DNA of 64,000 nucleotides from an uncultured Lachnospiraceae bacterium. GTDB taxonomy: Bacteria; Bacillota; Clostridia; Lachnospirales; Anaerotignaceae. The notes below the pieces were generated by a model, which saw nothing but the letters and a program-made list of their open reading frames with translations, did no database searches and was not told the origin of the DNA. This document shows, piece after piece, positions 1 through 64,000 of the stretch. The stretch covers positions 1 through 64,000 of the forward strand of contig CALWRB010000037.1 of the NCBI GenBank assembly GCA_944383855.1, in the 5' to 3' direction. Each line of letters opens with the position of its first letter. The stretch's first letter is position 1. The position numbers and the translations under genes were made by a program.

Positions 1-450
1 ATTGATCTTGCCGGGGCAAAGCTTAGTCGTTGCTTTAATACAGAGGTTTCTGGAAAAAACGGGAAGACCAAGCTTGCGAATCAACACGCTATCTCTGCAG
101 GCGCCTTCGATCACTACGCCGGCTACACCTTTTGCTTTCAAGGAAGCGGCCATCATGCCGCCGAATAAGCCGCCGGCTTCATCAAATCCACCGTTTGTGA
201 TCATCAGTACATCCCCGGGCTGTGCCATCGAGATAGCTTTATGCAGCATAATATTATCTCCGATCCCGCACTGCACTGTCATTGCTCTCCCGCACATACG
301 CACATCTTGTGAGATGGTTCGGATCTCAGATGCTAACGCGCCGTTTTTTCCGGGTATGGATTCATTGATAGAAGCGCTTTCTTCAATTTGCAAATACTTC
401 TCTACTGTTTCCATATCCACTTTTTCGTACCGCTTGATTACATCATACAT
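1..450 (-). CDS. RraA-like / HMG aldolase family protein (3' end outside window)
   Basis: The ATG start at 448-450 has an AGGGAAG Shine-Dalgarno site just upstream, and 150 codons are visible before the left edge. The frame contains the family signature of the RraA/4-hydroxy-4-methyl-2-oxoglutarate aldolase fold: a GG-F-GG loop (GGLFGGMMA) followed about 20 residues later by GACRD, whose Arg-Asp pair binds substrate and divalent metal in characterised aldolases, then LGLPVFSR. Such proteins are either metal-dependent oxo-acid aldolases/oxaloacetate decarboxylases or RNase E regulators; in a Firmicute the enzyme role is more likely. The divergent LacI-type gene and the tandem operator at its promoter suggest a catabolic pathway continuing to the left. 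The substrate cannot be told from this fragment. Confidence 0.82.
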   Translation of the reverse strand, partial: MYDVIKRYEKVDMETVEKYLQIEESASINESIPGKNGALASEIRTISQDVRMCGRAMTVQCGIGDNIMLHKAISMAQPGDVLMITNGGFDEAGGLFGGMMAASLKAKGVAGVVIEGACRDSVLIRKLGLPVFSRNLCIKATTKLCPGKIN

Positions 451-493
451 TTTCTTCCCTTCTTTCTGTCTTTTTATTCCTCATTCCTTTTTG

Positions 494-532
494 TTTATCG
501 TTTTAGTTTATCGTTTTAGTTTATCGGTTAAC
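494..532. repeat. Three tandem 13-bp repeats, probable operator
   Basis: Three direct copies of a 13-bp unit start at 494, 507 and 520, each with GTTTATCG (493-500, 506-513, 519-526). The third extends into GTTTATCGGTTAAC, an imperfect palindrome with a central CG, as is common in LacI-family operators. The array lies directly downstream of the -10 box of the aldolase promoter, across its expected transcription start, so a bound repressor would block initiation. Binding by the adjacent LacI-type protein is inference. Confidence 0.6.
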
Positions 533-535
533 TAA

Positions 536-564
536 ATTATAAGTATATTTTTTGTAATTGTCAA
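536..564 (-). promoter_or_regulatory. Sigma-A promoter of the RraA-like gene
   Basis: On the minus strand TTGACA (559-564) is followed after exactly 17 bases by TATAAT (536-541), a full consensus match. The start codon is about 85 bases downstream of the -10 box. The tandem repeats at 494-532 begin just after the -10 box. Confidence 0.8.
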
Positions 565-612
565 TGTTTTATTGCAAAGGGAAGAAATCACAGCGTCATT
601 TCTATAAAAATG

Positions 613-642
613 TTGACAACGTGTTGAAATATTCTGTATAGT
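613..642 (+). promoter_or_regulatory. Probable promoter of the LacI-type gene
   Basis: TTGACA (613-618) and TATAGT (637-642) are separated by 18 bases, about 70 bases before the regulator start codon. It is divergent from, and about 50 bp away from, the aldolase promoter. Confidence 0.5.
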
Positions 643-714
643 TATAATAAATCACATATTTCTACCTTGATGAATTATCATTGACTTTTCACAATTTTTA
701 TTGAAGGTGTTTGA

Positions 715-1740
715 ATGAACGTACAAAAAAACAAAATTACGATCCAAGATATCGCAGATACCGTCGGTGTATCAAAAACTACTGTTTCCCGTTATCTTAA
801 CGGAAAATACGATTTTATGTCAGAAAGTACGCGCAAAAAAATAGAGGAAGCTATCTCCGCGACCAATTTCAGACCCAATAAATTTGCAAAAAGCCTGAAA
901 ACTTCCCGCAGTGATTTGATCGGTCTGATCATTCCGGAAGCAGCATCCACTATGACTCCTTATCTGATCAGCAGTATCTGCGACACCTGTGCGCTTCATT
1001 CCCGTAAAGTAATTGTTATATCCACACACAATGATATTCAGCGGGAAAAACAATTCATACAGAGCATTTTGGATCAGCAAATCGACGGTATCATCACCGC
1101 AACCGGCTGCAATACCGAATTTTATGAGAAAATCGACCGGACCATCTGTCCTGTTGTGCAAATCGACCGCGTTTCCCCTTTTTCCTGTCTGGATTTTGTT
1201 GCGGTCAATCATAAACAAGGGATCACCGACGTGTTAAATCATTTATTAGCACGTGGATTTCGAAAAATCGTTTTTTTGCTGCGCAAAAGCAGAAATAACC
1301 AAGGCACCTTCTCCGTTCGTGAACAAGCTGCCAAAGAATTTTTTGAACAGCGAAAAAATCAAGAGGTCCTATTCTGTAAAAAGTTGATCGATGATACTGA
1401 AATCAACCAAATTGCTGTTTTTAACGCATTGTTTCAAGAAAGTTTTCCATCTGAAAATGACCCGCCGACAGCATTTTTTATTGCAGACGAAAAATTAACG
1501 ATCCCTGTCGTTTCTAATTTCTTTCGGCTTGGACTTTCCTTTTCCGATCGATTTGCGATCTCATGTTATGACACCATGCACTTTGCAAACTCGATCTCCG
1601 AGCATATCGTTTCCATCGAGCAGCCATTGTCGAAAATGGGATTTCTGGCATCTGATCTTTTGATCAAAAAAATCGATAAAACTTCGCCGGACATCGATCG
1701 GAACAATCAGATTTATATTAACTGTCATATCAAATATTGA
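715..1740 (+). CDS. LacI-family transcriptional regulator
   Basis: A 341-residue protein with the LacI layout. An N-terminal helix-turn-helix at about residues 9-30 (IQDIADTVGVSKTTVSRYLNG) leads into the hinge helix region, followed by a periplasmic-binding-protein-like sensor core from about residue 65 (DLIGLIIPE). In this family a small molecule, often a sugar or sugar acid, changes DNA affinity. The start has upstream GAAGGTG. The gene is divergent from the RraA-like aldolase and the three operator-like repeats lie between them, so it most likely controls that gene and the pathway beyond the left edge. The ligand is unknown. The C-terminus is somewhat shorter and more divergent than in PurR/CcpA. 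Confidence 0.9.
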   Translation: MNVQKNKITIQDIADTVGVSKTTVSRYLNGKYDFMSESTRKKIEEAISATNFRPNKFAKSLKTSRSDLIGLIIPEAASTMTPYLISSICDTCALHSRKVIVISTHNDIQREKQFIQSILDQQIDGIITATGCNTEFYEKIDRTICPVVQIDRVSPFSCLDFVAVNHKQGITDVLNHLLARGFRKIVFLLRKSRNNQGTFSVREQAAKEFFEQRKNQEVLFCKKLIDDTEINQIAVFNALFQESFPSENDPPTAFFIADEKLTIPVVSNFFRLGLSFSDRFAISCYDTMHFANSISEHIVSIEQPLSKMGFLASDLLIKKIDKTSPDIDRNNQIYINCHIKY

Positions 1741-1778
1741 TTTGTTCTGACTATCTCTCTTAACATTCGGAACGAGAA

Positions 1779-1813
1779 AAAAGCGACAAAACGTTTCCTG
1801 TTTTGTCGCTTTT
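1779..1813 (+). terminator. Rho-independent terminator after the LacI-type gene
   Basis: A perfect 14-bp stem (1779-1792 with 1800-1813, loop of 7) whose right arm ends in TTTT, starting 38 bases after the stop codon. Confidence 0.7.
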
Positions 1814-1830
1814 GTGTTCTAAAGAACATA

Positions 1831-1868
1831 AAAAACACTCCGCATCTATTTCAGAGCAGAGTGTTTTT
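1831..1868 (-). terminator. pycA: Rho-independent terminator after pycA
   Basis: A perfect 10-bp stem (1831-1840 with 1859-1868); on the minus strand the hairpin ends in a run of T. It lies 20 bases after the pyruvate carboxylase stop codon. Confidence 0.75.
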
Positions 1869-1888
1869 ATCGATTCTGATTCAGTTTT

Positions 1889-4800
1889 TTACGCTTCTTC
1901 GGAAATCTGGAAAGAAATCAGCAAGTCGCCTTGACTTACTTTGTCGCCTTCTTTGACGTAAATCTTGTCAACTACACCGTCTACTTTCGATACAACAGAG
2001 GTTTCCATCTTCATTGCTTCTACTGTCATCAAAACAGTATTCTTTGTAACGACATCGCCCTCTTTGACAACTACTTTGCTTACCGTACCGGGAATGGTGG
2101 AACCAAGGTGACAAGGGTTGTTCTTATCGGCTTTCAATTTACCGTCCGTCTTAACTTCCAGTGTCTTATCCATAATACGCACTTCACGCATAATAGAGTT
2201 GATCTCGAAAGTCAATGTGCGGTAGCCTTCTGCATCTGGTGCGGACATATCAATATATTTGATGATGATATTCTTACCTTCGCCAATTTCGATAACGGTT
2301 TCTTCTCCCTGTGCCAAACCAAAGAAGTATACATCACTGGAGAGCTTGGATACATCTGTATAGTATTCCCAATGATAGCAATAATCATCGTATACCTTCG
2401 GATACAGCGCATAACTGATGATGTTTCTGGGATTGATCCGTTTCATGCTGTGGTGTTCCAACAGATATTGACGAATCGCTTCCAAATCCACAGGCGGCAT
2501 CAAAGAGCCGGGACGGCAAGTGATCGGTTTTTTGTCTTTCAGCACAATTTTTTGCAGTTCTTCCGGAAAACCGCCTTCCGGCTGACCAATGTTTCCGCTG
2601 AAGTAGTCTACAACAGAATCCGGATAAGACAAATCCTTACCTTCTGTGAGAATATTGTCCTTATTCAGACCATTTTTATGCATAAAGATCGCCATATCAC
2701 CCACAACTTTGGAAGAAGGTGTTACTTTTACAATGTTGCCGAGCAAATCATTTGCCTGTTTGTAAAGGTGTTTGATCTCCTCAAAGTTATCAGCGGAGCC
2801 CATTTCTTTGACCTGCGCCAGCAGGTTAGAATACTGACCGCCGGGGATCTCATATTTATAAATCTCGGTATTGGGCGTTTTCATTTCGCTTTCAAAACCG
2901 GTAAAGATCTGTCTGACACCTTCATAGTAGTGGCTGATTTCTGTCAGTTGTTCGGGATCCAGCAAAGTATCTCTTTCGGTTCCCTTCAGCGCCTCCACAA
3001 CCGCGTTCATAGACGGCTGGCTGGTCAGAGAACTCATGGACTGGATTGCCAAGTCTGCGATATGTACCCCGGCTTCTGCTGCCATCAGGACAGTGCTGAC
3101 GCCATTACCTGTGGTATCATGCGTATGCAGATGCAGCGGAATATGCAGTTCGCTCTTTAAAGCAGAGAACAGTTCCTTTGCGGCATACGGTTTCAGCAAA
3201 CCTGCCATATCCTTGATTGCAAAAATATGACAGCCCAGTTCTTCCATTTCTTTTGCCTTGCGAATATAGTAATCCAAGGTGTACTTGGTTTCCTTCGGGT
3301 CCAGAATATCACCGGTGTAGCAGATCGCACCTTCTACGATCTTTCCTGTTTTCAGTGCTTCTTCAATGGGCATCTTCATGTTTTCCACCCAGTTCAAGCT
3401 ATCGAAAATACGGAAAACATCTACGCCGCGTTCTGCGGATACTTTAATAAATTCCTTAACCACATTATCGGGATAGTTCGCGTAACCAACCGCATTGGAA
3501 GCACGCAACAGCATCTGGATCAATGTATTCGGCATCAATTTGGACAGCTGTTGCAATCTGATCCAAGGAGATTCCTTCAGGAAACGATATGCCACGTCAA
3601 ATGTTGCGCCGCCCCATGCTTCCACGGAAAAACCATTTGCCATCGCCATATTGGTCGCGGGAGCTACTGCGATCAGGTCATTGGTACGCAGTCTGGTCGC
3701 CATCAGGGACTGATGTGCGTCACGCATAGAGGTATCTGTCACAAACAGGCGCTTTTCTTTCATCAAACTTTGTGTAAAGTCTTTTGCACCCATTTTCAAG
3801 AAAGCATCTTTCGCGCCCACTACCTTCTGTACGCCGCCGTCTTCCGTTTTGCCAAAAGAAGGTACCACAATGCGCTCAAATTCCGGTTTGTGTCCCTTGG
3901 ACTCATTGACGATCTTATTACCGATAAATTCTGCGATCTTAGTTGCTCTGTCCTTGCCCAAAACGATATTGAACAGTTCAGGAGTATGTTCAATAAATGT
4001 AGTGGTGCATTTTCCTTCGCTCCAAGTATTGCTCTGCAGTACATTGATCAAAAAAGGAATGTTTGTTTTTACGCCACGGATACGAGTTTCTTTGATCGCG
4101 CGGATCGCTTTTTGTGTTGTTCCGTAAAAACTTCTGTCATGTGCAATGATTTTTACGAGCAAGCTATCATAAAACGGTGTGATCTCCGCACCTGTGTGCG
4201 CAGTGCCGCCGTCCAGACGAATACCGTTTCCGGCAGGAGAACGATACACGCTGATTTTGCCGGTATCCGGCAGGAAATTATTGGAAGGGTCTTCCGTAGT
4301 GACACGCAGCTGGATAGCATAGCCGTTGCTGTGGATCGATTCCTGAGAAGGAATGCCGATCTCGGGAGAATCCAGCGGATAACCTTCTTCGATCAAGATC
4401 TGCGCCTGTACGATATCGATGCCTGTGATCTCCTCTGTTACGGTATGCTCAACCTGAATACGGGGATTCATTTCGATAAAGTAGTAATTTTCGTCCGCAT
4501 CTACCAAAAATTCCAGTGTACCGGCATTTTTATAACCTACATGCTTTGCCAGACGAACCGCATCGTCAAAAATCTTTTTTCTGACCTCATCGCTGACTGT
4601 GAAAGCAGGTGCAAACTCAACTACTTTCTGATGTCTGCGCTGTACGGAACAGTCACGGTCAAACAGATGAACGACATTGCCGTATTTATCGCCCAATACC
4701 TGTACTTCGATGTGTTTGGGATCCCGCAGATATTTTTCCACGAAGATCTTATCATCACCAAATGCCTTTTTGGCTTCATTTCTTGCCTCTGCAAACTCTT

Positions 4801-5359
4801 TGGGCATTTCTTCCGCGGAATTAACAATACGCATACCACGTCCGCCACCGCCGTTGGAAGCTTTCAGCATAACGGGGTATCCCACTTTTTCTGCCACTTC
4901 CATAACTTCTTCTTCGCTTCTGAGCGCGTGGTCAACACCGGGAATGATCGGCACATTGCAGGCGATCGCCATCTGCTTGGAAGAAATTTTATCTCCCATA
5001 GCATACATGACGTCCTCATCGGGACCGATAAAAGCAATTCCCGCTTTTTTACAAGCTGCAACAAACTCAGGATTTTCCGACAAAAAACCATAGCCGGGGT
5101 GGATTGCGTCAACACCTTTTGCCTTTGCGATCTTTATAATGCCTTTGATATCCAAATAGGCATCGATAGGTCCTTTTTCGGTATCCAGCATATATGCTTC
5201 ATCTGTTTTGGTACGGAACAGAGAATATTTATCTTCTTTAGAAAAAATACCTACTGTCTGGATTCCCAACTCGTTGAGCGCACGATAGACACGAATCGCG
5301 ATCTCGCCGCGGTTGGCAACCAACACTTTTTTAAACTTGTTGATTTTCACTTCCTGCAA
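1889..5359 (-). CDS. pycA: Pyruvate carboxylase
   Basis: Biotin-dependent carboxylation of pyruvate to oxaloacetate, the main anaplerotic step. The single-chain form has all domains in order. The biotin carboxylase part covers about residues 1-450 (VLVANRGEIAIR near the start, glycine-rich ATP-grasp loop GGGGRGMR near 165). The carboxyltransferase domain begins with RDAHQSLMATR. A C-terminal biotinyl domain carries VEAMKMET, whose lysine lies 40 residues from the end. The TTG start at 5357-5359 is chosen because AGGAGG (5368-5373) sits 8 bases upstream; this gives 1156 residues, close to the family norm. An in-frame GTG at 5389 would add ten residues and place the ribosome site inside the gene. 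Single gene with its own promoter and terminator. Confidence 0.97.
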   Translation of the reverse strand: MQEVKINKFKKVLVANRGEIAIRVYRALNELGIQTVGIFSKEDKYSLFRTKTDEAYMLDTEKGPIDAYLDIKGIIKIAKAKGVDAIHPGYGFLSENPEFVAACKKAGIAFIGPDEDVMYAMGDKISSKQMAIACNVPIIPGVDHALRSEEEVMEVAEKVGYPVMLKASNGGGGRGMRIVNSAEEMPKEFAEARNEAKKAFGDDKIFVEKYLRDPKHIEVQVLGDKYGNVVHLFDRDCSVQRRHQKVVEFAPAFTVSDEVRKKIFDDAVRLAKHVGYKNAGTLEFLVDADENYYFIEMNPRIQVEHTVTEEITGIDIVQAQILIEEGYPLDSPEIGIPSQESIHSNGYAIQLRVTTEDPSNNFLPDTGKISVYRSPAGNGIRLDGGTAHTGAEITPFYDSLLVKIIAHDRSFYGTTQKAIRAIKETRIRGVKTNIPFLINVLQSNTWSEGKCTTTFIEHTPELFNIVLGKDRATKIAEFIGNKIVNESKGHKPEFERIVVPSFGKTEDGGVQKVVGAKDAFLKMGAKDFTQSLMKEKRLFVTDTSMRDAHQSLMATRLRTNDLIAVAPATNMAMANGFSVEAWGGATFDVAYRFLKESPWIRLQQLSKLMPNTLIQMLLRASNAVGYANYPDNVVKEFIKVSAERGVDVFRIFDSLNWVENMKMPIEEALKTGKIVEGAICYTGDILDPKETKYTLDYYIRKAKEMEELGCHIFAIKDMAGLLKPYAAKELFSALKSELHIPLHLHTHDTTGNGVSTVLMAAEAGVHIADLAIQSMSSLTSQPSMNAVVEALKGTERDTLLDPEQLTEISHYYEGVRQIFTGFESEMKTPNTEIYKYEIPGGQYSNLLAQVKEMGSADNFEEIKHLYKQANDLLGNIVKVTPSSKVVGDMAIFMHKNGLNKDNILTEGKDLSYPDSVVDYFSGNIGQPEGGFPEELQKIVLKDKKPITCRPGSLMPPVDLEAIRQYLLEHHSMKRINPRNIISYALYPKVYDDYCYHWEYYTDVSKLSSDVYFFGLAQGEETVIEIGEGKNIIIKYIDMSAPDAEGYRTLTFEINSIMREVRIMDKTLEVKTDGKLKADKNNPCHLGSTIPGTVSKVVVKEGDVVTKNTVLMTVEAMKMETSVVSKVDGVVDKIYVKEGDKVSQGDLLISFQISEEA

Positions 5360-5436
5360 CGTCCTTACCTCCTTATATCTTCTTATCACTAAAATCCATG
5401 TAAAATTTATGAATTTTATTCATGCCATATTTTATA

Positions 5437-5465
5437 ATTATACTACAGCGTCTGTCTTTCGTAAA
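5437..5465 (-). promoter_or_regulatory. Sigma-A promoter of pycA
   Basis: Minus-strand TTTACG (5460-5465), 17 bases, TATAAT (5437-5442); about 78 bases upstream of the chosen TTG start. No riboswitch or T-box-like structure is evident in the leader. Confidence 0.65.
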
Positions 5466-5509
5466 TTCTCAAATCCACAGAAATGCAGTCGAAAAATAAA
5501 GAAAACACT

Positions 5510-6877
5510 TTACTTTTTACCAAAAATTTCTGACAAAATCTCGCTTAAGGTATGAATCTGTATGATTTCAATGCCCTCCGGCTGAAAATTTCTGACAGCT
5601 TCCCGTGCTGTGTACACCTTGGAAAAACCCATTCGTTCCAATTCTCTAATCCTGCTTTCCGTACCGGGGATCCGCTTTAATTCCCCCGTCAGCCCCACAT
5701 CTGCCAAAAAAGCACAGTCATGCGGCAAAGGCTGATTATAATACGAAGACGCGATGCTGACGATAACTGCCAAATTGGCAGCAGGTTCTTTCAGCTTCAA
5801 ACCGCCTGCCGTGCGCACCACAACATTTTTTTCATACAACGGTATCCCGCCCCTTTGTTCCAGTACGGAAATCAGCGTATTCAGACTGTCACGTTTCATT
5901 GTTTCACTGATTCTGGTGGGATATGGTGTAAAGGAAGCGGATACCAGACTTTCCACCTCCGCCACAACCGGGCGCGAACCTTCTCGAAGCACTGTTAAGG
6001 CACTGCCGGAAACTTCTTCTCCCTTTTCTCTTGTCGTCATAAAATATTCGGACGGATTGTCGATGGAAAGCAGACCTTTTTCCGTCATGGCGAAAAATCC
6101 GATCTCTCCTGTGTTGCCAAAACGATTTTTCGTTGCGGAAAGGCTGCGCAGCCCGTCAATTCCTTCCCCTTCCATCACCAAAACGGTATCTACCAAATGC
6201 TCCAAGGCACGCAGTCCGGCGATCTCATCATTCTTATTCATCTGCCCGATCATCAAAACCGCTCTGGGGCGTTCTTCATTTTTTGCTGTCTGTACCAATG
6301 CCTGCGCACATTCCATCGTCTGCGTAGGGTTACCCGCTCTTGCCGGCAAAAATTCCGCCAAGGAAAATGTCTGGATACTATCCAACACGATCAGGTCCGG
6401 GTCCGTCTGTTCCACCGCTTCGAGCACATGATCCATGGAAGTGTCCGCCAAGATCCAGATTCCTTCCTGAATGTCTTCCAAAATACGGTCGGCTCTGTTT
6501 TTGATCTGTCCGGCGCTTTCTTCCCCGCTGGCATATAACACGCTTTTGCCGGCTTTTGCAAATGCGCAGGCAACCGTCAATGCCAAGGTGGATTTCCCGC
6601 CGCCGGGCGGAGATGTGATGATCGCAACGGAATCCGGCACAACGCCGCCGCCCATCACGCGGTCAAACTCCGCAATTCCTGTTAGGATACGTTCTTTTTC
6701 TGTATTGGAAATGCTGCGCAGCGGTTTCGCAGCAGCCGTCGCTGTCTTCGGCTTATCAGCGGGGTTGACATCTGTTTCTTCAAATGCATTCCACTCTCCA
6801 CAATTCGGACATCTTCCGATCCATTTAGGAGATATATATCCACAAACCTTGCAAAAATATGCTGTTTTCTTCTTCAT
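5510..6877 (-). CDS. radA: DNA repair protein RadA (Sms)
   Basis: RecA-like ATPase that promotes branch migration during recombinational repair. The 455-residue protein begins with a four-cysteine zinc finger (CKVC...CPNC), then a RecA core with Walker A PPGGGKST, the RadA-specific KNRFG motif, and a Lon-protease-like C-terminal domain. The ATG at 6875-6877 is chosen because AAGGAG lies 7 bases upstream and the zinc finger starts directly after it; a start 54 bases further up would overlap the terminator of the preceding gene. It lies downstream of a small conserved gene and clpC on the same strand. Confidence 0.96.
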   Translation of the reverse strand: MKKKTAYFCKVCGYISPKWIGRCPNCGEWNAFEETDVNPADKPKTATAAAKPLRSISNTEKERILTGIAEFDRVMGGGVVPDSVAIITSPPGGGKSTLALTVACAFAKAGKSVLYASGEESAGQIKNRADRILEDIQEGIWILADTSMDHVLEAVEQTDPDLIVLDSIQTFSLAEFLPARAGNPTQTMECAQALVQTAKNEERPRAVLMIGQMNKNDEIAGLRALEHLVDTVLVMEGEGIDGLRSLSATKNRFGNTGEIGFFAMTEKGLLSIDNPSEYFMTTREKGEEVSGSALTVLREGSRPVVAEVESLVSASFTPYPTRISETMKRDSLNTLISVLEQRGGIPLYEKNVVVRTAGGLKLKEPAANLAVIVSIASSYYNQPLPHDCAFLADVGLTGELKRIPGTESRIRELERMGFSKVYTAREAVRNFQPEGIEIIQIHTLSEILSEIFGKK

Positions 6878-6913
6878 TCCCCCACTCCTTCCTGCTTTTC
6901 TTCGGCAATATAT

Positions 6914-6946
6914 AAAAGTGGGCTGTGTCAAACACAGTCCACTTTT
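6914..6946 (-). terminator. Terminator between the 138-residue protein gene and radA
   Basis: A 14-bp stem with one mismatch (6914-6927 with 6933-6946) ending in TTTT on the minus strand, 4 bases after the upstream stop codon. radA transcription would need readthrough or a weak promoter of its own. Confidence 0.65.
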
Positions 6947-6949
6947 GCA

Positions 6950-7366
6950 TTACGCATTGGTCTTTTCAATCTTGACCGCAAGCGGAGAATTTCCAACTTC
7001 CATACTGAAGTTGACCTTTCCCGCCATATTGGTCTTTACTTTACCAACATTTACATCATCAATGATGATCTTATACTCCTGTTCCGGTTCCAATTCCATT
7101 GTGACCTGAATATCTTCCTGCCCTTCCACAGAAAACTTCGCACCTTTTTCGGTTACGGAAAAATGATGTATCGTCGCGCCGGGAACTGCTTCCAAAAGCA
7201 TTTTCCCGTTCTTTTCCAGTTTCGTAATTTCGCAGAAAGTTTTGATTTTATAAATATCACCCGCTACCTCAAAATCATTGACTTTCTTCTTTTCGTCCAT
7301 CAGGTAATTTCCAAAACTGATGGTCCCGTCATCTTCACATCTGATGAGTTCTTCGATCACACTCAT
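6950..7366 (-). CDS. Conserved hypothetical protein, 138 residues
   Basis: A soluble, charged protein without signal peptide or membrane segment. The N-terminus (MSVIEELIRCEDDGTISFGNY) is followed by alternating hydrophobic and charged stretches consistent with beta-sandwich structure, including a repeated pattern of valine/lysine strands to the C-terminus. I recall similar small proteins, sometimes labelled endosialidase, next to radA or clpC in Lachnospiraceae. That label has no support in the sequence here and I do not assign it. It has an extended -10 promoter upstream and a strong terminator just after the stop codon, so it is probably monocistronic. Confidence 0.75.
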   Translation of the reverse strand: MSVIEELIRCEDDGTISFGNYLMDEKKKVNDFEVAGDIYKIKTFCEITKLEKNGKMLLEAVPGATIHHFSVTEKGAKFSVEGQEDIQVTMELEPEQEYKIIIDDVNVGKVKTNMAGKVNFSMEVGNSPLAVKIEKTNA

Positions 7367-7495
7367 GATTACGCTCCTCCTGCTTGCTTGTCCTTTCTAT
7401 GTATGCTGCTTTTGAGCAGCTTTTTACAGCATCGGCAAAAACACCTGCTCCTACCGATACTTTTTTTACCGCCAAGCTGTTATTCAGCTATCGTA

Positions 7496-7504
7496 AGTAT
7501 AGCA
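7496..7504 (-). promoter_or_regulatory. Extended -10 promoter of the 138-residue protein gene
   Basis: Minus-strand TGCTATACT combines TATACT (7496-7501) with the TGn extension. No good -35 box is seen at the proper distance. It lies about 130 bases upstream of the start codon. Confidence 0.4.
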
Positions 7505-7551
7505 TAAAACTTCAGTTTGGCATAGTAAAATTTAATCAGAATGACATTTTT

Positions 7552-9993
7552 TTACTTGAGTACACGGAAAGAAAATCCATTTGTTTTGACACCGATCGAA
7601 ACTCTGTCCCCTCGTTTGAATTCTCCTTCCAAGAATGCCTGCGCAAAACTGTCCTCGATTTTGGTTTGCATCGCCCTTCTCAAAGGTCTTGCGCCGTATG
7701 CGGGGTCAAATCCTTCTTCTGCCAGCTTTTCAATGGCTTTATCCGTAAACGTCGCATGTACTCCCATGCTTTCCTCGATCCTTGCGCAAAGCACTTTCGC
7801 CATCAGACGGACAATCGCTACGATATCCGCTTTTTCCAACGGATGGAATACGATAATATCATCGATACGATTTAAAAACTCCGGACGGAAAATGCGTTTG
7901 ACTTCTTCCATTACACCGCTTTTCATATGCTCGTAACTTTGCTCTGTTGTTTCCATGCTGGTAAATCCCATACGTTTGGGCGCAACAATGCTTTTTGCAC
8001 CTGCGTTGGAAGTCATAATGATGACCGTATTTTTAAAATCCACCTTGCGCCCCTGTCCATCTGTGATATGACCATCATCCAGAACCTGTAAGAGCACATT
8101 AAACACTTCCGGAGAGGCTTTTTCAATTTCGTCAAACAATACGACAGAATAAGGATTTCTTCTGACTTTTTCGCTCAGCTGACCGCCTTCTTCATAACCT
8201 ACATAGCCGGGAGGAGAACCGATCATACGGGAAACGCTGTGTTTTTCCATATATTCCGACATATCAATCCGAATCAGGGCATCTTCGTTTCCAAACAGTG
8301 CCTCCGCCAATGCCTTGGACAGTTCTGTTTTACCCACACCGGTCGGTCCTAAGAAAAGGAAAGAACCGATGGGGCGGTTAGGGTCTTTCAAGCCGACACG
8401 CCCGCGTCTTACTGCCTTTGCAACCGCTTTGACCGCTTCGTCCTGACCAACCAAACGTTCATGCAGCTTATCTTCCAAATGCAACAGCCGCTGTCCTTCT
8501 TCCTCTTTCAGGCTTTGCAGCGGGATTCCTGTCCAGCGCGCAACCACTTCCGCAACTTCTTCTTCCGTTACAGACTGTGCGCCGCCGCTATGTGCGTTTT
8601 CCCAACTTTCTTTGGCATCTTTTAACTGTATTTTCAATGCGCTTTGTTGTTTTTTGATCTCCGCCGCTTTTTCGAATTCTTCTGCTTTAATCGCTTCTTC
8701 TTTCTCTTTTTCCAATTCCTCGTTCTTTTTCTCCAGCTCTTTGACGTCCACAGGGGGTGTAAAAGCCTTCAAACGCAAACAGGAAGCCGCTTCGTCAATC
8801 AAATCGATCGCTTTGTCCGGTAAAAAACGATCCGTCACATAACGTTCAGAAAGCTTTACCGCGGCTTCTACCGCAGCATCTGTGATCGTTACCTTATGGT
8901 GCATTTCGTATTTATCTTTTAAACCTTTCAGCATTGCAATCGCCGCTGCCTCATCAGGTTCCTCTACCTTAACCGGCTGGAATCTGCGTTCAAATGCAGC
9001 ATCTTTTTCAATATATTTTCGATACTCCTCCATTGTCGTCGCACCGATCAGCTGGATCTCCCCTCTTGCCAAAGAAGGTTTGAGGATATTGGAAGCATCG
9101 ATTGCACCTTCCGCAGAGCCTGCACCAATGATCGTGTGGATCTCATCGACAAACAGAATGATATTGCCATCGGCACGCACTTCGTCCAGTGCCTTTTTCA
9201 TACGTTCCTCAAACTCACCGCGGTATTTGCTGCCGGCTACCATGGCAGATAAATCCAGACAAATGATTTTTTTCTGCTTTAATGTATCCGGAATATTGCC
9301 CTCCGCAATTTTTTGCGCCAAGCCTTCCACCATAGCCGTCTTACCTACGCCGGGATCCCCGACCAAACAAGGGCTGTTTTTGGTGCGTCTGCTTAAAATC
9401 TGTATGATCCGCTCAATTTCGTTTTCACGCCCAATGATAGGGTCAAATTGATTTTTTCTTGCCATTTTGGTAAAGTCACGGCTGAATTTATCCAATGTTT
9501 CCGTCGCGGACTTTTCGCTTTCTTCTGACTGCTTGCTCATGCCAAGACCGCTTCCCTGCGTTTCCCCTTCTCCAAGCATCGTCATGATATCGTCATATAG
9601 CCTTTGCAGGCTGACATCTAATAATAACAGTATCTTTACGGCGATACAGTCTTCTTCCCGCAGCAGGGCAAGCAGAATATGTTCCGTACCGACATATCCC
9701 GTCCCCATGCGAAAAGCCTCCTGCATACTGAACTCCATCACCCGTTTTGCTCTCGGTGTAAAATCAGAAGGCACAAAATAAACCCCTGTGTTCTCCTGCG
9801 GATTCAGTTTTTCCATCACCTGATGATACGTTATGCCATGGCTTTCCAAAGCTTTCGCCGCAACGCTTTCGCGCACCAATGTCAATCCAAGCAAAATATG
9901 CTCCGTACCGACAAATTTTTGTCCCAGCTTCAGCGCCGCCTCCTGCGCTCTCGTAATGACTTCCTGTGCTTTTTTGGTATATCTTACCTGCAT
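7552..9993 (-). CDS. clpC: ATP-dependent Clp protease ATPase subunit ClpC
   Basis: AAA+ unfoldase that feeds damaged or tagged proteins to ClpP. The 813-residue protein has two N-terminal Clp repeats (residues 1-140, GTEHILLGL and GTEHILLAL), a first AAA domain with Walker A GDPGVGKT, a UVR-like middle domain (EEFEKAAEIKKQ) that separates ClpC from ClpA/ClpB, and a second AAA domain with GPTGVGKT. The ATG at 9991-9993 has AAGGAGG nine bases upstream. It is not in a ctsR-mcsA-mcsB operon as in Bacillus: the upstream gene is a pseudouridine synthase and clpC has its own sigma-A promoter, with a CIRCE-like element in the leader. Confidence 0.97.
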   Translation of the reverse strand: MQVRYTKKAQEVITRAQEAALKLGQKFVGTEHILLGLTLVRESVAAKALESHGITYHQVMEKLNPQENTGVYFVPSDFTPRAKRVMEFSMQEAFRMGTGYVGTEHILLALLREEDCIAVKILLLLDVSLQRLYDDIMTMLGEGETQGSGLGMSKQSEESEKSATETLDKFSRDFTKMARKNQFDPIIGRENEIERIIQILSRRTKNSPCLVGDPGVGKTAMVEGLAQKIAEGNIPDTLKQKKIICLDLSAMVAGSKYRGEFEERMKKALDEVRADGNIILFVDEIHTIIGAGSAEGAIDASNILKPSLARGEIQLIGATTMEEYRKYIEKDAAFERRFQPVKVEEPDEAAAIAMLKGLKDKYEMHHKVTITDAAVEAAVKLSERYVTDRFLPDKAIDLIDEAASCLRLKAFTPPVDVKELEKKNEELEKEKEEAIKAEEFEKAAEIKKQQSALKIQLKDAKESWENAHSGGAQSVTEEEVAEVVARWTGIPLQSLKEEEGQRLLHLEDKLHERLVGQDEAVKAVAKAVRRGRVGLKDPNRPIGSFLFLGPTGVGKTELSKALAEALFGNEDALIRIDMSEYMEKHSVSRMIGSPPGYVGYEEGGQLSEKVRRNPYSVVLFDEIEKASPEVFNVLLQVLDDGHITDGQGRKVDFKNTVIIMTSNAGAKSIVAPKRMGFTSMETTEQSYEHMKSGVMEEVKRIFRPEFLNRIDDIIVFHPLEKADIVAIVRLMAKVLCARIEESMGVHATFTDKAIEKLAEEGFDPAYGARPLRRAMQTKIEDSFAQAFLEGEFKRGDRVSIGVKTNGFSFRVLK

Positions 9994-10017
9994 CAAGAAA
10001 CACCTCCTTCATCATTG

Positions 10018-10044
10018 TTAGCCATTCACTTTTGTGATTGCTAA
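10018..10044. promoter_or_regulatory. Degenerate CIRCE-like element upstream of clpC
   Basis: TTAGCCATT - 9 bases - GATTGCTAA matches the HrcA operator (TTAGCACTC-N9-GAGTGCTAA) at 14 of 18 positions with correct spacing. It sits in the clpC leader, 25 bases before the start codon. A perfect CIRCE exists at clpB in the same window, so HrcA is probably present; binding to this weaker site is inference. Confidence 0.4.
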
Positions 10045-10108
10045 TTTTATCGGAAAATAAAAGAACATCTCTGTCCTTTTATCATACTGTCTTCTAAAAA
10101 TTATATTC

Positions 10109-10137
10109 ATTATAATACCTTTTGTGCAAAAAAGCAA
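10109..10137 (-). promoter_or_regulatory. Sigma-A promoter of clpC
   Basis: Minus-strand TTGCTT (10132-10137), 17 bases, TATAAT (10109-10114), about 115 bases before the clpC start. No CtsR-type heptad repeat is seen. Confidence 0.7.
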
Positions 10138-10147
10138 ATAGAAGATA

Positions 10148-10819
10148 TTAGTTTTTCAAAATATTTTCTCCGGATTCCGTCAGCACCGAAAAGTCGGAAA
10201 ACGGCTGCATATCAGGCAGGGAAATAATTGAAAACGGTTGTTTTGTCATAGGGTGAACACCGCCCATACGACAGCACCATAACGCAGGATAAGGCAGCCG
10301 GTATTGGGCAGTTGCACCGTATTTTCGATCTCCCAAAATCGGGCAGCCTGCATGGGACAGCTGCACACGGATCTGATGATGCCGCCCCGTGAGCAAACGG
10401 ATATGCAGCAGAGAAGTCTGTGCCTCTTTCTGTAACTGTCGATAAGAAAGCACCGCTTTTTTCGCATTTTTATCGTTGGCAGACACCACTTGCGACAAAT
10501 TATTTCTGGCATTTTTCTTGAGCCAGTCTGTCAGACTTCCTTTTTCCTGCGACATACTGCCCTGCACCACAGCAAGATATTCTTTTTCCAGTAATTGCTG
10601 TTGAAGTGCAGCAGAAAACGCCGCTTCTGCCTCTTTTGTTTTTGCAAACAGCGCGACACCGCCCACCGGACGGTCCAACCGATGAATCAGACCCAATGTA
10701 GCGTAAGTGGCACACAAATAACTCCATAAGTCTTCTTCTCCTGTTTTGTCAGGCTGAATCGGCATGCCCTGCGGTTTTTCCACCGCGAGAAGCCAAGCAT
10801 CTTCATACAATATCTTCAT
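10148..10819 (-). CDS. RluA-family pseudouridine synthase
   Basis: Isomerises uridine in RNA. The 223-residue protein has the catalytic-loop motif HRLDRPVGG near residue 46, whose Asp is the nucleophile, and the family motif TGRHHQIRVQ with GDRKYG nearby. It lacks an N-terminal S4 domain and is shorter than RluD, like the single-domain RluA/TruC-type enzymes, so the target (rRNA or tRNA) cannot be stated. Its start overlaps the end of the GH13 gene by 17 bases, which implies translational coupling. Confidence 0.88.
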   Translation of the reverse strand: MKILYEDAWLLAVEKPQGMPIQPDKTGEEDLWSYLCATYATLGLIHRLDRPVGGVALFAKTKEAEAAFSAALQQQLLEKEYLAVVQGSMSQEKGSLTDWLKKNARNNLSQVVSANDKNAKKAVLSYRQLQKEAQTSLLHIRLLTGRHHQIRVQLSHAGCPILGDRKYGATAQYRLPYPALWCCRMGGVHPMTKQPFSIISLPDMQPFSDFSVLTESGENILKN

Positions 10820-12875
10820 GTTCTGTTCTCACCTCACGCAGTACGATGCCGCTTTTTGGCTTTACGCATAAATGTATTACGCCATCTTTGACAGGAAGCA
10901 GAGTTCTTGCCTCAAAATATCCCATCTCATTTGTTTCAAAAATCTGTTCCATATAGCCTTCCGCTGCACAGCCCATACACCATACCGGCAAATCGATCTC
11001 TGTCGGTTCCTCTCCTGTATAAAAAACGATCGCAATGCGTTCTTTTTCATCAAATCTACCGTAAGCAATCAAATTCTGCTCTCCCGCCAAAGGAAACAAA
11101 GACCCCAAACGGAAGGTATCCATACTTTTTCTCAACCGAATTGCCGCCTTATGGAAGTATAGCAGCTGCTGATCTTCTTTTCCCCATGGATACGGTCTGC
11201 GGTTATCGGGATCCGTCCAACCGCAAAGCCCCGCTTCATCTCCGTAATATACCGTAGGAGAACCGATCCATGTCATCTGCAGCAATACTGCCGCACGGAA
11301 TAAAGCTTTATCGATTCCTTCTTCCGCTTTCTGCCTTCCGTCCGTATGCAAACGTCCCACTTTGCCATTGGTTCTGGTCAAAAATCTGGAATGATCGTGA
11401 TTGGAAAGCTGGTTCATGGCAGATACAAGCGCAGGAAACGGCAGCTTCGCCATTTCATACAAAATACTCTCCCAAAATTCCTTTCCGTTCGCATACAAAT
11501 CCTCTCTGCGTTCGGTGCTATGCTTGGAAACCCCGGTAAAAAACCAGCTGACAGGCTCCATAAAAGCATCATAATTCATCACAGTATCCCATTCCTTGCC
11601 GTTTAACCACTGTGACGCCTCTCCATAATGTTCTGCCAAAACAAACGCCTCAGGGTTTGCCTCAGAAACGCTTTTGCGAAATTGCTGCCAAAACAAATGG
11701 TTTGCTTCGTTTGATTTTCCAAGGTCAGCGGCAACATCTAAGCGCCAACCATCTGCATAAAACGGCGCAGACACCCATTTTTTCCCGATTTCATACATAT
11801 ATTCGCGCAGTGACAGACATTCATCATAATTTAACTTCGGGTGGTTCTCGTATCCCCACCAACCCTCATAAGTTTTTTCTCCCATCCAGTAGAAAAACGG
11901 GCGGTATGGACTTTCCGTGCTCCAGTATGCACCGTCTTTTTTGCCGTAAATCCCTTCCCGGTCCAACCACCAGTGAAAACTGCCGCAATGATTAAATACA
12001 CCATCCAACAGCACGCGAATACCCATGTTGTGAGCTTTTTCTGTCAGCTTTACAAAAATCTGATCAGACGCATCCAGATTTTCCTGTTTTGTCGTGCGTG
12101 TGATATAACGTGCAGCCTGTGTATTGTCCATTCCTTCTGTCACTGTAACGGCATTGTCCAGTACAATTTTTCCAAAGTGCGGATCTATATGAGAATAATC
12201 CTGAATATCGTATTTATGGCTGCTGGGAGATACAAAGATCGGATTCAAATACAACGCTTCCACTCCCATATCTCGAAGCTGTTCCAAGTGATCGCACACA
12301 CCTTGCAGATCTCCGCCGTAAAAAGAGCAAAAATCATCTTCTTCGGGCAGTGCGGACCAATCCATTTTCCTAACCGGCTTGCCGTAATAAAGGTACTCTC
12401 CATTTACCACATCATTCGTGGGATCGCCGTTTGCATAGCGGTCCACAAAAATTTGATACATCACCGCACCCATTGCCCACCCCGGAACACAATAATCAGG
12501 GATCACAGAGAAAAGCCCTTCCTCCGGCGGAGTATCACTCACACCCAGCTTGCTGAAATACAAACTGTCTTCATGTCCTTCGATGCGGAAATAATACAAT
12601 ATCGTCTGCTCCGTCGGCGGCAGAGTCAATTCGTAATAGTCGAATAATTTTTCTGTTTTCTTTTTCTCCATACAGTATGCCGTTTCGCCTGTGCATAAAA
12701 AAACAGACTCCGCATTCTGCGCCGCCGTACGAATGCGGATCCGAACGGAATCTTTCGCAGACGGGAAAGGCGGTGTACGAAACAATGCTGTTTCGTCACT
12801 GAATATGGCTTCTTTTATCAAATAATTTTTTTGTTTTTGGACCATAGATGCATAAAGAAACTGCATATCTTCCAT
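10803..12875 (-). CDS. GH13 alpha-glycosidase (neopullulanase/cyclomaltodextrinase type)
   Basis: A 690-residue intracellular starch/glycogen-oligosaccharide hydrolase. An N-terminal beta-sandwich of about 125 residues precedes the (beta/alpha)8 barrel, which starts at VMYQIFVDRYANGD. Catalytic motifs: GWRLDVAAD (nucleophile Asp), FVLAEHYGE (general acid Glu) and LSNHDHSRF (transition-state Asp). A C-terminal beta domain follows. There is no signal peptide, so it acts in the cytoplasm, probably on maltodextrins or pullulan fragments. The start has GGAGG 7 bases upstream. It follows an acyltransferase gene by 34 bases and overlaps a pseudouridine synthase gene; the grouping has no obvious common function. 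Confidence 0.9.
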   Translation of the reverse strand: MEDMQFLYASMVQKQKNYLIKEAIFSDETALFRTPPFPSAKDSVRIRIRTAAQNAESVFLCTGETAYCMEKKKTEKLFDYYELTLPPTEQTILYYFRIEGHEDSLYFSKLGVSDTPPEEGLFSVIPDYCVPGWAMGAVMYQIFVDRYANGDPTNDVVNGEYLYYGKPVRKMDWSALPEEDDFCSFYGGDLQGVCDHLEQLRDMGVEALYLNPIFVSPSSHKYDIQDYSHIDPHFGKIVLDNAVTVTEGMDNTQAARYITRTTKQENLDASDQIFVKLTEKAHNMGIRVLLDGVFNHCGSFHWWLDREGIYGKKDGAYWSTESPYRPFFYWMGEKTYEGWWGYENHPKLNYDECLSLREYMYEIGKKWVSAPFYADGWRLDVAADLGKSNEANHLFWQQFRKSVSEANPEAFVLAEHYGEASQWLNGKEWDTVMNYDAFMEPVSWFFTGVSKHSTERREDLYANGKEFWESILYEMAKLPFPALVSAMNQLSNHDHSRFLTRTNGKVGRLHTDGRQKAEEGIDKALFRAAVLLQMTWIGSPTVYYGDEAGLCGWTDPDNRRPYPWGKEDQQLLYFHKAAIRLRKSMDTFRLGSLFPLAGEQNLIAYGRFDEKERIAIVFYTGEEPTEIDLPVWCMGCAAEGYMEQIFETNEMGYFEARTLLPVKDGVIHLCVKPKSGIVLREVRTEHEDIV

Positions 12876-12909
12876 TCCGAAACCTCCAAGAAATGATCTG
12901 CCCGATGTG

Positions 12910-13953
12910 TCAGCAGATCAATTTATGAATCCATTTTCCCACCTCTGCAAAAAAGATGGCAGGTACGATGCAAAGTATCAGTACCCAAAGTACCACAAGA
13001 GGCGGAAAATACGGTAAAAACGCGATTTTTTGTGTCAGTATCGCCGTATAGGGCGAAAAAAAGATCGAGTGGAAAAACCAAATCTGTAAAGAATAGCGAC
13101 CGAGAAAACGCCAAATTGCCCTGCTTCTTTCTCGACAGGCAGAAAATAGGCAAACCAAAGCAAAAACTGCAAACGGCGCATAAATGATTTCTAAATTCAG
13201 CATACCGATCTGCGGCACTTCTTTTTTCGCAAGGTAGATCACTGCCAAAAAAAACACAAAGAAAACTGTTTTTTGTTTTGCACAGAAAAGTTCCCACCTT
13301 CGCGGATAACCATAACGTCTAAACCAAATTCCGCTCAATAGGCAAGGAAAGTAGCGCAGGCAGTTATCCAGCGCGTCCAGTAAATACTGCTCTATCGGCA
13401 GCGTTTGCACAGCATATCTTGCTGCCACACACAAAACCAGCGGCAAAAAAGCATCCATGCATTTGCCACGCCCCATGCAATACCGCCGAATCAAAGGCAG
13501 AAGCAGCATCGCAAAAATATAAAAATAGACATACCAAGCAAATAAAACGATATTATCCCGAATCGCCCAAAGATTTTCCCAAAGTGACCACATATTGGGG
13601 CGATACGTCCCCAATGCAATAGAAAGCGGAAGAAAACAAAGAAACAGCTGCAGCCAATATGCCTGCAGCAACGCCAAGATTTTCTTCCAGCTGTAACGAA
13701 AAGAAAATGACCCTTTCCTTTCATACAGCCAACCGCTTAAAAACGCAAACAGCGCAACGCAAATCTTTGTCGGGACACAAATCCATTGGTCAAGACTCTG
13801 CCCCAAAAACGTCCAATGTGCATAGGAAATGCCGTCTAAATACCAGTTTGGAAAGCCAAAACAGTGGTGTATTACCATCAAAACAATGGCTGCGCCCTTT
13901 AACGCCTCCGTCATTGTTCGATCCATTTTTTGCTCCATCGGCATTATTTCCAT
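12910..13953 (-). CDS. Acyltransferase 3-family membrane protein
   Basis: A 347-residue integral membrane protein of the acyltransferase 3/OafA type, which typically transfers acyl groups to surface polysaccharides. About ten hydrophobic segments are visible. The N-terminal part has the family histidine in the first helix (VLMVIHHCFGFP), and FLSGWLYER follows as usual. The ATG at 13951-13953 has AAGGAAG 7 bases upstream; a longer frame would begin upstream of the promoter at 14026-14055 and is rejected. The acceptor is unknown. Confidence 0.85.
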   Translation of the reverse strand: MEIMPMEQKMDRTMTEALKGAAIVLMVIHHCFGFPNWYLDGISYAHWTFLGQSLDQWICVPTKICVALFAFLSGWLYERKGSFSFRYSWKKILALLQAYWLQLFLCFLPLSIALGTYRPNMWSLWENLWAIRDNIVLFAWYVYFYIFAMLLLPLIRRYCMGRGKCMDAFLPLVLCVAARYAVQTLPIEQYLLDALDNCLRYFPCLLSGIWFRRYGYPRRWELFCAKQKTVFFVFFLAVIYLAKKEVPQIGMLNLEIIYAPFAVFALVCLFSACRERSRAIWRFLGRYSLQIWFFHSIFFSPYTAILTQKIAFLPYFPPLVVLWVLILCIVPAIFFAEVGKWIHKLIC

Positions 13954-14025
13954 TTTGCAACTTCCTTTGCCTATTTTACCCTTTGACGCTCTTTTTATTT
14001 TATGCTGTGATTTTTTTCCTTTGTC

Positions 14026-14055
14026 ATTATACACTATATTTCCTTTTTCTTTCAA
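14026..14055 (-). promoter_or_regulatory. Promoter of the acyltransferase gene
   Basis: Minus-strand TTGAAA (14050-14055), 18 bases, TATAAT (14026-14031), about 70 bases upstream of the chosen ATG. Confidence 0.6.
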
Positions 14056-14086
14056 TCCCCATTGTGCGTCCCCTTCGCATACGAAC

Positions 14087-14115
14087 AAAAGGCGCCGCAC
14101 AAAACGACGCCTTTT
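14087..14115 (-). terminator. Terminator after the CNNM/CorC-type gene
   Basis: An 11-bp GC-rich stem with one mismatch (14087-14097 with 14105-14115) ending in TTTT on the minus strand, 12 bases after the stop codon. Confidence 0.7.
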
Positions 14116-14127
14116 CATACAAATTTT

Positions 14128-15393
14128 TTATTCCGAAACTTCTTCCTTCAAAAGGATACGAAGCTTTGCGATTCTGTTTTTCTCCATCTCCTCCACACGG
14201 ATCTTTAATCCGTCTGTTTCAATGACTTCTCCGCCTTTCGGGAAATTACCAAGCAGTAACAGCACATAGCCCGCAATGGTATCAACTTCCTCATTTTCGA
14301 TCTCAGTACCGATACGCTCATTTAAATCTTCCAGACGTACACTGCCGTCGACTATAAACTCGTTTTCGTGAATCTGCTGAATCTCTTCTTCCGTCTGGTC
14401 AAACTCGTCTTCAATATCTCCGACGATTTCTTCCACAATGTCCTCCATCGTCACAAGACCTGCTGTGCCGCCGTATTCATCCAACACAATGGCAAGACCG
14501 ATTCTATCCTGACGCATTTGTGCAAACAAGGCATCAACCGGTTTGCTTTCGTATGTAAAAAACGGTTCACGCATATATTCCTTCGCGGAAAATTCTTCTT
14601 CCCGTACCGGCAAGATATCTTTGGCATATAAAACACCGATAATATCATCTGCATTTTCGCCAAACACCGGCAGTCTGGAAAGACCTTCTTCCTTCACGAT
14701 CTCGCAGAATGAACGATAGGAAACATCTTCCGGCACCATGATCATATCCGTTCTGGGTGTCATCACATCTCTTGCCTTGGAATCACCGAATAAGAATACG
14801 TTATTGATCATATTCTTTTCTTCTTTTTCCAACACGCCTTCTTCATGGCTGACATCAACGATCGTCTTTAACTCCGCTTCAGTGATCAACGGTGCTTTCT
14901 GCCCCGGCACACAGCCGAACGCACGCACAAATACCCCTGTCACAATATTCAACAGTGCAACGACCGGAGTAAAAATCCATACCACCCAACTGATCAGCGT
15001 CGCTACGACCAATGCAACTTTTTCTGCCTTTTGCGCTGCAATGGTTTTCGGTGTGATCTCACCAAAAATCAGAATCACAACCGTCATCACCGCAGTTGCA
15101 AAACCGGCACCACTGCCGGGTTTATCCTGAAAGAAATCGATCGCAAGGGTCGTTGCCAAAGAAGATGCCGCGATATTTACCAAGTTATTGCCTACCAGTA
15201 TCGAACTAAGTAATTTCCCGGGATTTTGCAATAACTTATCGATCTTATCCGCATGCTTTACCTTTTCGTCTAACATATTCCGCAGCCTGATCTTGCTCAA
15301 AGAGGTCAAAGCCGTCTCTGAAGCCGAAAAAAACGCGGAACACGCAATCAAACATACCAAAACAATCAAATACACCGGACTGCCATCGTCCAC
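14128..15393 (-). CDS. CNNM (DUF21)/CBS-pair/CorC-type membrane protein
   Basis: A 421-residue protein of the HlyC/CorC family, implicated in Mg2+/Co2+ export. Four hydrophobic segments form the DUF21/CNNM core (SASETALTSLSKIRLRN motif, later GEITPKTIAAQ). It is followed by a CBS pair (DVMTPRTDM as entry, LVTMEDIVEEIVGDIEDE as exit) and a C-terminal CorC_HlyC domain. Two GTG starts are possible; 15391-15393 is preferred because AAGGAG lies 10 bases upstream, whereas the GTG at 15402 is only one base from that site. Single gene with its own promoter and terminator. Confidence 0.92.
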   Translation of the reverse strand: MDDGSPVYLIVLVCLIACSAFFSASETALTSLSKIRLRNMLDEKVKHADKIDKLLQNPGKLLSSILVGNNLVNIAASSLATTLAIDFFQDKPGSGAGFATAVMTVVILIFGEITPKTIAAQKAEKVALVVATLISWVVWIFTPVVALLNIVTGVFVRAFGCVPGQKAPLITEAELKTIVDVSHEEGVLEKEEKNMINNVFLFGDSKARDVMTPRTDMIMVPEDVSYRSFCEIVKEEGLSRLPVFGENADDIIGVLYAKDILPVREEEFSAKEYMREPFFTYESKPVDALFAQMRQDRIGLAIVLDEYGGTAGLVTMEDIVEEIVGDIEDEFDQTEEEIQQIHENEFIVDGSVRLEDLNERIGTEIENEEVDTIAGYVLLLLGNFPKGGEVIETDGLKIRVEEMEKNRIAKLRILLKEEVSE

Positions 15394-15441
15394 AAAACTC
15401 ACGCTCCTTTTTTCTCATAACAACATTGTAATTTGTTCAAC

Positions 15442-15469
15442 ATTATAGCAGAAACAATTTTTTTTGCAA
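15442..15469 (-). promoter_or_regulatory. Sigma-A promoter of the CNNM/CorC-type gene
   Basis: Minus-strand TTGCAA (15464-15469), 16 bases, TATAAT (15442-15447), with a TGC extension before the -10 box. Confidence 0.65.
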
Positions 15470-15529
15470 CAATCATTTTGATTTCCCTGTTTTTCTCAAC
15501 TGTTACATAGCAAATTTTTTTCGTTTTTA

Positions 15530-17440
15530 TTACTCTTTTTCTCCGTTTGCACCCGTTTCCCGTTGGAACTGCTCCGCCAACTCTGTCAGATACACCCATC
15601 TGTTCATTTTTTCTTCCAACTCTGTTTCCGCCTGCATTTTTTGCTCTGAGAGCGTTTCCAGACGGCTGTAATCTGTCGCGCAGGCTGTCATCTCCTGCTC
15701 CAACTGCGCGATCTTTTTTTCCAGTGCTTCCATTTCCGCGTCCAATCCGTCCAGTTCTCTTTGATCTTTATAAGACAGTTTGTTGCGTTTGGCAGGCTTT
15801 TCTTTCGGTGCATCTGCTTGTTTCGGCGCTTCTTTTCTTTCCTGCTGTGCCTCTTTTGCAGCATGGTAATCACTCCAGCCGCCCTCAAACTGTTTAATCT
15901 GACCGTCCGGCATAAACGCAAAAATCCGCTCTGTCACACGGTCTAAGAAATATCTGTCGTGCGACACCACCACGACCGCTCCCGAAAAACGGTCCAGATA
16001 ATCCTCTAAAATGCGCAATGTTTCAATATCCAAATCGTTTGTCGGTTCGTCCAAAAACAGCACATTCGGGGACTCCATCAATACTCTGCATAAATACAGT
16101 CTTCTCTTTTCGCCGCCGGAAAGCATAGAGATCGGTCCTCTTTGCATATCCATGGAAAACAAAAATTTTTCCAGCAACTGAGAAGCCGTGATCCTTCCGT
16201 CCTCTGTCCATACCTGTTCCGCCGCTTCCCGGATATAATCCAATACCGAAACAGATTCGTCCTCCCAGTGATTTTCCTGTGCAAAAACACCGATTCGTAC
16301 CGTTTCTCCATGCACCACTGTACCACTGTCCGGTTGGATCATGCCGCTAAGCAAACGCACCAATGTGCTTTTACCGCAACCGTTATCGCCTACAATACCG
16401 ATCCTGTCCCCTCGCAGTAAAATATAGCTGAATTCGCGGATATACATTTTTCCGTCATATCCTTTGGAAATATGCTCCGCTTCAATCGTTTTTTTACCCA
16501 ATCTTCCGGCCGTGGAAGAAAGCGCCACCTGTTTTTTCTCCTTTGGTGCCTGCTTTTGGCTGATTTGCTCAAATCGCTGCAATCTTGCTTTTTGCTTGGT
16601 ACTGCGCGCCTGCGCACCACGTCTGATCCATTTCAGTTCGGTACGCAAAAAGTTCTGACGTTTTCTTTCCTCCGCCATCTCCAATTCTTCCCGCTGCGCC
16701 TTCATTTCCAAAAAAGCGGAGTAATTGGCTTCGTAGCTGTATATATTACCGTGTTCCAATTCTAAAATGCGATTCGTAACACGATCCAGAAAATATCTGT
16801 CATGTGTTACCATAAAAATCGCCTTTGGATATTTCGCCAAATACTCCTCCAGCCATTCGATGGTATCGTTATCGATATGGTTAGTCGGTTCATCTAAAAA
16901 CAACAGATCCGCCGGGCTGAGCAGTACCGCTGCCAATGCCACACGCTTGCGCTGACCGCCGGAAAGGGTTTCTGTCAACGCAAAATACTCCTCTATCCCC
17001 AGTTTCGTCAATATAGTTTTGGCTTCACTTTCCAATGACCACGCCTGTGCACGTTCCATCTGCGGCGCAAGGTTTGCCATAGTATCCGCCGCCTGTCTGT
17101 CGTTCGGATTTTCCGCCAACTGCTTTTCCGCCAGAAAATACGCAGAAAGCAGTTTTCCCACCTCTCCATTCGCTTGAAAAATATAATCTAACACCGTTTC
17201 CTGTGAACGAAAAATCGGATTTTGCGGTAGATATGCCATGCGGATATCATTTCTTGTCACGATTTGACCGCTATCGGCTTCCTCCACACCCGCGGTAATT
17301 TTGAGCAACGTAGATTTTCCGGTTCCGTTGACGCCGATCAGCCCGATTTTATCGCCTTCCTGCACAGAAAATGAAATGTCATTTAATAATACGCGGTTTC
17401 CAAACGACTTTCTGATTTTTTCCGCTGTCAATAAATTCAT
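15530..17440 (-). CDS. ABC-F family ATPase (Uup/YdiF type)
   Basis: A soluble 636-residue protein with two ABC ATPase domains and no membrane segments. Domain 1 has Walker A GVNGTGKST, signature LSGGQRKR and LDEPTNHID. Domain 2 has GDNGCGKST, signature LSGGEKRR and LDEPTNDLD. The two are joined by a charged linker of about 80 residues. The last 100 residues are Lys/Glu-rich coiled coil, as in Uup and YdiF. ABC-F proteins act on the ribosome as translation factors, some protecting it from antibiotics; the C-terminal coiled coil favours the housekeeping Uup-like group. It lies downstream of deoC, which has a terminator. Confidence 0.93.
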   Translation of the reverse strand: MNLLTAEKIRKSFGNRVLLNDISFSVQEGDKIGLIGVNGTGKSTLLKITAGVEEADSGQIVTRNDIRMAYLPQNPIFRSQETVLDYIFQANGEVGKLLSAYFLAEKQLAENPNDRQAADTMANLAPQMERAQAWSLESEAKTILTKLGIEEYFALTETLSGGQRKRVALAAVLLSPADLLFLDEPTNHIDNDTIEWLEEYLAKYPKAIFMVTHDRYFLDRVTNRILELEHGNIYSYEANYSAFLEMKAQREELEMAEERKRQNFLRTELKWIRRGAQARSTKQKARLQRFEQISQKQAPKEKKQVALSSTAGRLGKKTIEAEHISKGYDGKMYIREFSYILLRGDRIGIVGDNGCGKSTLVRLLSGMIQPDSGTVVHGETVRIGVFAQENHWEDESVSVLDYIREAAEQVWTEDGRITASQLLEKFLFSMDMQRGPISMLSGGEKRRLYLCRVLMESPNVLFLDEPTNDLDIETLRILEDYLDRFSGAVVVVSHDRYFLDRVTERIFAFMPDGQIKQFEGGWSDYHAAKEAQQERKEAPKQADAPKEKPAKRNKLSYKDQRELDGLDAEMEALEKKIAQLEQEMTACATDYSRLETLSEQKMQAETELEEKMNRWVYLTELAEQFQRETGANGEKE

Positions 17441-17466
17441 ATTCTTCTCCTTTTTTCAGAAAAACA

Positions 17467-17489
17467 CCGCACAAAACATTTTCGTGCGG
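17467..17489 (-). terminator. Terminator after deoC
   Basis: A 6-bp GC stem (17467-17472 with 17484-17489), extendable through AAAA/TTTT pairs in the loop, followed by TGTTTTT on the minus strand; between deoC and the ABC-F gene. Confidence 0.65.
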
Positions 17490-17512
17490 AAACTTTCCCT
17501 CGGCATTGCCGA

Positions 17513-18172
17513 TCAGTTCTGTTTTTCTTGTAAATACTGTCCTGCCAATCCGCTGGAGCCGATTCGATCAGCCCCCAAAAGAATATACTTTTGCGCATCT
17601 TCAAATGTTCGAATACCGCCGGAAGCTTTGATTTTAGCGCCGTCCTCCACATGTTTTGCAAATAAAGCAATGTCTTGCTCTGTTGCGCCGCCGCCTGCAA
17701 ATCCTGTACTGGTTTTGATATAGTCCGCTTTGGAGCGCCCTACCAATTTACAAAGGTGCACCTTTTCTTCTTCCGTCAACAGGCAGGTTTCCACGATCAC
17801 CTTCAGAATTTTCCCCGCACAGGCTTCCTTGACCGCATTGATCTCATTCAGTATAGCTTCGTATCTGCCTGCCTTGACCCAACCGATATTGATCACCATA
17901 TCTATCTCGTCCGCGCCATGACTCACTGCTTCCTGCGCTTCAAAAACCTTGGTTTCTGTCGTATGGTAACCGTTCGGGAATCCGATCACCGTACAAACAG
18001 CAACCCTTCCCTGACAAAACTCGGCAGCTTTTTTTACAAATACGGGTGCTATGCAGACAGAAGCCGCATTCACAGCGATCGCTTCTTCGCAGACACGATG
18101 AACATCTTCCCATGTTGCTTCCTGTTTCAACAATGTATGGTCTACATGTCGTAAAATTTCTTCCTTTGTCAT
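17513..18172 (-). CDS. deoC: Deoxyribose-phosphate aldolase
   Basis: Cleaves 2-deoxyribose 5-phosphate to glyceraldehyde 3-phosphate and acetaldehyde in deoxynucleoside catabolism. At 219 residues it has normal length. The N-terminus DHTLLKQEAT binds substrate; the Schiff-base lysine is in YIKTSTGFAGGGAT; a second lysine lies in IKASGGIRT. AAGGAG stands 9 bases before the ATG. No deoR, deoB or pdp neighbour is present; a possible 36-residue frame and a sigma-A promoter precede it. Confidence 0.96.
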   Translation of the reverse strand: MTKEEILRHVDHTLLKQEATWEDVHRVCEEAIAVNAASVCIAPVFVKKAAEFCQGRVAVCTVIGFPNGYHTTETKVFEAQEAVSHGADEIDMVINIGWVKAGRYEAILNEINAVKEACAGKILKVIVETCLLTEEEKVHLCKLVGRSKADYIKTSTGFAGGGATEQDIALFAKHVEDGAKIKASGGIRTFEDAQKYILLGADRIGSSGLAGQYLQEKQN

Positions 18173-18200
18173 AAAGTTGTTCTCCTTCCAGATCTATGGC

Positions 18201-18311
18201 TTATTTTTGTTTTAGGAACTTTTTGATTTTTTTCGGTGTTATATCTTCGTTATATCGATCAAACAAAAATAAACCTCTTAAATCCATCATTTTTGATACA
18301 TACGGAACCAT
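18201..18311 (-). CDS. Possible 36-residue protein upstream of deoC
   Basis: An ATG frame of 36 codons begins about 30 bases downstream of a good sigma-A promoter and ends 29 bases before the deoC start. The product begins MVPYVSKMMDLRGLFLF and ends in a lysine-rich tail (TPKKIKKFLKQK), so it looks protein-like rather than random. The nearest Shine-Dalgarno candidate (AGAAGG) is 13 bases from the ATG, further than usual. It could be a leader peptide or a small protein; it could also be chance. The rest of 18173-18481 holds only the promoter and a terminator. Confidence 0.3.
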   Translation of the reverse strand: MVPYVSKMMDLRGLFLFDRYNEDITPKKIKKFLKQK

Positions 18312-18342
18312 TTTGGCAAATCAACCTTCTTGCCCTGTTGTC

Positions 18343-18371
18343 ATTGTATCATGTAATACGGCAAATCACAA
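18343..18371 (-). promoter_or_regulatory. Sigma-A promoter upstream of deoC
   Basis: Minus-strand TTGTGA (18366-18371), 17 bases, TACAAT (18343-18348). The transcript would carry a leader of about 165 bases before deoC, containing the possible 36-codon frame. Confidence 0.6.
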
Positions 18372-18412
18372 TTTTTTTGTGATATTCACTTTCCCGCTGC
18401 CCCCAAAAAGGA

Positions 18413-18442
18413 AAAAGCAGTATGTTAAAACATACTGCTTTT
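18413..18442 (-). terminator. Terminator after the glycoside-hydrolase-like gene
   Basis: A perfect 12-bp stem (18413-18424 with 18431-18442, loop of 6) followed by a T run on the minus strand, 40 bases after the stop codon. Confidence 0.8.
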
Positions 18443-18481
18443 GATAGATTCGTCCTATGACCGCCGTTTTTATTCGTTCTC

Positions 18482-20116
18482 TTATGACTGGTAGCCTTTT
18501 GTCGTATCGATCTGTACCGTCTGTGTATCTTCATTCCAATAGATCGAAATATTTAACAGCCTGCCCAAATCCTGCAACTTAAAATAAGTCCTGTCGTGAA
18601 TGGTAAACGCAGCAGCGCTTTGCGCACTGCCATTAAGTCGGATCTTCGCACGGGAAGTGGTTGCTGTAGCGTTTTGTGTTGCATCATTTTGCAGTTCAGA
18701 CCCATCAGGCAGATAGGTCGCTCCCGTTGTAATATCCATCGCAAATGCGTCATCGTCCCAACTTAACGCAAATTCTTTCTGCGTTCCTTTCAAAGCCATC
18801 GCAATATCACGCAATTTAAAGTAGTTCCTTCCGTCGATATTATAAATTCCACAAACCACAGCCGTACCGTTTACCGTCACTTTATGAGTGGAAACCACAG
18901 CCTGTTTTGTTTCGATCACGGCAGGTGTTTCTTCTTCCGGCACGGTAGGCGTTGTCTGCTCGTTAGAATCATTTTGTGTGGTATCCGAGGTTACACCCTG
19001 CGCATGGTAATAGGTACGAATGGCATCTGCCGCACCCTGTCTATTCTGCGTCAAATCCGCCATACGGTAAAAAATACTGCCGTCTGTACCGCAAAGCGCA
19101 TTCACTGTCAGCTGTGTTGCGATTTGTGCGGCAACCACATCTTTATAGACCGCATGACCGATATATAACTTAACATTCATTCCTTTTACCTGTTCTTTCC
19201 ACCATTTGACCAGTGTAGTATAATCTGCGGCGGAATTACCTGTTTCCCAATAAATCTGCGGCGCGATATAATCTACTGTACCACTTTCTATCCATGCCAG
19301 CGCATCTGCACATACGGCGTAATATCCTTCCGCCCCGGTTGTCTGGGATCCGTTCGGGTCGGACTTACTGTTTTTCCATATTCCCATTGGGCTGACACCA
19401 AAGGAAACGGAAGCGTCTGTGCTCTTTACGGTCTGATAGACCAACGCGATCATTTCATTGACTTCTTCCCGCTTTTGGTCTGCTTGTTCCGTACTATCTC
19501 CCATTGCAGCAGAATAACCGGAAGGATAGAAATAATCGTCAAACTGAATGCCGTCCACATCATAATTTGCAACAATTTCTTTCACGGTGTCCGCAATATG
19601 CTGTTTTACTTCATCGTTGGCAGGATCATAAAACAACGCATTGTTGTAGCTCAGCACCCAATCCGGATTTTCTTTTGCAGGATGCCCGTCCGCCAGAACA
19701 GACAAGTCGGTCCCTGATGTCGTTACGCGATACGGATTGAGCCATGCATAAAACTCCATGCCTCTTTTATGCGTTTCTTCAATCATAAATTCCAGTGGGT
19801 CATATCCGGGATCTACCCCTTGCGTACCTGTCAAAACAGCGCTCCATGGATTGATCTTTGACTCATACAGTGCATCAGCACAAGGACGCACCTGTACAAT
19901 CATGGTGTTAAGCCCCATCTCCTGCGCCTGATCCAACAGCGTGATATATTCTTCTTTCTGTGCGGCAGGATCATTTTTCGTTTTCGGAAAATCCAGTCCG
20001 TATACGGTTGCCACCCAAACGCCTCGCATCTGCTGCTGTGCCGCAAATGCCGAAAGCGGAAAAACTGCTGTCAGCAGCAATATCGCAGCCAAAAAAATAC
20101 AAATTTTCTTCTTCAT
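18482..20116 (-). CDS. Secreted glycoside-hydrolase-like family 10 (GHL10/YngK type) protein
   Basis: A 544-residue exported protein. Residues 1-25 form a signal peptide (MKKK start, hydrophobic core, AFA-A cleavage site). Residues about 28-370 match the GHL10/DUF187 barrel: MRGVWVATV at the start, GLNTMIVQVRP, EFYAWLNPYR, and DGIQFDDYFYP with acidic residues at the expected catalytic position. A Thr/Glu/Pro-rich linker (about 375-405) leads to a C-terminal region resembling the copper-amine-oxidase-N/stalk domain (GIYNIDGRNYFKLRDIAMAL, repeated in weaker form as DRTYFKLQDLGRLLN). Members are linked to cell-wall or polysaccharide processing, with few activities proven. Own promoter and terminator. 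Confidence 0.87.
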   Translation of the reverse strand: MKKKICIFLAAILLLTAVFPLSAFAAQQQMRGVWVATVYGLDFPKTKNDPAAQKEEYITLLDQAQEMGLNTMIVQVRPCADALYESKINPWSAVLTGTQGVDPGYDPLEFMIEETHKRGMEFYAWLNPYRVTTSGTDLSVLADGHPAKENPDWVLSYNNALFYDPANDEVKQHIADTVKEIVANYDVDGIQFDDYFYPSGYSAAMGDSTEQADQKREEVNEMIALVYQTVKSTDASVSFGVSPMGIWKNSKSDPNGSQTTGAEGYYAVCADALAWIESGTVDYIAPQIYWETGNSAADYTTLVKWWKEQVKGMNVKLYIGHAVYKDVVAAQIATQLTVNALCGTDGSIFYRMADLTQNRQGAADAIRTYYHAQGVTSDTTQNDSNEQTTPTVPEEETPAVIETKQAVVSTHKVTVNGTAVVCGIYNIDGRNYFKLRDIAMALKGTQKEFALSWDDDAFAMDITTGATYLPDGSELQNDATQNATATTSRAKIRLNGSAQSAAAFTIHDRTYFKLQDLGRLLNISIYWNEDTQTVQIDTTKGYQS

Positions 20117-20237
20117 ATGTTTTGTCCCTTCTTCCTTTTTTCTTCTGTCACAAAAAACAAGACGCTTTTATTTGCATCTGTCCTCCGCGCTATACCCAAC
20201 GCGCAGTAAGGCATGGTACAAAAGAATAATTTGTTAC

Positions 20238-20246
20238 ATTATATCA
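20238..20246 (-). promoter_or_regulatory. Extended -10 promoter of the GHL10 gene
   Basis: Minus-strand TGATATAAT (TATAAT at 20238-20243 with TGn extension), about 120 bases before the start codon. The -35 region is poor. Confidence 0.4.
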
Positions 20247-20312
20247 TATGCAGGCTTTGTTTTCTTTTACATTTCTATTAAACTTTCGAAACAATATAAA
20301 CTGGTTTTTTTC

Positions 20313-20341
20313 TTGCATTTTTTTTAATGGTATATTACTAT
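20313..20341 (+). promoter_or_regulatory. Promoter of the aroE-aroK fusion gene
   Basis: TTGCAT (20313-20318), 17 bases, TACTAT (20336-20341). The expected start of transcription leaves a leader of under 20 bases before the ribosome site of the gene. Confidence 0.5.
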
Positions 20342-20365
20342 GGGTAAAGAAATGAGGTGCTTAAA

Positions 20366-21616
20366 ATGAGATATGGCTTAATTGGTGAAAAACTGGGGCA
20401 CAGTTTTTCTAAAATCATTCATGAACAACTGGCAGATTACACTTATGAACTGATTCCTTTAGAAAAAACAGCGGTAGACGACTTTCTTTCCCGTAAAGAA
20501 TTTCGTGCCATTAACGTCACCATTCCTTATAAGGAAACTGTACTTCCCTATCTGGATGAAATTGAGGAAAACGCAGCAAAAATCGGTGCCATTAACACGA
20601 TCGTCAATGACAACGGGCACCTGAAAGGCTATAACACCGATTATCTGGGATTTCAATATATGCTGCGCTGCCATAACATCGATGTCAGCGGGAAAAAAGT
20701 TCTGATCCTCGGACACGGCGGCGCTTCCAAAGCGATTCAGGCGGCGGTCGCCGCAATGGGTGCATCTGAAATCTATTTTGTATACTATAAATCAAATCCG
20801 GAAACGATCTCTTATGAAACTGCACAGTCAGAGCACGCTGATGCCGCTGTGATCATCAATGCGACACCGGTCGGTATGTTTCCCGCAGCTGATGTCACTC
20901 CCATTGATTTGGCGCCGTTTACGAAACTGGAAGCCGTTGTCGATGCAATTTATAACCCGCTTCGCCCCCGTTTGATCGTGGAAGCACAGCAAAAAGGCAT
21001 CACAGCGGTCGGCGGATTGGAAATGTTGGTAGCACAGGCAAAATTTGCCGTGGAGATTTTTCTGGATACGACTTTATCTGATGAAAAAATAAACGAAATC
21101 CATCAAAATCTTATGATAGAGCGGTCTAATCTGGTGCTGGTCGGTATGTCCGGCAGCGGAAAAACCACCATTGGAAAAGCAGTTGCCAAACTGCTGCATA
21201 AAACATTCGTCGATACAGACGAAGAAATTCTTTCGCGTATCCAAATGCCGATTTCTGATTATTTTGCGCAATACGGAGAAAAAGCGTTCCGCGATCTGGA
21301 AGCAGAGATCATTTCCTCTCTTTCCGTGCAAAACGGTCTGGTCATTGCGACCGGCGGCGGCGCTGTCTTGCGCGAGGAAAATATCCGTCGGCTGAAACAA
21401 AACGGGCGCATTCTTTGGCTCAAGCGCGATATATCTTCTTTGGAAACAGGCAACGGCAGACCCTTGGCGCCTGATGCGCAGGCAGCCGCAAAATTATACG
21501 AAACCCGCCTTCCGATTTACCAAAAGACCGCTGAAACCGTCGTGGAAAATGATGCCTCTGTCGATGAAATCGCAGAAAAAGCAGCTGCTGCCTTCACAAA
21601 ACTGTTGAGATCCTAA
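20366..21616 (+). CDS. aroE-aroK: Shikimate dehydrogenase-shikimate kinase fusion
   Basis: One 416-residue chain carries two consecutive steps of the shikimate pathway. Residues 1-250 are AroE: NVTIPYKE with the catalytic lysine, NTDYLGF with the catalytic Asp, the NADP-loop GHGGASKA and NATPVGM. Residues 255-416 are AroK: Walker A GMSGSGKTT, DTDEEI for Mg2+/shikimate, FRDLE, ATGGGAV, and the NGRPLAP lid. All key residues of both enzymes are present, so both activities are likely. ATG at 20366 is chosen because GAGGTG lies 6 bases upstream. It is alone on the plus strand, not with other aro genes. Confidence 0.94.
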   Translation: MRYGLIGEKLGHSFSKIIHEQLADYTYELIPLEKTAVDDFLSRKEFRAINVTIPYKETVLPYLDEIEENAAKIGAINTIVNDNGHLKGYNTDYLGFQYMLRCHNIDVSGKKVLILGHGGASKAIQAAVAAMGASEIYFVYYKSNPETISYETAQSEHADAAVIINATPVGMFPAADVTPIDLAPFTKLEAVVDAIYNPLRPRLIVEAQQKGITAVGGLEMLVAQAKFAVEIFLDTTLSDEKINEIHQNLMIERSNLVLVGMSGSGKTTIGKAVAKLLHKTFVDTDEEILSRIQMPISDYFAQYGEKAFRDLEAEIISSLSVQNGLVIATGGGAVLREENIRRLKQNGRILWLKRDISSLETGNGRPLAPDAQAAAKLYETRLPIYQKTAETVVENDASVDEIAEKAAAAFTKLLRS

Positions 21617-21682
21617 ATTTTTGAAAAACAAAGTTTCTGATAAGCGGCAGTTTAATGTTTTCTCGAAAAACCTTGCACAAAT

Positions 21683-21728
21683 AAAACAGCGAGTGACAGA
21701 TTCTCTTTCTGCCTACCCGCTGTTTTTT
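21683..21728. terminator. Shared terminator between aroE-aroK and recN
   Basis: A 9-bp outer stem (21683-21691 with 21718-21726) with a long loop that can pair partly, T-rich on the plus strand and AT-rich on the minus strand, between convergent genes. Confidence 0.6.
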
Positions 21729-21743
21729 TCGTATGATTCCGAA

Positions 21744-23471
21744 TCAAATTTCGGTTTGTCTTTCGTTTTTGTTTCGCTGTATCTGTTTTTGCTTTTGTGC
21801 GGAAAGCAGCAATTCCTTCGCCGCCGCCATCGTAGTGTCCGTAATGCAGGAGCCGCCAATCAGCCTTGCCACTTCTTGACAAGCGTCTTTTTCTTCCAGA
21901 GGGGTCACAGTAGTTACGGTACTTTCTCCGTCCGTTTCTTTGCTGATCAAATAGTGGTGATCTGCCATAGCCGCGATCTGCGGCAGGTGGGTAATGCAGA
22001 GGATCTGCTTATTTTGGCTGATCAAAGCCATTTTTTCCGCCACTTTCTGCGCTGTTCTTCCGCTGACGCCACTGTCTATCTCATCAAAAATGAAGGTTTC
22101 TGTTTCGTCCGCATCTGCAAGCACTGTTTTTAATGCTAGCATCACACGCGACATTTCTCCCCCCGAAGCAATTTTTGCCAAAGGCTTCAGGTCCTCTCCC
22201 GCATTGGCACTGATCAAAAATTCCACTTTGTCCCTGCCATTGGGTCCAAACGACGCTTTCTGCTCGATTTGGATACAAAACCGTGCCGTTTTCATTTCCA
22301 TATCTTTCAAGTGCGTTTCGATCTGTGTTTCGATTTGTTTCGCACGTTCCCCGCGTAAAGCAGACATCTTTGCACCGATCTGTTCCAGCTTTGCATATGC
22401 TTTTTCTTTTTCTTCGCTCAACTTTGCGATATAAGAGGAACTGTCGGACAGCGTTTCGATCTCTTTTACGATCTTCTCATATTTTTCCAGGATCCCTTCC
22501 ACATCTGCATGGTATTTGCGTTTCAAACGATACAGAAGCTGTAGACGTTCCTCGGTTTCCTCCAAAGAAGCTTCGTCGATTTCCAATCCGTCCGCATACT
22601 GTCGAAATGCCCTTGCCGTATCTTCTAATATGGTGACCGCTTCCCCCATACTTTTCGCATATGATGAGGCGCTTTCGTCGATCTGCGCAACTTCTTCCAT
22701 TGCTTTTTGCGCATCGCTTAACATGTCATACGCAGATGGAATAGCCTGCATACCGTCATACATCAGAGCCAGACTTTTTTCCGCCAAACGCATCAATTTT
22801 TCCCCATTCGCCAAGCGTTTTTTTCGCTCCAGAAGCATTTCTTCTTCCTGCGGCTGCAGTGCCGCCTGTTCAATTTCATTGCGCTGAAAAGAAAGCAGAT
22901 CCATTCTCTGCTGAATGCTATCCTCTTGGGAAAGCAATGTTTCCAACTCTGCTTTTGCCGCGCGGTAGGACTCATATGCTTCCGTATATTCTTTTTGCAT
23001 TTCTTCCAATTCACCTGCGCAAAAACGATCCAGTAGCATAATATGTTTGGAAGGGTTCAGCAAGGACTGATGCTCATGCTGTCCGTGGATATCCACCAAA
23101 AAAGCGGCTGCTTCCCGCAGCATGCCGGTCGTAACCATTGTCCCGTTCATGCGGCATACGGTTTTCCCGGCATCGTTTAAAGTACGACTCAGCAGCAAGC
23201 TGCCGTCGTCTTCCGCTTCTACCCCAGCTTCTTCCAAAAATAAACGAAGTGATTCGCCATCTGCACGAAACGCCGCTTCCACAGAAACCATCTTCGCGTC
23301 CTTGCGAATAAAATCCTTTCCGGTACGTCCACCAAGAACAAAACTTAAGGAATCGATCAGCATAGATTTCCCTGCTCCGGTTTCACCGGTCAAAATATGC
23401 AGTCCTTCCCCAAATTCCACTTCACAAGAGGCGATCAATGCCGCATTTTTGATATGCAGTCGTTCTAACAC
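21744..23471 (-). CDS. recN: DNA repair protein RecN
   Basis: SMC-like ATPase that acts at double-strand breaks. The 575-residue chain has an N-terminal ATPase half with Walker A TGETGAGKS, a long coiled-coil middle of about 250 residues, and a C-terminal half with the signature ASGGEMSRVMLALK and Walker B ETFIFDEIDSGVSG. The GTG at 23469-23471 (giving MLERLHIKNAALI) is preferred, since RecN proteins normally begin there and GAGGGG lies 9 bases upstream; a GTG at 23480 is too close to that site. It is the last gene of the nusB-recN cluster; spoIVB and spo0A, which often follow recN in clostridia, are absent here. Confidence 0.95.
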   Translation of the reverse strand: MLERLHIKNAALIASCEVEFGEGLHILTGETGAGKSMLIDSLSFVLGGRTGKDFIRKDAKMVSVEAAFRADGESLRLFLEEAGVEAEDDGSLLLSRTLNDAGKTVCRMNGTMVTTGMLREAAAFLVDIHGQHEHQSLLNPSKHIMLLDRFCAGELEEMQKEYTEAYESYRAAKAELETLLSQEDSIQQRMDLLSFQRNEIEQAALQPQEEEMLLERKKRLANGEKLMRLAEKSLALMYDGMQAIPSAYDMLSDAQKAMEEVAQIDESASSYAKSMGEAVTILEDTARAFRQYADGLEIDEASLEETEERLQLLYRLKRKYHADVEGILEKYEKIVKEIETLSDSSSYIAKLSEEKEKAYAKLEQIGAKMSALRGERAKQIETQIETHLKDMEMKTARFCIQIEQKASFGPNGRDKVEFLISANAGEDLKPLAKIASGGEMSRVMLALKTVLADADETETFIFDEIDSGVSGRTAQKVAEKMALISQNKQILCITHLPQIAAMADHHYLISKETDGESTVTTVTPLEEKDACQEVARLIGGSCITDTTMAAAKELLLSAQKQKQIQRNKNERQTEI

Positions 23472-23491
23472 TGCCGACACCCCCTCACTGC

Positions 23492-23950
23492 TTACGCATT
23501 ATTATAGATAATCCGATACAGCCGTTCGATGATCGCCGCTGCCTGGTTATGTGTACGTACTACACAAAAAACTGTATCATCTCCCGCAATTGTGCCAAGG
23601 ATTTCTGTATTTTGCATATTATCCAACGCAACGCCGACTGCCATGCCCATACCTTCCAGAGTTTTAATCACAATAATATTCTGCGCAAAGTCTATCTTGA
23701 CCACAGCTTCTTTAAACACGCGAGTCAATCGTTCCGTGATCTCTGTATCGGTGCCGGAAATAGCGGAATATTTCTGTCTGCCTTTTTCCGTTGCGATTTT
23801 GGTCAGCTTCATTTCCCGGATATCGCGGGAAACAGTAGCCTGTGTGACCATAAACCCTTCCTCTCTTAACTTTTGTGCAAGCTCGTCCTGCGTTTCGATG
23901 TCATAGTTTTCTATCAGTTCCAATATTTTTGCGTGTCTGGCAATTTTCAT
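23492..23950 (-). CDS. argR: Arginine repressor ArgR
   Basis: Arginine-responsive hexameric regulator of arginine genes. The 152-residue protein has a winged helix N-terminal domain (QDELAQKLREEGFMVTQATVSRDI) and a C-terminal oligomerisation domain with the arginine-binding GTIAGDDTVFCVVR. Its place between nadK and recN is the usual Firmicute arrangement. No arginine genes are in the window. Confidence 0.95.
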   Translation of the reverse strand: MKIARHAKILELIENYDIETQDELAQKLREEGFMVTQATVSRDIREMKLTKIATEKGRQKYSAISGTDTEITERLTRVFKEAVVKIDFAQNIIVIKTLEGMGMAVGVALDNMQNTEILGTIAGDDTVFCVVRTHNQAAAIIERLYRIIYNNA

Positions 23951-23967
23951 CGGTACCCTACCTCCTT

Positions 23968-24819
23968 TTATCTGGCCAGTTTTTGCCGCAGCACGTCATA
24001 GAAACTCTGGTGTGCCGTTTTGATGATCGTTGTATCATATTCCGATCGTTTGACCTGGATCACATGCTTGCCTTTCATATCCCAAGCTTCCTGCCCGTCG
24101 GCAGTCACAGTATAAATCGTATCTTCCCTGGGATTTGCCTCTACCGTCACTACATCGTCCGCAGAAACCACGATCGGTCTGCTGGTCAGTGTGTGAGCGG
24201 ATATCGGCGTTACCGCAATGATCTGCGCATCAGACTTGATCACCGGTCCGCCGGCAGACAGGTTGTACGCTGTCGAACCGGTCGGAGTACAGATAATGAT
24301 ACCATCTGCACGCAAGGTATCCACATATTCATTATTGATGAACAGGTTAAACTCCAAAATTTTATATAAAGACCCTCTGGTAATGCAAATATCATTCAAC
24401 GCAAGGATTCCTGTTTCTCTGCCTTGGTCCTGTGTGATTGCCGTTTCTAACATCATACGTTTTTCGAGGATATAATTCCCCGCCAACACACGGTCAATGG
24501 CTCTTTCTGCATAATTTTTTTCTTCCGCAGTCAAAAAGCCCAGATTTCCAAGATTGATTCCCAGAATCGGTGTATGGTATTTCGCGGCTTTTCTGGCTGC
24601 TCCCAACAAAGTACCATCACCACCCAGAGAAATCAAGAAATCTGATGCGGCGATCATCTCTGTTTCCGAAACCGCCTGCGAAGACAAACCGGCATTGTTT
24701 GCCACCTGTTCCGGCAGCAGCACTTTACAGCCGCGCGAAAGCAAATGCGCAGTCAATCGCTTTGTTACCGAAAAATCCTTATCCTTTTCCATATTCGGAA
24801 GAATACCGACCTGTCTCAT
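23968..24819 (-). CDS. nadK: NAD kinase
   Basis: Phosphorylates NAD to NADP. The 283-residue protein has the GGDGT catalytic motif (ISLGGDGTLLGAAR), the ALNDI motif and the glycine-rich TPTGSTAYNLSAGG loop. It lies 17 bases upstream of argR and 29 bases after tlyA in a conserved gene run. Confidence 0.96.
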   Translation of the reverse strand: MRQVGILPNMEKDKDFSVTKRLTAHLLSRGCKVLLPEQVANNAGLSSQAVSETEMIAASDFLISLGGDGTLLGAARKAAKYHTPILGINLGNLGFLTAEEKNYAERAIDRVLAGNYILEKRMMLETAITQDQGRETGILALNDICITRGSLYKILEFNLFINNEYVDTLRADGIIICTPTGSTAYNLSAGGPVIKSDAQIIAVTPISAHTLTSRPIVVSADDVVTVEANPREDTIYTVTADGQEAWDMKGKHVIQVKRSEYDTTIIKTAHQSFYDVLRQKLAR

Positions 24820-24848
24820 ATGTATGCCACCCTTTTTCCAAATTCATT

Positions 24849-25661
24849 TTATGCCAAAGATTCATGCGCCTGCCGTGTCACGTCTTCCGCCAACGCGCAA
24901 GCTTCTTCTATCTCCATTCCTTCTCCGTCTTTTCTCAGATATACCAGATATTCAATATTGCCTTCGGGACCCTTAATGGGAGAAAAGCTAAGTGCTTCGA
25001 TACCCAGACCGATCTCCTGCGCAAAGCGCAATATCTTTTCGATCACTTCCAGATGCACACTTCTTTCCCGTACCACTCCTTTTTTCCCGACTTTTTCTCT
25101 GCCTGCTTCAAACTGCGGCTTGATCAAACAAACCAGTCTGGCCGACGGCTGCATGATCGCAAGCACCGGAGGAATGACCTTTTGCAGAGAAATAAAAGAC
25201 ACATCGATAGAGGCAAAATCCGCTTCTTCCGGCACCTGTTCTTTCGTGATATAACGCACATTTGTCTTTTCCAGACAAACCACTCTGGGATCGCTGCGCA
25301 GTTTCCAAGCAAACTGACCGTAGCCGACATCGATGGAATAAACCTTTTTCGCGCCGTTTTGCAGCATACAATCCGTAAATCCGCCTGTAGACGCACCGAT
25401 ATCCAAACAAATGGTATCTGTAAGCGAAATGGAGAACTCCTGCATCGCTTTTTCCAATTTATAGCCGCCTCTGCTGACATATTTCATTTTTGCGCCGTGT
25501 ACTTCTATTTTGGCTGTCAAAGGCACTTTTGTACCTGCTTTTTCTTCTTTTACACCGTCTACATAGACGTTTCCTGCCATAATATAAGCTTTTGCCAATT
25601 CTCTTGACTCCGCAAGCCCCTGCTGTACCAGCAAGACGTCCAATCTTTCTTTTTCAGTCAT
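24849..25661 (-). CDS. tlyA: TlyA-family rRNA 2'-O-methyltransferase
   Basis: A 270-residue protein with an N-terminal S4 RNA-binding domain (ERLDVLLVQQGLAESRELAKA) and an FtsJ-like methyltransferase domain (LDIGASTGGFTDC as the SAM motif; a K-D-K series including SRGGYKLEKA and LIKPQFEAGREKVG). In mycobacteria TlyA methylates 16S and 23S rRNA; older labels call it a hemolysin. The start ATG overlaps the dxs stop region by 8 bases; a GTG nine bases further upstream is an alternative. Confidence 0.92.
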   Translation of the reverse strand: MTEKERLDVLLVQQGLAESRELAKAYIMAGNVYVDGVKEEKAGTKVPLTAKIEVHGAKMKYVSRGGYKLEKAMQEFSISLTDTICLDIGASTGGFTDCMLQNGAKKVYSIDVGYGQFAWKLRSDPRVVCLEKTNVRYITKEQVPEEADFASIDVSFISLQKVIPPVLAIMQPSARLVCLIKPQFEAGREKVGKKGVVRERSVHLEVIEKILRFAQEIGLGIEALSFSPIKGPEGNIEYLVYLRKDGEGMEIEEACALAEDVTRQAHESLA

Positions 25662-27534
25662 GTGTGTCACCCATTTTCTTTTTTACACTGCAAAAAATCC
25701 CCTCCGCGTCCAGACCGTAACGCGAAAAAAGCTGTGCCTGCGTTCCCTGCTCTATAAAATGATCCGGAAATGCCAAATTCGTCACATCGGCAAAGAGCCC
25801 TGCGTCCGCATAATATTCCAATACCTTCGCGCCAAAGCCACCCGCACGCACATTATCCTCTATCGTAAAAATTTTCATATTCTCCTGCGCAAGATGCCGC
25901 AGCAGTGTCGTATCTAACGGCTTGATAAATCGCATATTGACTACCGTCGGCAAAAAGCCGTCTTCTCTTAACAATTCCGCCGCTTTCTCCACTGCTTCCA
26001 GCATATGCCCTTCCGCAAGCAGCGCCACTTTCTCTCCGTGGCAGATCACTTCGGCTTTTCCATACTCCAAAGCTGCCTTTGCCAACGGGAAAGCTTCGCT
26101 TGCCACCCCTCTGGGATAGCGTAAGGCAACAGGACCGCTGCATTTTTCAACGGCATATGCCAGCATCTCCTCCAACTCCCATGCATTCTTGGGAGAAAGG
26201 ACTGTCATATTCGGCAAATGCGACAAATAAGACAAATCAAATACACCCTGATGTGTTTCGCCGTCCGCACCGACCACACCTGCGCGGTCAATGGCAAAGA
26301 CAACATGCAGATTGGACAAACAAACATCATGTACCAGTTGGTCATAACCCCTTTGCAGGAAAGTAGAATACACCGCAAACACAGGGATCACCCCTTGGCT
26401 TGCCAAACCCGCCGCAAAAGTTACACCATGCTGCTCCGCGATCGCAACATCAAAAAAACGTGACGGAAATTTTTTCTGGAATAAGCTAAGACCTGTACCG
26501 CCCGCCATCGCCGCCGTGATCGCAACGATCTTTTCGTTTTTCTCTGCAAGCGATACCAGTTTTCTGCCAAAAACGGCGGAATAATCAGGTTTATCACTTT
26601 TATGCAAAGTTTTTCCCGTTTTGATATCAAACGCGCTCACACCATGAAAATCCCACGGTCTTTGTTCCGCAGGCGGGTATCCTTTTCCTTTTACGGTTTT
26701 AACATGTATCAGGACAGGTCCCTTCAGCTTCTTTGCCTGAGAAATCACTTCGATCAGCGTTTCTATGTCATGACCATCTATCGGTCCAATATAGCGAAAA
26801 CCCATTTCTTCAAACAGCACGCCGCTTTCCAACAAAATCGACTTCGCGCTGTCCTTTACTTTTTCCAGTACCTGCACAGTCGGTTTCCCGATCACCGGCA
26901 CCTTGCTCAACTGTCTGACACTTTCTTTCACACTTTGGTAGCGTTCGCTGATACGAAGATGGTTCAAATGCTTACTCATCGCACCTACATTGGTATCGAT
27001 CGACATCTGATTATCATTTAAAATAACCATCAGGTTCGTATTTTCCCGCCCCGCATGATTCATCGCTTCATAGGCAAGTCCGCCTGTCATGGAGCCGTCA
27101 CCGATGACTGCCGCGACCGCATAGTTTTCCCCCAGCAGATCTCTCGCCTTCGCCATTCCGAAAGCAACAGAAATAGAAGTAGAACTGTGTCCCGTTGCAA
27201 ATGCATCGCAAGGGCTTTCCTTCGGTTTCGGAAAGCCGCTGATGCCGTCCAGCTGGCGCAGGGAATCAAAGCGTTCTTTTCTTCCCGTTAATATTTTATG
27301 AACATAAGACTGATGCCCAACGTCCCATACGATTTTATCCTGCGGCAAATGAAAGCAGTATTCCAATGCGATAGTCAGCTCCACCACTCCCAAATTGGAA
27401 GCCAGATGTCCCCCTGTTTTGGAAACACTGCGTAAAAGAAATTGCCTTACTTCTCTGGATAAACGAATCAACTCCTGTTTTTTCAGGCGTTTCAAATCTT
27501 CGGTTGATTGGATCTGATCCAGTAATCCACTCAC
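25654..27534 (-). CDS. dxs: 1-Deoxy-D-xylulose-5-phosphate synthase
   Basis: First enzyme of the MEP isoprenoid pathway: pyruvate plus glyceraldehyde 3-phosphate to DXP, with thiamine diphosphate. At 626 residues it has normal length. The thiamine motif GDGSMTGGLAYEAMNHAG and the transketolase pyrimidine-binding and C-terminal domains (DRAGVVGADGETHQG, ALRYPRG) are visible. It starts with GTG preceded by AGGTG. Clustered with ispA, which uses the pathway products. Confidence 0.97.
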   Translation of the reverse strand: MSGLLDQIQSTEDLKRLKKQELIRLSREVRQFLLRSVSKTGGHLASNLGVVELTIALEYCFHLPQDKIVWDVGHQSYVHKILTGRKERFDSLRQLDGISGFPKPKESPCDAFATGHSSTSISVAFGMAKARDLLGENYAVAAVIGDGSMTGGLAYEAMNHAGRENTNLMVILNDNQMSIDTNVGAMSKHLNHLRISERYQSVKESVRQLSKVPVIGKPTVQVLEKVKDSAKSILLESGVLFEEMGFRYIGPIDGHDIETLIEVISQAKKLKGPVLIHVKTVKGKGYPPAEQRPWDFHGVSAFDIKTGKTLHKSDKPDYSAVFGRKLVSLAEKNEKIVAITAAMAGGTGLSLFQKKFPSRFFDVAIAEQHGVTFAAGLASQGVIPVFAVYSTFLQRGYDQLVHDVCLSNLHVVFAIDRAGVVGADGETHQGVFDLSYLSHLPNMTVLSPKNAWELEEMLAYAVEKCSGPVALRYPRGVASEAFPLAKAALEYGKAEVICHGEKVALLAEGHMLEAVEKAAELLREDGFLPTVVNMRFIKPLDTTLLRHLAQENMKIFTIEDNVRAGGFGAKVLEYYADAGLFADVTNLAFPDHFIEQGTQAQLFSRYGLDAEGIFCSVKKKMGDTHD

Positions 27535-27556
27535 CGTTTTTCACCTACTCTCCTGT

Positions 27557-27985
27557 TTATAACCAGTACCCCACAACTATGCCCAACAAGGCACCCATAC
27601 TGACCTCAAAAGGTGTATGCCCCAACAATTCCTTCACTCTGTTTTCTTCTCCGATTTGATACTGATGCATGATTTTATTCAGTATCCTTGCGTGACCCCC
27701 CGCTGCCCGGCGGATCCCCGCCGCATCATACATAACGACAAATGCCATGATCAGCGCGATGGCAAACATCGGAGAGTCAAATCCGTAATACTTTCCGACA
27801 CTGACAGAAAGCGCCATCATCAGCGCGGAGTGGGAGCTTGGCATACCGCCTGTCCCCACCAATCTGCTCCAGTCCAGTTTTTTATCTATAATATAAGTCA
27901 ATATGATCTTAATGCTCTGCGCGATTGCCCAGGCAACAGCAGGCGCCAAAAGGCACTTGTTTCTGATAATTGCGTCAAAAACCAT
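27557..27985 (-). CDS. DUF212 (YuiD-like) membrane protein, PAP2-related
   Basis: A 142-residue membrane protein with three to four hydrophobic segments and the family signatures GGMPSSHSAL, YDAAGIRRAAG and LGHTPFEVSMGALLG. DUF212 proteins resemble the acid phosphatase/PAP2 superfamily, with histidines in SSHS and GHT placed like phosphatase residues, but no substrate is established. A prenyl-phosphate role is suggested only by its place between ispA and dxs. The second ATG (27983-27985) is preferred since AAGGAG is 8 bases upstream; the first is only 2 bases away. Confidence 0.88.
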   Translation of the reverse strand: MVFDAIIRNKCLLAPAVAWAIAQSIKIILTYIIDKKLDWSRLVGTGGMPSSHSALMMALSVSVGKYYGFDSPMFAIALIMAFVVMYDAAGIRRAAGGHARILNKIMHQYQIGEENRVKELLGHTPFEVSMGALLGIVVGYWL

Positions 27986-28001
27986 ACGCATCTCTCCTTT
28001 T

Positions 28002-28886
28002 TCAGTGATTCCGCTGCGAAAGGTGACGAATCGTTTCTTCTAAAAACGCTGTGTCGGCAGCTGTTTTCTGCAAAAGCGCGATCGCTTCTTGTGATAAATG
28101 CTCCGCAATGGATCTCGACTGTGCAATGCCATACAGTGTGACATAAGTCGTTTTTTGATTCTTTTCATCACTGCCGATCGGTTTGCCCAGCACTTCTTCC
28201 GTACTGGTCACATCTAAAATATCGTCCAAAATCTGAAATGCAACACCCGCTTTTTCCCCCGCCAAAGCAAACAGTTCAGCATCTTCTTCCTTTGCGCCTC
28301 CCAGATGCGCGCCGGCAGACATAGCGCCTCGGATCATGGCAGCGGTCTTATGGATATGAATATAATCCAGCACTTCTTTGGAAATAGGTTTTCCTTCCAG
28401 ATGCACATCTGCCGCCTGTCCTGCGACCATGCCGTAAATGCCCGCACCGTGTGCAATGGCAAAAAGTGCTTTTGCTTTATTTGCGGAAGGCTCTGCCGCC
28501 AAGGTGCTTGCCATCGTTTCCATTGCGTGATGCAAAAGTCCGTCGCCTGCCAAAATCGCCATAGCTTCGCCGTACATTTTATGAGAAGTCAGCCTGCCGC
28601 GACGGTAATCATCATTATCCATTGCCGGCAAATCATCATGGATCAAGGAATAGGTATGAATCATTTCCAAAGCGCACGCAAACGGCATCGCCTGTTCCGT
28701 TTTGCCACCGAATGCTTCGCTTGCGGCAAGCACCAAAACAGGGCGCAAGCGTTTACCGCCGGCAAACACACTATAGCGCATCGCTTCATACAGCAGCGGC
28801 GGAAGCTCTGCCTGCTGCGGCAGGTAATGCTCCATTGCCGCATCGATCGCATCGATCTTTTGCTGCAGCTGCTCTTTCCAATTCAT
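28002..28886 (-). CDS. ispA: Farnesyl diphosphate synthase (polyprenyl synthetase)
   Basis: Builds C15 (or related) prenyl diphosphates from IPP and DMAPP. The 294-residue protein has the first aspartate-rich motif LIHDDLPAMDNDD and the second, FQILDDILDVT, plus GGKRLRP near the N-terminus for IPP binding. Its start overlaps xseB by 4 bases (ATGA), so the two are coupled. Confidence 0.95.
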   Translation of the reverse strand: MNWKEQLQQKIDAIDAAMEHYLPQQAELPPLLYEAMRYSVFAGGKRLRPVLVLAASEAFGGKTEQAMPFACALEMIHTYSLIHDDLPAMDNDDYRRGRLTSHKMYGEAMAILAGDGLLHHAMETMASTLAAEPSANKAKALFAIAHGAGIYGMVAGQAADVHLEGKPISKEVLDYIHIHKTAAMIRGAMSAGAHLGGAKEEDAELFALAGEKAGVAFQILDDILDVTSTEEVLGKPIGSDEKNQKTTYVTLYGIAQSRSIAEHLSQEAIALLQKTAADTAFLEETIRHLSQRNH

Positions 28887-29128
28887 ACTTCCACCTCCTC
28901 TGCGCCGAATTTTTGCTCTGTAAATGTATCGGTATCTGCATTTTTCTCCATGATCAGGATCTCCCCCTCCGCACGCGCAAGTGTTTCCTTGCAGTAAGCA
29001 GACAGCTCCAATCCCTCTTGATATAACGCAACACTCTTTTCCAGCGTCACTTCTTCTTCTTCCAACAGCCGAATGATCTCCTCCAAACGCTGCATCGCTG
29101 TTTCAAATGTTTGCTTTTTCTTCGCCAT
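28883..29128 (-). CDS. xseB: Exodeoxyribonuclease VII small subunit
   Basis: An 81-residue helical protein with the typical FETAMQRLEEIIRLLE and LYQEGLELSAYCKETL stretches. It partners XseA in a single-strand-specific exonuclease. It overlaps xseA by 26 bases and ispA by 4 bases. Confidence 0.93.
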   Translation of the reverse strand: MAKKKQTFETAMQRLEEIIRLLEEEEVTLEKSVALYQEGLELSAYCKETLARAEGEILIMEKNADTDTFTEQKFGAEEVEV

Positions 29129-30335
29129 ATTTCGTTACGCTCCTTTTAGTAACCGTGCCTTCCAGCACTCCATCTTGCATATGCAGATAAAAACGATCTC
29201 CCACCTGCATTTGCAGGACACTGGTAACAGTTTTTCCCGCGGCATCTGTCACAACGGTATACCCTCTGCTTAACAGTGCCAATGGAGAAACAGCTTCCAG
29301 CCTTGCGCAAAAATGATGAAGCTGCTGCGCATGACGCAAAAGCTGATCCGTCATATTCTTTTGCAACCGCTCCTGCTGATCGGCAAGCGTCTTTCGCCTG
29401 TTTTGCAGCACATCATTCCAGTCAGGCAACGAAAGCTGCAAAAAACATCTTCTTTTTTCCTCCATCTGCACAGCAAACGCACGTTTTAATCGTTGCGTCA
29501 TCTGCAAAAGATGTTGTTTTTGTGCCATCTGATCGACTGTCGCAAGTTCCGCCGCGGCAGATGGTGTCGGCGCCCGTAAATCCGCTACAAAATCCGCGAT
29601 CGTAAAATCTGTTTCGTGTCCGACCGCAGAAATAACAGGAATTTCCGATGCAAAAATAGCCCTTGCGACCTTTTCTTCGTTAAATGCCCAAAGGTCCTCC
29701 ATGGAACCGCCGCCTCTGCCAACGATCAGTACATCTGCCTTTCCCCAGCGGTTGGCGTCCTTGATCGCTTCTACGATCTGCGTCGGTGCTGCCGTGCCTT
29801 GTACCGCTGCCGGAAACAAAACGATCTTTACAGACGGGTCACGCCTTTTTGCCACATGGATAATATCTCTGATGACTGCACCGGTCGGTGACGTCACCAC
29901 GGCGATACAGCTTGGCTGCTTTGGTATTTCTCGCTTCAGTTCTGCATCAAAAAGACCTTCCGCCGCCAAACGCTCCTTCGTTTGCTCGAAAGCAAGCTGC
30001 AGGGCACCGATGCCCAAGGGTTCCGCAAACTCCGCATACAGCTGGTACTGCCCGGTTCTTTCATACAGGGAAATATAGCCGCAGATCACAACGGACATAC
30101 CATTTTCCAGTGAAAACGGCATCTCCTGCGCGGCACTTTCAAACATCACACAGGAAATGGCAGCGCCCGCATCTTTCAATGTGAAAAAAAGATGCCCCGC
30201 GGAATGTTTTTTTAAATTAGAAATTTCCCCTTTGATCAACAGACTGTTCAAAATCAAGTCCTGCTCCAGCAAATTTTTGATATAGGAACTGATCTGTGTT
30301 ACGGTAAAAACTCTCGGTTCTGACAATAGCCCCAT
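29103..30335 (-). CDS. xseA: Exodeoxyribonuclease VII large subunit
   Basis: Catalytic subunit of exonuclease VII, 410 residues. An N-terminal OB fold (ISSYIKNLLEQDLILNSLLIKGEISN) is followed by the catalytic domain with GRGGGSMEDLWAFN and SAVGHETDFTIAD. The C-terminus is helical. The ATG at 30333-30335 is chosen because it directly follows the nusB stop and gives the usual MGLLSEPRVFTVTQ start; a 40-codon upstream extension would lie inside nusB. Confidence 0.95.
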   Translation of the reverse strand: MGLLSEPRVFTVTQISSYIKNLLEQDLILNSLLIKGEISNLKKHSAGHLFFTLKDAGAAISCVMFESAAQEMPFSLENGMSVVICGYISLYERTGQYQLYAEFAEPLGIGALQLAFEQTKERLAAEGLFDAELKREIPKQPSCIAVVTSPTGAVIRDIIHVAKRRDPSVKIVLFPAAVQGTAAPTQIVEAIKDANRWGKADVLIVGRGGGSMEDLWAFNEEKVARAIFASEIPVISAVGHETDFTIADFVADLRAPTPSAAAELATVDQMAQKQHLLQMTQRLKRAFAVQMEEKRRCFLQLSLPDWNDVLQNRRKTLADQQERLQKNMTDQLLRHAQQLHHFCARLEAVSPLALLSRGYTVVTDAAGKTVTSVLQMQVGDRFYLHMQDGVLEGTVTKRSVTKYGEEKANI

Positions 30336-30339
30336 ATTC

Positions 30340-30759
30340 TCAACATTCTTCCTTTTCTTTCGCCTGTGCGGCTTTTCCCAAAATTCCGTTGATAAACGCA
30401 GGCGCCTCATCAGAGCTGAATGTTTTGGCAAGCTCCACCGCTTCATTGATAGCAACGCCTACCGGTGTACCCGCATAACAGATCTCATACACCGCAAGAC
30501 GCAATATTGCCAGATCCACTTTTGACATACGCTCTGTATCCCAGCCCTTGGCATAGCGGTTGATTTTATCATCGATCTGCGTTTTTTTCTCCTGCACACC
30601 TTCTGTCATCTCTAAAATGAAGGACTTGTCCTCCTCCGCCAGAGGCTCCTCCTGCTCTGCAAAAAATATGGATTTTACCTCTTCGTATTCTTCTTCCTGA
30701 TTAAAGTCCATCTGAAACAATAAAAAGAAAGCATTCTTTCTTGCACTTCTTCGGCTCAT
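30340..30759 (-). CDS. nusB: Transcription antitermination factor NusB
   Basis: RNA-binding factor for rRNA antitermination. 139 residues, all helical, with SRRSARKNAFFLLFQMDF at the N-terminus and the family pattern LAILRLAVYEICYAGTPVGV and NEAVELAKTFSSDEAPAFING. Stops 4 bases before the xseA start. Confidence 0.94.
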   Translation of the reverse strand: MSRRSARKNAFFLLFQMDFNQEEEYEEVKSIFFAEQEEPLAEEDKSFILEMTEGVQEKKTQIDDKINRYAKGWDTERMSKVDLAILRLAVYEICYAGTPVGVAINEAVELAKTFSSDEAPAFINGILGKAAQAKEKEEC

Positions 30760-30792
30760 AATTCCCTCCGCAAATTATACTAAATGAGAAAA

Positions 30793-30809
30793 CCACTCCT
30801 TTGGAGTGG
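30793..30809 (-). terminator. Terminator between asp23 and nusB
   Basis: A perfect 7-bp GC-rich stem (30793-30799 with 30803-30809, loop of 3) followed by TTTT on the minus strand, 16 bases after the asp23 stop codon. Confidence 0.65.
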
Positions 30810-30824
30810 CACATTGCAACAATA

Positions 30825-31187
30825 TCATTCTTCTTCTGTTTTCGGCATTTTTTCCTTCACGATACCGGAAACGGCAACATTGACCTCCGAAACAGAAAGA
30901 CCTGTCATTGTTTCTACCGCTGTCTTCACATTCTGCTGCACTTTCTGCGCAACGGTGTGGACTTTGGCACCAAAATGCACGATGATCTCCATATCCAAAA
31001 CGACCTGTTCTTCATCTTTTGCAATCTTAGCACATTTTGTCTGTATTTTTTTTCCGAAAAACTCTACGAATTTATTTCCGCCCGCATTGCCGACAACACC
31101 ATCTACTTCCGTTGCCGCAGTTACCGCAATGACAGCAATCACTTCATCTGCAATCTGGATCTGACCATTCATTTTACTTTCTGACAT
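30825..31187 (-). CDS. Asp23/Gls24 family envelope stress protein
   Basis: A 120-residue protein of the Asp23 family (YqhY position next to nusB). It contains IADEVIAVIAVTAATEVDGVVG at the N-terminus and the conserved second half DMEIIVHFGAKVHTVAQKVQQNV. In Bacillus the yqhY gene lies between accBC and nusB and is linked to acetyl-CoA carboxylase control; here no acc genes are present. Own sigma-A promoter and terminator. Confidence 0.92.
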   Translation of the reverse strand: MSESKMNGQIQIADEVIAVIAVTAATEVDGVVGNAGGNKFVEFFGKKIQTKCAKIAKDEEQVVLDMEIIVHFGAKVHTVAQKVQQNVKTAVETMTGLSVSEVNVAVSGIVKEKMPKTEEE

Positions 31188-31251
31188 GATGCCACCCCTC
31201 CTGTAAGGCTACATTTTTTCTTACGACCTGCTTGGCACGTTTTTTTGTTTC

Positions 31252-31280
31252 AGTATACCAGAAGCAAGCTTTTTTTGCAA
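31252..31280 (-). promoter_or_regulatory. Sigma-A promoter of asp23
   Basis: Minus-strand TTGCAA (31275-31280), 17 bases, TATACT (31252-31257), about 65 bases before the start codon. The rest of the 31188-31457 gap holds the spoIIIA terminator and nothing else that I can identify. Confidence 0.65.
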
Positions 31281-31387
31281 ATATTTATGCATAAAATTCT
31301 GTATAAAACACAATTTTAAACAAACCGTAAGGATTTCTTTGGAAAGCTGAAAAAAATATGCCTGTCCGGATTTTCCCGAAAAAAAAA

Positions 31388-31423
31388 CTGCCGCAGTGCT
31401 GTGTTTACACTATCATGCGGCAG
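31388..31423 (-). terminator. Terminator of the spoIIIA operon
   Basis: A perfect 8-bp GC-rich stem (31388-31395 with 31416-31423) followed by at least seven T on the minus strand, 35 bases after the spoIIIAH stop codon. Confidence 0.8.
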
Positions 31424-31457
31424 GAAAATCGTTTTTATGCTTGTTTTACTGCTTTTT

Positions 31458-32114
31458 TTACTGTGCTGTTTTTAAAGTGGAAATACGAATGCTGTCTGTC
31501 GCGCACCCTGTTTTTCTGGTAACGATATCTTCGATCTGTGCCACTTCCTGGTCTGTCAAGGAAGCTTTATCCACCACAACGTCCACAGTCTGGCTGTCGA
31601 TTCGTACATAAGCTTCCCCAAAACCTTTGGCTTCGATCGCTGCCTCAGCTGCGGCTTCTTTTTCGATCCGTTCCACGATTTGCAGCATCTGATCGCTGCA
31701 TTCGGCTTTTTTCTCCTCACTGATATTTTCGTTATTGATCATTTCTGTAAGAATGTCCTGCTGTTTTGCCCTTGTTTGTTCCCGATCCAGTTTCACTTCC
31801 GCAAAGTATTGTGTCGCTGTCGGCAAACTGCCGTCCGCTGTCGCACTGACATACACAGCTGCTCCATCTCCTGTCGTCGAAGCCACCTCTGCCGTCAGCG
31901 GGTCTAAAGACGCTTCTTCCAGACTAAAATCGTCGGGCAATGCAGCGTAGTCATCCAAAACAGCCACCTCATCTCCTTCTTCTGTCAAATTCATAGCAGT
32001 TTGTTCGCCCTGAGAGGACTTAGTTCCTTGGAAATTCAAATATCCTGCCACCGCTACCATCACTGCCAAAGCCGTCACTACCACCTGATTGCGTTTCATT
32101 GAAAACATACTCAT
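31458..32114 (-). CDS. spoIIIAH: Stage III sporulation protein AH
   Basis: Mother-cell channel protein that meets forespore SpoIIQ across the intermembrane space. The 218-residue protein has one N-terminal membrane segment (VVVTALAVMVAVAGYLNF), an acidic linker, and a C-terminal ring-building domain related to YscJ/FliF (from about residue 105, EVKLDREQTRAKQQDIL). It overlaps spoIIIAG by 4 bases. Confidence 0.93.
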   Translation of the reverse strand: MSMFSMKRNQVVVTALAVMVAVAGYLNFQGTKSSQGEQTAMNLTEEGDEVAVLDDYAALPDDFSLEEASLDPLTAEVASTTGDGAAVYVSATADGSLPTATQYFAEVKLDREQTRAKQQDILTEMINNENISEEKKAECSDQMLQIVERIEKEAAAEAAIEAKGFGEAYVRIDSQTVDVVVDKASLTDQEVAQIEDIVTRKTGCATDSIRISTLKTAQ

Positions 32115-32668
32115 GATCCCCCTTTTTCCATTTGTAATACCGCAATTTTATGTATCGGCACATCCAAAAGTGCCTGTGCCGCTTCTGTCAACGCTGCCTG
32201 CACCGTACTGTCTGCGGCGCCCTCGGCTACAATCACGACACCTTCCACCGCAGGTGCATCCTCTCGAAGCAGCAAAGGTTCTTCCTTTCCGGTCACACCT
32301 TCTGCCAACACAACGGAAGTTTCCGTACTTTCTTCCTGTTTTTGTTCTGACGCCGACAGGTAACTCATCTGCGTTTTTTCTTCCGTTGCCAAGAGTTTTT
32401 CACCACTGTTTTGAAAAGTAATCATGACACGGACATTTCCCGCTCCCTCGATTTGAGATAATATCGCCTCCAATCGTACCTCCATCTGTTTTTCCTGATC
32501 CGACTGTACCGTCTGCTTTCCTTCTGACGCAGTGCTTTGTTCGGTTTCTTCTGTCGCAAAGCTCTTGCCGAATAAAAGAAGCATCACCCCCACTAACAGC
32601 AGCGGGAATAAAACGGTCTGTATCGGTTTTTTTCGCTTTGCCAGCCAGTCCTGCCATAGTTGTTTCAC
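32111..32668 (-). CDS. spoIIIAG: Stage III sporulation protein AG
   Basis: A 185-residue membrane-anchored ring-forming protein of the SpoIIIA-SpoIIQ complex. It has an N-terminal membrane segment (about residues 17-33), a Glu/Gln/Ser linker, and the ring-building region beginning with RLEAILSQIEGAGNVRVMITF. It overlaps spoIIIAH and spoIIIAF by 4 bases on each side. Confidence 0.92.
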   Translation of the reverse strand: MKQLWQDWLAKRKKPIQTVLFPLLLVGVMLLLFGKSFATEETEQSTASEGKQTVQSDQEKQMEVRLEAILSQIEGAGNVRVMITFQNSGEKLLATEEKTQMSYLSASEQKQEESTETSVVLAEGVTGKEEPLLLREDAPAVEGVVIVAEGAADSTVQAALTEAAQALLDVPIHKIAVLQMEKGGS

Positions 32669-32982
32669 TCTTTTTCGCCTCCGTTCTCCTGCTGTAGTGT
32701 CAGTGTCTGCTGCATCTGTAAGATCTTTTCTTCAGAAAGGCTTTCCTCCACTTGCTGCTGATTTTCCTCCCATTGCGGAATCAATCGTTCCAACTGCCAA
32801 TCCGCATGAAAAAAAGCCCCCAGCGGCTGCAGCACGGCAAACAACACCAACGCACCCAAAATCGGACGCAAAAAAGCACTGAACTTTCCTTCCGGCAGTA
32901 AAAGTTCCGCCATAACAGAAAAAACTGTCAAAGCTGTTATAGTTTTTATATATGCCGTAAATGCGTCGACCATTCCTCTCAC
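32665..32982 (-). CDS. spoIIIAF: Stage III sporulation protein AF (short)
   Basis: A 105-residue protein with two membrane segments at the N-terminus (TITALTVFSVMAELLLP and ILGALVLFAVLQPLGAFF), as in SpoIIIAF, then a short charged Gln/Glu-rich tail. Bacillus SpoIIIAF is about twice as long and carries a soluble ring-building domain that is missing or reduced here. Identity rests on the membrane pattern and position between AE and AG. Confidence 0.82.
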   Translation of the reverse strand: MRGMVDAFTAYIKTITALTVFSVMAELLLPEGKFSAFLRPILGALVLFAVLQPLGAFFHADWQLERLIPQWEENQQQVEESLSEEKILQMQQTLTLQQENGGEKE

Positions 32983-32990
32983 CTCTTTTC

Positions 32991-34115
32991 TTATAACACC
33001 GCCAGCAACAAAAGCGATGAAAATAAAAACATACCTTCTGTCAAAAATACCAGCCCGATCAAAAGAGCGGTATAATCTGCCGCAGTATTCATACAGTCAA
33101 TGAGCCGTTTTTCGCAAAAAGGTTCGCTTAGTACCGCCCCCAGACGAAAAATCCCCAACAAAACGACCAGCTTCAGTACCATCGGCAGACAAAGTAACAG
33201 CAAAATCACCGCAGCAGCAGTCAGTATGCCGTTTCGCAATGTCCCTGCCACGGCAGAGGCTGTATCGACCGCTCCACTCATGACATCTCCTACGATCGGC
33301 ACAGAGCCAACCGCGATTTTTGCCGTCTTGACTGCAAGTGCACCCAAGGCACCTCCACCGATTTTTTGTATCGTCAGCAGAAACAAAAAAGCGTATGCCG
33401 CGATCTTCATGCCTTTTGCGATGCCTTCTCTGACCAAACGCGCAAATTGCTGCAGCATCGGTTTTTGCGTCATATGGTTGACCATCTCCAAGGATACACA
33501 AGCTATCGTAAGCGGGAGTATGACCCACTCGGCAAAAAAGGAAAGCAGTGCGCTGCCTCCCATAATGGTAGGACCCATCAGTGCGGCGCGTCCGAATTCT
33601 CCCGCAGATGCCACCAACGTCACAAATACTGGCAGCATCGCCATAAATGCGTCCACGATCAATCCGATCCGCTCTCCTACCATTGCGGCAATTTCATAGA
33701 AAGATCGCATCAGCATCATGACCAATACCATATAACAAACATAAAACCCCATCTCTCCCACCGTTTTCGCTTCAAACGAATCGCTAAACAATCGAAGCAA
33801 CGCGCTGAAAACCGCAAGCAGCAAGATTTGCAGCAACAATCCGATTTGTTGTGTAATCTCTCCAAAGCAAGCATCAAAAAACCATTCTTTCGCTTCCTGC
33901 CAAGATAAATTTGCCTCTCCTGTTAATATATCTTTCGTCCACTGGGACAGTGTCCCCACCCCCTCCTGTTCCGTTAGATCATCTGCTTGCTGTGTAGACA
34001 GGACAGACAACTGTTCTTCCAACATGTTCTCCGTTTCCTGCGACGCGTGAACCTCTGTCCCAAACAGAAACAAGAACAGCAAAAAGAAAAAAATACATCT
34101 CCCCTTATGCCGCAA
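32991..34115 (-). CDS. spoIIIAE: Stage III sporulation protein AE
   Basis: A 374-residue polytopic membrane protein with a signal-like N-terminus followed by six or more hydrophobic segments; GSVPIVGDVMSGAVDTAS is a typical conserved stretch. It is part of the SpoIIIA export apparatus needed for forespore development. The start is TTG with GGAGG 8 bases upstream. Confidence 0.93.
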   Translation of the reverse strand: MRHKGRCIFFFLLFLFLFGTEVHASQETENMLEEQLSVLSTQQADDLTEQEGVGTLSQWTKDILTGEANLSWQEAKEWFFDACFGEITQQIGLLLQILLLAVFSALLRLFSDSFEAKTVGEMGFYVCYMVLVMMLMRSFYEIAAMVGERIGLIVDAFMAMLPVFVTLVASAGEFGRAALMGPTIMGGSALLSFFAEWVILPLTIACVSLEMVNHMTQKPMLQQFARLVREGIAKGMKIAAYAFLFLLTIQKIGGGALGALAVKTAKIAVGSVPIVGDVMSGAVDTASAVAGTLRNGILTAAAVILLLLCLPMVLKLVVLLGIFRLGAVLSEPFCEKRLIDCMNTAADYTALLIGLVFLTEGMFLFSSLLLLAVL

Positions 34116-34141
34116 TTTTCACTCCTCCCTCACGTTTGCAC

Positions 34142-34519
34142 TCAAACAAGGGAAAGCACCATTTCCAGTAAAGCGACCAAAATCGGTGCAGATACCGCCA
34201 TGATCAGCACCTTTCCTGCCATTTCCACCTTTGCCGCAATGGCGCGTTCTCCCGCGTCCAAACAAAGCTGCGCCGTAAACTGAGAAAGGTATGCAATCCC
34301 GATCACTTTCAATATAACGGAGAAATATCCCTCCGACACACCTGCGCGTTCCGCTGTTTCCCGTAACAGTCGAATCACTTCCTCCAATGGTATACAGATA
34401 CGCAAAAAAATCAGGATTCCCGTGACCAATGCAGTCAACATCGAAAGCTGCGGCATTTCTTTTTGCAACACAACCGTCAATATCGTGCCGCACAACGCTA
34501 TCGCAATGATCTGTTCCAT
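34142..34519 (-). CDS. spoIIIAD: Stage III sporulation protein AD
   Basis: A 125-residue membrane protein with about four hydrophobic segments; GYFSVILKVIGIAYLSQF is the conserved part. It resembles AC in sequence and works in the same membrane complex. Confidence 0.93.
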   Translation of the reverse strand: MEQIIAIALCGTILTVVLQKEMPQLSMLTALVTGILIFLRICIPLEEVIRLLRETAERAGVSEGYFSVILKVIGIAYLSQFTAQLCLDAGERAIAAKVEMAGKVLIMAVSAPILVALLEMVLSLV

Positions 34520-34546
34520 CCTTCCCCCTCCTTAAATCTCACACCT

Positions 34547-34741
34547 TCATAAGCGGAACATCGTTTCCACCGCTTGAAATAAATCACTGATATAACCGAT
34601 CACCCAAAATAAAACCACCACCAGTCCGGCCAAAGTTGTCAGCATCGCTTGTTCTTCTCTGCCCGCACGAATCAGCACCTGATTGAGCACCGCCACCAAG
34701 ATTCCCACTGCAGCAATCCGAAATACAATATCAATATCCAT
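34547..34741 (-). CDS. spoIIIAC: Stage III sporulation protein AC
   Basis: A 64-residue protein with two membrane helices (IDIVFRIAAVGILVAVLNQVL and LAGLVVVLFWVIGYISDLF), of the normal size and sequence for SpoIIIAC. Confidence 0.93.
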   Translation of the reverse strand: MDIDIVFRIAAVGILVAVLNQVLIRAGREEQAMLTTLAGLVVVLFWVIGYISDLFQAVETMFRL

Positions 34742-34765
34742 ACTTTCTCCCCCTTTTTTCGCATG

Positions 34766-35281
34766 TTAGAGCAATATCATCACGATCAAAAGACCACTCA
34801 TAATTCCTACGCTATGGTAAAGCCTGCCTTGTTTTTGTATCCTTTCTCTTTGCTCTTTCTCCGCTTCTTCCAAGTAATACAACAAAAGGTCTATCCCGCT
34901 TCTTTGCTGTTCTTTGTCCAAATATCCCAATGTCTTTCCGTAAGAAAGAAACGCTTGCATATCCTCAGCCGAAAAAGTGCTTTCCCCTTTTCGTTTTAAC
35001 CAAGCGCTTGTCCACAATTCTTCCGCGCTGCCCATTCCTTCTGTCAGGGCATGGCTAACTTCCTGAAAAACAGCGCCGATCGTCCCCTCTGCATGAAAAG
35101 CCGAAGATGCCATCGCCTCGTCCAAAGGTACCGCCAGGAATGAAATCTGATTTTTGAGCAAATTCAATGCCCGTTTAGAGGCGCCCAATTCCTCTGCTCT
35201 GCGTTTTTGCTGCCACAATAGATACATACCCGTCAATGCCGTTGTCAACACAATCATTGTTGCACCGATCCACGTCAGCAT
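34766..35281 (-). CDS. spoIIIAB: Stage III sporulation protein AB
   Basis: A 171-residue protein with a membrane helix at each end, including an N-terminal MIVLTTALTGMYLLW and a C-terminal SVGIMSGLLIVMILL, around a helical soluble domain related to type II secretion GspF. Normal length for the family. Confidence 0.92.
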   Translation of the reverse strand: MLTWIGATMIVLTTALTGMYLLWQQKRRAEELGASKRALNLLKNQISFLAVPLDEAMASSAFHAEGTIGAVFQEVSHALTEGMGSAEELWTSAWLKRKGESTFSAEDMQAFLSYGKTLGYLDKEQQRSGIDLLLYYLEEAEKEQRERIQKQGRLYHSVGIMSGLLIVMILL

Positions 35282-35294
35282 GCTGTTACCCTCC

Positions 35295-36224
35295 TTAGTT
35301 AAAATCTATTTTCTGTAACTGTCCGTCGTAAAGTTTGACAGCTCTTTGTTTTCCTTCTAAAACGATAAACCTTTGAAATAAATGCCCAGTTCGAAACGAT
35401 TCCCATTTCGGATCGATCTGCCACTGTACCTGATCTGTACCATGGACCGTGCAAAGTATCGTCACGCCTGCATGGCACGCCTGCCACACCGCGGAGAAAT
35501 CAGCACTGTCCGCCAGCTCGTCCATTGCAATGACCTGCGGACGCATACTGCGCAGCAAAAGCATAATACCTTCTTTTTTGGAACAGCCTTCCAAAATATC
35601 GGAATGTATCCCAAGCTCCAACATGCCGCCTCCGCCGATTTCCCCTCGCTCGTCCAACACGCTGACAGTCTGCGGCACCGCCGTCGTTCCGTCGCTGATC
35701 TGTCTTACAATATCACGCAACAGCGTTGTTTTCCCGCCGCCCGGCGGAGAGATGATCATGGTATGGCACAGCCTTCCCTTCTCAAACAAATACGGCATGA
35801 TGCCATCGGCGCACCCTTTTTGCTCACGGGCGATTCGAATATTGCACCCGCTGATATGGTGCAAAGTCTTGATCTGCCCGTTTTCTTCCACGGCTCTGCC
35901 GCACAGCCCGATTCTGTGTCCGCCGTTGATTGTCAAAAATCCCCTGCGCACTTCTTCATGAAACGCATAGACGGAATATCTTCCCGCTGCCGCAAGCAGC
36001 TCATTTATTTCATGCTCTGTGATTAGAATTCCATTTTCTTTTTGTTCCGTCATCTCTCCATCCCACCTCAAAAACCATTCTTTCCCTGCAATGTTAAATG
36101 CAAGCGGCTTGTCCTTCCGCAGCCGGATTTCCTCTGTGGCATGATAACGCTTCAAAGCATTCCCTATTGTCATTTGCAAATTTTTTGGGAATATCTTTAC
36201 AATTTGCTGTAGACGTTCCTCCAT
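35295..36224 (-). CDS. spoIIIAA: Stage III sporulation protein AA (ATPase)
   Basis: A 309-residue secretion-type ATPase that powers or assembles the SpoIIIA channel. Walker A is SPPGGGKTTLLRD near residue 160, with VSVLDERGEIGGG and the Walker B-type QVIAMDELAD further on. First gene of an eight-gene operon; AAGGTG precedes the ATG. A sigma-E-like promoter lies just upstream. Confidence 0.95.
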   Translation of the reverse strand: MEERLQQIVKIFPKNLQMTIGNALKRYHATEEIRLRKDKPLAFNIAGKEWFLRWDGEMTEQKENGILITEHEINELLAAAGRYSVYAFHEEVRRGFLTINGGHRIGLCGRAVEENGQIKTLHHISGCNIRIAREQKGCADGIMPYLFEKGRLCHTMIISPPGGGKTTLLRDIVRQISDGTTAVPQTVSVLDERGEIGGGGMLELGIHSDILEGCSKKEGIMLLLRSMRPQVIAMDELADSADFSAVWQACHAGVTILCTVHGTDQVQWQIDPKWESFRTGHLFQRFIVLEGKQRAVKLYDGQLQKIDFN

Positions 36225-36247
36225 TATTTTTCACCTTCTTTTTCTTC

Positions 36248-36276
36248 AGACTATGCGGACAGAAAAAAAATTATTC
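36248..36276 (-). promoter_or_regulatory. Possible sigma-E-type promoter of the spoIIIA operon
   Basis: Minus-strand GAATAAT (36270-36276), 14 bases, CATAGTCT (36248-36255). Spacing and both boxes resemble Bacillus sigma-E promoters (KMATATT-N14-CATACANT), and spoIIIA is a known sigma-E operon. It is 23 bases before the spoIIIAA start, so the leader would be very short. Confidence 0.45.
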
Positions 36277-36348
36277 GAAAATTTTGGAAAACCTCTTTTC
36301 ATTATTCACAATCCGTGATATATTTATATTGTCACAATTCGAAAAGAA

Positions 36349-37098
36349 ATGGAGGGGATTGTCATTTTTCAGATATTATTGGCTTATTGCGAGGAAACCA
36401 TACAGCAAAAGGTACGTTTGCTTTGTCGCAAGCTAACGAGCTGCAGCATTTGTATCTGCAATTCAGAATGGGAAATGCAACGCCTTTTGACACAGTCGGA
36501 CTTCCACTGTTTCGTTATTTGTATCGATCAAAAGCTGCTACAAGTACAAAAGCTTTTATTGCAGCTTCGCAACAGCGAACAATACCGCTACTGTCCGATC
36601 GTATTGCTGTCTTCACAGGCGGAATTTCTGTTTCCGATCATGGCTTCCTGTTGCTATGTGGATTTTTTAAAACTGCCTTTGTGCGCAGAGAGCGAAAAAC
36701 GCTTGGAAACACTGCTGCAATATCATCACACGGTATTTCAATCTTCCGCGATGCATATGATCTCCTGCTTTAAAGCTGACTGTGCGAAAACTTACTTCCG
36801 TCTGCCCTACCGCAGCATATTATTTCTGGAAGCCGCAGGGAAAAAGACAATATTGCATACGGCAAAAGAAGAATTCCTTCTTCCGGTTGCGTTCCATCAA
36901 GTAAAAAGCGCCCTGCATTGTTCTTCTCTTATACAGTCGCATCGCTCTTATATCATCAATATACTTATGATTTCTTCCATACAAAAAGAACAGCTGCCAT
37001 GGATCGTTTCATTTTTCGGCACAGAGAAAACGGCTTTGATCAGCCGCAGCTATAGAGATGAAATCGAGCAGCATCTTCTGCTGGATCTGCGGTATTGA
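36349..37098 (+). CDS. LytTR-domain regulator with degenerate receiver
   Basis: A 249-residue protein. Residues about 1-125 resemble a response-regulator receiver in pattern, with an acidic pair (YCEE) and one Asp at the expected phosphorylation site (VICIDQKLL), but without the usual DxMMPxxxG context. Residues about 140-249 form a LytTR DNA-binding domain (YFRLPYRSILFLEAAGKKTILHT ... LIQSHRSYIINI). No kinase is adjacent. It is divergent from spoIIIAA with 124 bp between the start codons. The best Shine-Dalgarno-like sequence, GGAGGGG, begins inside the first codons after this ATG, so the true start may be slightly downstream. Confidence 0.75.
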   Translation: MEGIVIFQILLAYCEETIQQKVRLLCRKLTSCSICICNSEWEMQRLLTQSDFHCFVICIDQKLLQVQKLLLQLRNSEQYRYCPIVLLSSQAEFLFPIMASCCYVDFLKLPLCAESEKRLETLLQYHHTVFQSSAMHMISCFKADCAKTYFRLPYRSILFLEAAGKKTILHTAKEEFLLPVAFHQVKSALHCSSLIQSHRSYIINILMISSIQKEQLPWIVSFFGTEKTALISRSYRDEIEQHLLLDLRY

Positions 37099-37110
37099 AA
37101 GAATATAGGA

Positions 37111-37140
37111 TTGACAGACATTTTTTTCTTGCCTTACAAT
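37111..37140 (+). promoter_or_regulatory. Sigma-A promoter of the SGNH hydrolase gene
   Basis: TTGACA (37111-37116), 18 bases, TACAAT (37135-37140), 30 bases before the start codon. Confidence 0.65.
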
Positions 37141-37169
37141 AAAAAAAAGTAAAAAGGAGGCACAAAACG

Positions 37170-37805
37170 ATGTCAGCAGAAAAAAAGAATATCACCATTG
37201 TAGGCTTCGGAGATAGCCTGACCTACGGGTATGGCGTTTTGGAGGATTCTGTTTACACGCAGCAGTTAAAAAACGTTTTGCCGACCCTTTACCCCGATTT
37301 TTCCTTTCGAATTATCAACAGCGGTGTAAACGGTGATACCAGTCAAGACGGTTTATCCAGACTGCATTCAGATGTTCTGTCTTTTCTTCCGGATTACGTT
37401 TTGATCCTGTTTGGCTCCAACGACAGCGCATTAAATGAAGGGCAATACCGTACCCCTTATCTTTTTGAACAGACCATGCGCCAAATCACCGCGACAATTT
37501 TGCAAACGGGAGCAACACCTATTCTGATGACCCCGCCTTCCGTAGTGGATACAGATTTTTTCCCGTTTACAACTAACGACCGTGTTGCGCATTATGCGGA
37601 AGTCGTTCGAAAAATCGCAGAGGGATCTCATCTTGTCTGCATCGATTTATACAGTGCGTTTCTTTCCAAACAGCATACACCGACATATGAGGACTTATTC
37701 CAATTTGACGGCATTCATTTAAGCAAACAAGGCTACCGCTTATTGTTTGATCTGGTTTTGCATCATCTTTGTGCTGTCATAAATCAAGAAATACATAAAA
37801 AATAG
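37170..37805 (+). CDS. SGNH/GDSL hydrolase (arylesterase/lysophospholipase type)
   Basis: A 211-residue esterase-type protein with the four blocks of the family: GDSLTYGYG (catalytic Ser), GVNGDTSQDG (Gly), GSNDSAL (Asn) and DGIHLSKQGY (Asp-His). It has no signal peptide, unlike TesA, so it is cytoplasmic. The natural substrate is unknown. AAAGGAGG stands 8 bases before the ATG. Monocistronic. Confidence 0.88.
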   Translation: MSAEKKNITIVGFGDSLTYGYGVLEDSVYTQQLKNVLPTLYPDFSFRIINSGVNGDTSQDGLSRLHSDVLSFLPDYVLILFGSNDSALNEGQYRTPYLFEQTMRQITATILQTGATPILMTPPSVVDTDFFPFTTNDRVAHYAEVVRKIAEGSHLVCIDLYSAFLSKQHTPTYEDLFQFDGIHLSKQGYRLLFDLVLHHLCAVINQEIHKK

Positions 37806-37816
37806 CATAAAAAAAG

Positions 37817-37856
37817 AAAAGGCATCTGCTTTCCTTTCGGAAAACAGATGCCTTTT
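37817..37856. terminator. Bidirectional terminator between SGNH hydrolase and lplA
   Basis: A perfect 12-bp stem (37817-37828 with 37845-37856), with additional pairing in the loop and T runs on both strands, between convergent genes. Confidence 0.8.
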
Positions 37857-37959
37857 CTGATAAAATACACTGTTAAAAACAACAATCAGATAAACCGTCA
37901 AATCTCTGCACCATTTCTGCAAAAACCGGCTGAAAAAAGTATCTGACTTCTTCTTTTTC

Positions 37960-38952
37960 TTACATTGTCAAAAGCGATATAAAATCATCTTTCGTCATGT
38001 TATTAAAGTACTCGTCGATATTGACATTCGCAATGGCATTTTCCAAAGCCTGCGCTTCCGCTTTCTGTCCGATGATATAACCGGCAAGTTCCGCTTTATC
38101 CCCATTGCCGAAGTAATCGCCAAATACATCAAACGCTGTGATGATGCCATTATCCACGTCCATATGGACTTCCAGATTGCCACAGCCTTCAAATCTTCTG
38201 CGTTTTACAATATTATACTTCGGAGATTCTCCGTAGTTCCATTCCCAAGTATCATATCTTTCCTTTTGCAGCGCGCGCACCTGTTCCAGATCATTTTCTG
38301 TCAAAACACCCTGTTCCAGTGTGCCTTCCGCAAACATATTCTCTAATAACAATTTCTTAAATTCTTCCAACGGCACCGGATTTTGCATATGTTCTTTCAC
38401 ATTTGTCACTCTGCTGCGAACTGATTTGATGCCTTTTGACGCGATTTTATCCTCGGAAACCTTCAATGCCTTTGTCAAAACCGCCATATCGGAATCATAC
38501 ATGATCGTGCCGTGATGCATGATTCTGCCTTTCTTTGCATACTGCGAATTGCCGGAAAACTTTTTCCCGTCAATGGTAATATCGTTTCTGCCGTTGATCT
38601 GTGCTTTTACACCCAATTTTTCCAAAGCTGCGACGATCGGTTTGCAAAACGTAGCAAAGTCAAAAGAGTCAATGTGATCCCCGTCGTCTACAATAAATGT
38701 AAAGTTCAAATTTCCCAAATCATGATATACCGCACCTCCTCCGGAGAGTCTGCGTACAACAGAGATATGATTTTCTTTCACAAAATTCTGATTGATCTCT
38801 GCAATGGTATTTTGATGTTTTCCAACGATAATGGCATTGTCATTTTGCCAGAGCATGAAATATTCTTTTCCTTTATCCATACAGTCAAAAACATACTGCT
38901 CCAATGCTAAATTAAAATGAGGGTCCGTAGATGGACTTTCCAAATATACCAT
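37960..38952 (-). CDS. lplA: Lipoate-protein ligase
   Basis: Activates lipoate with ATP and attaches it to lysines of lipoyl proteins such as GcvH. The 330-residue protein has RRLSGGGAVYHDLGNLNFTF (lipoate/ATP binding), NDITIDGKKFSGN with the conserved lysine, HHGTIMYD, and a C-terminal accessory domain of about 85 residues typical of LplA. No lipoyl-protein gene is nearby. Confidence 0.95.
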   Translation of the reverse strand: MVYLESPSTDPHFNLALEQYVFDCMDKGKEYFMLWQNDNAIIVGKHQNTIAEINQNFVKENHISVVRRLSGGGAVYHDLGNLNFTFIVDDGDHIDSFDFATFCKPIVAALEKLGVKAQINGRNDITIDGKKFSGNSQYAKKGRIMHHGTIMYDSDMAVLTKALKVSEDKIASKGIKSVRSRVTNVKEHMQNPVPLEEFKKLLLENMFAEGTLEQGVLTENDLEQVRALQKERYDTWEWNYGESPKYNIVKRRRFEGCGNLEVHMDVDNGIITAFDVFGDYFGNGDKAELAGYIIGQKAEAQALENAIANVNIDEYFNNMTKDDFISLLTM

Positions 38953-38994
38953 TTCCTTGCCTCCTTTATTCTATCATTTTTGAAATACCCTATT

Positions 38995-39023
38995 AGAATA
39001 CTATAAAATCTATGTCAGTACAA
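38995..39023 (-). promoter_or_regulatory. Promoter of lplA
   Basis: Minus-strand TTGTAC (39018-39023), 17 bases, TATTCT (38995-39000), 43 bases before the start codon. Confidence 0.5.
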
Positions 39024-39038
39024 GTTCTTTTAAAAAAA

Positions 39039-39071
39039 AACCTGTCGATTCTTTCAGGAATCCGACAGGTT
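39039..39071 (-). terminator. Terminator after the D,D-carboxypeptidase gene
   Basis: A 9-bp stem (39039-39047 with 39063-39071), extendable in the loop, followed by a run of eight or more T on the minus strand, 17 bases after the stop codon. Confidence 0.8.
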
Positions 39072-39087
39072 CCAATTTTTCCCATAT

Positions 39088-40245
39088 TTAAGCCATTTCT
39101 GGCACTTTGCACCACAGTGCGAACAACTGCCTAAGCCGTTCGAAAAGGCGGTATTTCTCTGCACCGTTTTCCGCGACTAAAGGTATCGTCGCCAGCACTT
39201 CCCCCTCCAATAATATACGCAGTTTACCCACCTCCATGCCTGCCTGCACAGGGGCAGTCAACTTTTCTTCCAAGAGCGGCTCTATCTGTAACTTCTCCAT
39301 TTCCTCCTGCGAAAAAACAGCGCTGTACGTTTGACCGCAAACAGCCGTCACATACCTTGTCGGGGAGTTTTCCACAGGGATCTCTCCCATTTTTTCAGAT
39401 GCCGATACAACATCACAGTTTGCGAATTTTGAGAACCCATAATCCATCAATTTTTTGGTATCGATCCACTTGGCTTCCTTCCCTTTTGTCCCCCAACCAC
39501 TGGCAAATACCGCACTGATAAAAAGCATATCCTCCCTTTGTGCCGCCCCGACAAAGCAGTGCCCTGCGCGGTTGGTATAACCCGTTTTGACTCCCAGCGC
39601 ACCCTCATATTCCTGTAAAAAACGGTCGGTATTGGTAACAGTATATTGTTTTTTCCCACTGATATCGCTAAAAGAATGACTCTCCAGACCGATGATCTGA
39701 CAGAATTTTTCGTTTTTCAGGGCATATGCCGCAATCAGTGCCATATCCTCCGCCGTGGAATGATGTTCTTGTTCACTGAGCGTACTATCCAATCCGTTCG
39801 GAGAACCAAAAACGGTATCTTTCGCCCCAATCTGAGCCGCTTTTTCTGTCATTTTCTCGCAGAACGCTTCCACACTGCCGCCAATATGCTCTGCCAATGC
39901 CACTGCGGCATCGTTATAAGAATGTAACATCATTGCCGCCAAAAGATCGTAAGTGCGGAATTGATCCCCGCTTTGCAAGTCCATATTCACTTCCGGCTGT
40001 TTTGCCGCAAGAGAGCTGACCGTAACACTGCTTTCCAGATCCCCTTCTTCCAAAACAAGAATCGCCGTCATAATTTTTGCCGTACTTGCCATCGCAAGCG
40101 GTGTTTGTGCATTTTTCTGCCACAGAATACGTCCTGTTTTTCCATCGATCAAAACAGCAGACTGCGCCACAACTTGAGGTTCCGCTGCCCATATACTCTG
40201 ACAGCAAAGTAAAACCGTGATCAAGCAGATGATGATTTTTCTCAT
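39088..40245 (-). CDS. Serine-type D-Ala-D-Ala carboxypeptidase (DacF/PBP5 type)
   Basis: A 385-residue exported peptidoglycan carboxypeptidase. A signal peptide (residues 1-21) precedes the penicillin-binding domain with STAK, SYN and KTG catalytic motifs (MASTAKIMTA, LHSYNDAAVA, GVKTGYTNRAG). A beta-rich C-terminal domain follows. No clear C-terminal membrane anchor is seen, though the last 20 residues are moderately amphipathic. The ATG at 40243-40245 is preferred over a GTG six bases upstream because of AGGCGAG spacing. It follows scpB by 84 bases; scpAB next to a dac gene is common in clostridia. Confidence 0.93.
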   Translation of the reverse strand: MRKIIICLITVLLCCQSIWAAEPQVVAQSAVLIDGKTGRILWQKNAQTPLAMASTAKIMTAILVLEEGDLESSVTVSSLAAKQPEVNMDLQSGDQFRTYDLLAAMMLHSYNDAAVALAEHIGGSVEAFCEKMTEKAAQIGAKDTVFGSPNGLDSTLSEQEHHSTAEDMALIAAYALKNEKFCQIIGLESHSFSDISGKKQYTVTNTDRFLQEYEGALGVKTGYTNRAGHCFVGAAQREDMLFISAVFASGWGTKGKEAKWIDTKKLMDYGFSKFANCDVVSASEKMGEIPVENSPTRYVTAVCGQTYSAVFSQEEMEKLQIEPLLEEKLTAPVQAGMEVGKLRILLEGEVLATIPLVAENGAEKYRLFERLRQLFALWCKVPEMA

Positions 40246-40329
40246 TTGCACTCGCCTCTTTGTCTATCCTTCCTTTTAGCCTATGTCAAACGGCATAAAA
40301 AAAGAAGAAAAAACAATAGCGCAATGCCA

Positions 40330-40884
40330 TCATGTTTTTTCTTCTGATTCTTTTTCATCATCGTCTTTCGCTTCATCTTCCGCCAAAGCCGGTAATTCTT
40401 TCACGCTGTGAAAACCGAAATAGCGTAAAAATTCTTTGGTCGTGCCAAATAAAATCGGCTTGCCCGGTGTATCCATTCGCCCGACTTCTTCCGCAAGCCC
40501 TTTTTCCACCAGACGGTTCACCGCATGGTCTGAATTTACCCCGCGGATCTCCTCGATCTCGCCTTTTGTAATGGGTTGTTTATAAGCAATGATCGCAAGC
40601 GTTTCCAACAGCGCCTGTGTCAATCCCGGACGTTTTTGCCCTTTGCACATGCTGCGGATATATTCAAAACACTCCGAAGCAGTGCACATTTGATAAGCGC
40701 CTTCTAACTCAATAATGCGAATCCCTCGCTTTTCTGCCTCATATTTATCCGCCAAAGACCGTACAATGGCATTCGCGGTTGCCTTATCCATCTCGATCGT
40801 GTCAGCGATCACAGAAAGCGGAACTGCTTCCCCCATGATAAACAGCAAAGATTCCACCACTGCCTCCAATTCGGATAATCTCAC
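40330..40884 (-). CDS. scpB: Segregation and condensation protein B
   Basis: Non-SMC subunit of the condensin complex. The 184-residue protein carries two winged-helix domains with the family stretches ESLLFIMGEAVPLSVIAD and LETLAIIAYKQPITKGEIE followed by RGVNSD. It has an acidic C-terminal tail. It overlaps scpA by 4 bases. Confidence 0.96.
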   Translation of the reverse strand: MRLSELEAVVESLLFIMGEAVPLSVIADTIEMDKATANAIVRSLADKYEAEKRGIRIIELEGAYQMCTASECFEYIRSMCKGQKRPGLTQALLETLAIIAYKQPITKGEIEEIRGVNSDHAVNRLVEKGLAEEVGRMDTPGKPILFGTTKEFLRYFGFHSVKELPALAEDEAKDDDEKESEEKT

Positions 40885-41645
40885 ATTGTTTCACTCCCTG
40901 TATTCCTGATAATTTCGATCTCGGCAAATGTTTTTGTCTGTCTGACCAAAACCTCTCTGCGTTTCATCAATTCCAACAATGCCAGAAAAGTGATCACCAT
41001 TTCCATTCGCCCCGCCTTTTGCCGAAATACCGAAAAAAAGCTGAGTTTTGGACGCAGACGCAGCAAGTCACGCAAAAAATCCATTTTTTCCTCTACCGTA
41101 AATGCATCCGGCTGTACCTGCCGAAACGAACTGCGTACCTTATCCACGCGCAGCTCCTTTCTCTGCATCACTTTTTGAAACGCTTCGTACAGCTGTTCCG
41201 TCGTAATACCTTCCAACAACGCCTGCAAAGGCACTTCCTGCTTTTGTCGTAACACATCAGTCAATGCTGCGTCAGCCTCTTTATATAGCACCTGCGCCGC
41301 TTTTTCTTCCCGTTCTTTCCAATCCTCTGCAGCATCTTTGATCTTGCGATACTCCAGCAGCTTTCGAACCAGTTCCTCTCTCGGATCGGGACCTTCCTCC
41401 CCTTCCGGCACAGTTTTCGGCAAAAGAAGTTTGCTTTTGATCTCTAAAAGAGTGGCTGCCATCAGCAAAAACTCACTCATGCCGTCCATATCCCGATCTT
41501 CGGCCGCATCCAGGTAAGCCAAGTATTGGTCCGTCAGCTTCGAGATCGGAATATCATAAATATCGATCTCGTTTTTTTCGATCAAATGATACAGCAAATC
41601 CAAAGGACCTTCAAACGCATCTAAGCGCACCTGCATACCTTCCAC
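40881..41645 (-). CDS. scpA: Segregation and condensation protein A
   Basis: Kleisin subunit linking the SMC head domains. The 254-residue protein starts with FEGPLDLLYHLIEKNEIDIYDI and EFLLMAATLLEIKSKLLLP, both diagnostic, and ends in a winged-helix domain (FLALLELMKRREVLVRQ). GTG start with AAGGGG 8 bases upstream. Probably cotranscribed from the M50-like gene through scpB. Confidence 0.96.
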   Translation of the reverse strand: MEGMQVRLDAFEGPLDLLYHLIEKNEIDIYDIPISKLTDQYLAYLDAAEDRDMDGMSEFLLMAATLLEIKSKLLLPKTVPEGEEGPDPREELVRKLLEYRKIKDAAEDWKEREEKAAQVLYKEADAALTDVLRQKQEVPLQALLEGITTEQLYEAFQKVMQRKELRVDKVRSSFRQVQPDAFTVEEKMDFLRDLLRLRPKLSFFSVFRQKAGRMEMVITFLALLELMKRREVLVRQTKTFAEIEIIRNTGSETM

Positions 41646-41667
41646 GGAAATTACCCCTTCTTAGAAA

Positions 41668-42276
41668 TCAAAAAATCAAAGTCAAAAACTGCATTACGAT
41701 CTGTATGATCGCGCTGAAAAAGCCGTTTATACCGAAAAACAGCAGCAGTAAAAATACCATCTGGATCACTTTTTCATACTGTAAATACTGATAATAACGA
41801 TTTGCAGGCAACACAACGGAAAGCACTTTCACGCAGTCCATCGGCGATACCGGCACAAAATTATAAACCGCGATCGCAATATTATAGTAACTGCAATACA
41901 TTAAAATCATATCCACATACATATTGCTTGTCGGCAAAAATCTGCGTACGATCAAAAACAGGATCGCCAAAACAACATTCACTACAGTCGGTAAGATTGC
42001 AGTCAAAAGTGTACCGGTTTTTCTGTCCTTGTAATATAACGCACTGGTTTCCACAGGTTTGCCCCAGCCGAAACCGCCCAAAAACAGCATCAATAAAAAC
42101 CCTACCGGTTCAAAATGCTTCACGGGATTCAGCGTAAGCCTTCCCTGATGTCTGGGAATATTATCTCCCAACGCCGTAGAAACCGCCGCCCTTGTGAATT
42201 CGTGCAGTGTAGTGGCGATCAGAACGCCGGGAACACTGACTAACATAATTAAAAAATACTCCAGATATATATTCAT
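41668..42276 (-). CDS. M50 (site-2 protease) family membrane protein with altered zinc motif
   Basis: A 202-residue polytopic membrane protein of the YwhC-like M50 family. The fold signatures are present: GRLTLNPVKHFEPVGFLLM and NFVPVSPMDCVKVL (canonical NxxPxPPLDG). The zinc-binding HExxH at residues 25-29 reads HEFTR, so the second histidine is an arginine, and the Gly after the third-ligand Asp is Cys. If read correctly, zinc binding and proteolysis are doubtful. It sits 23 bases upstream of scpA, the usual place for this family in clostridia. Three to five further hydrophobic segments follow. Confidence 0.85.
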   Translation of the reverse strand: MNIYLEYFLIMLVSVPGVLIATTLHEFTRAAVSTALGDNIPRHQGRLTLNPVKHFEPVGFLLMLFLGGFGWGKPVETSALYYKDRKTGTLLTAILPTVVNVVLAILFLIVRRFLPTSNMYVDMILMYCSYYNIAIAVYNFVPVSPMDCVKVLSVVLPANRYYQYLQYEKVIQMVFLLLLFFGINGFFSAIIQIVMQFLTLIF

Positions 42277-42463
42277 GGATTCCGTCCTTTCCTATCGGTT
42301 TTATTTTGAAACACACTTGTATTTTATGATACCAAAATCACAGATACAAGTCAATTTTTTCCGAAAAAAAGCAATCCCATCCGCCTGTATTTTGCAAAAT
42401 CTCTGTTTTTTATTTTCTGTTTTTCCACTGTTTTATTTTAAAAAAGAAATTGTCGAAAACCTA

Positions 42464-42492
42464 TTGCTTAAACCTTCATTCCGTATTACGAT
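42464..42492 (+). promoter_or_regulatory. Probable promoter of the MATE-dinB pair
   Basis: TTGCTT (42464-42469), 17 bases, TACGAT (42487-42492), about 75 bases before the MATE start. I see no other element in the 42277-42566 gap. Confidence 0.4.
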
Positions 42493-42566
42493 AAAGTTGA
42501 ATTGAAAGGAAGAAACTTTTTTCGTGTGTCAGCGGCATAAACAAGCAACAGGAGAAGGGGATCGGA

Positions 42567-43937
42567 ATGGAACAAACTGCAACAGGAAAAAATAAAATTA
42601 CGGAAGGCATCATCTGGCAGCAGCTGTTGCTCTTTTTTTTCCCCATTTTGCTGGGAACGCTCTTTCAGCAGCTTTATAATACTGCCGATACCATCGTAGT
42701 CGGACGTTTTGTCGGCACACCCGCTCTGGCGGCTGTCGGCGGCTCTACGGGGCAAATCGTCAATCTGGTCGTGAACTTTTTCGTCGGTCTTTCTTCCGGC
42801 GCAACTGTCATTATCGCCAGATACTACGGCGCGAAAGATGTGTTGCAGTTAAACCGTGCGCTGCATACCGCCATCGCACTTTCTATAGCAGGCGGAATCT
42901 TGGTTTCCATTCTCGGTATCCTGTCGACACCCATGGTATTGGAAAAAATGAATACACCTGCAGATGTCATGCAGGATTCTATCGTATACTTGCGTACTTA
43001 TTTTGCAAGTATCCTATTTGTATTTATTTATAACATCGGCTCGGGCATTTTGCGTGCAGTCGGAGATTCCAAACGCCCGCTGCATTTTTTGATCATCTGC
43101 TGTTTTGTCAATATATTTCTGGATATTTTATTCGTTGTATTCTTTCACTTGGGCGTCTTTGGAGCCGCTTTGGCAACCGCGATTTCGCAGGCTGTCAGTG
43201 CGGCGTTGGTTTTACACGCGCTCATGCAGTCAAAAGATATGTATGTGCTGAAGTTTTCATCTGTCCGTTTTCATTCCAAGCTGTTAGGCGCCATCGTCAT
43301 GATCGGTCTGCCTGCCGGATTTCAGTCTGTGATGTACGGCATTTCGAATATCCTGATCCAATCCTCTTTAAATGAGTTAGGCACAGAAACCATGGCAGCC
43401 TTTACCGCTTTTGGAAAAATCGACGCGATCTATTGGATGGTTTCCGGTGCGTTCAGCGTATCTATCATCACGTTTATCGGGCAGAATTTCGGCGCAGGCA
43501 AGTACGATCGTATGAAAAAAAGCATCAAGGTCTGTCTTGGAATGGATTTTATCGTTTCCGCAGGCATCAGTCTTGTGCTTTTAACGCTCGGTCCCCTTCT
43601 GCTTTCCTTATTCTCTGATCAAGCGGACGTAGTAGACATTGGCATGCAGATGGTCAGAACGATCTCTCCTTGCTATGCTTTATTCGTATTTATCGAAATT
43701 TTTTCCAGTTCTCTGCGCGGCATGGGAAATGTGTTTGTGCCAATGGTGATGACTTGCTGCGGTGTATGCGTACTGCGAATTTTATGGATCTTCTTTGTAG
43801 TACCGCATGCTCCCGGAATGCAGACCATTCTTTACAGCTACCCGATCTCTTGGGGACTGACCGCGGTTTTGTTCATATTATACTTTTACCGCTACCAAAA
43901 ATATTTTTTCCGTATCCACCAAGCGCCTCAAGCTTAA
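42567..43937 (+). CDS. MATE family efflux transporter
   Basis: A 456-residue membrane protein with about twelve hydrophobic segments in two similar halves, and the MATE start pattern PILLGTLFQQLYNTADTIVV followed by GRFVG. Family members export drugs or metabolites using Na+ or H+. AGGAG precedes the ATG. The DNA polymerase IV gene follows after 46 bases, so the two may share a transcript. Confidence 0.93.
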   Translation: MEQTATGKNKITEGIIWQQLLLFFFPILLGTLFQQLYNTADTIVVGRFVGTPALAAVGGSTGQIVNLVVNFFVGLSSGATVIIARYYGAKDVLQLNRALHTAIALSIAGGILVSILGILSTPMVLEKMNTPADVMQDSIVYLRTYFASILFVFIYNIGSGILRAVGDSKRPLHFLIICCFVNIFLDILFVVFFHLGVFGAALATAISQAVSAALVLHALMQSKDMYVLKFSSVRFHSKLLGAIVMIGLPAGFQSVMYGISNILIQSSLNELGTETMAAFTAFGKIDAIYWMVSGAFSVSIITFIGQNFGAGKYDRMKKSIKVCLGMDFIVSAGISLVLLTLGPLLLSLFSDQADVVDIGMQMVRTISPCYALFVFIEIFSSSLRGMGNVFVPMVMTCCGVCVLRILWIFFVVPHAPGMQTILYSYPISWGLTAVLFILYFYRYQKYFFRIHQAPQA

Positions 43938-43983
43938 AGGAAAACCTATAAAAAACTTCTTTCACAGAAAGGAGAAATGCTTT

Positions 43984-45228
43984 ATGCCCAAAGTGATTTT
44001 TCATGTAGATGTCAACAGTGCTTTTCTCAGCTGGACCGCTGTGGAAAAGCTGCGTCGCGGCGAAACACAAGATATCCGTCTGATTCCCTCTGCCATTGGC
44101 GGTGACAGCAGCAGCCGCCGTGGTGTCATCTTGGCAAAAAGCACTCCCGCAAAGGCATATGGTGTTGTTACGGGTGAACCGATCGGCATGGCAATGCAAA
44201 AATGTCCGGAACTGGTCTGCTTTCCGCCGGATTTTTCGATTTATCGCGAATTTTCGGGAAAAATGTTTGAAATACTCTCCCGTTTTTCCGATCGTGTAGA
44301 GCACTTCAGTATTGATGAAGGATTTTTGGATTACACCGGTATGGAAGCCATGTTTGGACCATATTTGCAGGCAGCACAAAAAATTAAGGATACCATTTAT
44401 GAAGAATTGGGGTTTACCGTCAATGTAGGCGTCAGCAGCAATAAACTCTTGGCAAAAATGGCGGGAGAATTGAAAAAACCGAATCAGTTGATCACACTTT
44501 TTCCACAGGAAATCGAAAAAAAACTTTGGCCGCTGCCGGTAGGGGAATTGTTTATGGTAGGGCGCCGCACCGTGCCGCATCTGAAAAAACTGGGGATCTG
44601 CACGATCGGCGATCTTGCTCTCTATCCCTTGAATATACTGGAGCAGGAATTTAAAAGCTATGGTCGTATGCTGCATGCTTATGCCAATGGCATTGATGAT
44701 TCCCCGGTCACTCCGACATCAGAACTCTCCGAAGTAAAGACGATCGGAAACAGCACTACCGTCGCTTATGACATCACAGATCGGGAAAGCGCATTGCGTG
44801 TACTGCTTTCTCTGGCAGAAACAGTTTCCGCGCGTCTGCGTGCACATGACTATGTGGCATATGAGATCGCAGTTGTCCTCAAATCATTTGATTTTCATTC
44901 CTATTCTCATCAAATTCAGCTGCTCTCTCCTGCCGACTGCACCAATGCCGTTTACGAAGCCGCAAAACAAGCATTTGATATCACTTGGAAGAAAGAACCA
45001 CTGCGACTGCTTGGCATTCGTGCGGGCAAGCTTTCCTCGCAGGACTGTATCCAGCTCTCTCTTACAGAAAAAGACTGGTCAAAAGAACGTGCCGCCGATA
45101 TTTCCATGGACCGCCTGCGAAAAAAATACGGCAAGCAAATCGTACAGAGATCAGTTTTTTTACATACGACAGAAAAAAAAGAGCTTCCGCGCACAGAAAA
45201 CACCAAAACCCCGCCAAATACAAAATGA
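43984..45228 (+). CDS. dinB: DNA polymerase IV (Y family)
   Basis: Translesion polymerase, 414 residues. Palm motifs HVDVNSAFLSW and FSIDEGF hold the catalytic acidic residues. VGVSSNKLLAKMAGELKKP is the fingers/thumb signature, and the little-finger domain occupies the last 150 residues. The VNSAFLSW form is common in Clostridia. No LexA-type operator is evident upstream and no clear beta-clamp motif is visible at the C-terminus. Confidence 0.93.
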   Translation: MPKVIFHVDVNSAFLSWTAVEKLRRGETQDIRLIPSAIGGDSSSRRGVILAKSTPAKAYGVVTGEPIGMAMQKCPELVCFPPDFSIYREFSGKMFEILSRFSDRVEHFSIDEGFLDYTGMEAMFGPYLQAAQKIKDTIYEELGFTVNVGVSSNKLLAKMAGELKKPNQLITLFPQEIEKKLWPLPVGELFMVGRRTVPHLKKLGICTIGDLALYPLNILEQEFKSYGRMLHAYANGIDDSPVTPTSELSEVKTIGNSTTVAYDITDRESALRVLLSLAETVSARLRAHDYVAYEIAVVLKSFDFHSYSHQIQLLSPADCTNAVYEAAKQAFDITWKKEPLRLLGIRAGKLSSQDCIQLSLTEKDWSKERAADISMDRLRKKYGKQIVQRSVFLHTTEKKELPRTENTKTPPNTK

Positions 45229-45262
45229 CCCGTTGGAATATCGCCCAACAGGTCATTTTTTT
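45222..45262. terminator. Bidirectional terminator between dinB and the DUF1624-like gene
   Basis: A stem of 8 plus 5 bp interrupted by a one-base mismatch, beginning at the dinB stop codon and ending in seven T on the plus strand; A-rich on the left arm, so it also serves the opposite strand. Confidence 0.75.
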
Positions 45263-45266
45263 ATGC

Positions 45267-46043
45267 TTATAATAGCAAAGTAATACCATACAGGATCGGC
45301 TGATGCAGCAAATAAACCGCCAGAGAATGCCTACCCAGAAAGCAAAGCGGTGCAAAAGCAGGTAATTCCCGTTTTTTCTGCGGCAGAACATCTCGCAGAT
45401 ACCACCCCGTCCAGAACAAAAACAGCCATGGCAGCAACGGAAAATAATCCGCAGAATAAAACGTATCATACGGAAACCCCAAATATGCCGTTATTCGATT
45501 GGCATACAACCACTGCGGAAGTTCCACCGAAGCCACAGAGAAAACCCCGATATATCCCTGTGACACATTTTTGCACAGCAAAAACAGCACAAAGCAAACG
45601 ATAGCCCCGGCGATACGATTTTTCTGCGGCAGCAAGGATCGCAGCCCGTGTGTCAAAAGCATTGCGGAACCGATAAATGTCAATATTCCAAACCATACAG
45701 GTTCTTCCGGTAAAAATAAGACCGTGACCGCACTGACAAGCAGCCCACAGAAAAAAACCACCGCGCCGCGTTTTGCTGTATGCTTACCAAACTGCAAACA
45801 ATACCCGGAAAGCAAAATAAAAGTCCAGCAGATGCTCTGCTGCCACCAATAAGCTCCTTTTGTATGGTACCATGCCATTTCATATCCCTTAATGTATGCC
45901 AAATCCCAACAAAAATGGTAACCTATCATGCTAAGCAGCGTTATGCCGCGCAAACGATCTGCCCATAGCACCCGAGGTCTATTGTTTCGTTTTTCTTTCG
46001 TAAATGACATCTGTTGTTGTGTGTTTTGCTGCTGCAAACCCAT
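45267..46043 (-). CDS. DUF1624/heparan-acetyltransferase-like membrane protein
   Basis: A 258-residue membrane protein with about seven hydrophobic segments. The N-terminal RLRGITLLSMIGYHFCWDL contains the histidine seen in acyltransferase-type membrane enzymes of the DUF1624/YeiB group, and YFPLLPWLFLFWTGWYL and GRHSLAVYLLHQPIL are typical of the group. Function unproven; acetyl transfer to a surface sugar is plausible. The ATG at 46041-46043 is chosen for the AGGAAA 7 bases upstream; a longer frame to 46115 lacks a good site. Confidence 0.85.
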   Translation of the reverse strand: MGLQQQNTQQQMSFTKEKRNNRPRVLWADRLRGITLLSMIGYHFCWDLAYIKGYEMAWYHTKGAYWWQQSICWTFILLSGYCLQFGKHTAKRGAVVFFCGLLVSAVTVLFLPEEPVWFGILTFIGSAMLLTHGLRSLLPQKNRIAGAIVCFVLFLLCKNVSQGYIGVFSVASVELPQWLYANRITAYLGFPYDTFYSADYFPLLPWLFLFWTGWYLRDVLPQKKRELPAFAPLCFLGRHSLAVYLLHQPILYGITLLL

Positions 46044-46185
46044 CGCCTCATTTCCTGCATTCATTATAAAATAGACCCTTGCGAAACGCAATCCATTCTT
46101 TTTTTGCTGCAACACCGTTATTTTTCGTACAAAAGCATATCTTCTTCCGCCAAAAAATTTTTCTTCCCCTACCTTTACAAAAAAA

Positions 46186-46210
46186 CGGACGTCGACCTTG
46201 CCGACGTCCG
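46186..46210 (-). terminator. Terminator after the XRE regulator gene
   Basis: A perfect 9-bp GC-rich stem (46186-46194 with 46202-46210) followed by seven T on the minus strand, 16 bases after the stop codon. Confidence 0.85.
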
Positions 46211-46226
46211 AAAAAGTATCCTTTTT

Positions 46227-46424
46227 TTATTCTTCCGCTGCCTGAAACAGCGCATCTACCGTTGTACCAAGTTCCCTTGCCAAAGAAAAAGCCAATGCCA
46301 GTGTGGGGTCATACTTATTGTTTTCGATCGCATTGATCGTTTGTCTGGAAACGCCGCAGCGTTTTGCCAGTTCTTCCTGTGAAAGTCCGCTTTCTTTGCG
46401 GATTTGATGGATCTTATTTTTCAT
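46227..46424 (-). CDS. XRE-family helix-turn-helix regulator, 65 residues
   Basis: Almost entirely one HTH_3 domain: IRKESGLSQEELAKRCGVSRQTINAIENNKYDPTL. Small regulators of this type (YgzD/YozG-like) often sit beside a small membrane protein gene and control their own operon. The ATG overlaps the stop of the upstream membrane protein gene by 4 bases (ATGA), so the two are coupled. The two inverted repeats at the operon promoter are the likely binding sites. Confidence 0.9.
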   Translation of the reverse strand: MKNKIHQIRKESGLSQEELAKRCGVSRQTINAIENNKYDPTLALAFSLARELGTTVDALFQAAEE

Positions 46425-46714
46425 AACCAATCGCCGTGTTTTCTCTTATAATATAACAACGCAATGGCATATAACGTGGCAATGGAAGCAAGAAATGTAA
46501 ATGGATTCACGCCCTCGTACCCCACCAACATATTCCGAACAATGCGAATGATCAAGCTGCCCACCGTGCCGGCGAAAGCGGCTGCCGACGCCTTCCAGAC
46601 AATCAGCTGACGTCGCTCATCTTTCGGCTTTAAAATAGACACTAACAATATCATGTCCAATACAAAAACCCCTGCCAATAATAGGAAAAATAATAACATC
46701 GCGATTTTATCCAT
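46421..46714 (-). CDS. Small membrane protein, 97 residues, coupled to XRE regulator
   Basis: Three hydrophobic segments (about residues 5-27, 42-60 and 74-90) separated by short charged loops (KPKDERRQ; YKRKHGDWL at the end). I do not recognise the family with certainty; it resembles the unnamed membrane partners often found with YgzD-like regulators. GAGGGGG stands 8 bases before the ATG. First gene of a two-gene operon with a near-consensus promoter. Confidence 0.8.
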   Translation of the reverse strand: MDKIAMLLFFLLLAGVFVLDMILLVSILKPKDERRQLIVWKASAAAFAGTVGSLIIRIVRNMLVGYEGVNPFTFLASIATLYAIALLYYKRKHGDWL

Positions 46715-46725
46715 AGCATCGCCCC

Positions 46726-46757
46726 CTCAAAATGTCAAATTCTTTTTACATTTTGAG
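46726..46757. promoter_or_regulatory. Inverted repeat 1, probable XRE operator
   Basis: A perfect 10-bp inverted repeat, CTCAAAATGT (46726-46735) and ACATTTTGAG (46748-46757), with 12 bases between. It starts at the -10 box and covers the transcription start of the membrane protein-XRE operon. It shares the half-site AAAATGT with inverted repeat 2. Confidence 0.6.
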
Positions 46758-46784
46758 TATAACGCACCACAATAAAAATGTCAA
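46756..46784 (-). promoter_or_regulatory. Sigma-A promoter of the membrane protein-XRE operon
   Basis: Minus-strand TTGACA (46779-46784), 17 bases, TATACT (46756-46761). The -35 box is inside inverted repeat 2 and the -10 box overlaps inverted repeat 1, so binding at either would block it. Confidence 0.8.
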
Positions 46785-46801
46785 GAGTATTTGACATTTT
46801 T
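46774..46801. promoter_or_regulatory. Inverted repeat 2, probable XRE operator
   Basis: A perfect 11-bp inverted repeat, AAAAATGTCAA (46774-46784) and TTGACATTTTT (46791-46801), with 6 bases between, spanning the -35 box. It is not a terminator of clpB, because the clpB terminator lies separately at 46808-46855. Confidence 0.6.
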
Positions 46802-46807
46802 CAATAT

Positions 46808-46855
46808 AAAAATCCCCCTTCCTTCTGCTTTCGCATCAAGAAAGAGGGATTTTTT
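46808..46855 (-). terminator. Terminator after clpB
   Basis: A-rich plus CCC/GGG stem (46808-46817 region with 46844-46855), ending in a T run on the minus strand, 15 bases after the clpB stop codon. Confidence 0.65.
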
Positions 46856-46870
46856 CAAATCTTGACTATT

Positions 46871-49456
46871 TTAACTGCGGACAACAAATTCACCGTTTTC
46901 CACATCTACCGTAACGGTACTGCCCACTTCCACCTCGTCTGCAATGATCTTTTTCGCAAGCAAGGTTTCCACACTTCTCTGAATCATTCTTTTCAGCGGT
47001 CTTGCACCGAATGCAGGGTCATAACCTTCTTCAATGATTTGATCCTTTGCTCGCTGTGTCAGTTCACAACGAATCTGTTTTTCCGCCAATCTGTGGTTCA
47101 AGTCGTTCATGATCAGGTCGATGATATGCGTAATATCGCCTTTGGTCAGAGGTTTATAGAATACGATTTCGTCCAGTCGGTTCAGAAATTCCGGTCTGAA
47201 TGCGCGATGCAGCTGCGCTTCCACACGCTCCCTTGCCTCCTGTGTGATCTCTCCGTCTGTGCCAATGCCTTCCAGCAAATCCGCAGAACCCAAATTGGAA
47301 GTCAAAATAATGACTGTATTTTTAAAATCTACCGTTCTGCCCTGGGAGTCTGTCACATGACCATCGTCCAATACCTGAAGCAAGATATTGAATACATCGG
47401 GGTGTGCTTTCTCCACTTCATCGAACAATACAACGGAATACGGTTTTCTGCGGACCGCTTCGGTCAACTGACCGCCTTCTTCATAACCGACATATCCGGG
47501 AGGCGCACCGATCAGACGGGAAACGGAAAACTTCTCCATATATTCCGTCATATCAATACGAATCATATTTTTTTCATCATCAAACAGTGTTGCCGCCAAT
47601 GTTTTTGCAAGCTCTGTTTTACCTACACCGGTAGGACCCATAAACAGGAAAGAACCGATCGGGCGATTCGGCGACTGAATGCCCGCTCTGCTGCGCAGAA
47701 TGGCTTCCGATACCTTGCTGACAGCCTCGTCCTGTCCAACGACTCTTTCATGCAAAATATCTTCCAAATGCAGCAGTTTTTCTCTCTCGCTTTCCATCAG
47801 CTTAGAAACAGGAATTCCTGTCCAACGCTCGATGATTTTTGCGATTTCTTCTTCTGTGACCTTATCTCGCAGCAAAGTGGAGTGACCACTGCGTTCTTCC
47901 GCCTGTTTCTCTTTTTCCTCGAGTTCTTTTTGCAGCTGCGGCAGTTTACCATATTTCAGTTCCGCCGCTTTATTCAAATCGTATTTTCTTTCGGCTGCCT
48001 CAATTTGCTGGTTAACAGACTCGATTTCTTCTCTCAATTTCTGCACGATACCGATGGCATCTTTCTCATTCTGCCATTTTGCCTGCAATGCTGCGAAATT
48101 ATCGCGCATCTCTGCCAGTTCTTTTTGAATCTCACGCAGATGTTCCTGAGAAAGTTTATCGTCTTCTTTTTTCAGCGCAGCTTCTTCGATTTCATGCTGT
48201 ATGATCTTTCTTTGAATCACGTCCAGTTCCGTCGGCATAGAATCCATCTCGGTACGGATCATAGCACAAGCCTCGTCCACCAGATCGATCGCTTTATCCG
48301 GCAGGAAACGGTCAGAAATATAGCGGTTTGACAGCGTTGCCGCCGCAATGATCGCCTGATCCTGAATTTTAACGCCGTGGTAAACCTCATACCGCTCTTT
48401 CAAGCCACGCAGTATCGCAATCGTATCCTCCACAGTCGGTTCATTGACCAGAACCGCCTTGAATCTTCTTTCCAGAGCAGGATCTTTTTCGATATACTGT
48501 TTATACTCGTTTAATGTTGTCGCACCGATACAGTGTAATTCACCTCTTGCCAGCATCGGTTTTAAAAGATTGCCGGCATCCATTGCGCCGTCTGTCTTAC
48601 CCGCGCCCACAATCGTATGCAGCTCATCAATAAACAGTATAATTTTACCTTCGCTTTTCTTGACTTCATTCAAAACCGCTTTCAGACGTTCCTCAAATTC
48701 ACCTCTGAATTTCGCGCCGGCGATCAATGCACCCATATCCAACGAGAAAATCGTTTTATCCTTCAAATTATTCGGTACATCTTCCTTTACAATACGCTGT
48801 GCCAAGCCTTCTGCAATCGCCGTTTTACCGACACCGGGCTCACCGATGAGCACAGGGTTATTCTTTGTTTTTCTGGACAAAATACGGATCACATTACGAA
48901 TTTCGTCATCTCTGCCGATTACGGGATCCAGTTTTTGGCTTCTCGCTTTTTCCACCAGATCAGTACCGTATTTTTTCAATGCGTCATATGTTGCCTCCGG
49001 ATCATCGCTTGTCACTCTGGTATTGCCTCTGACTGTTGCCAGAATCTTCATAAACGCTTCTTTTTCGATTCCAAAGCGACGGAAAATTTCTTTCAAAGCT
49101 GCATTCGGCGCAGAAAGCAAGGACATAAAAATATGTTCCACGGAAACATATTCATCCTTCATATTTTCTGCCAATCGTTCCGAAGCCACTAATGTCTTAT
49201 CCAAATCAGGTGCAACATAAGTTTGTCCGCCCGTTGTTCTGGGCAGCTTATCAACTTCCTGCTGCACAGCGCCAAGCACCGCATTGACACTGATTTGCAT
49301 TTTTTCCAAAAGCTGAGGGATCAATCCCTCCTCCTGTTTGAGCAAGGCACATAACAGATGCTGTTGATCCATTTGCGGGTTACCATATTCTATCGCCATG
49401 GACTGGGCGTTCTGAATGGCCTCTAATGATTTTTGCGTAAATTTTTGCAGATTCAT
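46871..49456 (-). CDS. clpB: Chaperone ClpB (disaggregase)
   Basis: AAA+ disaggregase working with DnaK. The 861-residue protein has the N-terminal Clp domain (QNAQSMAIEYGNPQMDQQHL), AAA-1 with Walker A GEPGVGKT, a long middle coiled coil (about residues 395-525) that distinguishes ClpB from ClpC, and AAA-2 with GPTGVGKT and GYDPAFGARPLKR at the end. The ATG at 49454-49456 has AGGTGG 7 bases upstream; the frame can be extended 17 codons further but the Clp domain begins here. A perfect CIRCE operator shows HrcA control. Confidence 0.97.
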   Translation of the reverse strand: MNLQKFTQKSLEAIQNAQSMAIEYGNPQMDQQHLLCALLKQEEGLIPQLLEKMQISVNAVLGAVQQEVDKLPRTTGGQTYVAPDLDKTLVASERLAENMKDEYVSVEHIFMSLLSAPNAALKEIFRRFGIEKEAFMKILATVRGNTRVTSDDPEATYDALKKYGTDLVEKARSQKLDPVIGRDDEIRNVIRILSRKTKNNPVLIGEPGVGKTAIAEGLAQRIVKEDVPNNLKDKTIFSLDMGALIAGAKFRGEFEERLKAVLNEVKKSEGKIILFIDELHTIVGAGKTDGAMDAGNLLKPMLARGELHCIGATTLNEYKQYIEKDPALERRFKAVLVNEPTVEDTIAILRGLKERYEVYHGVKIQDQAIIAAATLSNRYISDRFLPDKAIDLVDEACAMIRTEMDSMPTELDVIQRKIIQHEIEEAALKKEDDKLSQEHLREIQKELAEMRDNFAALQAKWQNEKDAIGIVQKLREEIESVNQQIEAAERKYDLNKAAELKYGKLPQLQKELEEKEKQAEERSGHSTLLRDKVTEEEIAKIIERWTGIPVSKLMESEREKLLHLEDILHERVVGQDEAVSKVSEAILRSRAGIQSPNRPIGSFLFMGPTGVGKTELAKTLAATLFDDEKNMIRIDMTEYMEKFSVSRLIGAPPGYVGYEEGGQLTEAVRRKPYSVVLFDEVEKAHPDVFNILLQVLDDGHVTDSQGRTVDFKNTVIILTSNLGSADLLEGIGTDGEITQEARERVEAQLHRAFRPEFLNRLDEIVFYKPLTKGDITHIIDLIMNDLNHRLAEKQIRCELTQRAKDQIIEEGYDPAFGARPLKRMIQRSVETLLAKKIIADEVEVGSTVTVDVENGEFVVRS

Positions 49457-49512
49457 CACCATTCCACCTTTCCTTATTTCCAAATTATCACAGTTGTCTT
49501 TCGACATAAGTT

Positions 49513-49541
49513 ATTATACACTGTTAGCACTCACTTGTAAA
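49513..49541 (-). promoter_or_regulatory. Sigma-A promoter of clpB
   Basis: Minus-strand TTTACA (49536-49541), 17 bases, TATAAT (49513-49518). The -35 box is inside the CIRCE element, so HrcA binding would exclude RNA polymerase. Confidence 0.8.
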
Positions 49542-49550
49542 GAGTGCTAA
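49524..49550. promoter_or_regulatory. CIRCE operator (HrcA site) of clpB
   Basis: TTAGCACTC (49524-49532), 9 bases, GAGTGCTAA (49542-49550): an exact match to the CIRCE consensus. CIRCE normally controls groE and dnaK operons; control of clpB by HrcA is known in some bacteria. Confidence 0.95.
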
Positions 49551-49617
49551 CAAATATTTTTTTATTTTTTTCCTACTTTTTATATCGCCTTTCTTCACGG
49601 CATCTCCAAAGCAAAAA

Positions 49618-49643
49618 ACAGACAGAGAATTTTCTCTGCCTGT
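49618..49643 (-). terminator. Terminator after glnS
   Basis: A 12-bp stem with one mismatch (49618-49629 with 49632-49643) followed by TTTTTT on the minus strand, 16 bases after the stop codon. Confidence 0.75.
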
Positions 49644-49659
49644 TGCTGTTTGTTTCATT

Positions 49660-51345
49660 TTATTCTTTTGGCAATTTAAAGGAGCTTTTCAGCGGCACAA
49701 TACGGTTAAACACAAGATGTGCGTCTGTAGTATCTTTGGTATCGACGATATAATAACCGTTACGCATAAACTGGAAACGCTCGCCTTTTTTTGCGTCTTT
49801 GATGTTGGTTTCGATTATCACATTTTCTTTGACCTCCAAAGAATTCGGATTCATAATCATTTCCCCATTCGGATCATCGGGATTATCCAACATCATATAA
49901 TCATACAATCTTGCTGTTGCACGCACATTCTGCTCTGCGCTGACCCAATGCAATGTTCCTTTTACTTTTCTGCCTTCAAAACCGCTTCCGCTTCTGGTTT
50001 CCGGATCGTATGTGCAGTGAACTTCTACCACATTGCCGTTCTCATCTTTGACAAAATCCGTGCAGGTCACAAAATATGCACCTTTCAGTCGAACTTCTTT
50101 TCCGGGCGCCAAGCGGAAGAATTTCTTCACCGGTTCTTCCATAAAGTCTTCCCGTTCAATATACAGCTCTCTGGTAAAAGGAACCTTTCTGGTGCCAAGT
50201 TCCGGATTTTCGGGATTGTTCTCCAGCTCCATCATCTCCACCTGTCCTTCCGGATAGTTGGTGATGACCAGTTTCAAAGGATCTAACACCGCCATTACCA
50301 CGGGCGCTTTTGCTTTCAAATCATCACGGATACAGTAGTCCAAAAGTCCGCTGTCGACCATACTGTTGGCTTTAGACACACCGATTCTTTCACAGAAATC
50401 ACGAATGGACTCGGGTGTATAACCTCTGCGGCGCAGACCGCTGATGGTAGGCATTCTGGGATCGTCCCAACCATCTACCAGTCCATCTTCTACTAAGGCA
50501 CGAAGTTTCCGTTTGCTCATGACAGTATTCGTCATACCAAGACGAGCAAACTCGATCTGTCTGGGGGGATTCACAGTATACCCTGCTTCTCTGACTACCC
50601 AATCGTATAACGGGCGGTGATCTTCAAATTCCATCGTACAAATGGAATGTGTGATACCTTCGATCGCGTCTTCTAACGGATGCGCAAAATCATACATCGG
50701 ATAGATGCACCATTCTGTTCCTGTCGTATGGTGTGCGGAATGAGAGATGCGGTAAATAACAGGATCTCTCATATTGATATTGGGCGAAGCCATATCGATC
50801 TTTGCGCGCAGTGTACGCGTACCATCGGCAAACTCTCCCGCTTTCATGCGTTCAAACAAGTCCAGATTTTCTTCTACACTACGGTTACGGTACGGACTTT
50901 CCTTACCGGGAGTGCTCAAAGTGCCTCTGTATTCGCGCATTTCTTCCGCAGTCAGATCACAGACAAACGCTTTGCCTTCTTTGATCAGTTTCACTGCCAC
51001 TTCATAATATTTCTGGAAATAGGAAGATGCATAATACAGTCTGTCTTCCCAGTCAAAACCAAGCCATTTCACATCTTCCTGAATACTTTCCACATATTCC
51101 ACGTCTTCTTTTGTAGGATTGGTATCGTCAAAACGCAGGTTGCATTTGCCGCCATACAGATTTGCCAGACCAAAATTCAAGCAGATGGATTTTGCATGTC
51201 CGATATGCAGATATCCGTTCGGCTCCGGAGGAAAACGGGTATGAATCTTATTCAGCTCGCCTTTCAAGTCTTCCTGAATATAGCTATGTATAAAGTTACC
51301 TGTTGCGCCCAAGCCGCTGTTTTCAATCATTTTTTCCTCTGCCAT
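49660..51345 (-). CDS. glnS: Glutaminyl-tRNA synthetase
   Basis: Charges tRNA-Gln with glutamine. The 561-residue protein has the class I HIGH motif ([17 protein letters not shown]), the KMSKS-type loop VMSKRKL, and the GlnRS-type anticodon-binding beta domains. There is no C-terminal YqeY-like extension. Many Firmicutes lack GlnRS and use GluRS plus GatCAB; its presence means direct charging occurs here. AGGAGGG precedes the ATG. Confidence 0.96.
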
Positions 51346-51394
51346 AGGATAATTCCCTCCTGAACTTCATTCATAAATCTAAATTATGTCTTAC

Positions 51395-51423
51395 ATTATA
51401 ATATAGCGTAACCCGAAACGCAA
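51395..51423 (-). promoter_or_regulatory. Sigma-A promoter of glnS
   Basis: Minus-strand TTGCGT (51418-51423), 17 bases, TATAAT (51395-51400), 50 bases before the start codon. No T-box leader is seen. Confidence 0.7.
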
Positions 51424-51518
51424 TAAAAATGCATGAAATTCTTCTTTCCGCCTAACCATACCGATTTTCTTGATACGTTCCATTCTGCTATCGTATTTTA
51501 TAAAATTTAAAATTTAAA

Positions 51519-51554
51519 AAAGAAACCCTTGCGGTCTGACCGCAAAGGCTTCTT
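51519..51554 (-). terminator. Terminator of the nhaC-ortA-ortB operon
   Basis: A 16-bp stem with two mismatches (51519-51534 with 51539-51554) followed by a T run on the minus strand, 50 bases after the ortB stop. An eight-G run (51575-51582) lies between the stop and the hairpin. Confidence 0.75.
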
Positions 51555-51604
51555 TCATCATGCTGTAAATAAAAGGGGGGGGCTGTGTTTACTTTTATGC
51601 TTTC

Positions 51605-53026
51605 TTATTTTACTGTTACATCATATTTTTTCAGTTCCGCAACTACAAATTCTCTGCTTTCACGGATTTCGTCCATGATAAAGCGTACGTCTTCTTCTGT
51701 TGCCTCTGTCATATGATAGTTCTTCACACAATTATGTACATAGGAGCATTTTGCTTTCTCCATGTCATACTCTCTTGCCTGGATCATGGACGGATCTTCA
51801 GGGAATACCAGTGTCTTGCCGGGCACCTCGGTATCAGGATCGCCAAAGAGAACCTGTACGCCGTTTTGTTTTGCAAATGTCAGCTGCGGCATTGTGTGTT
51901 TTCCGGCACCTGTATACTCTGTTTCCTGCACAATGATGATCTGGTCTTCGTCCATCTGCTGTGCCAGGGCAAATGCTGCTGTCAAAGAGGTATTGCCCGC
52001 AGGACCTCTTTCGTATCCTTCCAAAACAGCCAATGCCTGTGTGATATAGAATACTTCGCCCTGTTTTACTGTCACATAACGGTCCATATAACGCAGGGTT
52101 CTTGCCGCATTTCTCGGGCAGTCGGAGCGATCGGGCCATGTTACGAACGGAATCGCAAATCCGGTATGTCCAGTAGTGCAGGATTTTTTGTTAAAGTCAT
52201 GGTCAGATGCCATGTGCAGTCCGCTCAGGTCGATACTTGCACCGATCACCTGTGTATTTACTGCACCTGCCTTGATCAGACCTCTTGCAGTACCTGTCAG
52301 GTTTCCGCCGCCGGCGTTTGTGCATACAACCGCATCAGGGTCTTTGCCAAAACGCTCTCTGCACTGAACTGCCAGCTCATATCCTAATGTTTCTACCCCG
52401 GCGATACCGAAAGGTGTATACAAAGATGCATTAAAGTATCCTGTTTCTTCTAACAATCCCAAGAATGTGGTAAACAGTTCAGGACCAACTGTCAGCTGTA
52501 CAACCTCTGCGCCGTACGCTTCACAAATTCTCTGTTTTTCCAGAATTTCAGGCTGACCAACTTTATTGTTATCATAGCACTCCTGCACAACGATACATTT
52601 TAGCCCCTGCATAGCTGCCTGTGCCGCTACTGCTGCACCATAGTTACCGCTGGTTGCAGATATTACACCTTTATAACCAAGTCTTTTCGCCTGTTCTACA
52701 GAGATAGCAGCACGTCTTGCTTTAAAGCTTCCGGAAGCGTTACAAGCTTCGTCTTTGATGAAAATTCTCGCGCCTTTTCCTGCCGGTGCATATTTTCTTG
52801 CCAAAGCTGTAATATTACGCAATTCGATCAAAGGTGTATTACCAACCGCATGATCCAGCTGGATTTTACGCATATCATCCATAGTGTATCCGACTTCGCT
52901 CATCATCTTTTCGTAATCAAAGCCGATACCCGGCAGCTCAAAGTCTTCATAACTAATGCGCATTGCCGCTTTCATAATATCATTTTTTCTCTCGTTGATT
53001 GCTTCATAAGACATGTCTTTTGCCAT
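51605..53026 (-). CDS. ortB: 2-Amino-4-oxopentanoate thiolase, beta subunit (OrtB)
   Basis: PLP-dependent subunit of the thiolase that, with CoA, splits 2-amino-4-oxopentanoate into acetyl-CoA and D-alanine in ornithine fermentation. The 473-residue protein has a threonine-synthase-like fold: NASGSFKARRAAIS with the PLP lysine, ISATSGNYGAAVAAQAA for cofactor phosphate, and CTNAGGGNLTGTARG. Its ATG overlaps the ortA stop by one base, preceded by GGAGGTG. The other genes of the ornithine pathway (racemase, aminomutase, 2,4-diaminopentanoate dehydrogenase) are not in the window, so substrate supply must come from elsewhere or differ. Confidence 0.92.
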   Translation of the reverse strand: MAKDMSYEAINERKNDIMKAAMRISYEDFELPGIGFDYEKMMSEVGYTMDDMRKIQLDHAVGNTPLIELRNITALARKYAPAGKGARIFIKDEACNASGSFKARRAAISVEQAKRLGYKGVISATSGNYGAAVAAQAAMQGLKCIVVQECYDNNKVGQPEILEKQRICEAYGAEVVQLTVGPELFTTFLGLLEETGYFNASLYTPFGIAGVETLGYELAVQCRERFGKDPDAVVCTNAGGGNLTGTARGLIKAGAVNTQVIGASIDLSGLHMASDHDFNKKSCTTGHTGFAIPFVTWPDRSDCPRNAARTLRYMDRYVTVKQGEVFYITQALAVLEGYERGPAGNTSLTAAFALAQQMDEDQIIIVQETEYTGAGKHTMPQLTFAKQNGVQVLFGDPDTEVPGKTLVFPEDPSMIQAREYDMEKAKCSYVHNCVKNYHMTEATEEDVRFIMDEIRESREFVVAELKKYDVTVK

Positions 53027-53331
53027 TAGTTCTCACCTCCGTACAGGATTTCTTTTAACTGTCGCTCGATTTTCAGCAGTTCAGGCTGAAATTCACCATA
53101 GTCATGGATATATCTGGGATTTACATCCACCAGATACCCTTCTACCAGTCGACCGGTCGTTGTTTTCACCTGTACCAGTTCGCCTTCTTTGGCATCTGCC
53201 AGGGCTTCTCCTTTGACCCACATTTTTAGATCGCATTTCTGGGTATCTTCCGGAACTTGAGGCGCTCTGTGTCCGGCTTTTAAGACTGTATTTTCAATCT
53301 GTACCCAATCGCCTTTCTTTGCTTCTACCAT
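53026..53331 (-). CDS. ortA: 2-Amino-4-oxopentanoate thiolase, alpha subunit (OrtA)
   Basis: A 101-residue partner of OrtB with the typical beginning KGDWVQIENTVLKAGHRAPQ and the end NPRYIHDYGEFQPELL. The role is fixed by its pairing with ortB, one base overlap, in the same order as in Clostridium sticklandii and C. difficile. AGGAG lies 9 bases before the ATG. The 65 bases between nhaC and ortA hold no terminator or promoter that I can see. Confidence 0.92.
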   Translation of the reverse strand: MVEAKKGDWVQIENTVLKAGHRAPQVPEDTQKCDLKMWVKGEALADAKEGELVQVKTTTGRLVEGYLVDVNPRYIHDYGEFQPELLKIERQLKEILYGGEN

Positions 53332-53396
53332 GCATCGTCACTCCTTTTTCTTTTCCTGCTGGTTTCCTATCTGTAATATTTATTTCATTCTTTTTA

Positions 53397-54851
53397 TTAT
53401 AAAACGCCTTTTTCCTCATATTCCCGTTTCATTTCGGGGCTAAGTTTATTCATGTAGTCCTGTCTGCCGATACCCATAACCATCGTTACAAACATTACAA
53501 TCAGCATTGCAAAACTATAGAATACACAAGGCATTACCTGCAAAGCGGACAGCGGAGCAGATGAATCTGCTGCAAAACCAAGTGTATAGATCATCGCAGG
53601 TGTCCAAGGTAAGCAGTAAACCAATGTATTAGACTGCGCGTCCATTAAGTTTGCCGCACGGTAAGGGCTGATACCATGTTTTCTGGACAAAGGTTTTGCG
53701 AAAGAAGCGCCAACTGCCAGAATTGCGGGTGCATTCAGACCCATCAGAGCAGAAAGGATAATTACCATCAGGGAAATTGTTAACTCTGCGCTGAAAGGAG
53801 TTTTAGCAATGGTTCCCAGAGATTCCAAAAGCATAATGTCGCCTTCGCCCCTTCTCATAATATTGATGGAACCAAACAGCAGCAATGCCAAAATACATAC
53901 CTGCAACATACCGGAAATACCACTGTAAAGAACACCGTCTACCACACGATCCAAACCTTCTCCGTGTACAGCCAAAACAGCGGGTACTTCGGGATTTGCA
54001 ACATCAATCTGAACAAAATCAAACAGACCGCATACGCAAGCAACAATAATACCTATCACGGTACCGATGGTAGTCGCAATGATGATATCACCTGTTTTGA
54101 TCGCTACAAAGATAGTCAAAACAACAGGAATAAACATTGCCAATGTCAAAGGATTATATTGATAGCCGCCTGTTGCCGTGCCGTTACCGTCTACCATCAT
54201 ACCATAGACGATGATAGCCAAAATCGTCAACGCCCCTGCTACCAATGCATACTTCAATCTGGAACGAACAACGCCTGGAACATCAACACCCTGAGAGGTT
54301 GCGGAACAAATGGTAGTGTCAGATACCGGTGCCAGGTTATCACCAAATGCCGCGCCGGAGATGATCGCACCAGCCAAAAGAGCAGGATTGCCGCCCAAAG
54401 CTACGCCGGCAGGATAAAGCACGCCCATGCCTGCCGCGATGGTACCAAAACCGGTACCGGAAGCAGTCGCCAAAATCGCGGATGCCACAAATGTAATGAC
54501 AGCGAATGTCGTGCTGCCTACACCAAAGCTTGCTGCAACACCGGCAACACCGTCTGCCAGACCGGATGTTCTCAATACTCTGGAGAACACACCTGCAAAA
54601 ATCCAGCAAACCACGGGGATAATCGCTTCTTTACTTGCCATACCTTCGATAACAACTTCCGCGTAATATTTCTTGTCTTTTGCCAAGAAAAACGGGAGCA
54701 AAATCGCAGTGAAGGCAGGTACCCAAAGCGCACCATCAGAAATAGAGCCCCAGATGAAAGTCGTCAGGACAATCAGTGCCAAAAAAACAATGAATGGCAA
54801 AAATGATACCCAAGTTCCTCCGTAGAATTCTAACTTCCTTGCTTTTTCCAT
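53397..54851 (-). CDS. nhaC: NhaC-family Na+/H+ antiporter-type transporter
   Basis: A 484-residue membrane protein with about twelve hydrophobic segments and the glycine-rich NhaC pattern (TASGTGFGTIAAGMGVLYPAG; GAAFGDNLAPVSDTTICSA). NhaC proteins exchange Na+ for H+ or for organic ions such as malate/lactate; in amino-acid fermenters they are often placed with degradation genes, and C. difficile has one with its ornithine cluster. The ATG at 54849-54851 has AAGGAGGT 6 bases upstream. The sigma-54 promoter 55 bases upstream makes it the first gene of nhaC-ortA-ortB. The substrate is uncertain. Confidence 0.9.
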   Translation of the reverse strand: MEKARKLEFYGGTWVSFLPFIVFLALIVLTTFIWGSISDGALWVPAFTAILLPFFLAKDKKYYAEVVIEGMASKEAIIPVVCWIFAGVFSRVLRTSGLADGVAGVAASFGVGSTTFAVITFVASAILATASGTGFGTIAAGMGVLYPAGVALGGNPALLAGAIISGAAFGDNLAPVSDTTICSATSQGVDVPGVVRSRLKYALVAGALTILAIIVYGMMVDGNGTATGGYQYNPLTLAMFIPVVLTIFVAIKTGDIIIATTIGTVIGIIVACVCGLFDFVQIDVANPEVPAVLAVHGEGLDRVVDGVLYSGISGMLQVCILALLLFGSINIMRRGEGDIMLLESLGTIAKTPFSAELTISLMVIILSALMGLNAPAILAVGASFAKPLSRKHGISPYRAANLMDAQSNTLVYCLPWTPAMIYTLGFAADSSAPLSALQVMPCVFYSFAMLIVMFVTMVMGIGRQDYMNKLSPEMKREYEEKGVL

Positions 54852-54905
54852 AATGAAACCTCCTTTGAAAAAAAAGTATGATAATTTCTTTACACTTTTT
54901 TTATA

Positions 54906-54921
54906 AGCAAAAACCGTGCCA
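54906..54921 (-). promoter_or_regulatory. Sigma-54 (-24/-12) promoter of nhaC-ortA-ortB
   Basis: Minus-strand TGGCAC (54916-54921), 5 bases, TTGCT (54906-54910): a full match to the sigma-54 consensus TGGCAC-N5-TTGCW, with GG and GC at the exact spacing. It faces nhaC and lies downstream of a sigma-54 activator gene. No competing sigma-A promoter is seen in this interval. Confidence 0.92.
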
Positions 54922-54975
54922 CCCGTAAAACAACACAAAATATGGGTTTTTGACGTGTTTTTTTTCATAAAAAAT

Positions 54976-55009
54976 AGGAAATAAATCTCCATATGGAAAT
55001 TTATTTCCT
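54976..55009. promoter_or_regulatory. 34-bp near-perfect palindrome, candidate activator site
   Basis: AGGAAATAAAT and its exact complement ATTTATTTCCT flank a TCCATATGGA core. The whole 34-bp element is symmetric apart from one base pair. It lies about 80-115 bases upstream of the expected sigma-54 transcription start, the usual range for enhancer-binding proteins, and 16 bases after the activator gene stop codon. On the minus strand it is followed by TATTTTTTA, so it may alternatively, or also, be the terminator of the kinase-regulator operon. Confidence 0.6.
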
Positions 55010-55025
55010 GGTAAAAAAATTCCTA

Positions 55026-56387
55026 TTATCGTTTGGTTTCTATATTATATTCAGTAATTTTGTTAAAAAGCTGTCTGCGACTGATTCCCATTTTTTCCGC
55101 AGCCTTGGAAATATTATTGTTACATAACTCCAGCATTTGCTCTATATAACTGATCTCAAAAGCCTGTTTTGCTTCTTTATACGGCGGAAGGCTTTTAAGT
55201 TCACTGCCCGGTTTCGTTCTGTTTTCGGCAAGTTTCAATCCGTGTAGAGATAATGTCCCGTCTTGGGATAATATCACCAATCGTTCGATGATATTCTTCA
55301 TTTCACGAATATTTCCGGGATAGCTATGTTCCAGTAAAAAATGCCTGGTTTCTTCCGGAATGTGTGTGATTTGTTTTCCGGTTTCTTTTTGATACTTGTT
55401 CAAGAAAAACGCAACGAATTCCGGCAGATCCTCTTTCCTTTCCCGCAAAGGTGGTACGCGAATCTCGATCGTGTTAATACGATATAAAAAATCCTCACGA
55501 AATGTCCCGTTTTTCACAGCCTGATACAAATCTCGGTTCGTCGCACTAAGCAGGCGAAAATTGACATCGATCAACTGATTGGAACCGATCCTTTCAATTT
55601 GCTTGGTTTCCAATACGCGAAGCAGGGCTACCTGTGTGGATACTTCCATCTCTCCGATCTCGTCCAAAAAAATCGTGCCACCGCTTCCGGATTCTATTTT
55701 CCCGATCCGTTTATTGACAGCGCCGGTAAACGCGCCCTTTTCGTGCCCAAACAATTCAGATTCGATCAGCTTATCCGGATAATTTTTACAGTTAATGGGA
55801 ATAAAGAGCTTGTTTGCCCGATCACTTTGCAGATGGATCTGACTGGCAACGATCTCTTTTCCGACACCGGTTTCCCCTGTGATCAAAACACTGGCATTCG
55901 ACTTTGCCACTTCCGAAACGATCGTCCAGACCTCCTGCATTTTGGGGCTTTTGCTGCTCAGCAGGAACTGCGTCTGGTTATTTGACTCCTGCTGATTGCG
56001 TATCGCCTTCAGTTCCATAATGCTTTTTGCTTTTCTGATCTCCAGCAGCAGATCTACCGGATTGTTTCCTTTGATAAAATATCCGAACGCACCCATTTTG
56101 GTAGTCTGTACCGCAGTTTCGATACTGCCGTATGCCGTCAGCATAATGACTTCGATTTCTTCTTTATAAATCTGCTTGATTTTTTCCAAAAAAACGATCC
56201 CGTCCATTCCCGGCATCATAATATCCGTAATGACCAGCGGGTGATATTCCCCTTCCAATATTTCCAACGCTTCCGTGGCAGATGCGGCAATGCTGACGGA
56301 ATATCCCTCTGCATGCAAAAGCATTTCCAAACTTTCTCTTGCCTCCCGCTCATCGTCCACGACCAATATTTTAAAGATTTCTTTCAT
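55026..56387 (-). CDS. Sigma-54-dependent response regulator (NtrC family)
   Basis: A 453-residue activator with three domains. The receiver (residues 1-120) has ILVVDDE and the phosphorylatable Asp in VITDIMMPGMDG. The AAA+ domain has Walker A GETGVGKE, the sigma-54-contacting loop GAFTGA, and FLDEIGEM. A Fis-type helix-turn-helix ends the protein (NNISKAAEKMGISRRQLFNKI). The ATG at 56385-56387 overlaps the kinase stop by 4 bases and has GGAGGG 8 bases upstream. It lies immediately before the sigma-54 promoter of nhaC-ortA-ortB and is almost certainly its activator; rpoN must be elsewhere. Confidence 0.95.
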   Translation of the reverse strand: MKEIFKILVVDDEREARESLEMLLHAEGYSVSIAASATEALEILEGEYHPLVITDIMMPGMDGIVFLEKIKQIYKEEIEVIMLTAYGSIETAVQTTKMGAFGYFIKGNNPVDLLLEIRKAKSIMELKAIRNQQESNNQTQFLLSSKSPKMQEVWTIVSEVAKSNASVLITGETGVGKEIVASQIHLQSDRANKLFIPINCKNYPDKLIESELFGHEKGAFTGAVNKRIGKIESGSGGTIFLDEIGEMEVSTQVALLRVLETKQIERIGSNQLIDVNFRLLSATNRDLYQAVKNGTFREDFLYRINTIEIRVPPLRERKEDLPEFVAFFLNKYQKETGKQITHIPEETRHFLLEHSYPGNIREMKNIIERLVILSQDGTLSLHGLKLAENRTKPGSELKSLPPYKEAKQAFEISYIEQMLELCNNNISKAAEKMGISRRQLFNKITEYNIETKR

Positions 56388-58408
56388 TCTGCATTCCCTC
56401 CACGTCCGATATCCGGCAAGCAAATACGAAAAGTGGTGCCTGTTCCAACTTTACTCTCCACTTTGATCTCGCCCGACAGCTTTTCCACTTCAGAATAAAC
56501 AACAAATAGCCCAAGACCGGTCCCTTTGCCGGGATCTTTGGTAGTAAAGAACGGGTTAAACAAATTTTCCATGCATTCCTCCGGAATGCCGCACCCGTTA
56601 TCCTCACAGCAAATGATAATCTCTGCACCGCTTTTTTCTCCGGAGAGGATCAGTTTACCATCAAAATCCATCGCATCAATGGCATTGGAAACCAGATTTT
56701 CCAGTATATGTTTCAACGACTCTTGATTGCAAATAAAATACAGTTCCTTACTGCATCGTATTTCCGTATGGATATTTTTCTTTTTTATCCCGTTTTCATG
56801 CAGCTGCAAAATGCTCTCCATAATTTGATATAAACCTATCTTTTCAAACTGATTTCCGGAAATGTGCCAGAAATTCATAACGTTATCAATGATCCTGTTT
56901 GCTTTTTTCACGCTGTCGTCGATATATCCCAAAGAACGCTTCCCGTTCTCGTCCACAGAGATATTTTCGTGCAGCATATAGGTATGCAGACGGATCACCG
57001 AAAGCGGATTGCGGATCTGATGCGCCATACCCGCTGCCAGCTGACCTACCGCCAACATCTTGGACGACTGCAGCAGCTGCATTTTGTTGACCTCATCAAT
57101 GGTAATGTTACGCAGTGTCAAAAGAATACTCATATCAGGCGCTTCCATATGATAAGTCTGCATTTCGTAAACATCTTTTCCGCTTTTGAATTTGCACTGT
57201 TTTCCGTCTTGCTTCAGTGCTTCTTCCAATGCATTCTGCACTTCTTCTTTCTGCAGTTTTCCAAACAATATCTGTACCGGCTTACCAATGCACTGCTCGA
57301 TCGGCAGCTCTGCGTAACGTAGTATCCCCTTGTTGGCATTGATCACTTTCCGTTCTTCATCCAATATTGCAATATATTCCGGAATACTGTCAAAAATCAG
57401 CTGTAACTCATTTCGGTTGGTTTCCAGTTCTCTGGTCCTTGTACGCACCATTTTTTTCAAAGATCTGTTGTTCAACGAAATAAAACCAATGGTCAACAGC
57501 AAAGCCGCACCGGAGATCAGGACGATCCGAATATAGCGTTTTTCCGGTTCCGCTTGGATCAACGGTGTAGAGATACCAAACCACTTTTGCTGTATTTTCT
57601 CTAACTGCCCCTGACCGTTTACCTCTCGGATCACACGATTGATGATCGGTATCAGATCTTGGTGGGTTTTCGGCATGGCAAGCACAACAGGTTCTTCATA
57701 TAAGGCGGTGCTGAGCATGCGAAATTCCGAAATTCCGGTCCATTCCGTAATGTAGTAAGACAAAATCGGTTCATCTCCCACCACGGCATCTACCTCTGCA
57801 TTCGCTAACATCTCCATGCCTTCTTCGATATTACCGACATAAACCAACTGCGCGCCGGGATAGTTTTTTTGCATATACTGATTCGCGTAGTCCCCTCTTT
57901 CTGTGGCGATCTGCATACTGTTGATGTCGTCCACCGTAAATTTGGAGTCCTCCCGCACGACTAAACTGGTACGCAAATTATAGATCGGGTCTGTAAAAAC
58001 ATAATTCTTTTCACGTTCTTCATTCACGAACATATCGCAGAAATCCGTTTCGCCGTTTTTCAGTTTTTCCAGCGCTTCTTCCCATGGATACGGCTCCATA
58101 CGGATCTCCACTCCAAGCTCCAAAGCCAACTGCGACATATAATCTACCACTACACCTTTATATACCCCGTCTGAGTCCACAAAACGCAACGGGGGCGCAT
58201 TGGAATTCGCACCGTAAACCAAACAGTCGTCTTCTCCTAAATATTTCTTCAAAATGTAATATTTTTCACCGTCTTCGGTTTTTTGGATCGCGATATACAA
58301 CAGACTCAACGCGATCGAAGCCACGATCAGCGCACCTAAAAAGAAGATCCCCCATTTCCTGTTTTGCTGCCATAAATATTTTCTCCAATCTTCCTGTTTT
58401 TTCTGCAT
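56384..58408 (-). CDS. Sensor histidine kinase with solute-binding (SBP_bac_3) sensor domain
   Basis: A 674-residue membrane kinase. TM1 (about residues 21-41) is followed by an extracytoplasmic domain of the amino-acid-binding type (SBP_bac_3, about 60-290; [53 protein letters not shown]). Then come TM2 (about 300-320), a PAS domain ([21 protein letters not shown]), the phosphoacceptor His in [14 protein letters not shown], and the ATPase domain ([20 protein letters not shown]). The sensor type suggests detection of an amino acid or related ligand outside the cell. The ATG at 58406-58408 is chosen with GGGGGA upstream; it is operonic with the activator. Confidence 0.94.
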
Positions 58409-58574
58409 ATCTTTTCCCCCATGCCGATTTTCCACTTTTTTCTTCTTCCATGGTATCATTTTGGCACTTTGTGTGCAAGCAGCACCGAAAACTTTCGTTC
58501 CTTTTTCATCGAAAGCAGACAAACTTCCACTCTCCGGCGCTGTTATTTGGAAATGCCCGTTTTCGTTTTTCATA

Positions 58575-58615
58575 AAAAATGACAGCCGAAAAAAACTTTT
58601 CCGACTGTCATTTTT
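58575..58615 (-). terminator. Terminator after the GGDEF/EAL gene
   Basis: A perfect 11-bp stem (58575-58585 with 58605-58615), with further pairing in the loop, followed by a T run on the minus strand. It separates the cyclic-di-GMP genes from the kinase operon. Confidence 0.85.
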
Positions 58616-58682
58616 AAAGTTCTCATTTTCGCTGCGATTTCATGTTGACTGCAAGAAACGGTTGTTTCCTGCGGTTTCTTCC

Positions 58683-60929
58683 TTACTTTCGCATGCTCAT
58701 ATATTTCGCACTGAAGTCCTTTGCGTTCATCGGTTTTTCGTAGAAATACCCCTGCCCGTAATCGCAGCGCAAAGACTTCATCGTTTCCTTATCATGTTCT
58801 GTTTCTATACCTTCCGCTACGGTAGTGATACCCAATCTTTCCGCGAAACGAATCATCTGTTCCAGTATGATCACTCTTCGTTTATTGTCGTCTTCACTGC
58901 CCTTGCGTAAAAATCCTCTGTCAAACTTCAATTCATCGATTTTCAGTTGATAGAGCATATTCAAAGAGGAATAGCCGCTTCCAAAATCATCCATAGAGAT
59001 CCGGAAACCTTTTTCATGCAGTACGTTGATCTGATGGATCATCAGCTCCAGATTTTCCGTGTCCATGTTCTCCAAGATTTCCAAAACGATCCACGAAGGG
59101 GAAATCTCATATTTTTTCACCAGTTTATCCAAATGCTCCGGATAATTTCTGTCTAAAAACAGGTATATTGACTGGTTCACAGAAATCGGGATCGGTTCCA
59201 CTCCGCTGTCAATCCATTTCTTTATTTGCTGGCAAGCTTTTTCCAGCATATACATATCCAGCTTCAAACAGAAACCGTTGCGTTCAAATATCGGTATAAA
59301 TTCATTCGGATAGCGGTACGAGCCGTCCGGCCTGCGCCATCTGACCAATGCCTCCGCCCCCGCAAGCGTATCATCATGCAAATCGAATTTAGGCTGAAGG
59401 AATAGTTTAAACTCCTCATTTTTCAATGCCAAATGCATATAGCTTTCAATGCTGTTCTTTTGTCTGAGCTGTTCATGCAATTCATTGTTATAAAACGCAA
59501 TATCTTTTCGATGCACATTTTTAATGCTCTGCAATGCGACCAGTGCCTGTTCCCTATCGCCATTTAGGGCTATTCCCGCATAAAGCAACAGTTCATAGCT
59601 GTAACCGCCATACTTCAGGGAAGTCTTGTTTACAGAATAAAGGATAGAATTGATTCTTTCCGTTATCACAGCCTCATCATCTGTATTCAGCAAAAGATAA
59701 AACATATCCGCAGACTCACGGCAGAAAAATTCGGTTTTATCCATACTTTTTTCAATTATATTCTTGATATAGCACAGTACTCTGTCCCCTTCTTTTTTCT
59801 GGAACAGATCATTGACGCCTTTAAAATTACGCACGTTCAGTGCAACAACAGCATATGGCTGCCGACCTTTTGGAACTTCCGCAAATTTCTGATCGAAACG
59901 CAGTATATTATCCGCTCCGGTCAGCAAATCGGTATACGCCAAACGAATCAGATTTTTCGTACTTTTTCTGATTTGCGCATAACCCATATAAATCAAGGCA
60001 TTGACCGCAACCGCCACAGTGATCATTACACCGCCGACGATCGCGTAGATATTCCCGATCAAAAACGATGAGCTCCAAATTCTATTCGCGCAGAATAAAT
60101 ACCAACCATTGATGTTCAGCGGTTCCAGATAATAGTGGCATTCTTCGCCTTTGTATTCAAAATCACCAAACATGCTCTCTCCGTTATGGAGAGCTTCTTT
60201 TGTCTTTTGCTTCATATCTTCCGTTAAGTAAGGACCCAAGAAAATATTCTCATACGTTTCCTTTACCAAAGAATACTGCGATCGGATCAAAAAGAAACCG
60301 TCCTGATTGATGATATGGATATATCCTTGCCCATTTTGCACATATCCGCTGTTGGTAACACTCGTAAAACCCTCCAACGTGCCGCTGGCAACCAAAACAG
60401 CGACGACTGTATCCTCTTGATAAACCGGGACAGCATACACGAACACCTTTTGATTCAAATATGCGCTCTGAAACATCTTAGATATAGAATTTTCGCCTTC
60501 AAAAGCTGCTCGGATCGCTTTTTGGGCATACTCATGGGTAGTCTGCGTCGGATTTAAAATCGTGATCCCGTCTGCCACGTTGATGACAGAGGAGCCATCT
60601 TTCAAAATATAAGCAATACTTTTAAAATCATTCTGTTTATCGATTTCTTCCAAACAATTTCCGATCTTATCCAAAGACAGCTCCGTCTTTGCGCTGGTTT
60701 CAAATAATTTCGCAGTAGTGGTCAGAATTTGCATATTCTTATCCAACTGTTCATAGATCCTGTCCTTGCACTCCTGCGTTTCCAACTGCATCTGCAAATG
60801 ATCCGCCTGATGTGAAGCATTTTTGACATAGGCAATCAAACCGGCTGCGATCAAGCTCAGCAAAAGACTGCTTATGATCGTAATGACCGTAAGCTTTTTC
60901 AGTTGTCTTTTTAACATGATATCATCCAT
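58683..60929 (-). CDS. Membrane EAL phosphodiesterase with degenerate GGDEF domain
   Basis: A 748-residue protein. TM1 (about residues 13-35), an extracytoplasmic dCache-like sensor of about 240 residues (ending near ENGWYLFC-type text NINGWYLFCANRIW), TM2 (about 285-310), then a GGDEF domain in which the active motif reads ESADM (CRESADMFYLLL), so cyclase activity is unlikely. The C-terminal EAL domain keeps its metal ligands and catalytic residues (GAEALVRW, SVNQS, LEILENMD, DDFGSGYSS, EGIET), so it probably hydrolyses cyclic-di-GMP. ATG at 60927-60929 is preferred; a GTG nine bases upstream is possible. Confidence 0.9.
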   Translation of the reverse strand: MDDIMLKRQLKKLTVITIISSLLLSLIAAGLIAYVKNASHQADHLQMQLETQECKDRIYEQLDKNMQILTTTAKLFETSAKTELSLDKIGNCLEEIDKQNDFKSIAYILKDGSSVINVADGITILNPTQTTHEYAQKAIRAAFEGENSISKMFQSAYLNQKVFVYAVPVYQEDTVVAVLVASGTLEGFTSVTNSGYVQNGQGYIHIINQDGFFLIRSQYSLVKETYENIFLGPYLTEDMKQKTKEALHNGESMFGDFEYKGEECHYYLEPLNINGWYLFCANRIWSSSFLIGNIYAIVGGVMITVAVAVNALIYMGYAQIRKSTKNLIRLAYTDLLTGADNILRFDQKFAEVPKGRQPYAVVALNVRNFKGVNDLFQKKEGDRVLCYIKNIIEKSMDKTEFFCRESADMFYLLLNTDDEAVITERINSILYSVNKTSLKYGGYSYELLLYAGIALNGDREQALVALQSIKNVHRKDIAFYNNELHEQLRQKNSIESYMHLALKNEEFKLFLQPKFDLHDDTLAGAEALVRWRRPDGSYRYPNEFIPIFERNGFCLKLDMYMLEKACQQIKKWIDSGVEPIPISVNQSIYLFLDRNYPEHLDKLVKKYEISPSWIVLEILENMDTENLELMIHQINVLHEKGFRISMDDFGSGYSSLNMLYQLKIDELKFDRGFLRKGSEDDNKRRVIILEQMIRFAERLGITTVAEGIETEHDKETMKSLRCDYGQGYFYEKPMNAKDFSAKYMSMRK

Positions 60930-61039
60930 TGTTTTCACCAGAATTCACGGCTATATCTTATAGATCCTTTCGGCACCGCGTTTTTGTAAGCGTGGTGTCT
61001 TTTCTACATGCACAGAGTATTTCCCATTGATCGGAATTT

Positions 61040-62863
61040 CTAAAAATATTCTTCCACGATCTTCTTCTCAGCTTCCCAATCCGGCAGCGGTGTAAAAAAT
61101 CGGAATCCCTGTATCACATCGCAATTCATGTTTTTCAGCAATTCTACTTGTTTGTCATTTTCAACGCCTTCCGCCAAAATTGTCATTCCCAGCTCATGCC
61201 CCACTTGTACCATCGCTTTGATAACGGCATTTCCGCTTGGGGTCAGCAAAGAATCGATCAAAGCTTTATCCAATTTGATCCCGTCGATCTGATATTTCTG
61301 TAAGTCATAAAACGACGTAAAGCCTTCTCCGAAATCATCTAAGGCGATCCTTACTCCAAAACGCTTCAGCTGCAAGATATTTTTTTGGATCTGCTGCACA
61401 TTTTTGGCGGCGGTGCTTTCAGTCAGCTCGAAAATCAATAATTCTTTCGCAAAATCATACTGTTTCATGATTTCTTCACACTTAGCCGCAAAATCCGCCG
61501 CTGAAAAAGATTCTCTGGAAAAATTACACGACAAAAAGAAGGATTCGATTTTCTTTTGTTTCAATTCCGAAAGAAATTTGCACGCTTTTTCCAAACAATA
61601 ATAGTCCAGCCGGCTGATGCTTTTTTCCCGTTCCATCAGCGGAACAAATACGCCCGGCATGATCAGTCCTTTTTGCGGATGAATCCAACGCGAAAGCGCC
61701 TCTCCTCCAACGATCCGACCGGAATGGATATCTACATAAAATTGGATATACAGCGCAAATTCATTTCGGATAAAAGCCTGTTCCATGCTTGCCTGCAGCA
61801 GCCTTTCCTGCGTAAGCTGCTGCAAAATGGATTCCTCGCACAAAAGAACTTTTTCTTCCCTCTCTTTCGCGATCAATGCGCACTGAGCAGCGATCACCAT
61901 CATTTCTTTCAAATCAACATCGTTTTTTTGGATCCGATAAATTCCGCAGGTGACTTTCGCATCAGAGATCCCGGAAAGATTTTCTGTATAAAAATTCATT
62001 TCGTTGCAAACTTTCTTAGCCCATTCCAGAGATTTTTCCAGATCCGGACAAAACTTGATCACAGCGAATCCTCTGTTTGCCCATCTGGAAAGCACATCTT
62101 TCGGTTCTTGATTTTGCATCAGCACATCTGAACAGCCGCGCAGAAATTCCTCTGCTTCCCGGACCCCGTTTACCCGATAAAGTCTTTCGGTATCAACGGA
62201 AAAGTACAGCAGGCAGTACAGCACTTTTGTCTTGCTGCCGTAAAGTTTTTTCCAAGCGCTTTGCAGATAGTCCGTATTTCCCATTCCGCTGACTTCGTCC
62301 GTTTCTGTATGGCGGCGAATGGCGTACAGGCTTTTTCTATATTTTCTTACTGTGATAAGAATAATATACAACAACATTATAATTATAAATAACAATGCAC
62401 CGACTGTCAAATAATTATTGTTTTTGTCAATTTTCGTTACGGCTGTATCGATCAAAATGCCGTTTACCTGTTCCGCCGAAACCGTATCCAAATACGCTGT
62501 CAGCTCCTCCCGAAATGCTGCGGGCGCAATTTCCGTAAAACCGATACTGTATTGCTGCTCGTTTTCCCCACTTCCGGCAGAAAAAACCTCTTTTTCCTCC
62601 AATCCGACCAACGGTGCTTCTGTATTGTCGCAGTCGGATACCACATCTACCTGCAAATTTTCAGCCAGCTGCTGCCTGTTGTCCTCCGCGTTTGGTTGAT
62701 AATATACAATATCATACTTGCTCTGCGCAGAAAACTCCGCAAACAGCTGCGGAATGACTCCCTCAAACTTTTCAGTATCCGAATTATAGTATTCTACAGG
62801 ATATCCGTTTGGATTTCCGGCAATATATATTGTAATTTTATCTTCCACGGCATTCCCCTTCAT
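61040..62863 (-). CDS. EAL-domain protein with SBP-like N-terminus and degenerate GGDEF
   Basis: A 607-residue protein. Residues about 8-145 resemble part of a solute-binding (SBP_bac_3) domain (YIAGNPNGYPVEYYNSDTEKF), but no signal peptide or first membrane helix precedes it. One membrane helix follows (about 152-172), then a GGDEF-like domain whose motif is replaced by ANRGF (RWANRGFAVIKF), and a C-terminal EAL domain with intact motifs (GGEALSRW, CNFSRE, FELTES, DDFGEGFTS, EGVEND). Cyclic-di-GMP hydrolysis is likely, or regulated binding. Its ATG overlaps the DivIVA-like gene stop by 4 bases. Confidence 0.88.
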   Translation of the reverse strand: MKGNAVEDKITIYIAGNPNGYPVEYYNSDTEKFEGVIPQLFAEFSAQSKYDIVYYQPNAEDNRQQLAENLQVDVVSDCDNTEAPLVGLEEKEVFSAGSGENEQQYSIGFTEIAPAAFREELTAYLDTVSAEQVNGILIDTAVTKIDKNNNYLTVGALLFIIIMLLYIILITVRKYRKSLYAIRRHTETDEVSGMGNTDYLQSAWKKLYGSKTKVLYCLLYFSVDTERLYRVNGVREAEEFLRGCSDVLMQNQEPKDVLSRWANRGFAVIKFCPDLEKSLEWAKKVCNEMNFYTENLSGISDAKVTCGIYRIQKNDVDLKEMMVIAAQCALIAKEREEKVLLCEESILQQLTQERLLQASMEQAFIRNEFALYIQFYVDIHSGRIVGGEALSRWIHPQKGLIMPGVFVPLMEREKSISRLDYYCLEKACKFLSELKQKKIESFFLSCNFSRESFSAADFAAKCEEIMKQYDFAKELLIFELTESTAAKNVQQIQKNILQLKRFGVRIALDDFGEGFTSFYDLQKYQIDGIKLDKALIDSLLTPSGNAVIKAMVQVGHELGMTILAEGVENDKQVELLKNMNCDVIQGFRFFTPLPDWEAEKKIVEEYF

Positions 62864-63372
62864 TCTCCGCTTTCACTTTTTCGTTCAAATAAAGACATAT
62901 TCCCGCAAGGAGCGCTCTGCATCGTTTCCTCAGCCGTATCCGTAAGTCCCTGTATTTGCATATCCATGCTGTTTAATGTTTCCCGGACTTTTTCCCGCAG
63001 ATCAGAAATTGATTTTTGATAATGCAGCAATTCTTTCTTTTTTTGTTTCAGATCTTCGTAAAATTTTTCCATTTCCGCCTTTTGTTTTTCCTCCGCTTCC
63101 GCCTGCATCGTCTGCGCAAAACGTTTCGCGTCAAGCAGCGTCATAGAGATCATATCCTGATGTGTGACATGATTTTCCAGCTTTTGCTTCGTTTCCAAAA
63201 GTTCGTTTTCCAACGTATGTATTCTGGAAAGATACATTTCTTCCTTCTTTTTGATCTCTTCCTCTTTTTCTAACAATGTTGTGGAAAATTTATCCTCCAT
63301 AGAGGAAACAAGTTGATAAACACTATCTTTCTGATAACCCCAAAATCCTCTTTTTAATTGATCGATCTCCAT
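62860..63372 (-). CDS. DivIVA-like coiled-coil protein
   Basis: A 170-residue protein. The N-terminal 25 residues (RGFWGYQKDSVYQLVSSMED) resemble the DivIVA lipid-binding motif with its GY-x-VD pattern. Residues about 30-140 are a Lys/Glu-rich coiled coil, with a short tail after a second coil (MDMQIQGLTDTAEETMQ). DivIVA relatives mark curved membranes or poles and recruit partners. Placement between a polysaccharide glycosyltransferase and an EAL protein suggests a scaffolding role; this is inference. The stop overlaps the next start. Confidence 0.75.
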   Translation of the reverse strand: MEIDQLKRGFWGYQKDSVYQLVSSMEDKFSTTLLEKEEEIKKKEEMYLSRIHTLENELLETKQKLENHVTHQDMISMTLLDAKRFAQTMQAEAEEKQKAEMEKFYEDLKQKKKELLHYQKSISDLREKVRETLNSMDMQIQGLTDTAEETMQSAPCGNMSLFERKSESGE

Positions 63373-63386
63373 AAAAAACTCCTTTC

Positions 63387-64000
63387 TTAAAGTCTAAAAT
63401 CCATTTCCTTACGCTCAATGCTGCCCCACTGATGTTTTTTCTTCTTATAACCCACAAGCGCCGTTGCGCGAACCCATGCTAACATCAGCCGCAGAAAAGA
63501 AACTTCTACGGCACAAAGCCCTATGACTTTTAAAACATCGCTTGCCGACAATTTCAAATCTATCGTATGGATCCGTGAGAAAAAAGCCGTTAAGGACAGG
63601 ATCGACGAGTATAAAACATACATCAGAAAAAACAAAATCATAAACGGCACATTGATCAAATCCAATAGAAAAGCTATCACGATCGTCAGAATCCCAAACA
63701 CCTCAATGTACGGCGAAAAAAGCTCATAGAGCAAAAAATACAGATAAGAGATCAAGCCGACCAGACCATACTTCAAATTGAAGAATATTTTTCTATGCAT
63801 CATCATGCTCTGAAACAAACCGATATGCCATCTTCTGCGCTGTTTGCATAAGTCCCTCAATTTTTCGGGTGCCTGTGTCCAGCAGATCGCATCTGTAGCG
63901 TATTTCATTTTATATGGTATATTATTTTCTATACAAAACTCATGCAGCTTGACGACCAGTTCCATATCTTCTCCCATGGTATCGGCATCATACCCACCCG
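63387..64000 (-). CDS. Membrane glycosyltransferase family 2 protein (5' end outside window)
   Basis: 203 C-terminal residues are visible. The GT2 acidic motif appears as GGYDADTMGEDMELVVKLH and the processive-enzyme QxxRW motif as CKQRRRWHIGLFQSM, followed by about three to four membrane segments. This is the BcsA/PgaC/HasA-like architecture for polymerising and exporting a polysaccharide. No PilZ domain is seen in the visible C-terminus. It lies at the head of a gene group with a DivIVA-like protein and two EAL proteins. Confidence 0.88.
   Translation of the reverse strand, partial: GGYDADTMGEDMELVVKLHEFCIENNIPYKMKYATDAICWTQAPEKLRDLCKQRRRWHIGLFQSMMMHRKIFFNLKYGLVGLISYLYFLLYELFSPYIEVFGILTIVIAFLLDLINVPFMILFFLMYVLYSSILSLTAFFSRIHTIDLKLSASDVLKVIGLCAVEVSFLRLMLAWVRATALVGYKKKKHQWGSIERKEMDFRL

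Follow-up and report, generated by a model that had tools for sequence, protein, structure and literature searches.

A probable exopolysaccharide operon of gut Clostridia with candidate cyclic-di-GMP phosphodiesterases encoded beside its GT2 synthase

Does a polysaccharide synthase of gut Clostridia come with its own cyclic-di-GMP (c-di-GMP) control? Little is known of the matrix polysaccharides of gut Clostridia, which are abundant, or of the targets of their c-di-GMP. The question is raised by a 64,000-nucleotide stretch of DNA from an uncultured Lachnospiraceae bacterium (the window), in which positions 58683-64000 encode a membrane glycosyltransferase of family 2 (GT2), a DivIVA-like protein and two EAL-domain proteins (EAL1 and EAL2). 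An earlier note, made from the sequence alone, described a probable exopolysaccharide locus under c-di-GMP control with the four genes on one strand, joined by an overlap and short gaps. The arrangement was confirmed: all four genes lie on the minus strand in the order and spacing described and the coordinates agree, with 14 nt between GT2 and the DivIVA-like gene, a 4-nt overlap of the latter with EAL1, and 101 nt between EAL1 and EAL2. The functional proposal is supported in outline by the order of the operon and by the conserved adjacency of EAL1 and GT2. The features of the locus are as follows.

63387..64000, minus strand: 3' part of the gene for a processive membrane GT2, PgaC/IcaA-like (Glyco_tranf_2_3, 75 bits; TIGR03937, 137.8 bits)
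62860..63372, minus strand: DivIVA-like coiled-coil protein, 170 aa (Pfam DivIVA sub-threshold, in an ortholog)
61040..62863, minus strand: EAL1, with an apparent SBP_bac_3 remnant (residues ~10-145), one TM (154-172), a degenerate GGDEF domain (188-336) and an intact EAL domain (359-592)
62382..62410, minus strand: internal sigma-70-type promoter sequence in EAL1, a perfect TTGACA-N17-TATAAT in the TM-coding part, found in six species
61088..61789, minus strand: EAL domain of EAL1, with the complete catalytic set E388, R392, N447, E479, D509, D510, K530, E565 and Q585
58683..60938, minus strand: EAL2, with two TMs flanking a dCache-like domain (63-282), a degenerate GGDEF domain (334-460) and an intact EAL domain (504-736)
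58731..59429, minus strand: EAL domain of EAL2, with the complete catalytic set
58575..58615, minus strand: intrinsic terminator closing the operon, with a 19-bp stem and U-run (MFE -21.6 kcal/mol, z -6.1)

The terminator hairpin and its U-run sit 3' of EAL2. Beyond them, on the same strand, are a histidine kinase with an intact SBP_bac_3 sensor and a PAS domain, then a sigma-54-dependent response regulator (55026-58573, minus strand), and further along a multi-TM transporter. An Rfam scan of the window and the contig ends gave no match, and a search of the bacterium's own genome for the c-di-GMP-I riboswitch gave none either, the control being likewise without a match anywhere.

The GT2 gene runs past the window and breaks off where the contig ends, at 64610, leaving 407 aa. 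Because the sequence retains DDG, DAD, GED and QRRRW, the enzyme is assigned to the processive membrane type. Against the PgaC_IcaA model (TIGR03937) it scored 137.8 bits for the truncated window gene and 145.5 bits for a full ortholog, with an equivalog cut-off of 422; against CelA (TIGR03030) the scores were 37.7 and 40.1, with a cut-off of 699, and the protein does not class as a cellulose synthase. The product of the next gene has a conserved N-terminal GFxGYxKxSVYxY motif and a C-terminal NMSLFERK. The family name that the earlier note gave it is only weakly supported: Pfam DivIVA (PF05103) gave no match for the window protein and 25.8 bits for an ortholog, below the cut-off of 28. In another genus, a protein of the same family adjoins a Wzz/BY-kinase/CpsB-type capsule locus (L031:9775-15475 and L033:9452-15002), a neighbourhood that suggests a wider role of this family with polysaccharide machines.

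The contig of the window ends 610 bases past the window edge, inside the operon, and what precedes GT2 was therefore read from relatives. With the DivIVA-like protein as query, 58 genomes of the family yielded 13 relatives, and eleven of their loci gave the operon, most of them in full: (diguanylate cyclase)-VTC-DUF4956-CotH-glycoside hydrolase-HEAT-GT2-(DivIVA-like)-EAL1-(EAL2). In these family relatives the 5' gene encodes a PAS-GGDEF diguanylate cyclase with an intact GGDEF, and the HEAT protein has one TM. The 714-aa protein between CotH and HEAT had no Pfam match and no match in a sequence search against the PDB; in a fold search its model matched clan GH-A TIM barrels (Z 23-27), with GH157 best (Z 26.6) and GH2 at about 24. 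It has an invariant E354 in SEYGVS, placed like the GH-A nucleophile, and E201 and E203 are also invariant. In the own genome, which is only 87% complete, an assembly gap covers the part of the operon upstream of GT2, and the presence of these genes is deduced from the relatives, which weighs against our explanation. An ORF cut by the end of a 4.6-kb contig of this genome (C52) has 45% identity over 320 aa to the N-terminus of the relatives' cyclase. Since this truncated ORF matches the first gene of the operon, C52 very probably flanks the locus on its 5' side; it also carries a divergent dCache-GAF-GGDEF cyclase. The earlier note had proposed to look past the edge for more exopolysaccharide genes, and held that finding none would speak against it. 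That outcome did not arise. The relatives supply HEAT, hydrolase, CotH, DUF4956 and VTC genes, and often a diguanylate cyclase, before GT2, and in the own genome the operon's first gene was found cut off on another contig.

To survey the operon more widely we scanned GTDB genomes with the hydrolase, which gave at least 549 encoding stretches; 80 loci were kept and more exist. Similarity to the hydrolase was the basis of choice, and the loci are not independent in their phylogeny; among the matches listed they are mostly from Clostridia, with one from Paenibacillus. Across the fetched Clostridia loci, the core of six genes and EAL1 are found repeatedly in an unchanged arrangement, and the order VTC>DUF4956>CotH>GH>HEAT>GT2 is kept in 88-100% of loci per step (VTC and DUF4956 adjacent in 74 of 74 loci, DUF4956 and CotH in 68 of 77). 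In 72 of 82 informative loci EAL1 is the gene behind GT2, whether or not the DivIVA-like gene stands between them, and in one more a further gene intervenes. At L095:8332-11661 the two are one ORF of 1109 aa with a signal-peptide-like segment between them; as this comes from a single MAG, the fusion may be an assembly or base error. At L073 and L151 the position behind GT2 is taken by a REC-HD-GYP or HD-GYP protein, as is that of EAL2 at L035; HD-GYP phosphodiesterases stand in at several loci missing EAL proteins. About half of the loci have no GGDEF gene inside the fetched flanks, which counts against a local circuit. GGDEF is encoded in 50 of 50 operon-bearing genomes sampled; within the family, all genomes with a full hydrolase match encode it, and 10 of the 58 family genomes are without any. 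At one locus (L036:5527-19489, genome G004) the whole operon has decayed, with most genes fragmented and EAL1 still open. The gene set is conserved, apparently unnamed and probably used by gut Clostridia for a surface polysaccharide, and a literature search, run without most subscription journals, found no paper that describes it.

The claim that both GGDEF domains have lost their motif held up: EAL1 has ANRGF and EAL2 SADMF, the site is degenerate in all aligned orthologs, and with the GG(D/E)EF active-site motif absent neither protein classes as a diguanylate cyclase. By inspection, the I-site (RxxD) is absent from both window domains as well. The EAL1 site drifts freely among orthologs (ANRGF, SDNDF, SYSGF, SENGF), and with its guanine pocket lost this domain is probably only structural. 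In EAL2 the site is nearly fixed as [ST][AG]DxF and the guanine-pocket positions N376 and D385 are invariant, and the domain could still bind guanine nucleotide, as in PdeA or RbdA. The metal-binding Asp is replaced by Asn in the window protein (N368), so GTP binding is uncertain.

The EAL domains were likewise correctly described as keeping their motif. Each scores 204.5 bits against Pfam EAL, beside GGDEF scores of 26.4 bits in EAL1 and 50.9 bits in EAL2, with SBP_bac_3 (EAL1) and dCache (EAL2) sub-threshold; EAL2 has an alternative ATG start at 60929. The catalytic residues are complete and invariant in alignments of 12 family orthologs of EAL1 and seven of EAL2. With the set intact, neither is a dead EAL domain of the LapD type, and both look catalytically competent. 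The predicted model of EAL1 (mean pLDDT 88.5) matched catalytically active EAL structures at Z ~32 in a fold search. About nine of 68 EAL1 orthologs are altered at catalytic residues, with at least two changes on the GT2 tree and the gene still beside GT2, which counts against an explanation centred on hydrolysis. Since some orthologs have lost these residues, EAL1 may act as a binding or structural subunit as well. The idea that genomes with a degenerate EAL1 have lost c-di-GMP was rejected, as all those sampled still encode GGDEF.

The N-terminal domain of EAL1 looks like a shortened SBP_bac_3 remnant. This profile is matched at E<=0.01 by 24 of 35 orthologs (best 5.7e-7), and by the window protein over profile positions 3-66 of 132 only (E 0.052). 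A profile search of the N-terminus against the PDB reached E 0.64, and the fold-search list was filled by GGDEF-EAL structures. Many orthologs have a signal-peptide-like segment ahead of the domain, so that it is probably extracytoplasmic. One clade of 35 members, the window included, is without the signal peptide, a single change on the tree. EAL1 in this clade keeps a conserved domain of ~150 residues before its only TM, which must cross the membrane as an N-tail if the EAL domain is to stay cytoplasmic. A link between loss of the signal peptide and gain of the DivIVA-like gene was considered (raw Fisher p 2.8e-8) and rejected, since the GT2 tree, on which the signal peptide changes once and the DivIVA-like gene nine times, gives no independent support.

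EAL1 also contains the internal promoter sequence. The perfect TTGACA-N17-TATAAT stands at the same place in six species, every one with EAL2 downstream; several other EAL2-bearing loci are without it. Among the six species 40 Leu/Thr/Ile columns are identical in protein, and codons are identical in four, all of them the promoter's own; random placement would give those four columns with odds of 1 in 91,390. In 278 kb (15 loci) we counted seven perfect promoters, six of which are the one inside EAL1. From this conservation, the promoter would drive EAL2 independently of the operon promoter. A promoter for a truncated EAL1 was rejected, as no in-frame start codon equipped with a ribosome-binding site is conserved among the six species. 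Just one other perfect sigma-70 consensus promoter with a spacing of 17 occurs in the 64-kb window, at position 564 on the minus strand.

How much other c-di-GMP machinery surrounds the operon differs among genomes. If C52 is taken to be its flank, the locus accounts for both EAL genes and all three GGDEF domains detected in the own genome; contig C45 has a weak EAL fragment (E 6.5e-5, below the cut-off). In a second genome of the genus (G017, 97% complete), three GGDEF and two full EAL domains were detected, and these belong to EAL1, EAL2 and a SnoaL-GGDEF cyclase. The cyclase lies just upstream of VTC, and EAL2 is at the edge of a contig that must join. HD-GYP gave no match in either genome. 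The earlier note had suggested looking for a PilZ receptor; none was found in the own genome (87% complete), and the operon core has no identified c-di-GMP receptor, both of which count against our explanation. Elsewhere, genomes with the operon carry as many as 42 GGDEF matches (Blautia parvula), so dedication of c-di-GMP to this locus is a trait of the genus and not of the operon.

We regard as likely a synthase-dependent exopolysaccharide operon with its own dedicated local c-di-GMP circuit, in which EAL1 is the resident phosphodiesterase. In the model that we infer, the membrane GT2, probably partnered by the membrane-anchored HEAT protein, would polymerise and extrude a polysaccharide; the surface-anchored clan GH-A hydrolase would trim or release the polymer, and VTC-DUF4956-CotH would be an accessory set. 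Diguanylate cyclases encoded at the 5' end would make c-di-GMP and so turn the synthase on, and EAL1, made beside GT2 and probably bound to it, would hydrolyse c-di-GMP locally. EAL2, with its extracytoplasmic dCache sensor and probably its own active promoter, would be a second, signal-responsive sink, and the DivIVA-like protein may bring the complex to regions of curved membrane. Synteny, the one fusion and the single-locus inventory suggest that both EAL enzymes act locally near the synthase.

The same evidence permits other readings. EAL1 might mainly be a c-di-GMP receptor subunit, a trigger phosphodiesterase in which c-di-GMP in the EAL pocket would alter the contact with GT2 and switch polymerisation, with hydrolysis as the reset. 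It is the one recognisable c-di-GMP-binding domain that accompanies GT2 almost everywhere, and the fusion at L095, the repeated loss of catalytic residues with the gene kept beside GT2 in genomes that still encode GGDEF, and the lack of PilZ in the own genome would all fit such a role. However, the window EAL1 and most orthologs keep the full catalytic set, and direct binding of c-di-GMP by GT2 or by the HEAT protein is conceivable, as in PgaC-PgaD; we hold the receptor role to be possible and doubtful. Equally tentative is its extension, in which EAL1 would be an integral sensing (and resetting) subunit of the GT2 complex that replaces PilZ, PgaD, MshEN or PelD across Clostridia, and the whole detected c-di-GMP inventory of some species would serve one machine.

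A role of the EAL proteins in setting c-di-GMP globally, with their place beside GT2 a mere result of co-transcription, is unlikely. No other full EAL proteins were detected in the own genome or G017, so there local and global pools would be identical; but the adjacency is conserved across Clostridia even in genomes with many other GGDEF genes, such as B. parvula, and the L095 fusion also argues against this. Least probable is that the operon is a disguised Pel or PNAG locus of the Gram-positive type, which we consider very unlikely. The trio and hydrolase do accompany Pel in streptococci and Clostridia (PMC7112168, PMC12345266) and PgaC/IcaA is nearest to GT2, but no PelD/E/F/G-type gene was recognised among the operon genes and the PgaC/IcaA score falls far below its cut-off. 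On the favoured reading of a local circuit, the operon would be a compact example of a second messenger dedicated to one machine. An operon that couples a non-Pel, non-PNAG, non-cellulose synthase to its own cyclases and phosphodiesterases is a concrete target, and a genus with all detected c-di-GMP enzymes at one locus offers a natural minimal system for the question of local signalling.

Among the closest known systems is the Gram-positive Pel operon. There CotH, a poly-phosphate polymerase (VTC) and DUF4956 form a contiguous trio that, with a surface hydrolase, lies beside Pel (PMC7112168); Streptococcus intermedius SIR_1591-1594 is an example of such a locus, and a study from 2025 found no trio away from Pel (PMC12345266). 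Our operon shares the trio, as seen in relatives, a surface-anchored TIM-barrel hydrolase and, in many species, a c-di-GMP link. It differs in having a PgaC-like GT2 in place of PelF/PelG, no PelD, and added HEAT, DivIVA-like and EAL1 genes; a scan of ten operon proteins and the gene order of the loci both showed no pelD-E-A-DA-F-G gene. As the trio accompanies a non-Pel synthase in about 70 loci, it would be a more general accessory of Gram-positive polysaccharide synthases and not a Pel speciality. The own genome has a second, distant VTC-DUF4956 pair (L067, contig C10, 455-7090), then a lipoprotein-like, probably CotH-like gene of 653 aa; it adjoins a response regulator and a histidine kinase, without an exopolysaccharide synthase, and several family genomes show a similar layout, at L069-L071, L075 and L078.

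The PNAG synthase PgaC/IcaA is the nearest named GT2 family by score, but that score is a third of the cut-off, no PgaA/B/D or IcaB/D-like gene was recognised and the operon is another. In Streptomyces the apical glycan synthase CslA-GlxA is linked with DivIVA, the cell's main polarity protein; the passages of PMC13432765 that matched contain no statement of a direct synthase-DivIVA interaction. Both systems link a GT2 synthase with a DivIVA protein, which here is small, DivIVA-like and encoded beside the synthase. EAL1 and EAL2 share with LapD and FimX the degenerate GGDEF-EAL architecture and a similar EAL fold (Z 26-29), but their EAL catalytic residues are intact. In PdeA (CC3396) and RbdA (PA0861) an EAL enzyme carries a GGDEF domain that is non-cyclising or regulatory for EAL. 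Their structures (4hjf, 5xgd) were among our fold-search matches, and EAL2 resembles them in its guanine-pocket positions, whereas it has lost the metal-binding Asp and EAL1 has lost the pocket. Finally, local c-di-GMP control in E. coli is exerted by DgcC/PdeK at BcsA and by DgcJ at NfrB (PMC8669469). There, as we propose here, a dedicated cyclase and phosphodiesterase serve an exopolysaccharide GT2; the E. coli receptors, PilZ and MshEN, are known, whereas in the clostridial operon the phosphodiesterase is encoded inside the operon itself and is once fused to GT2.
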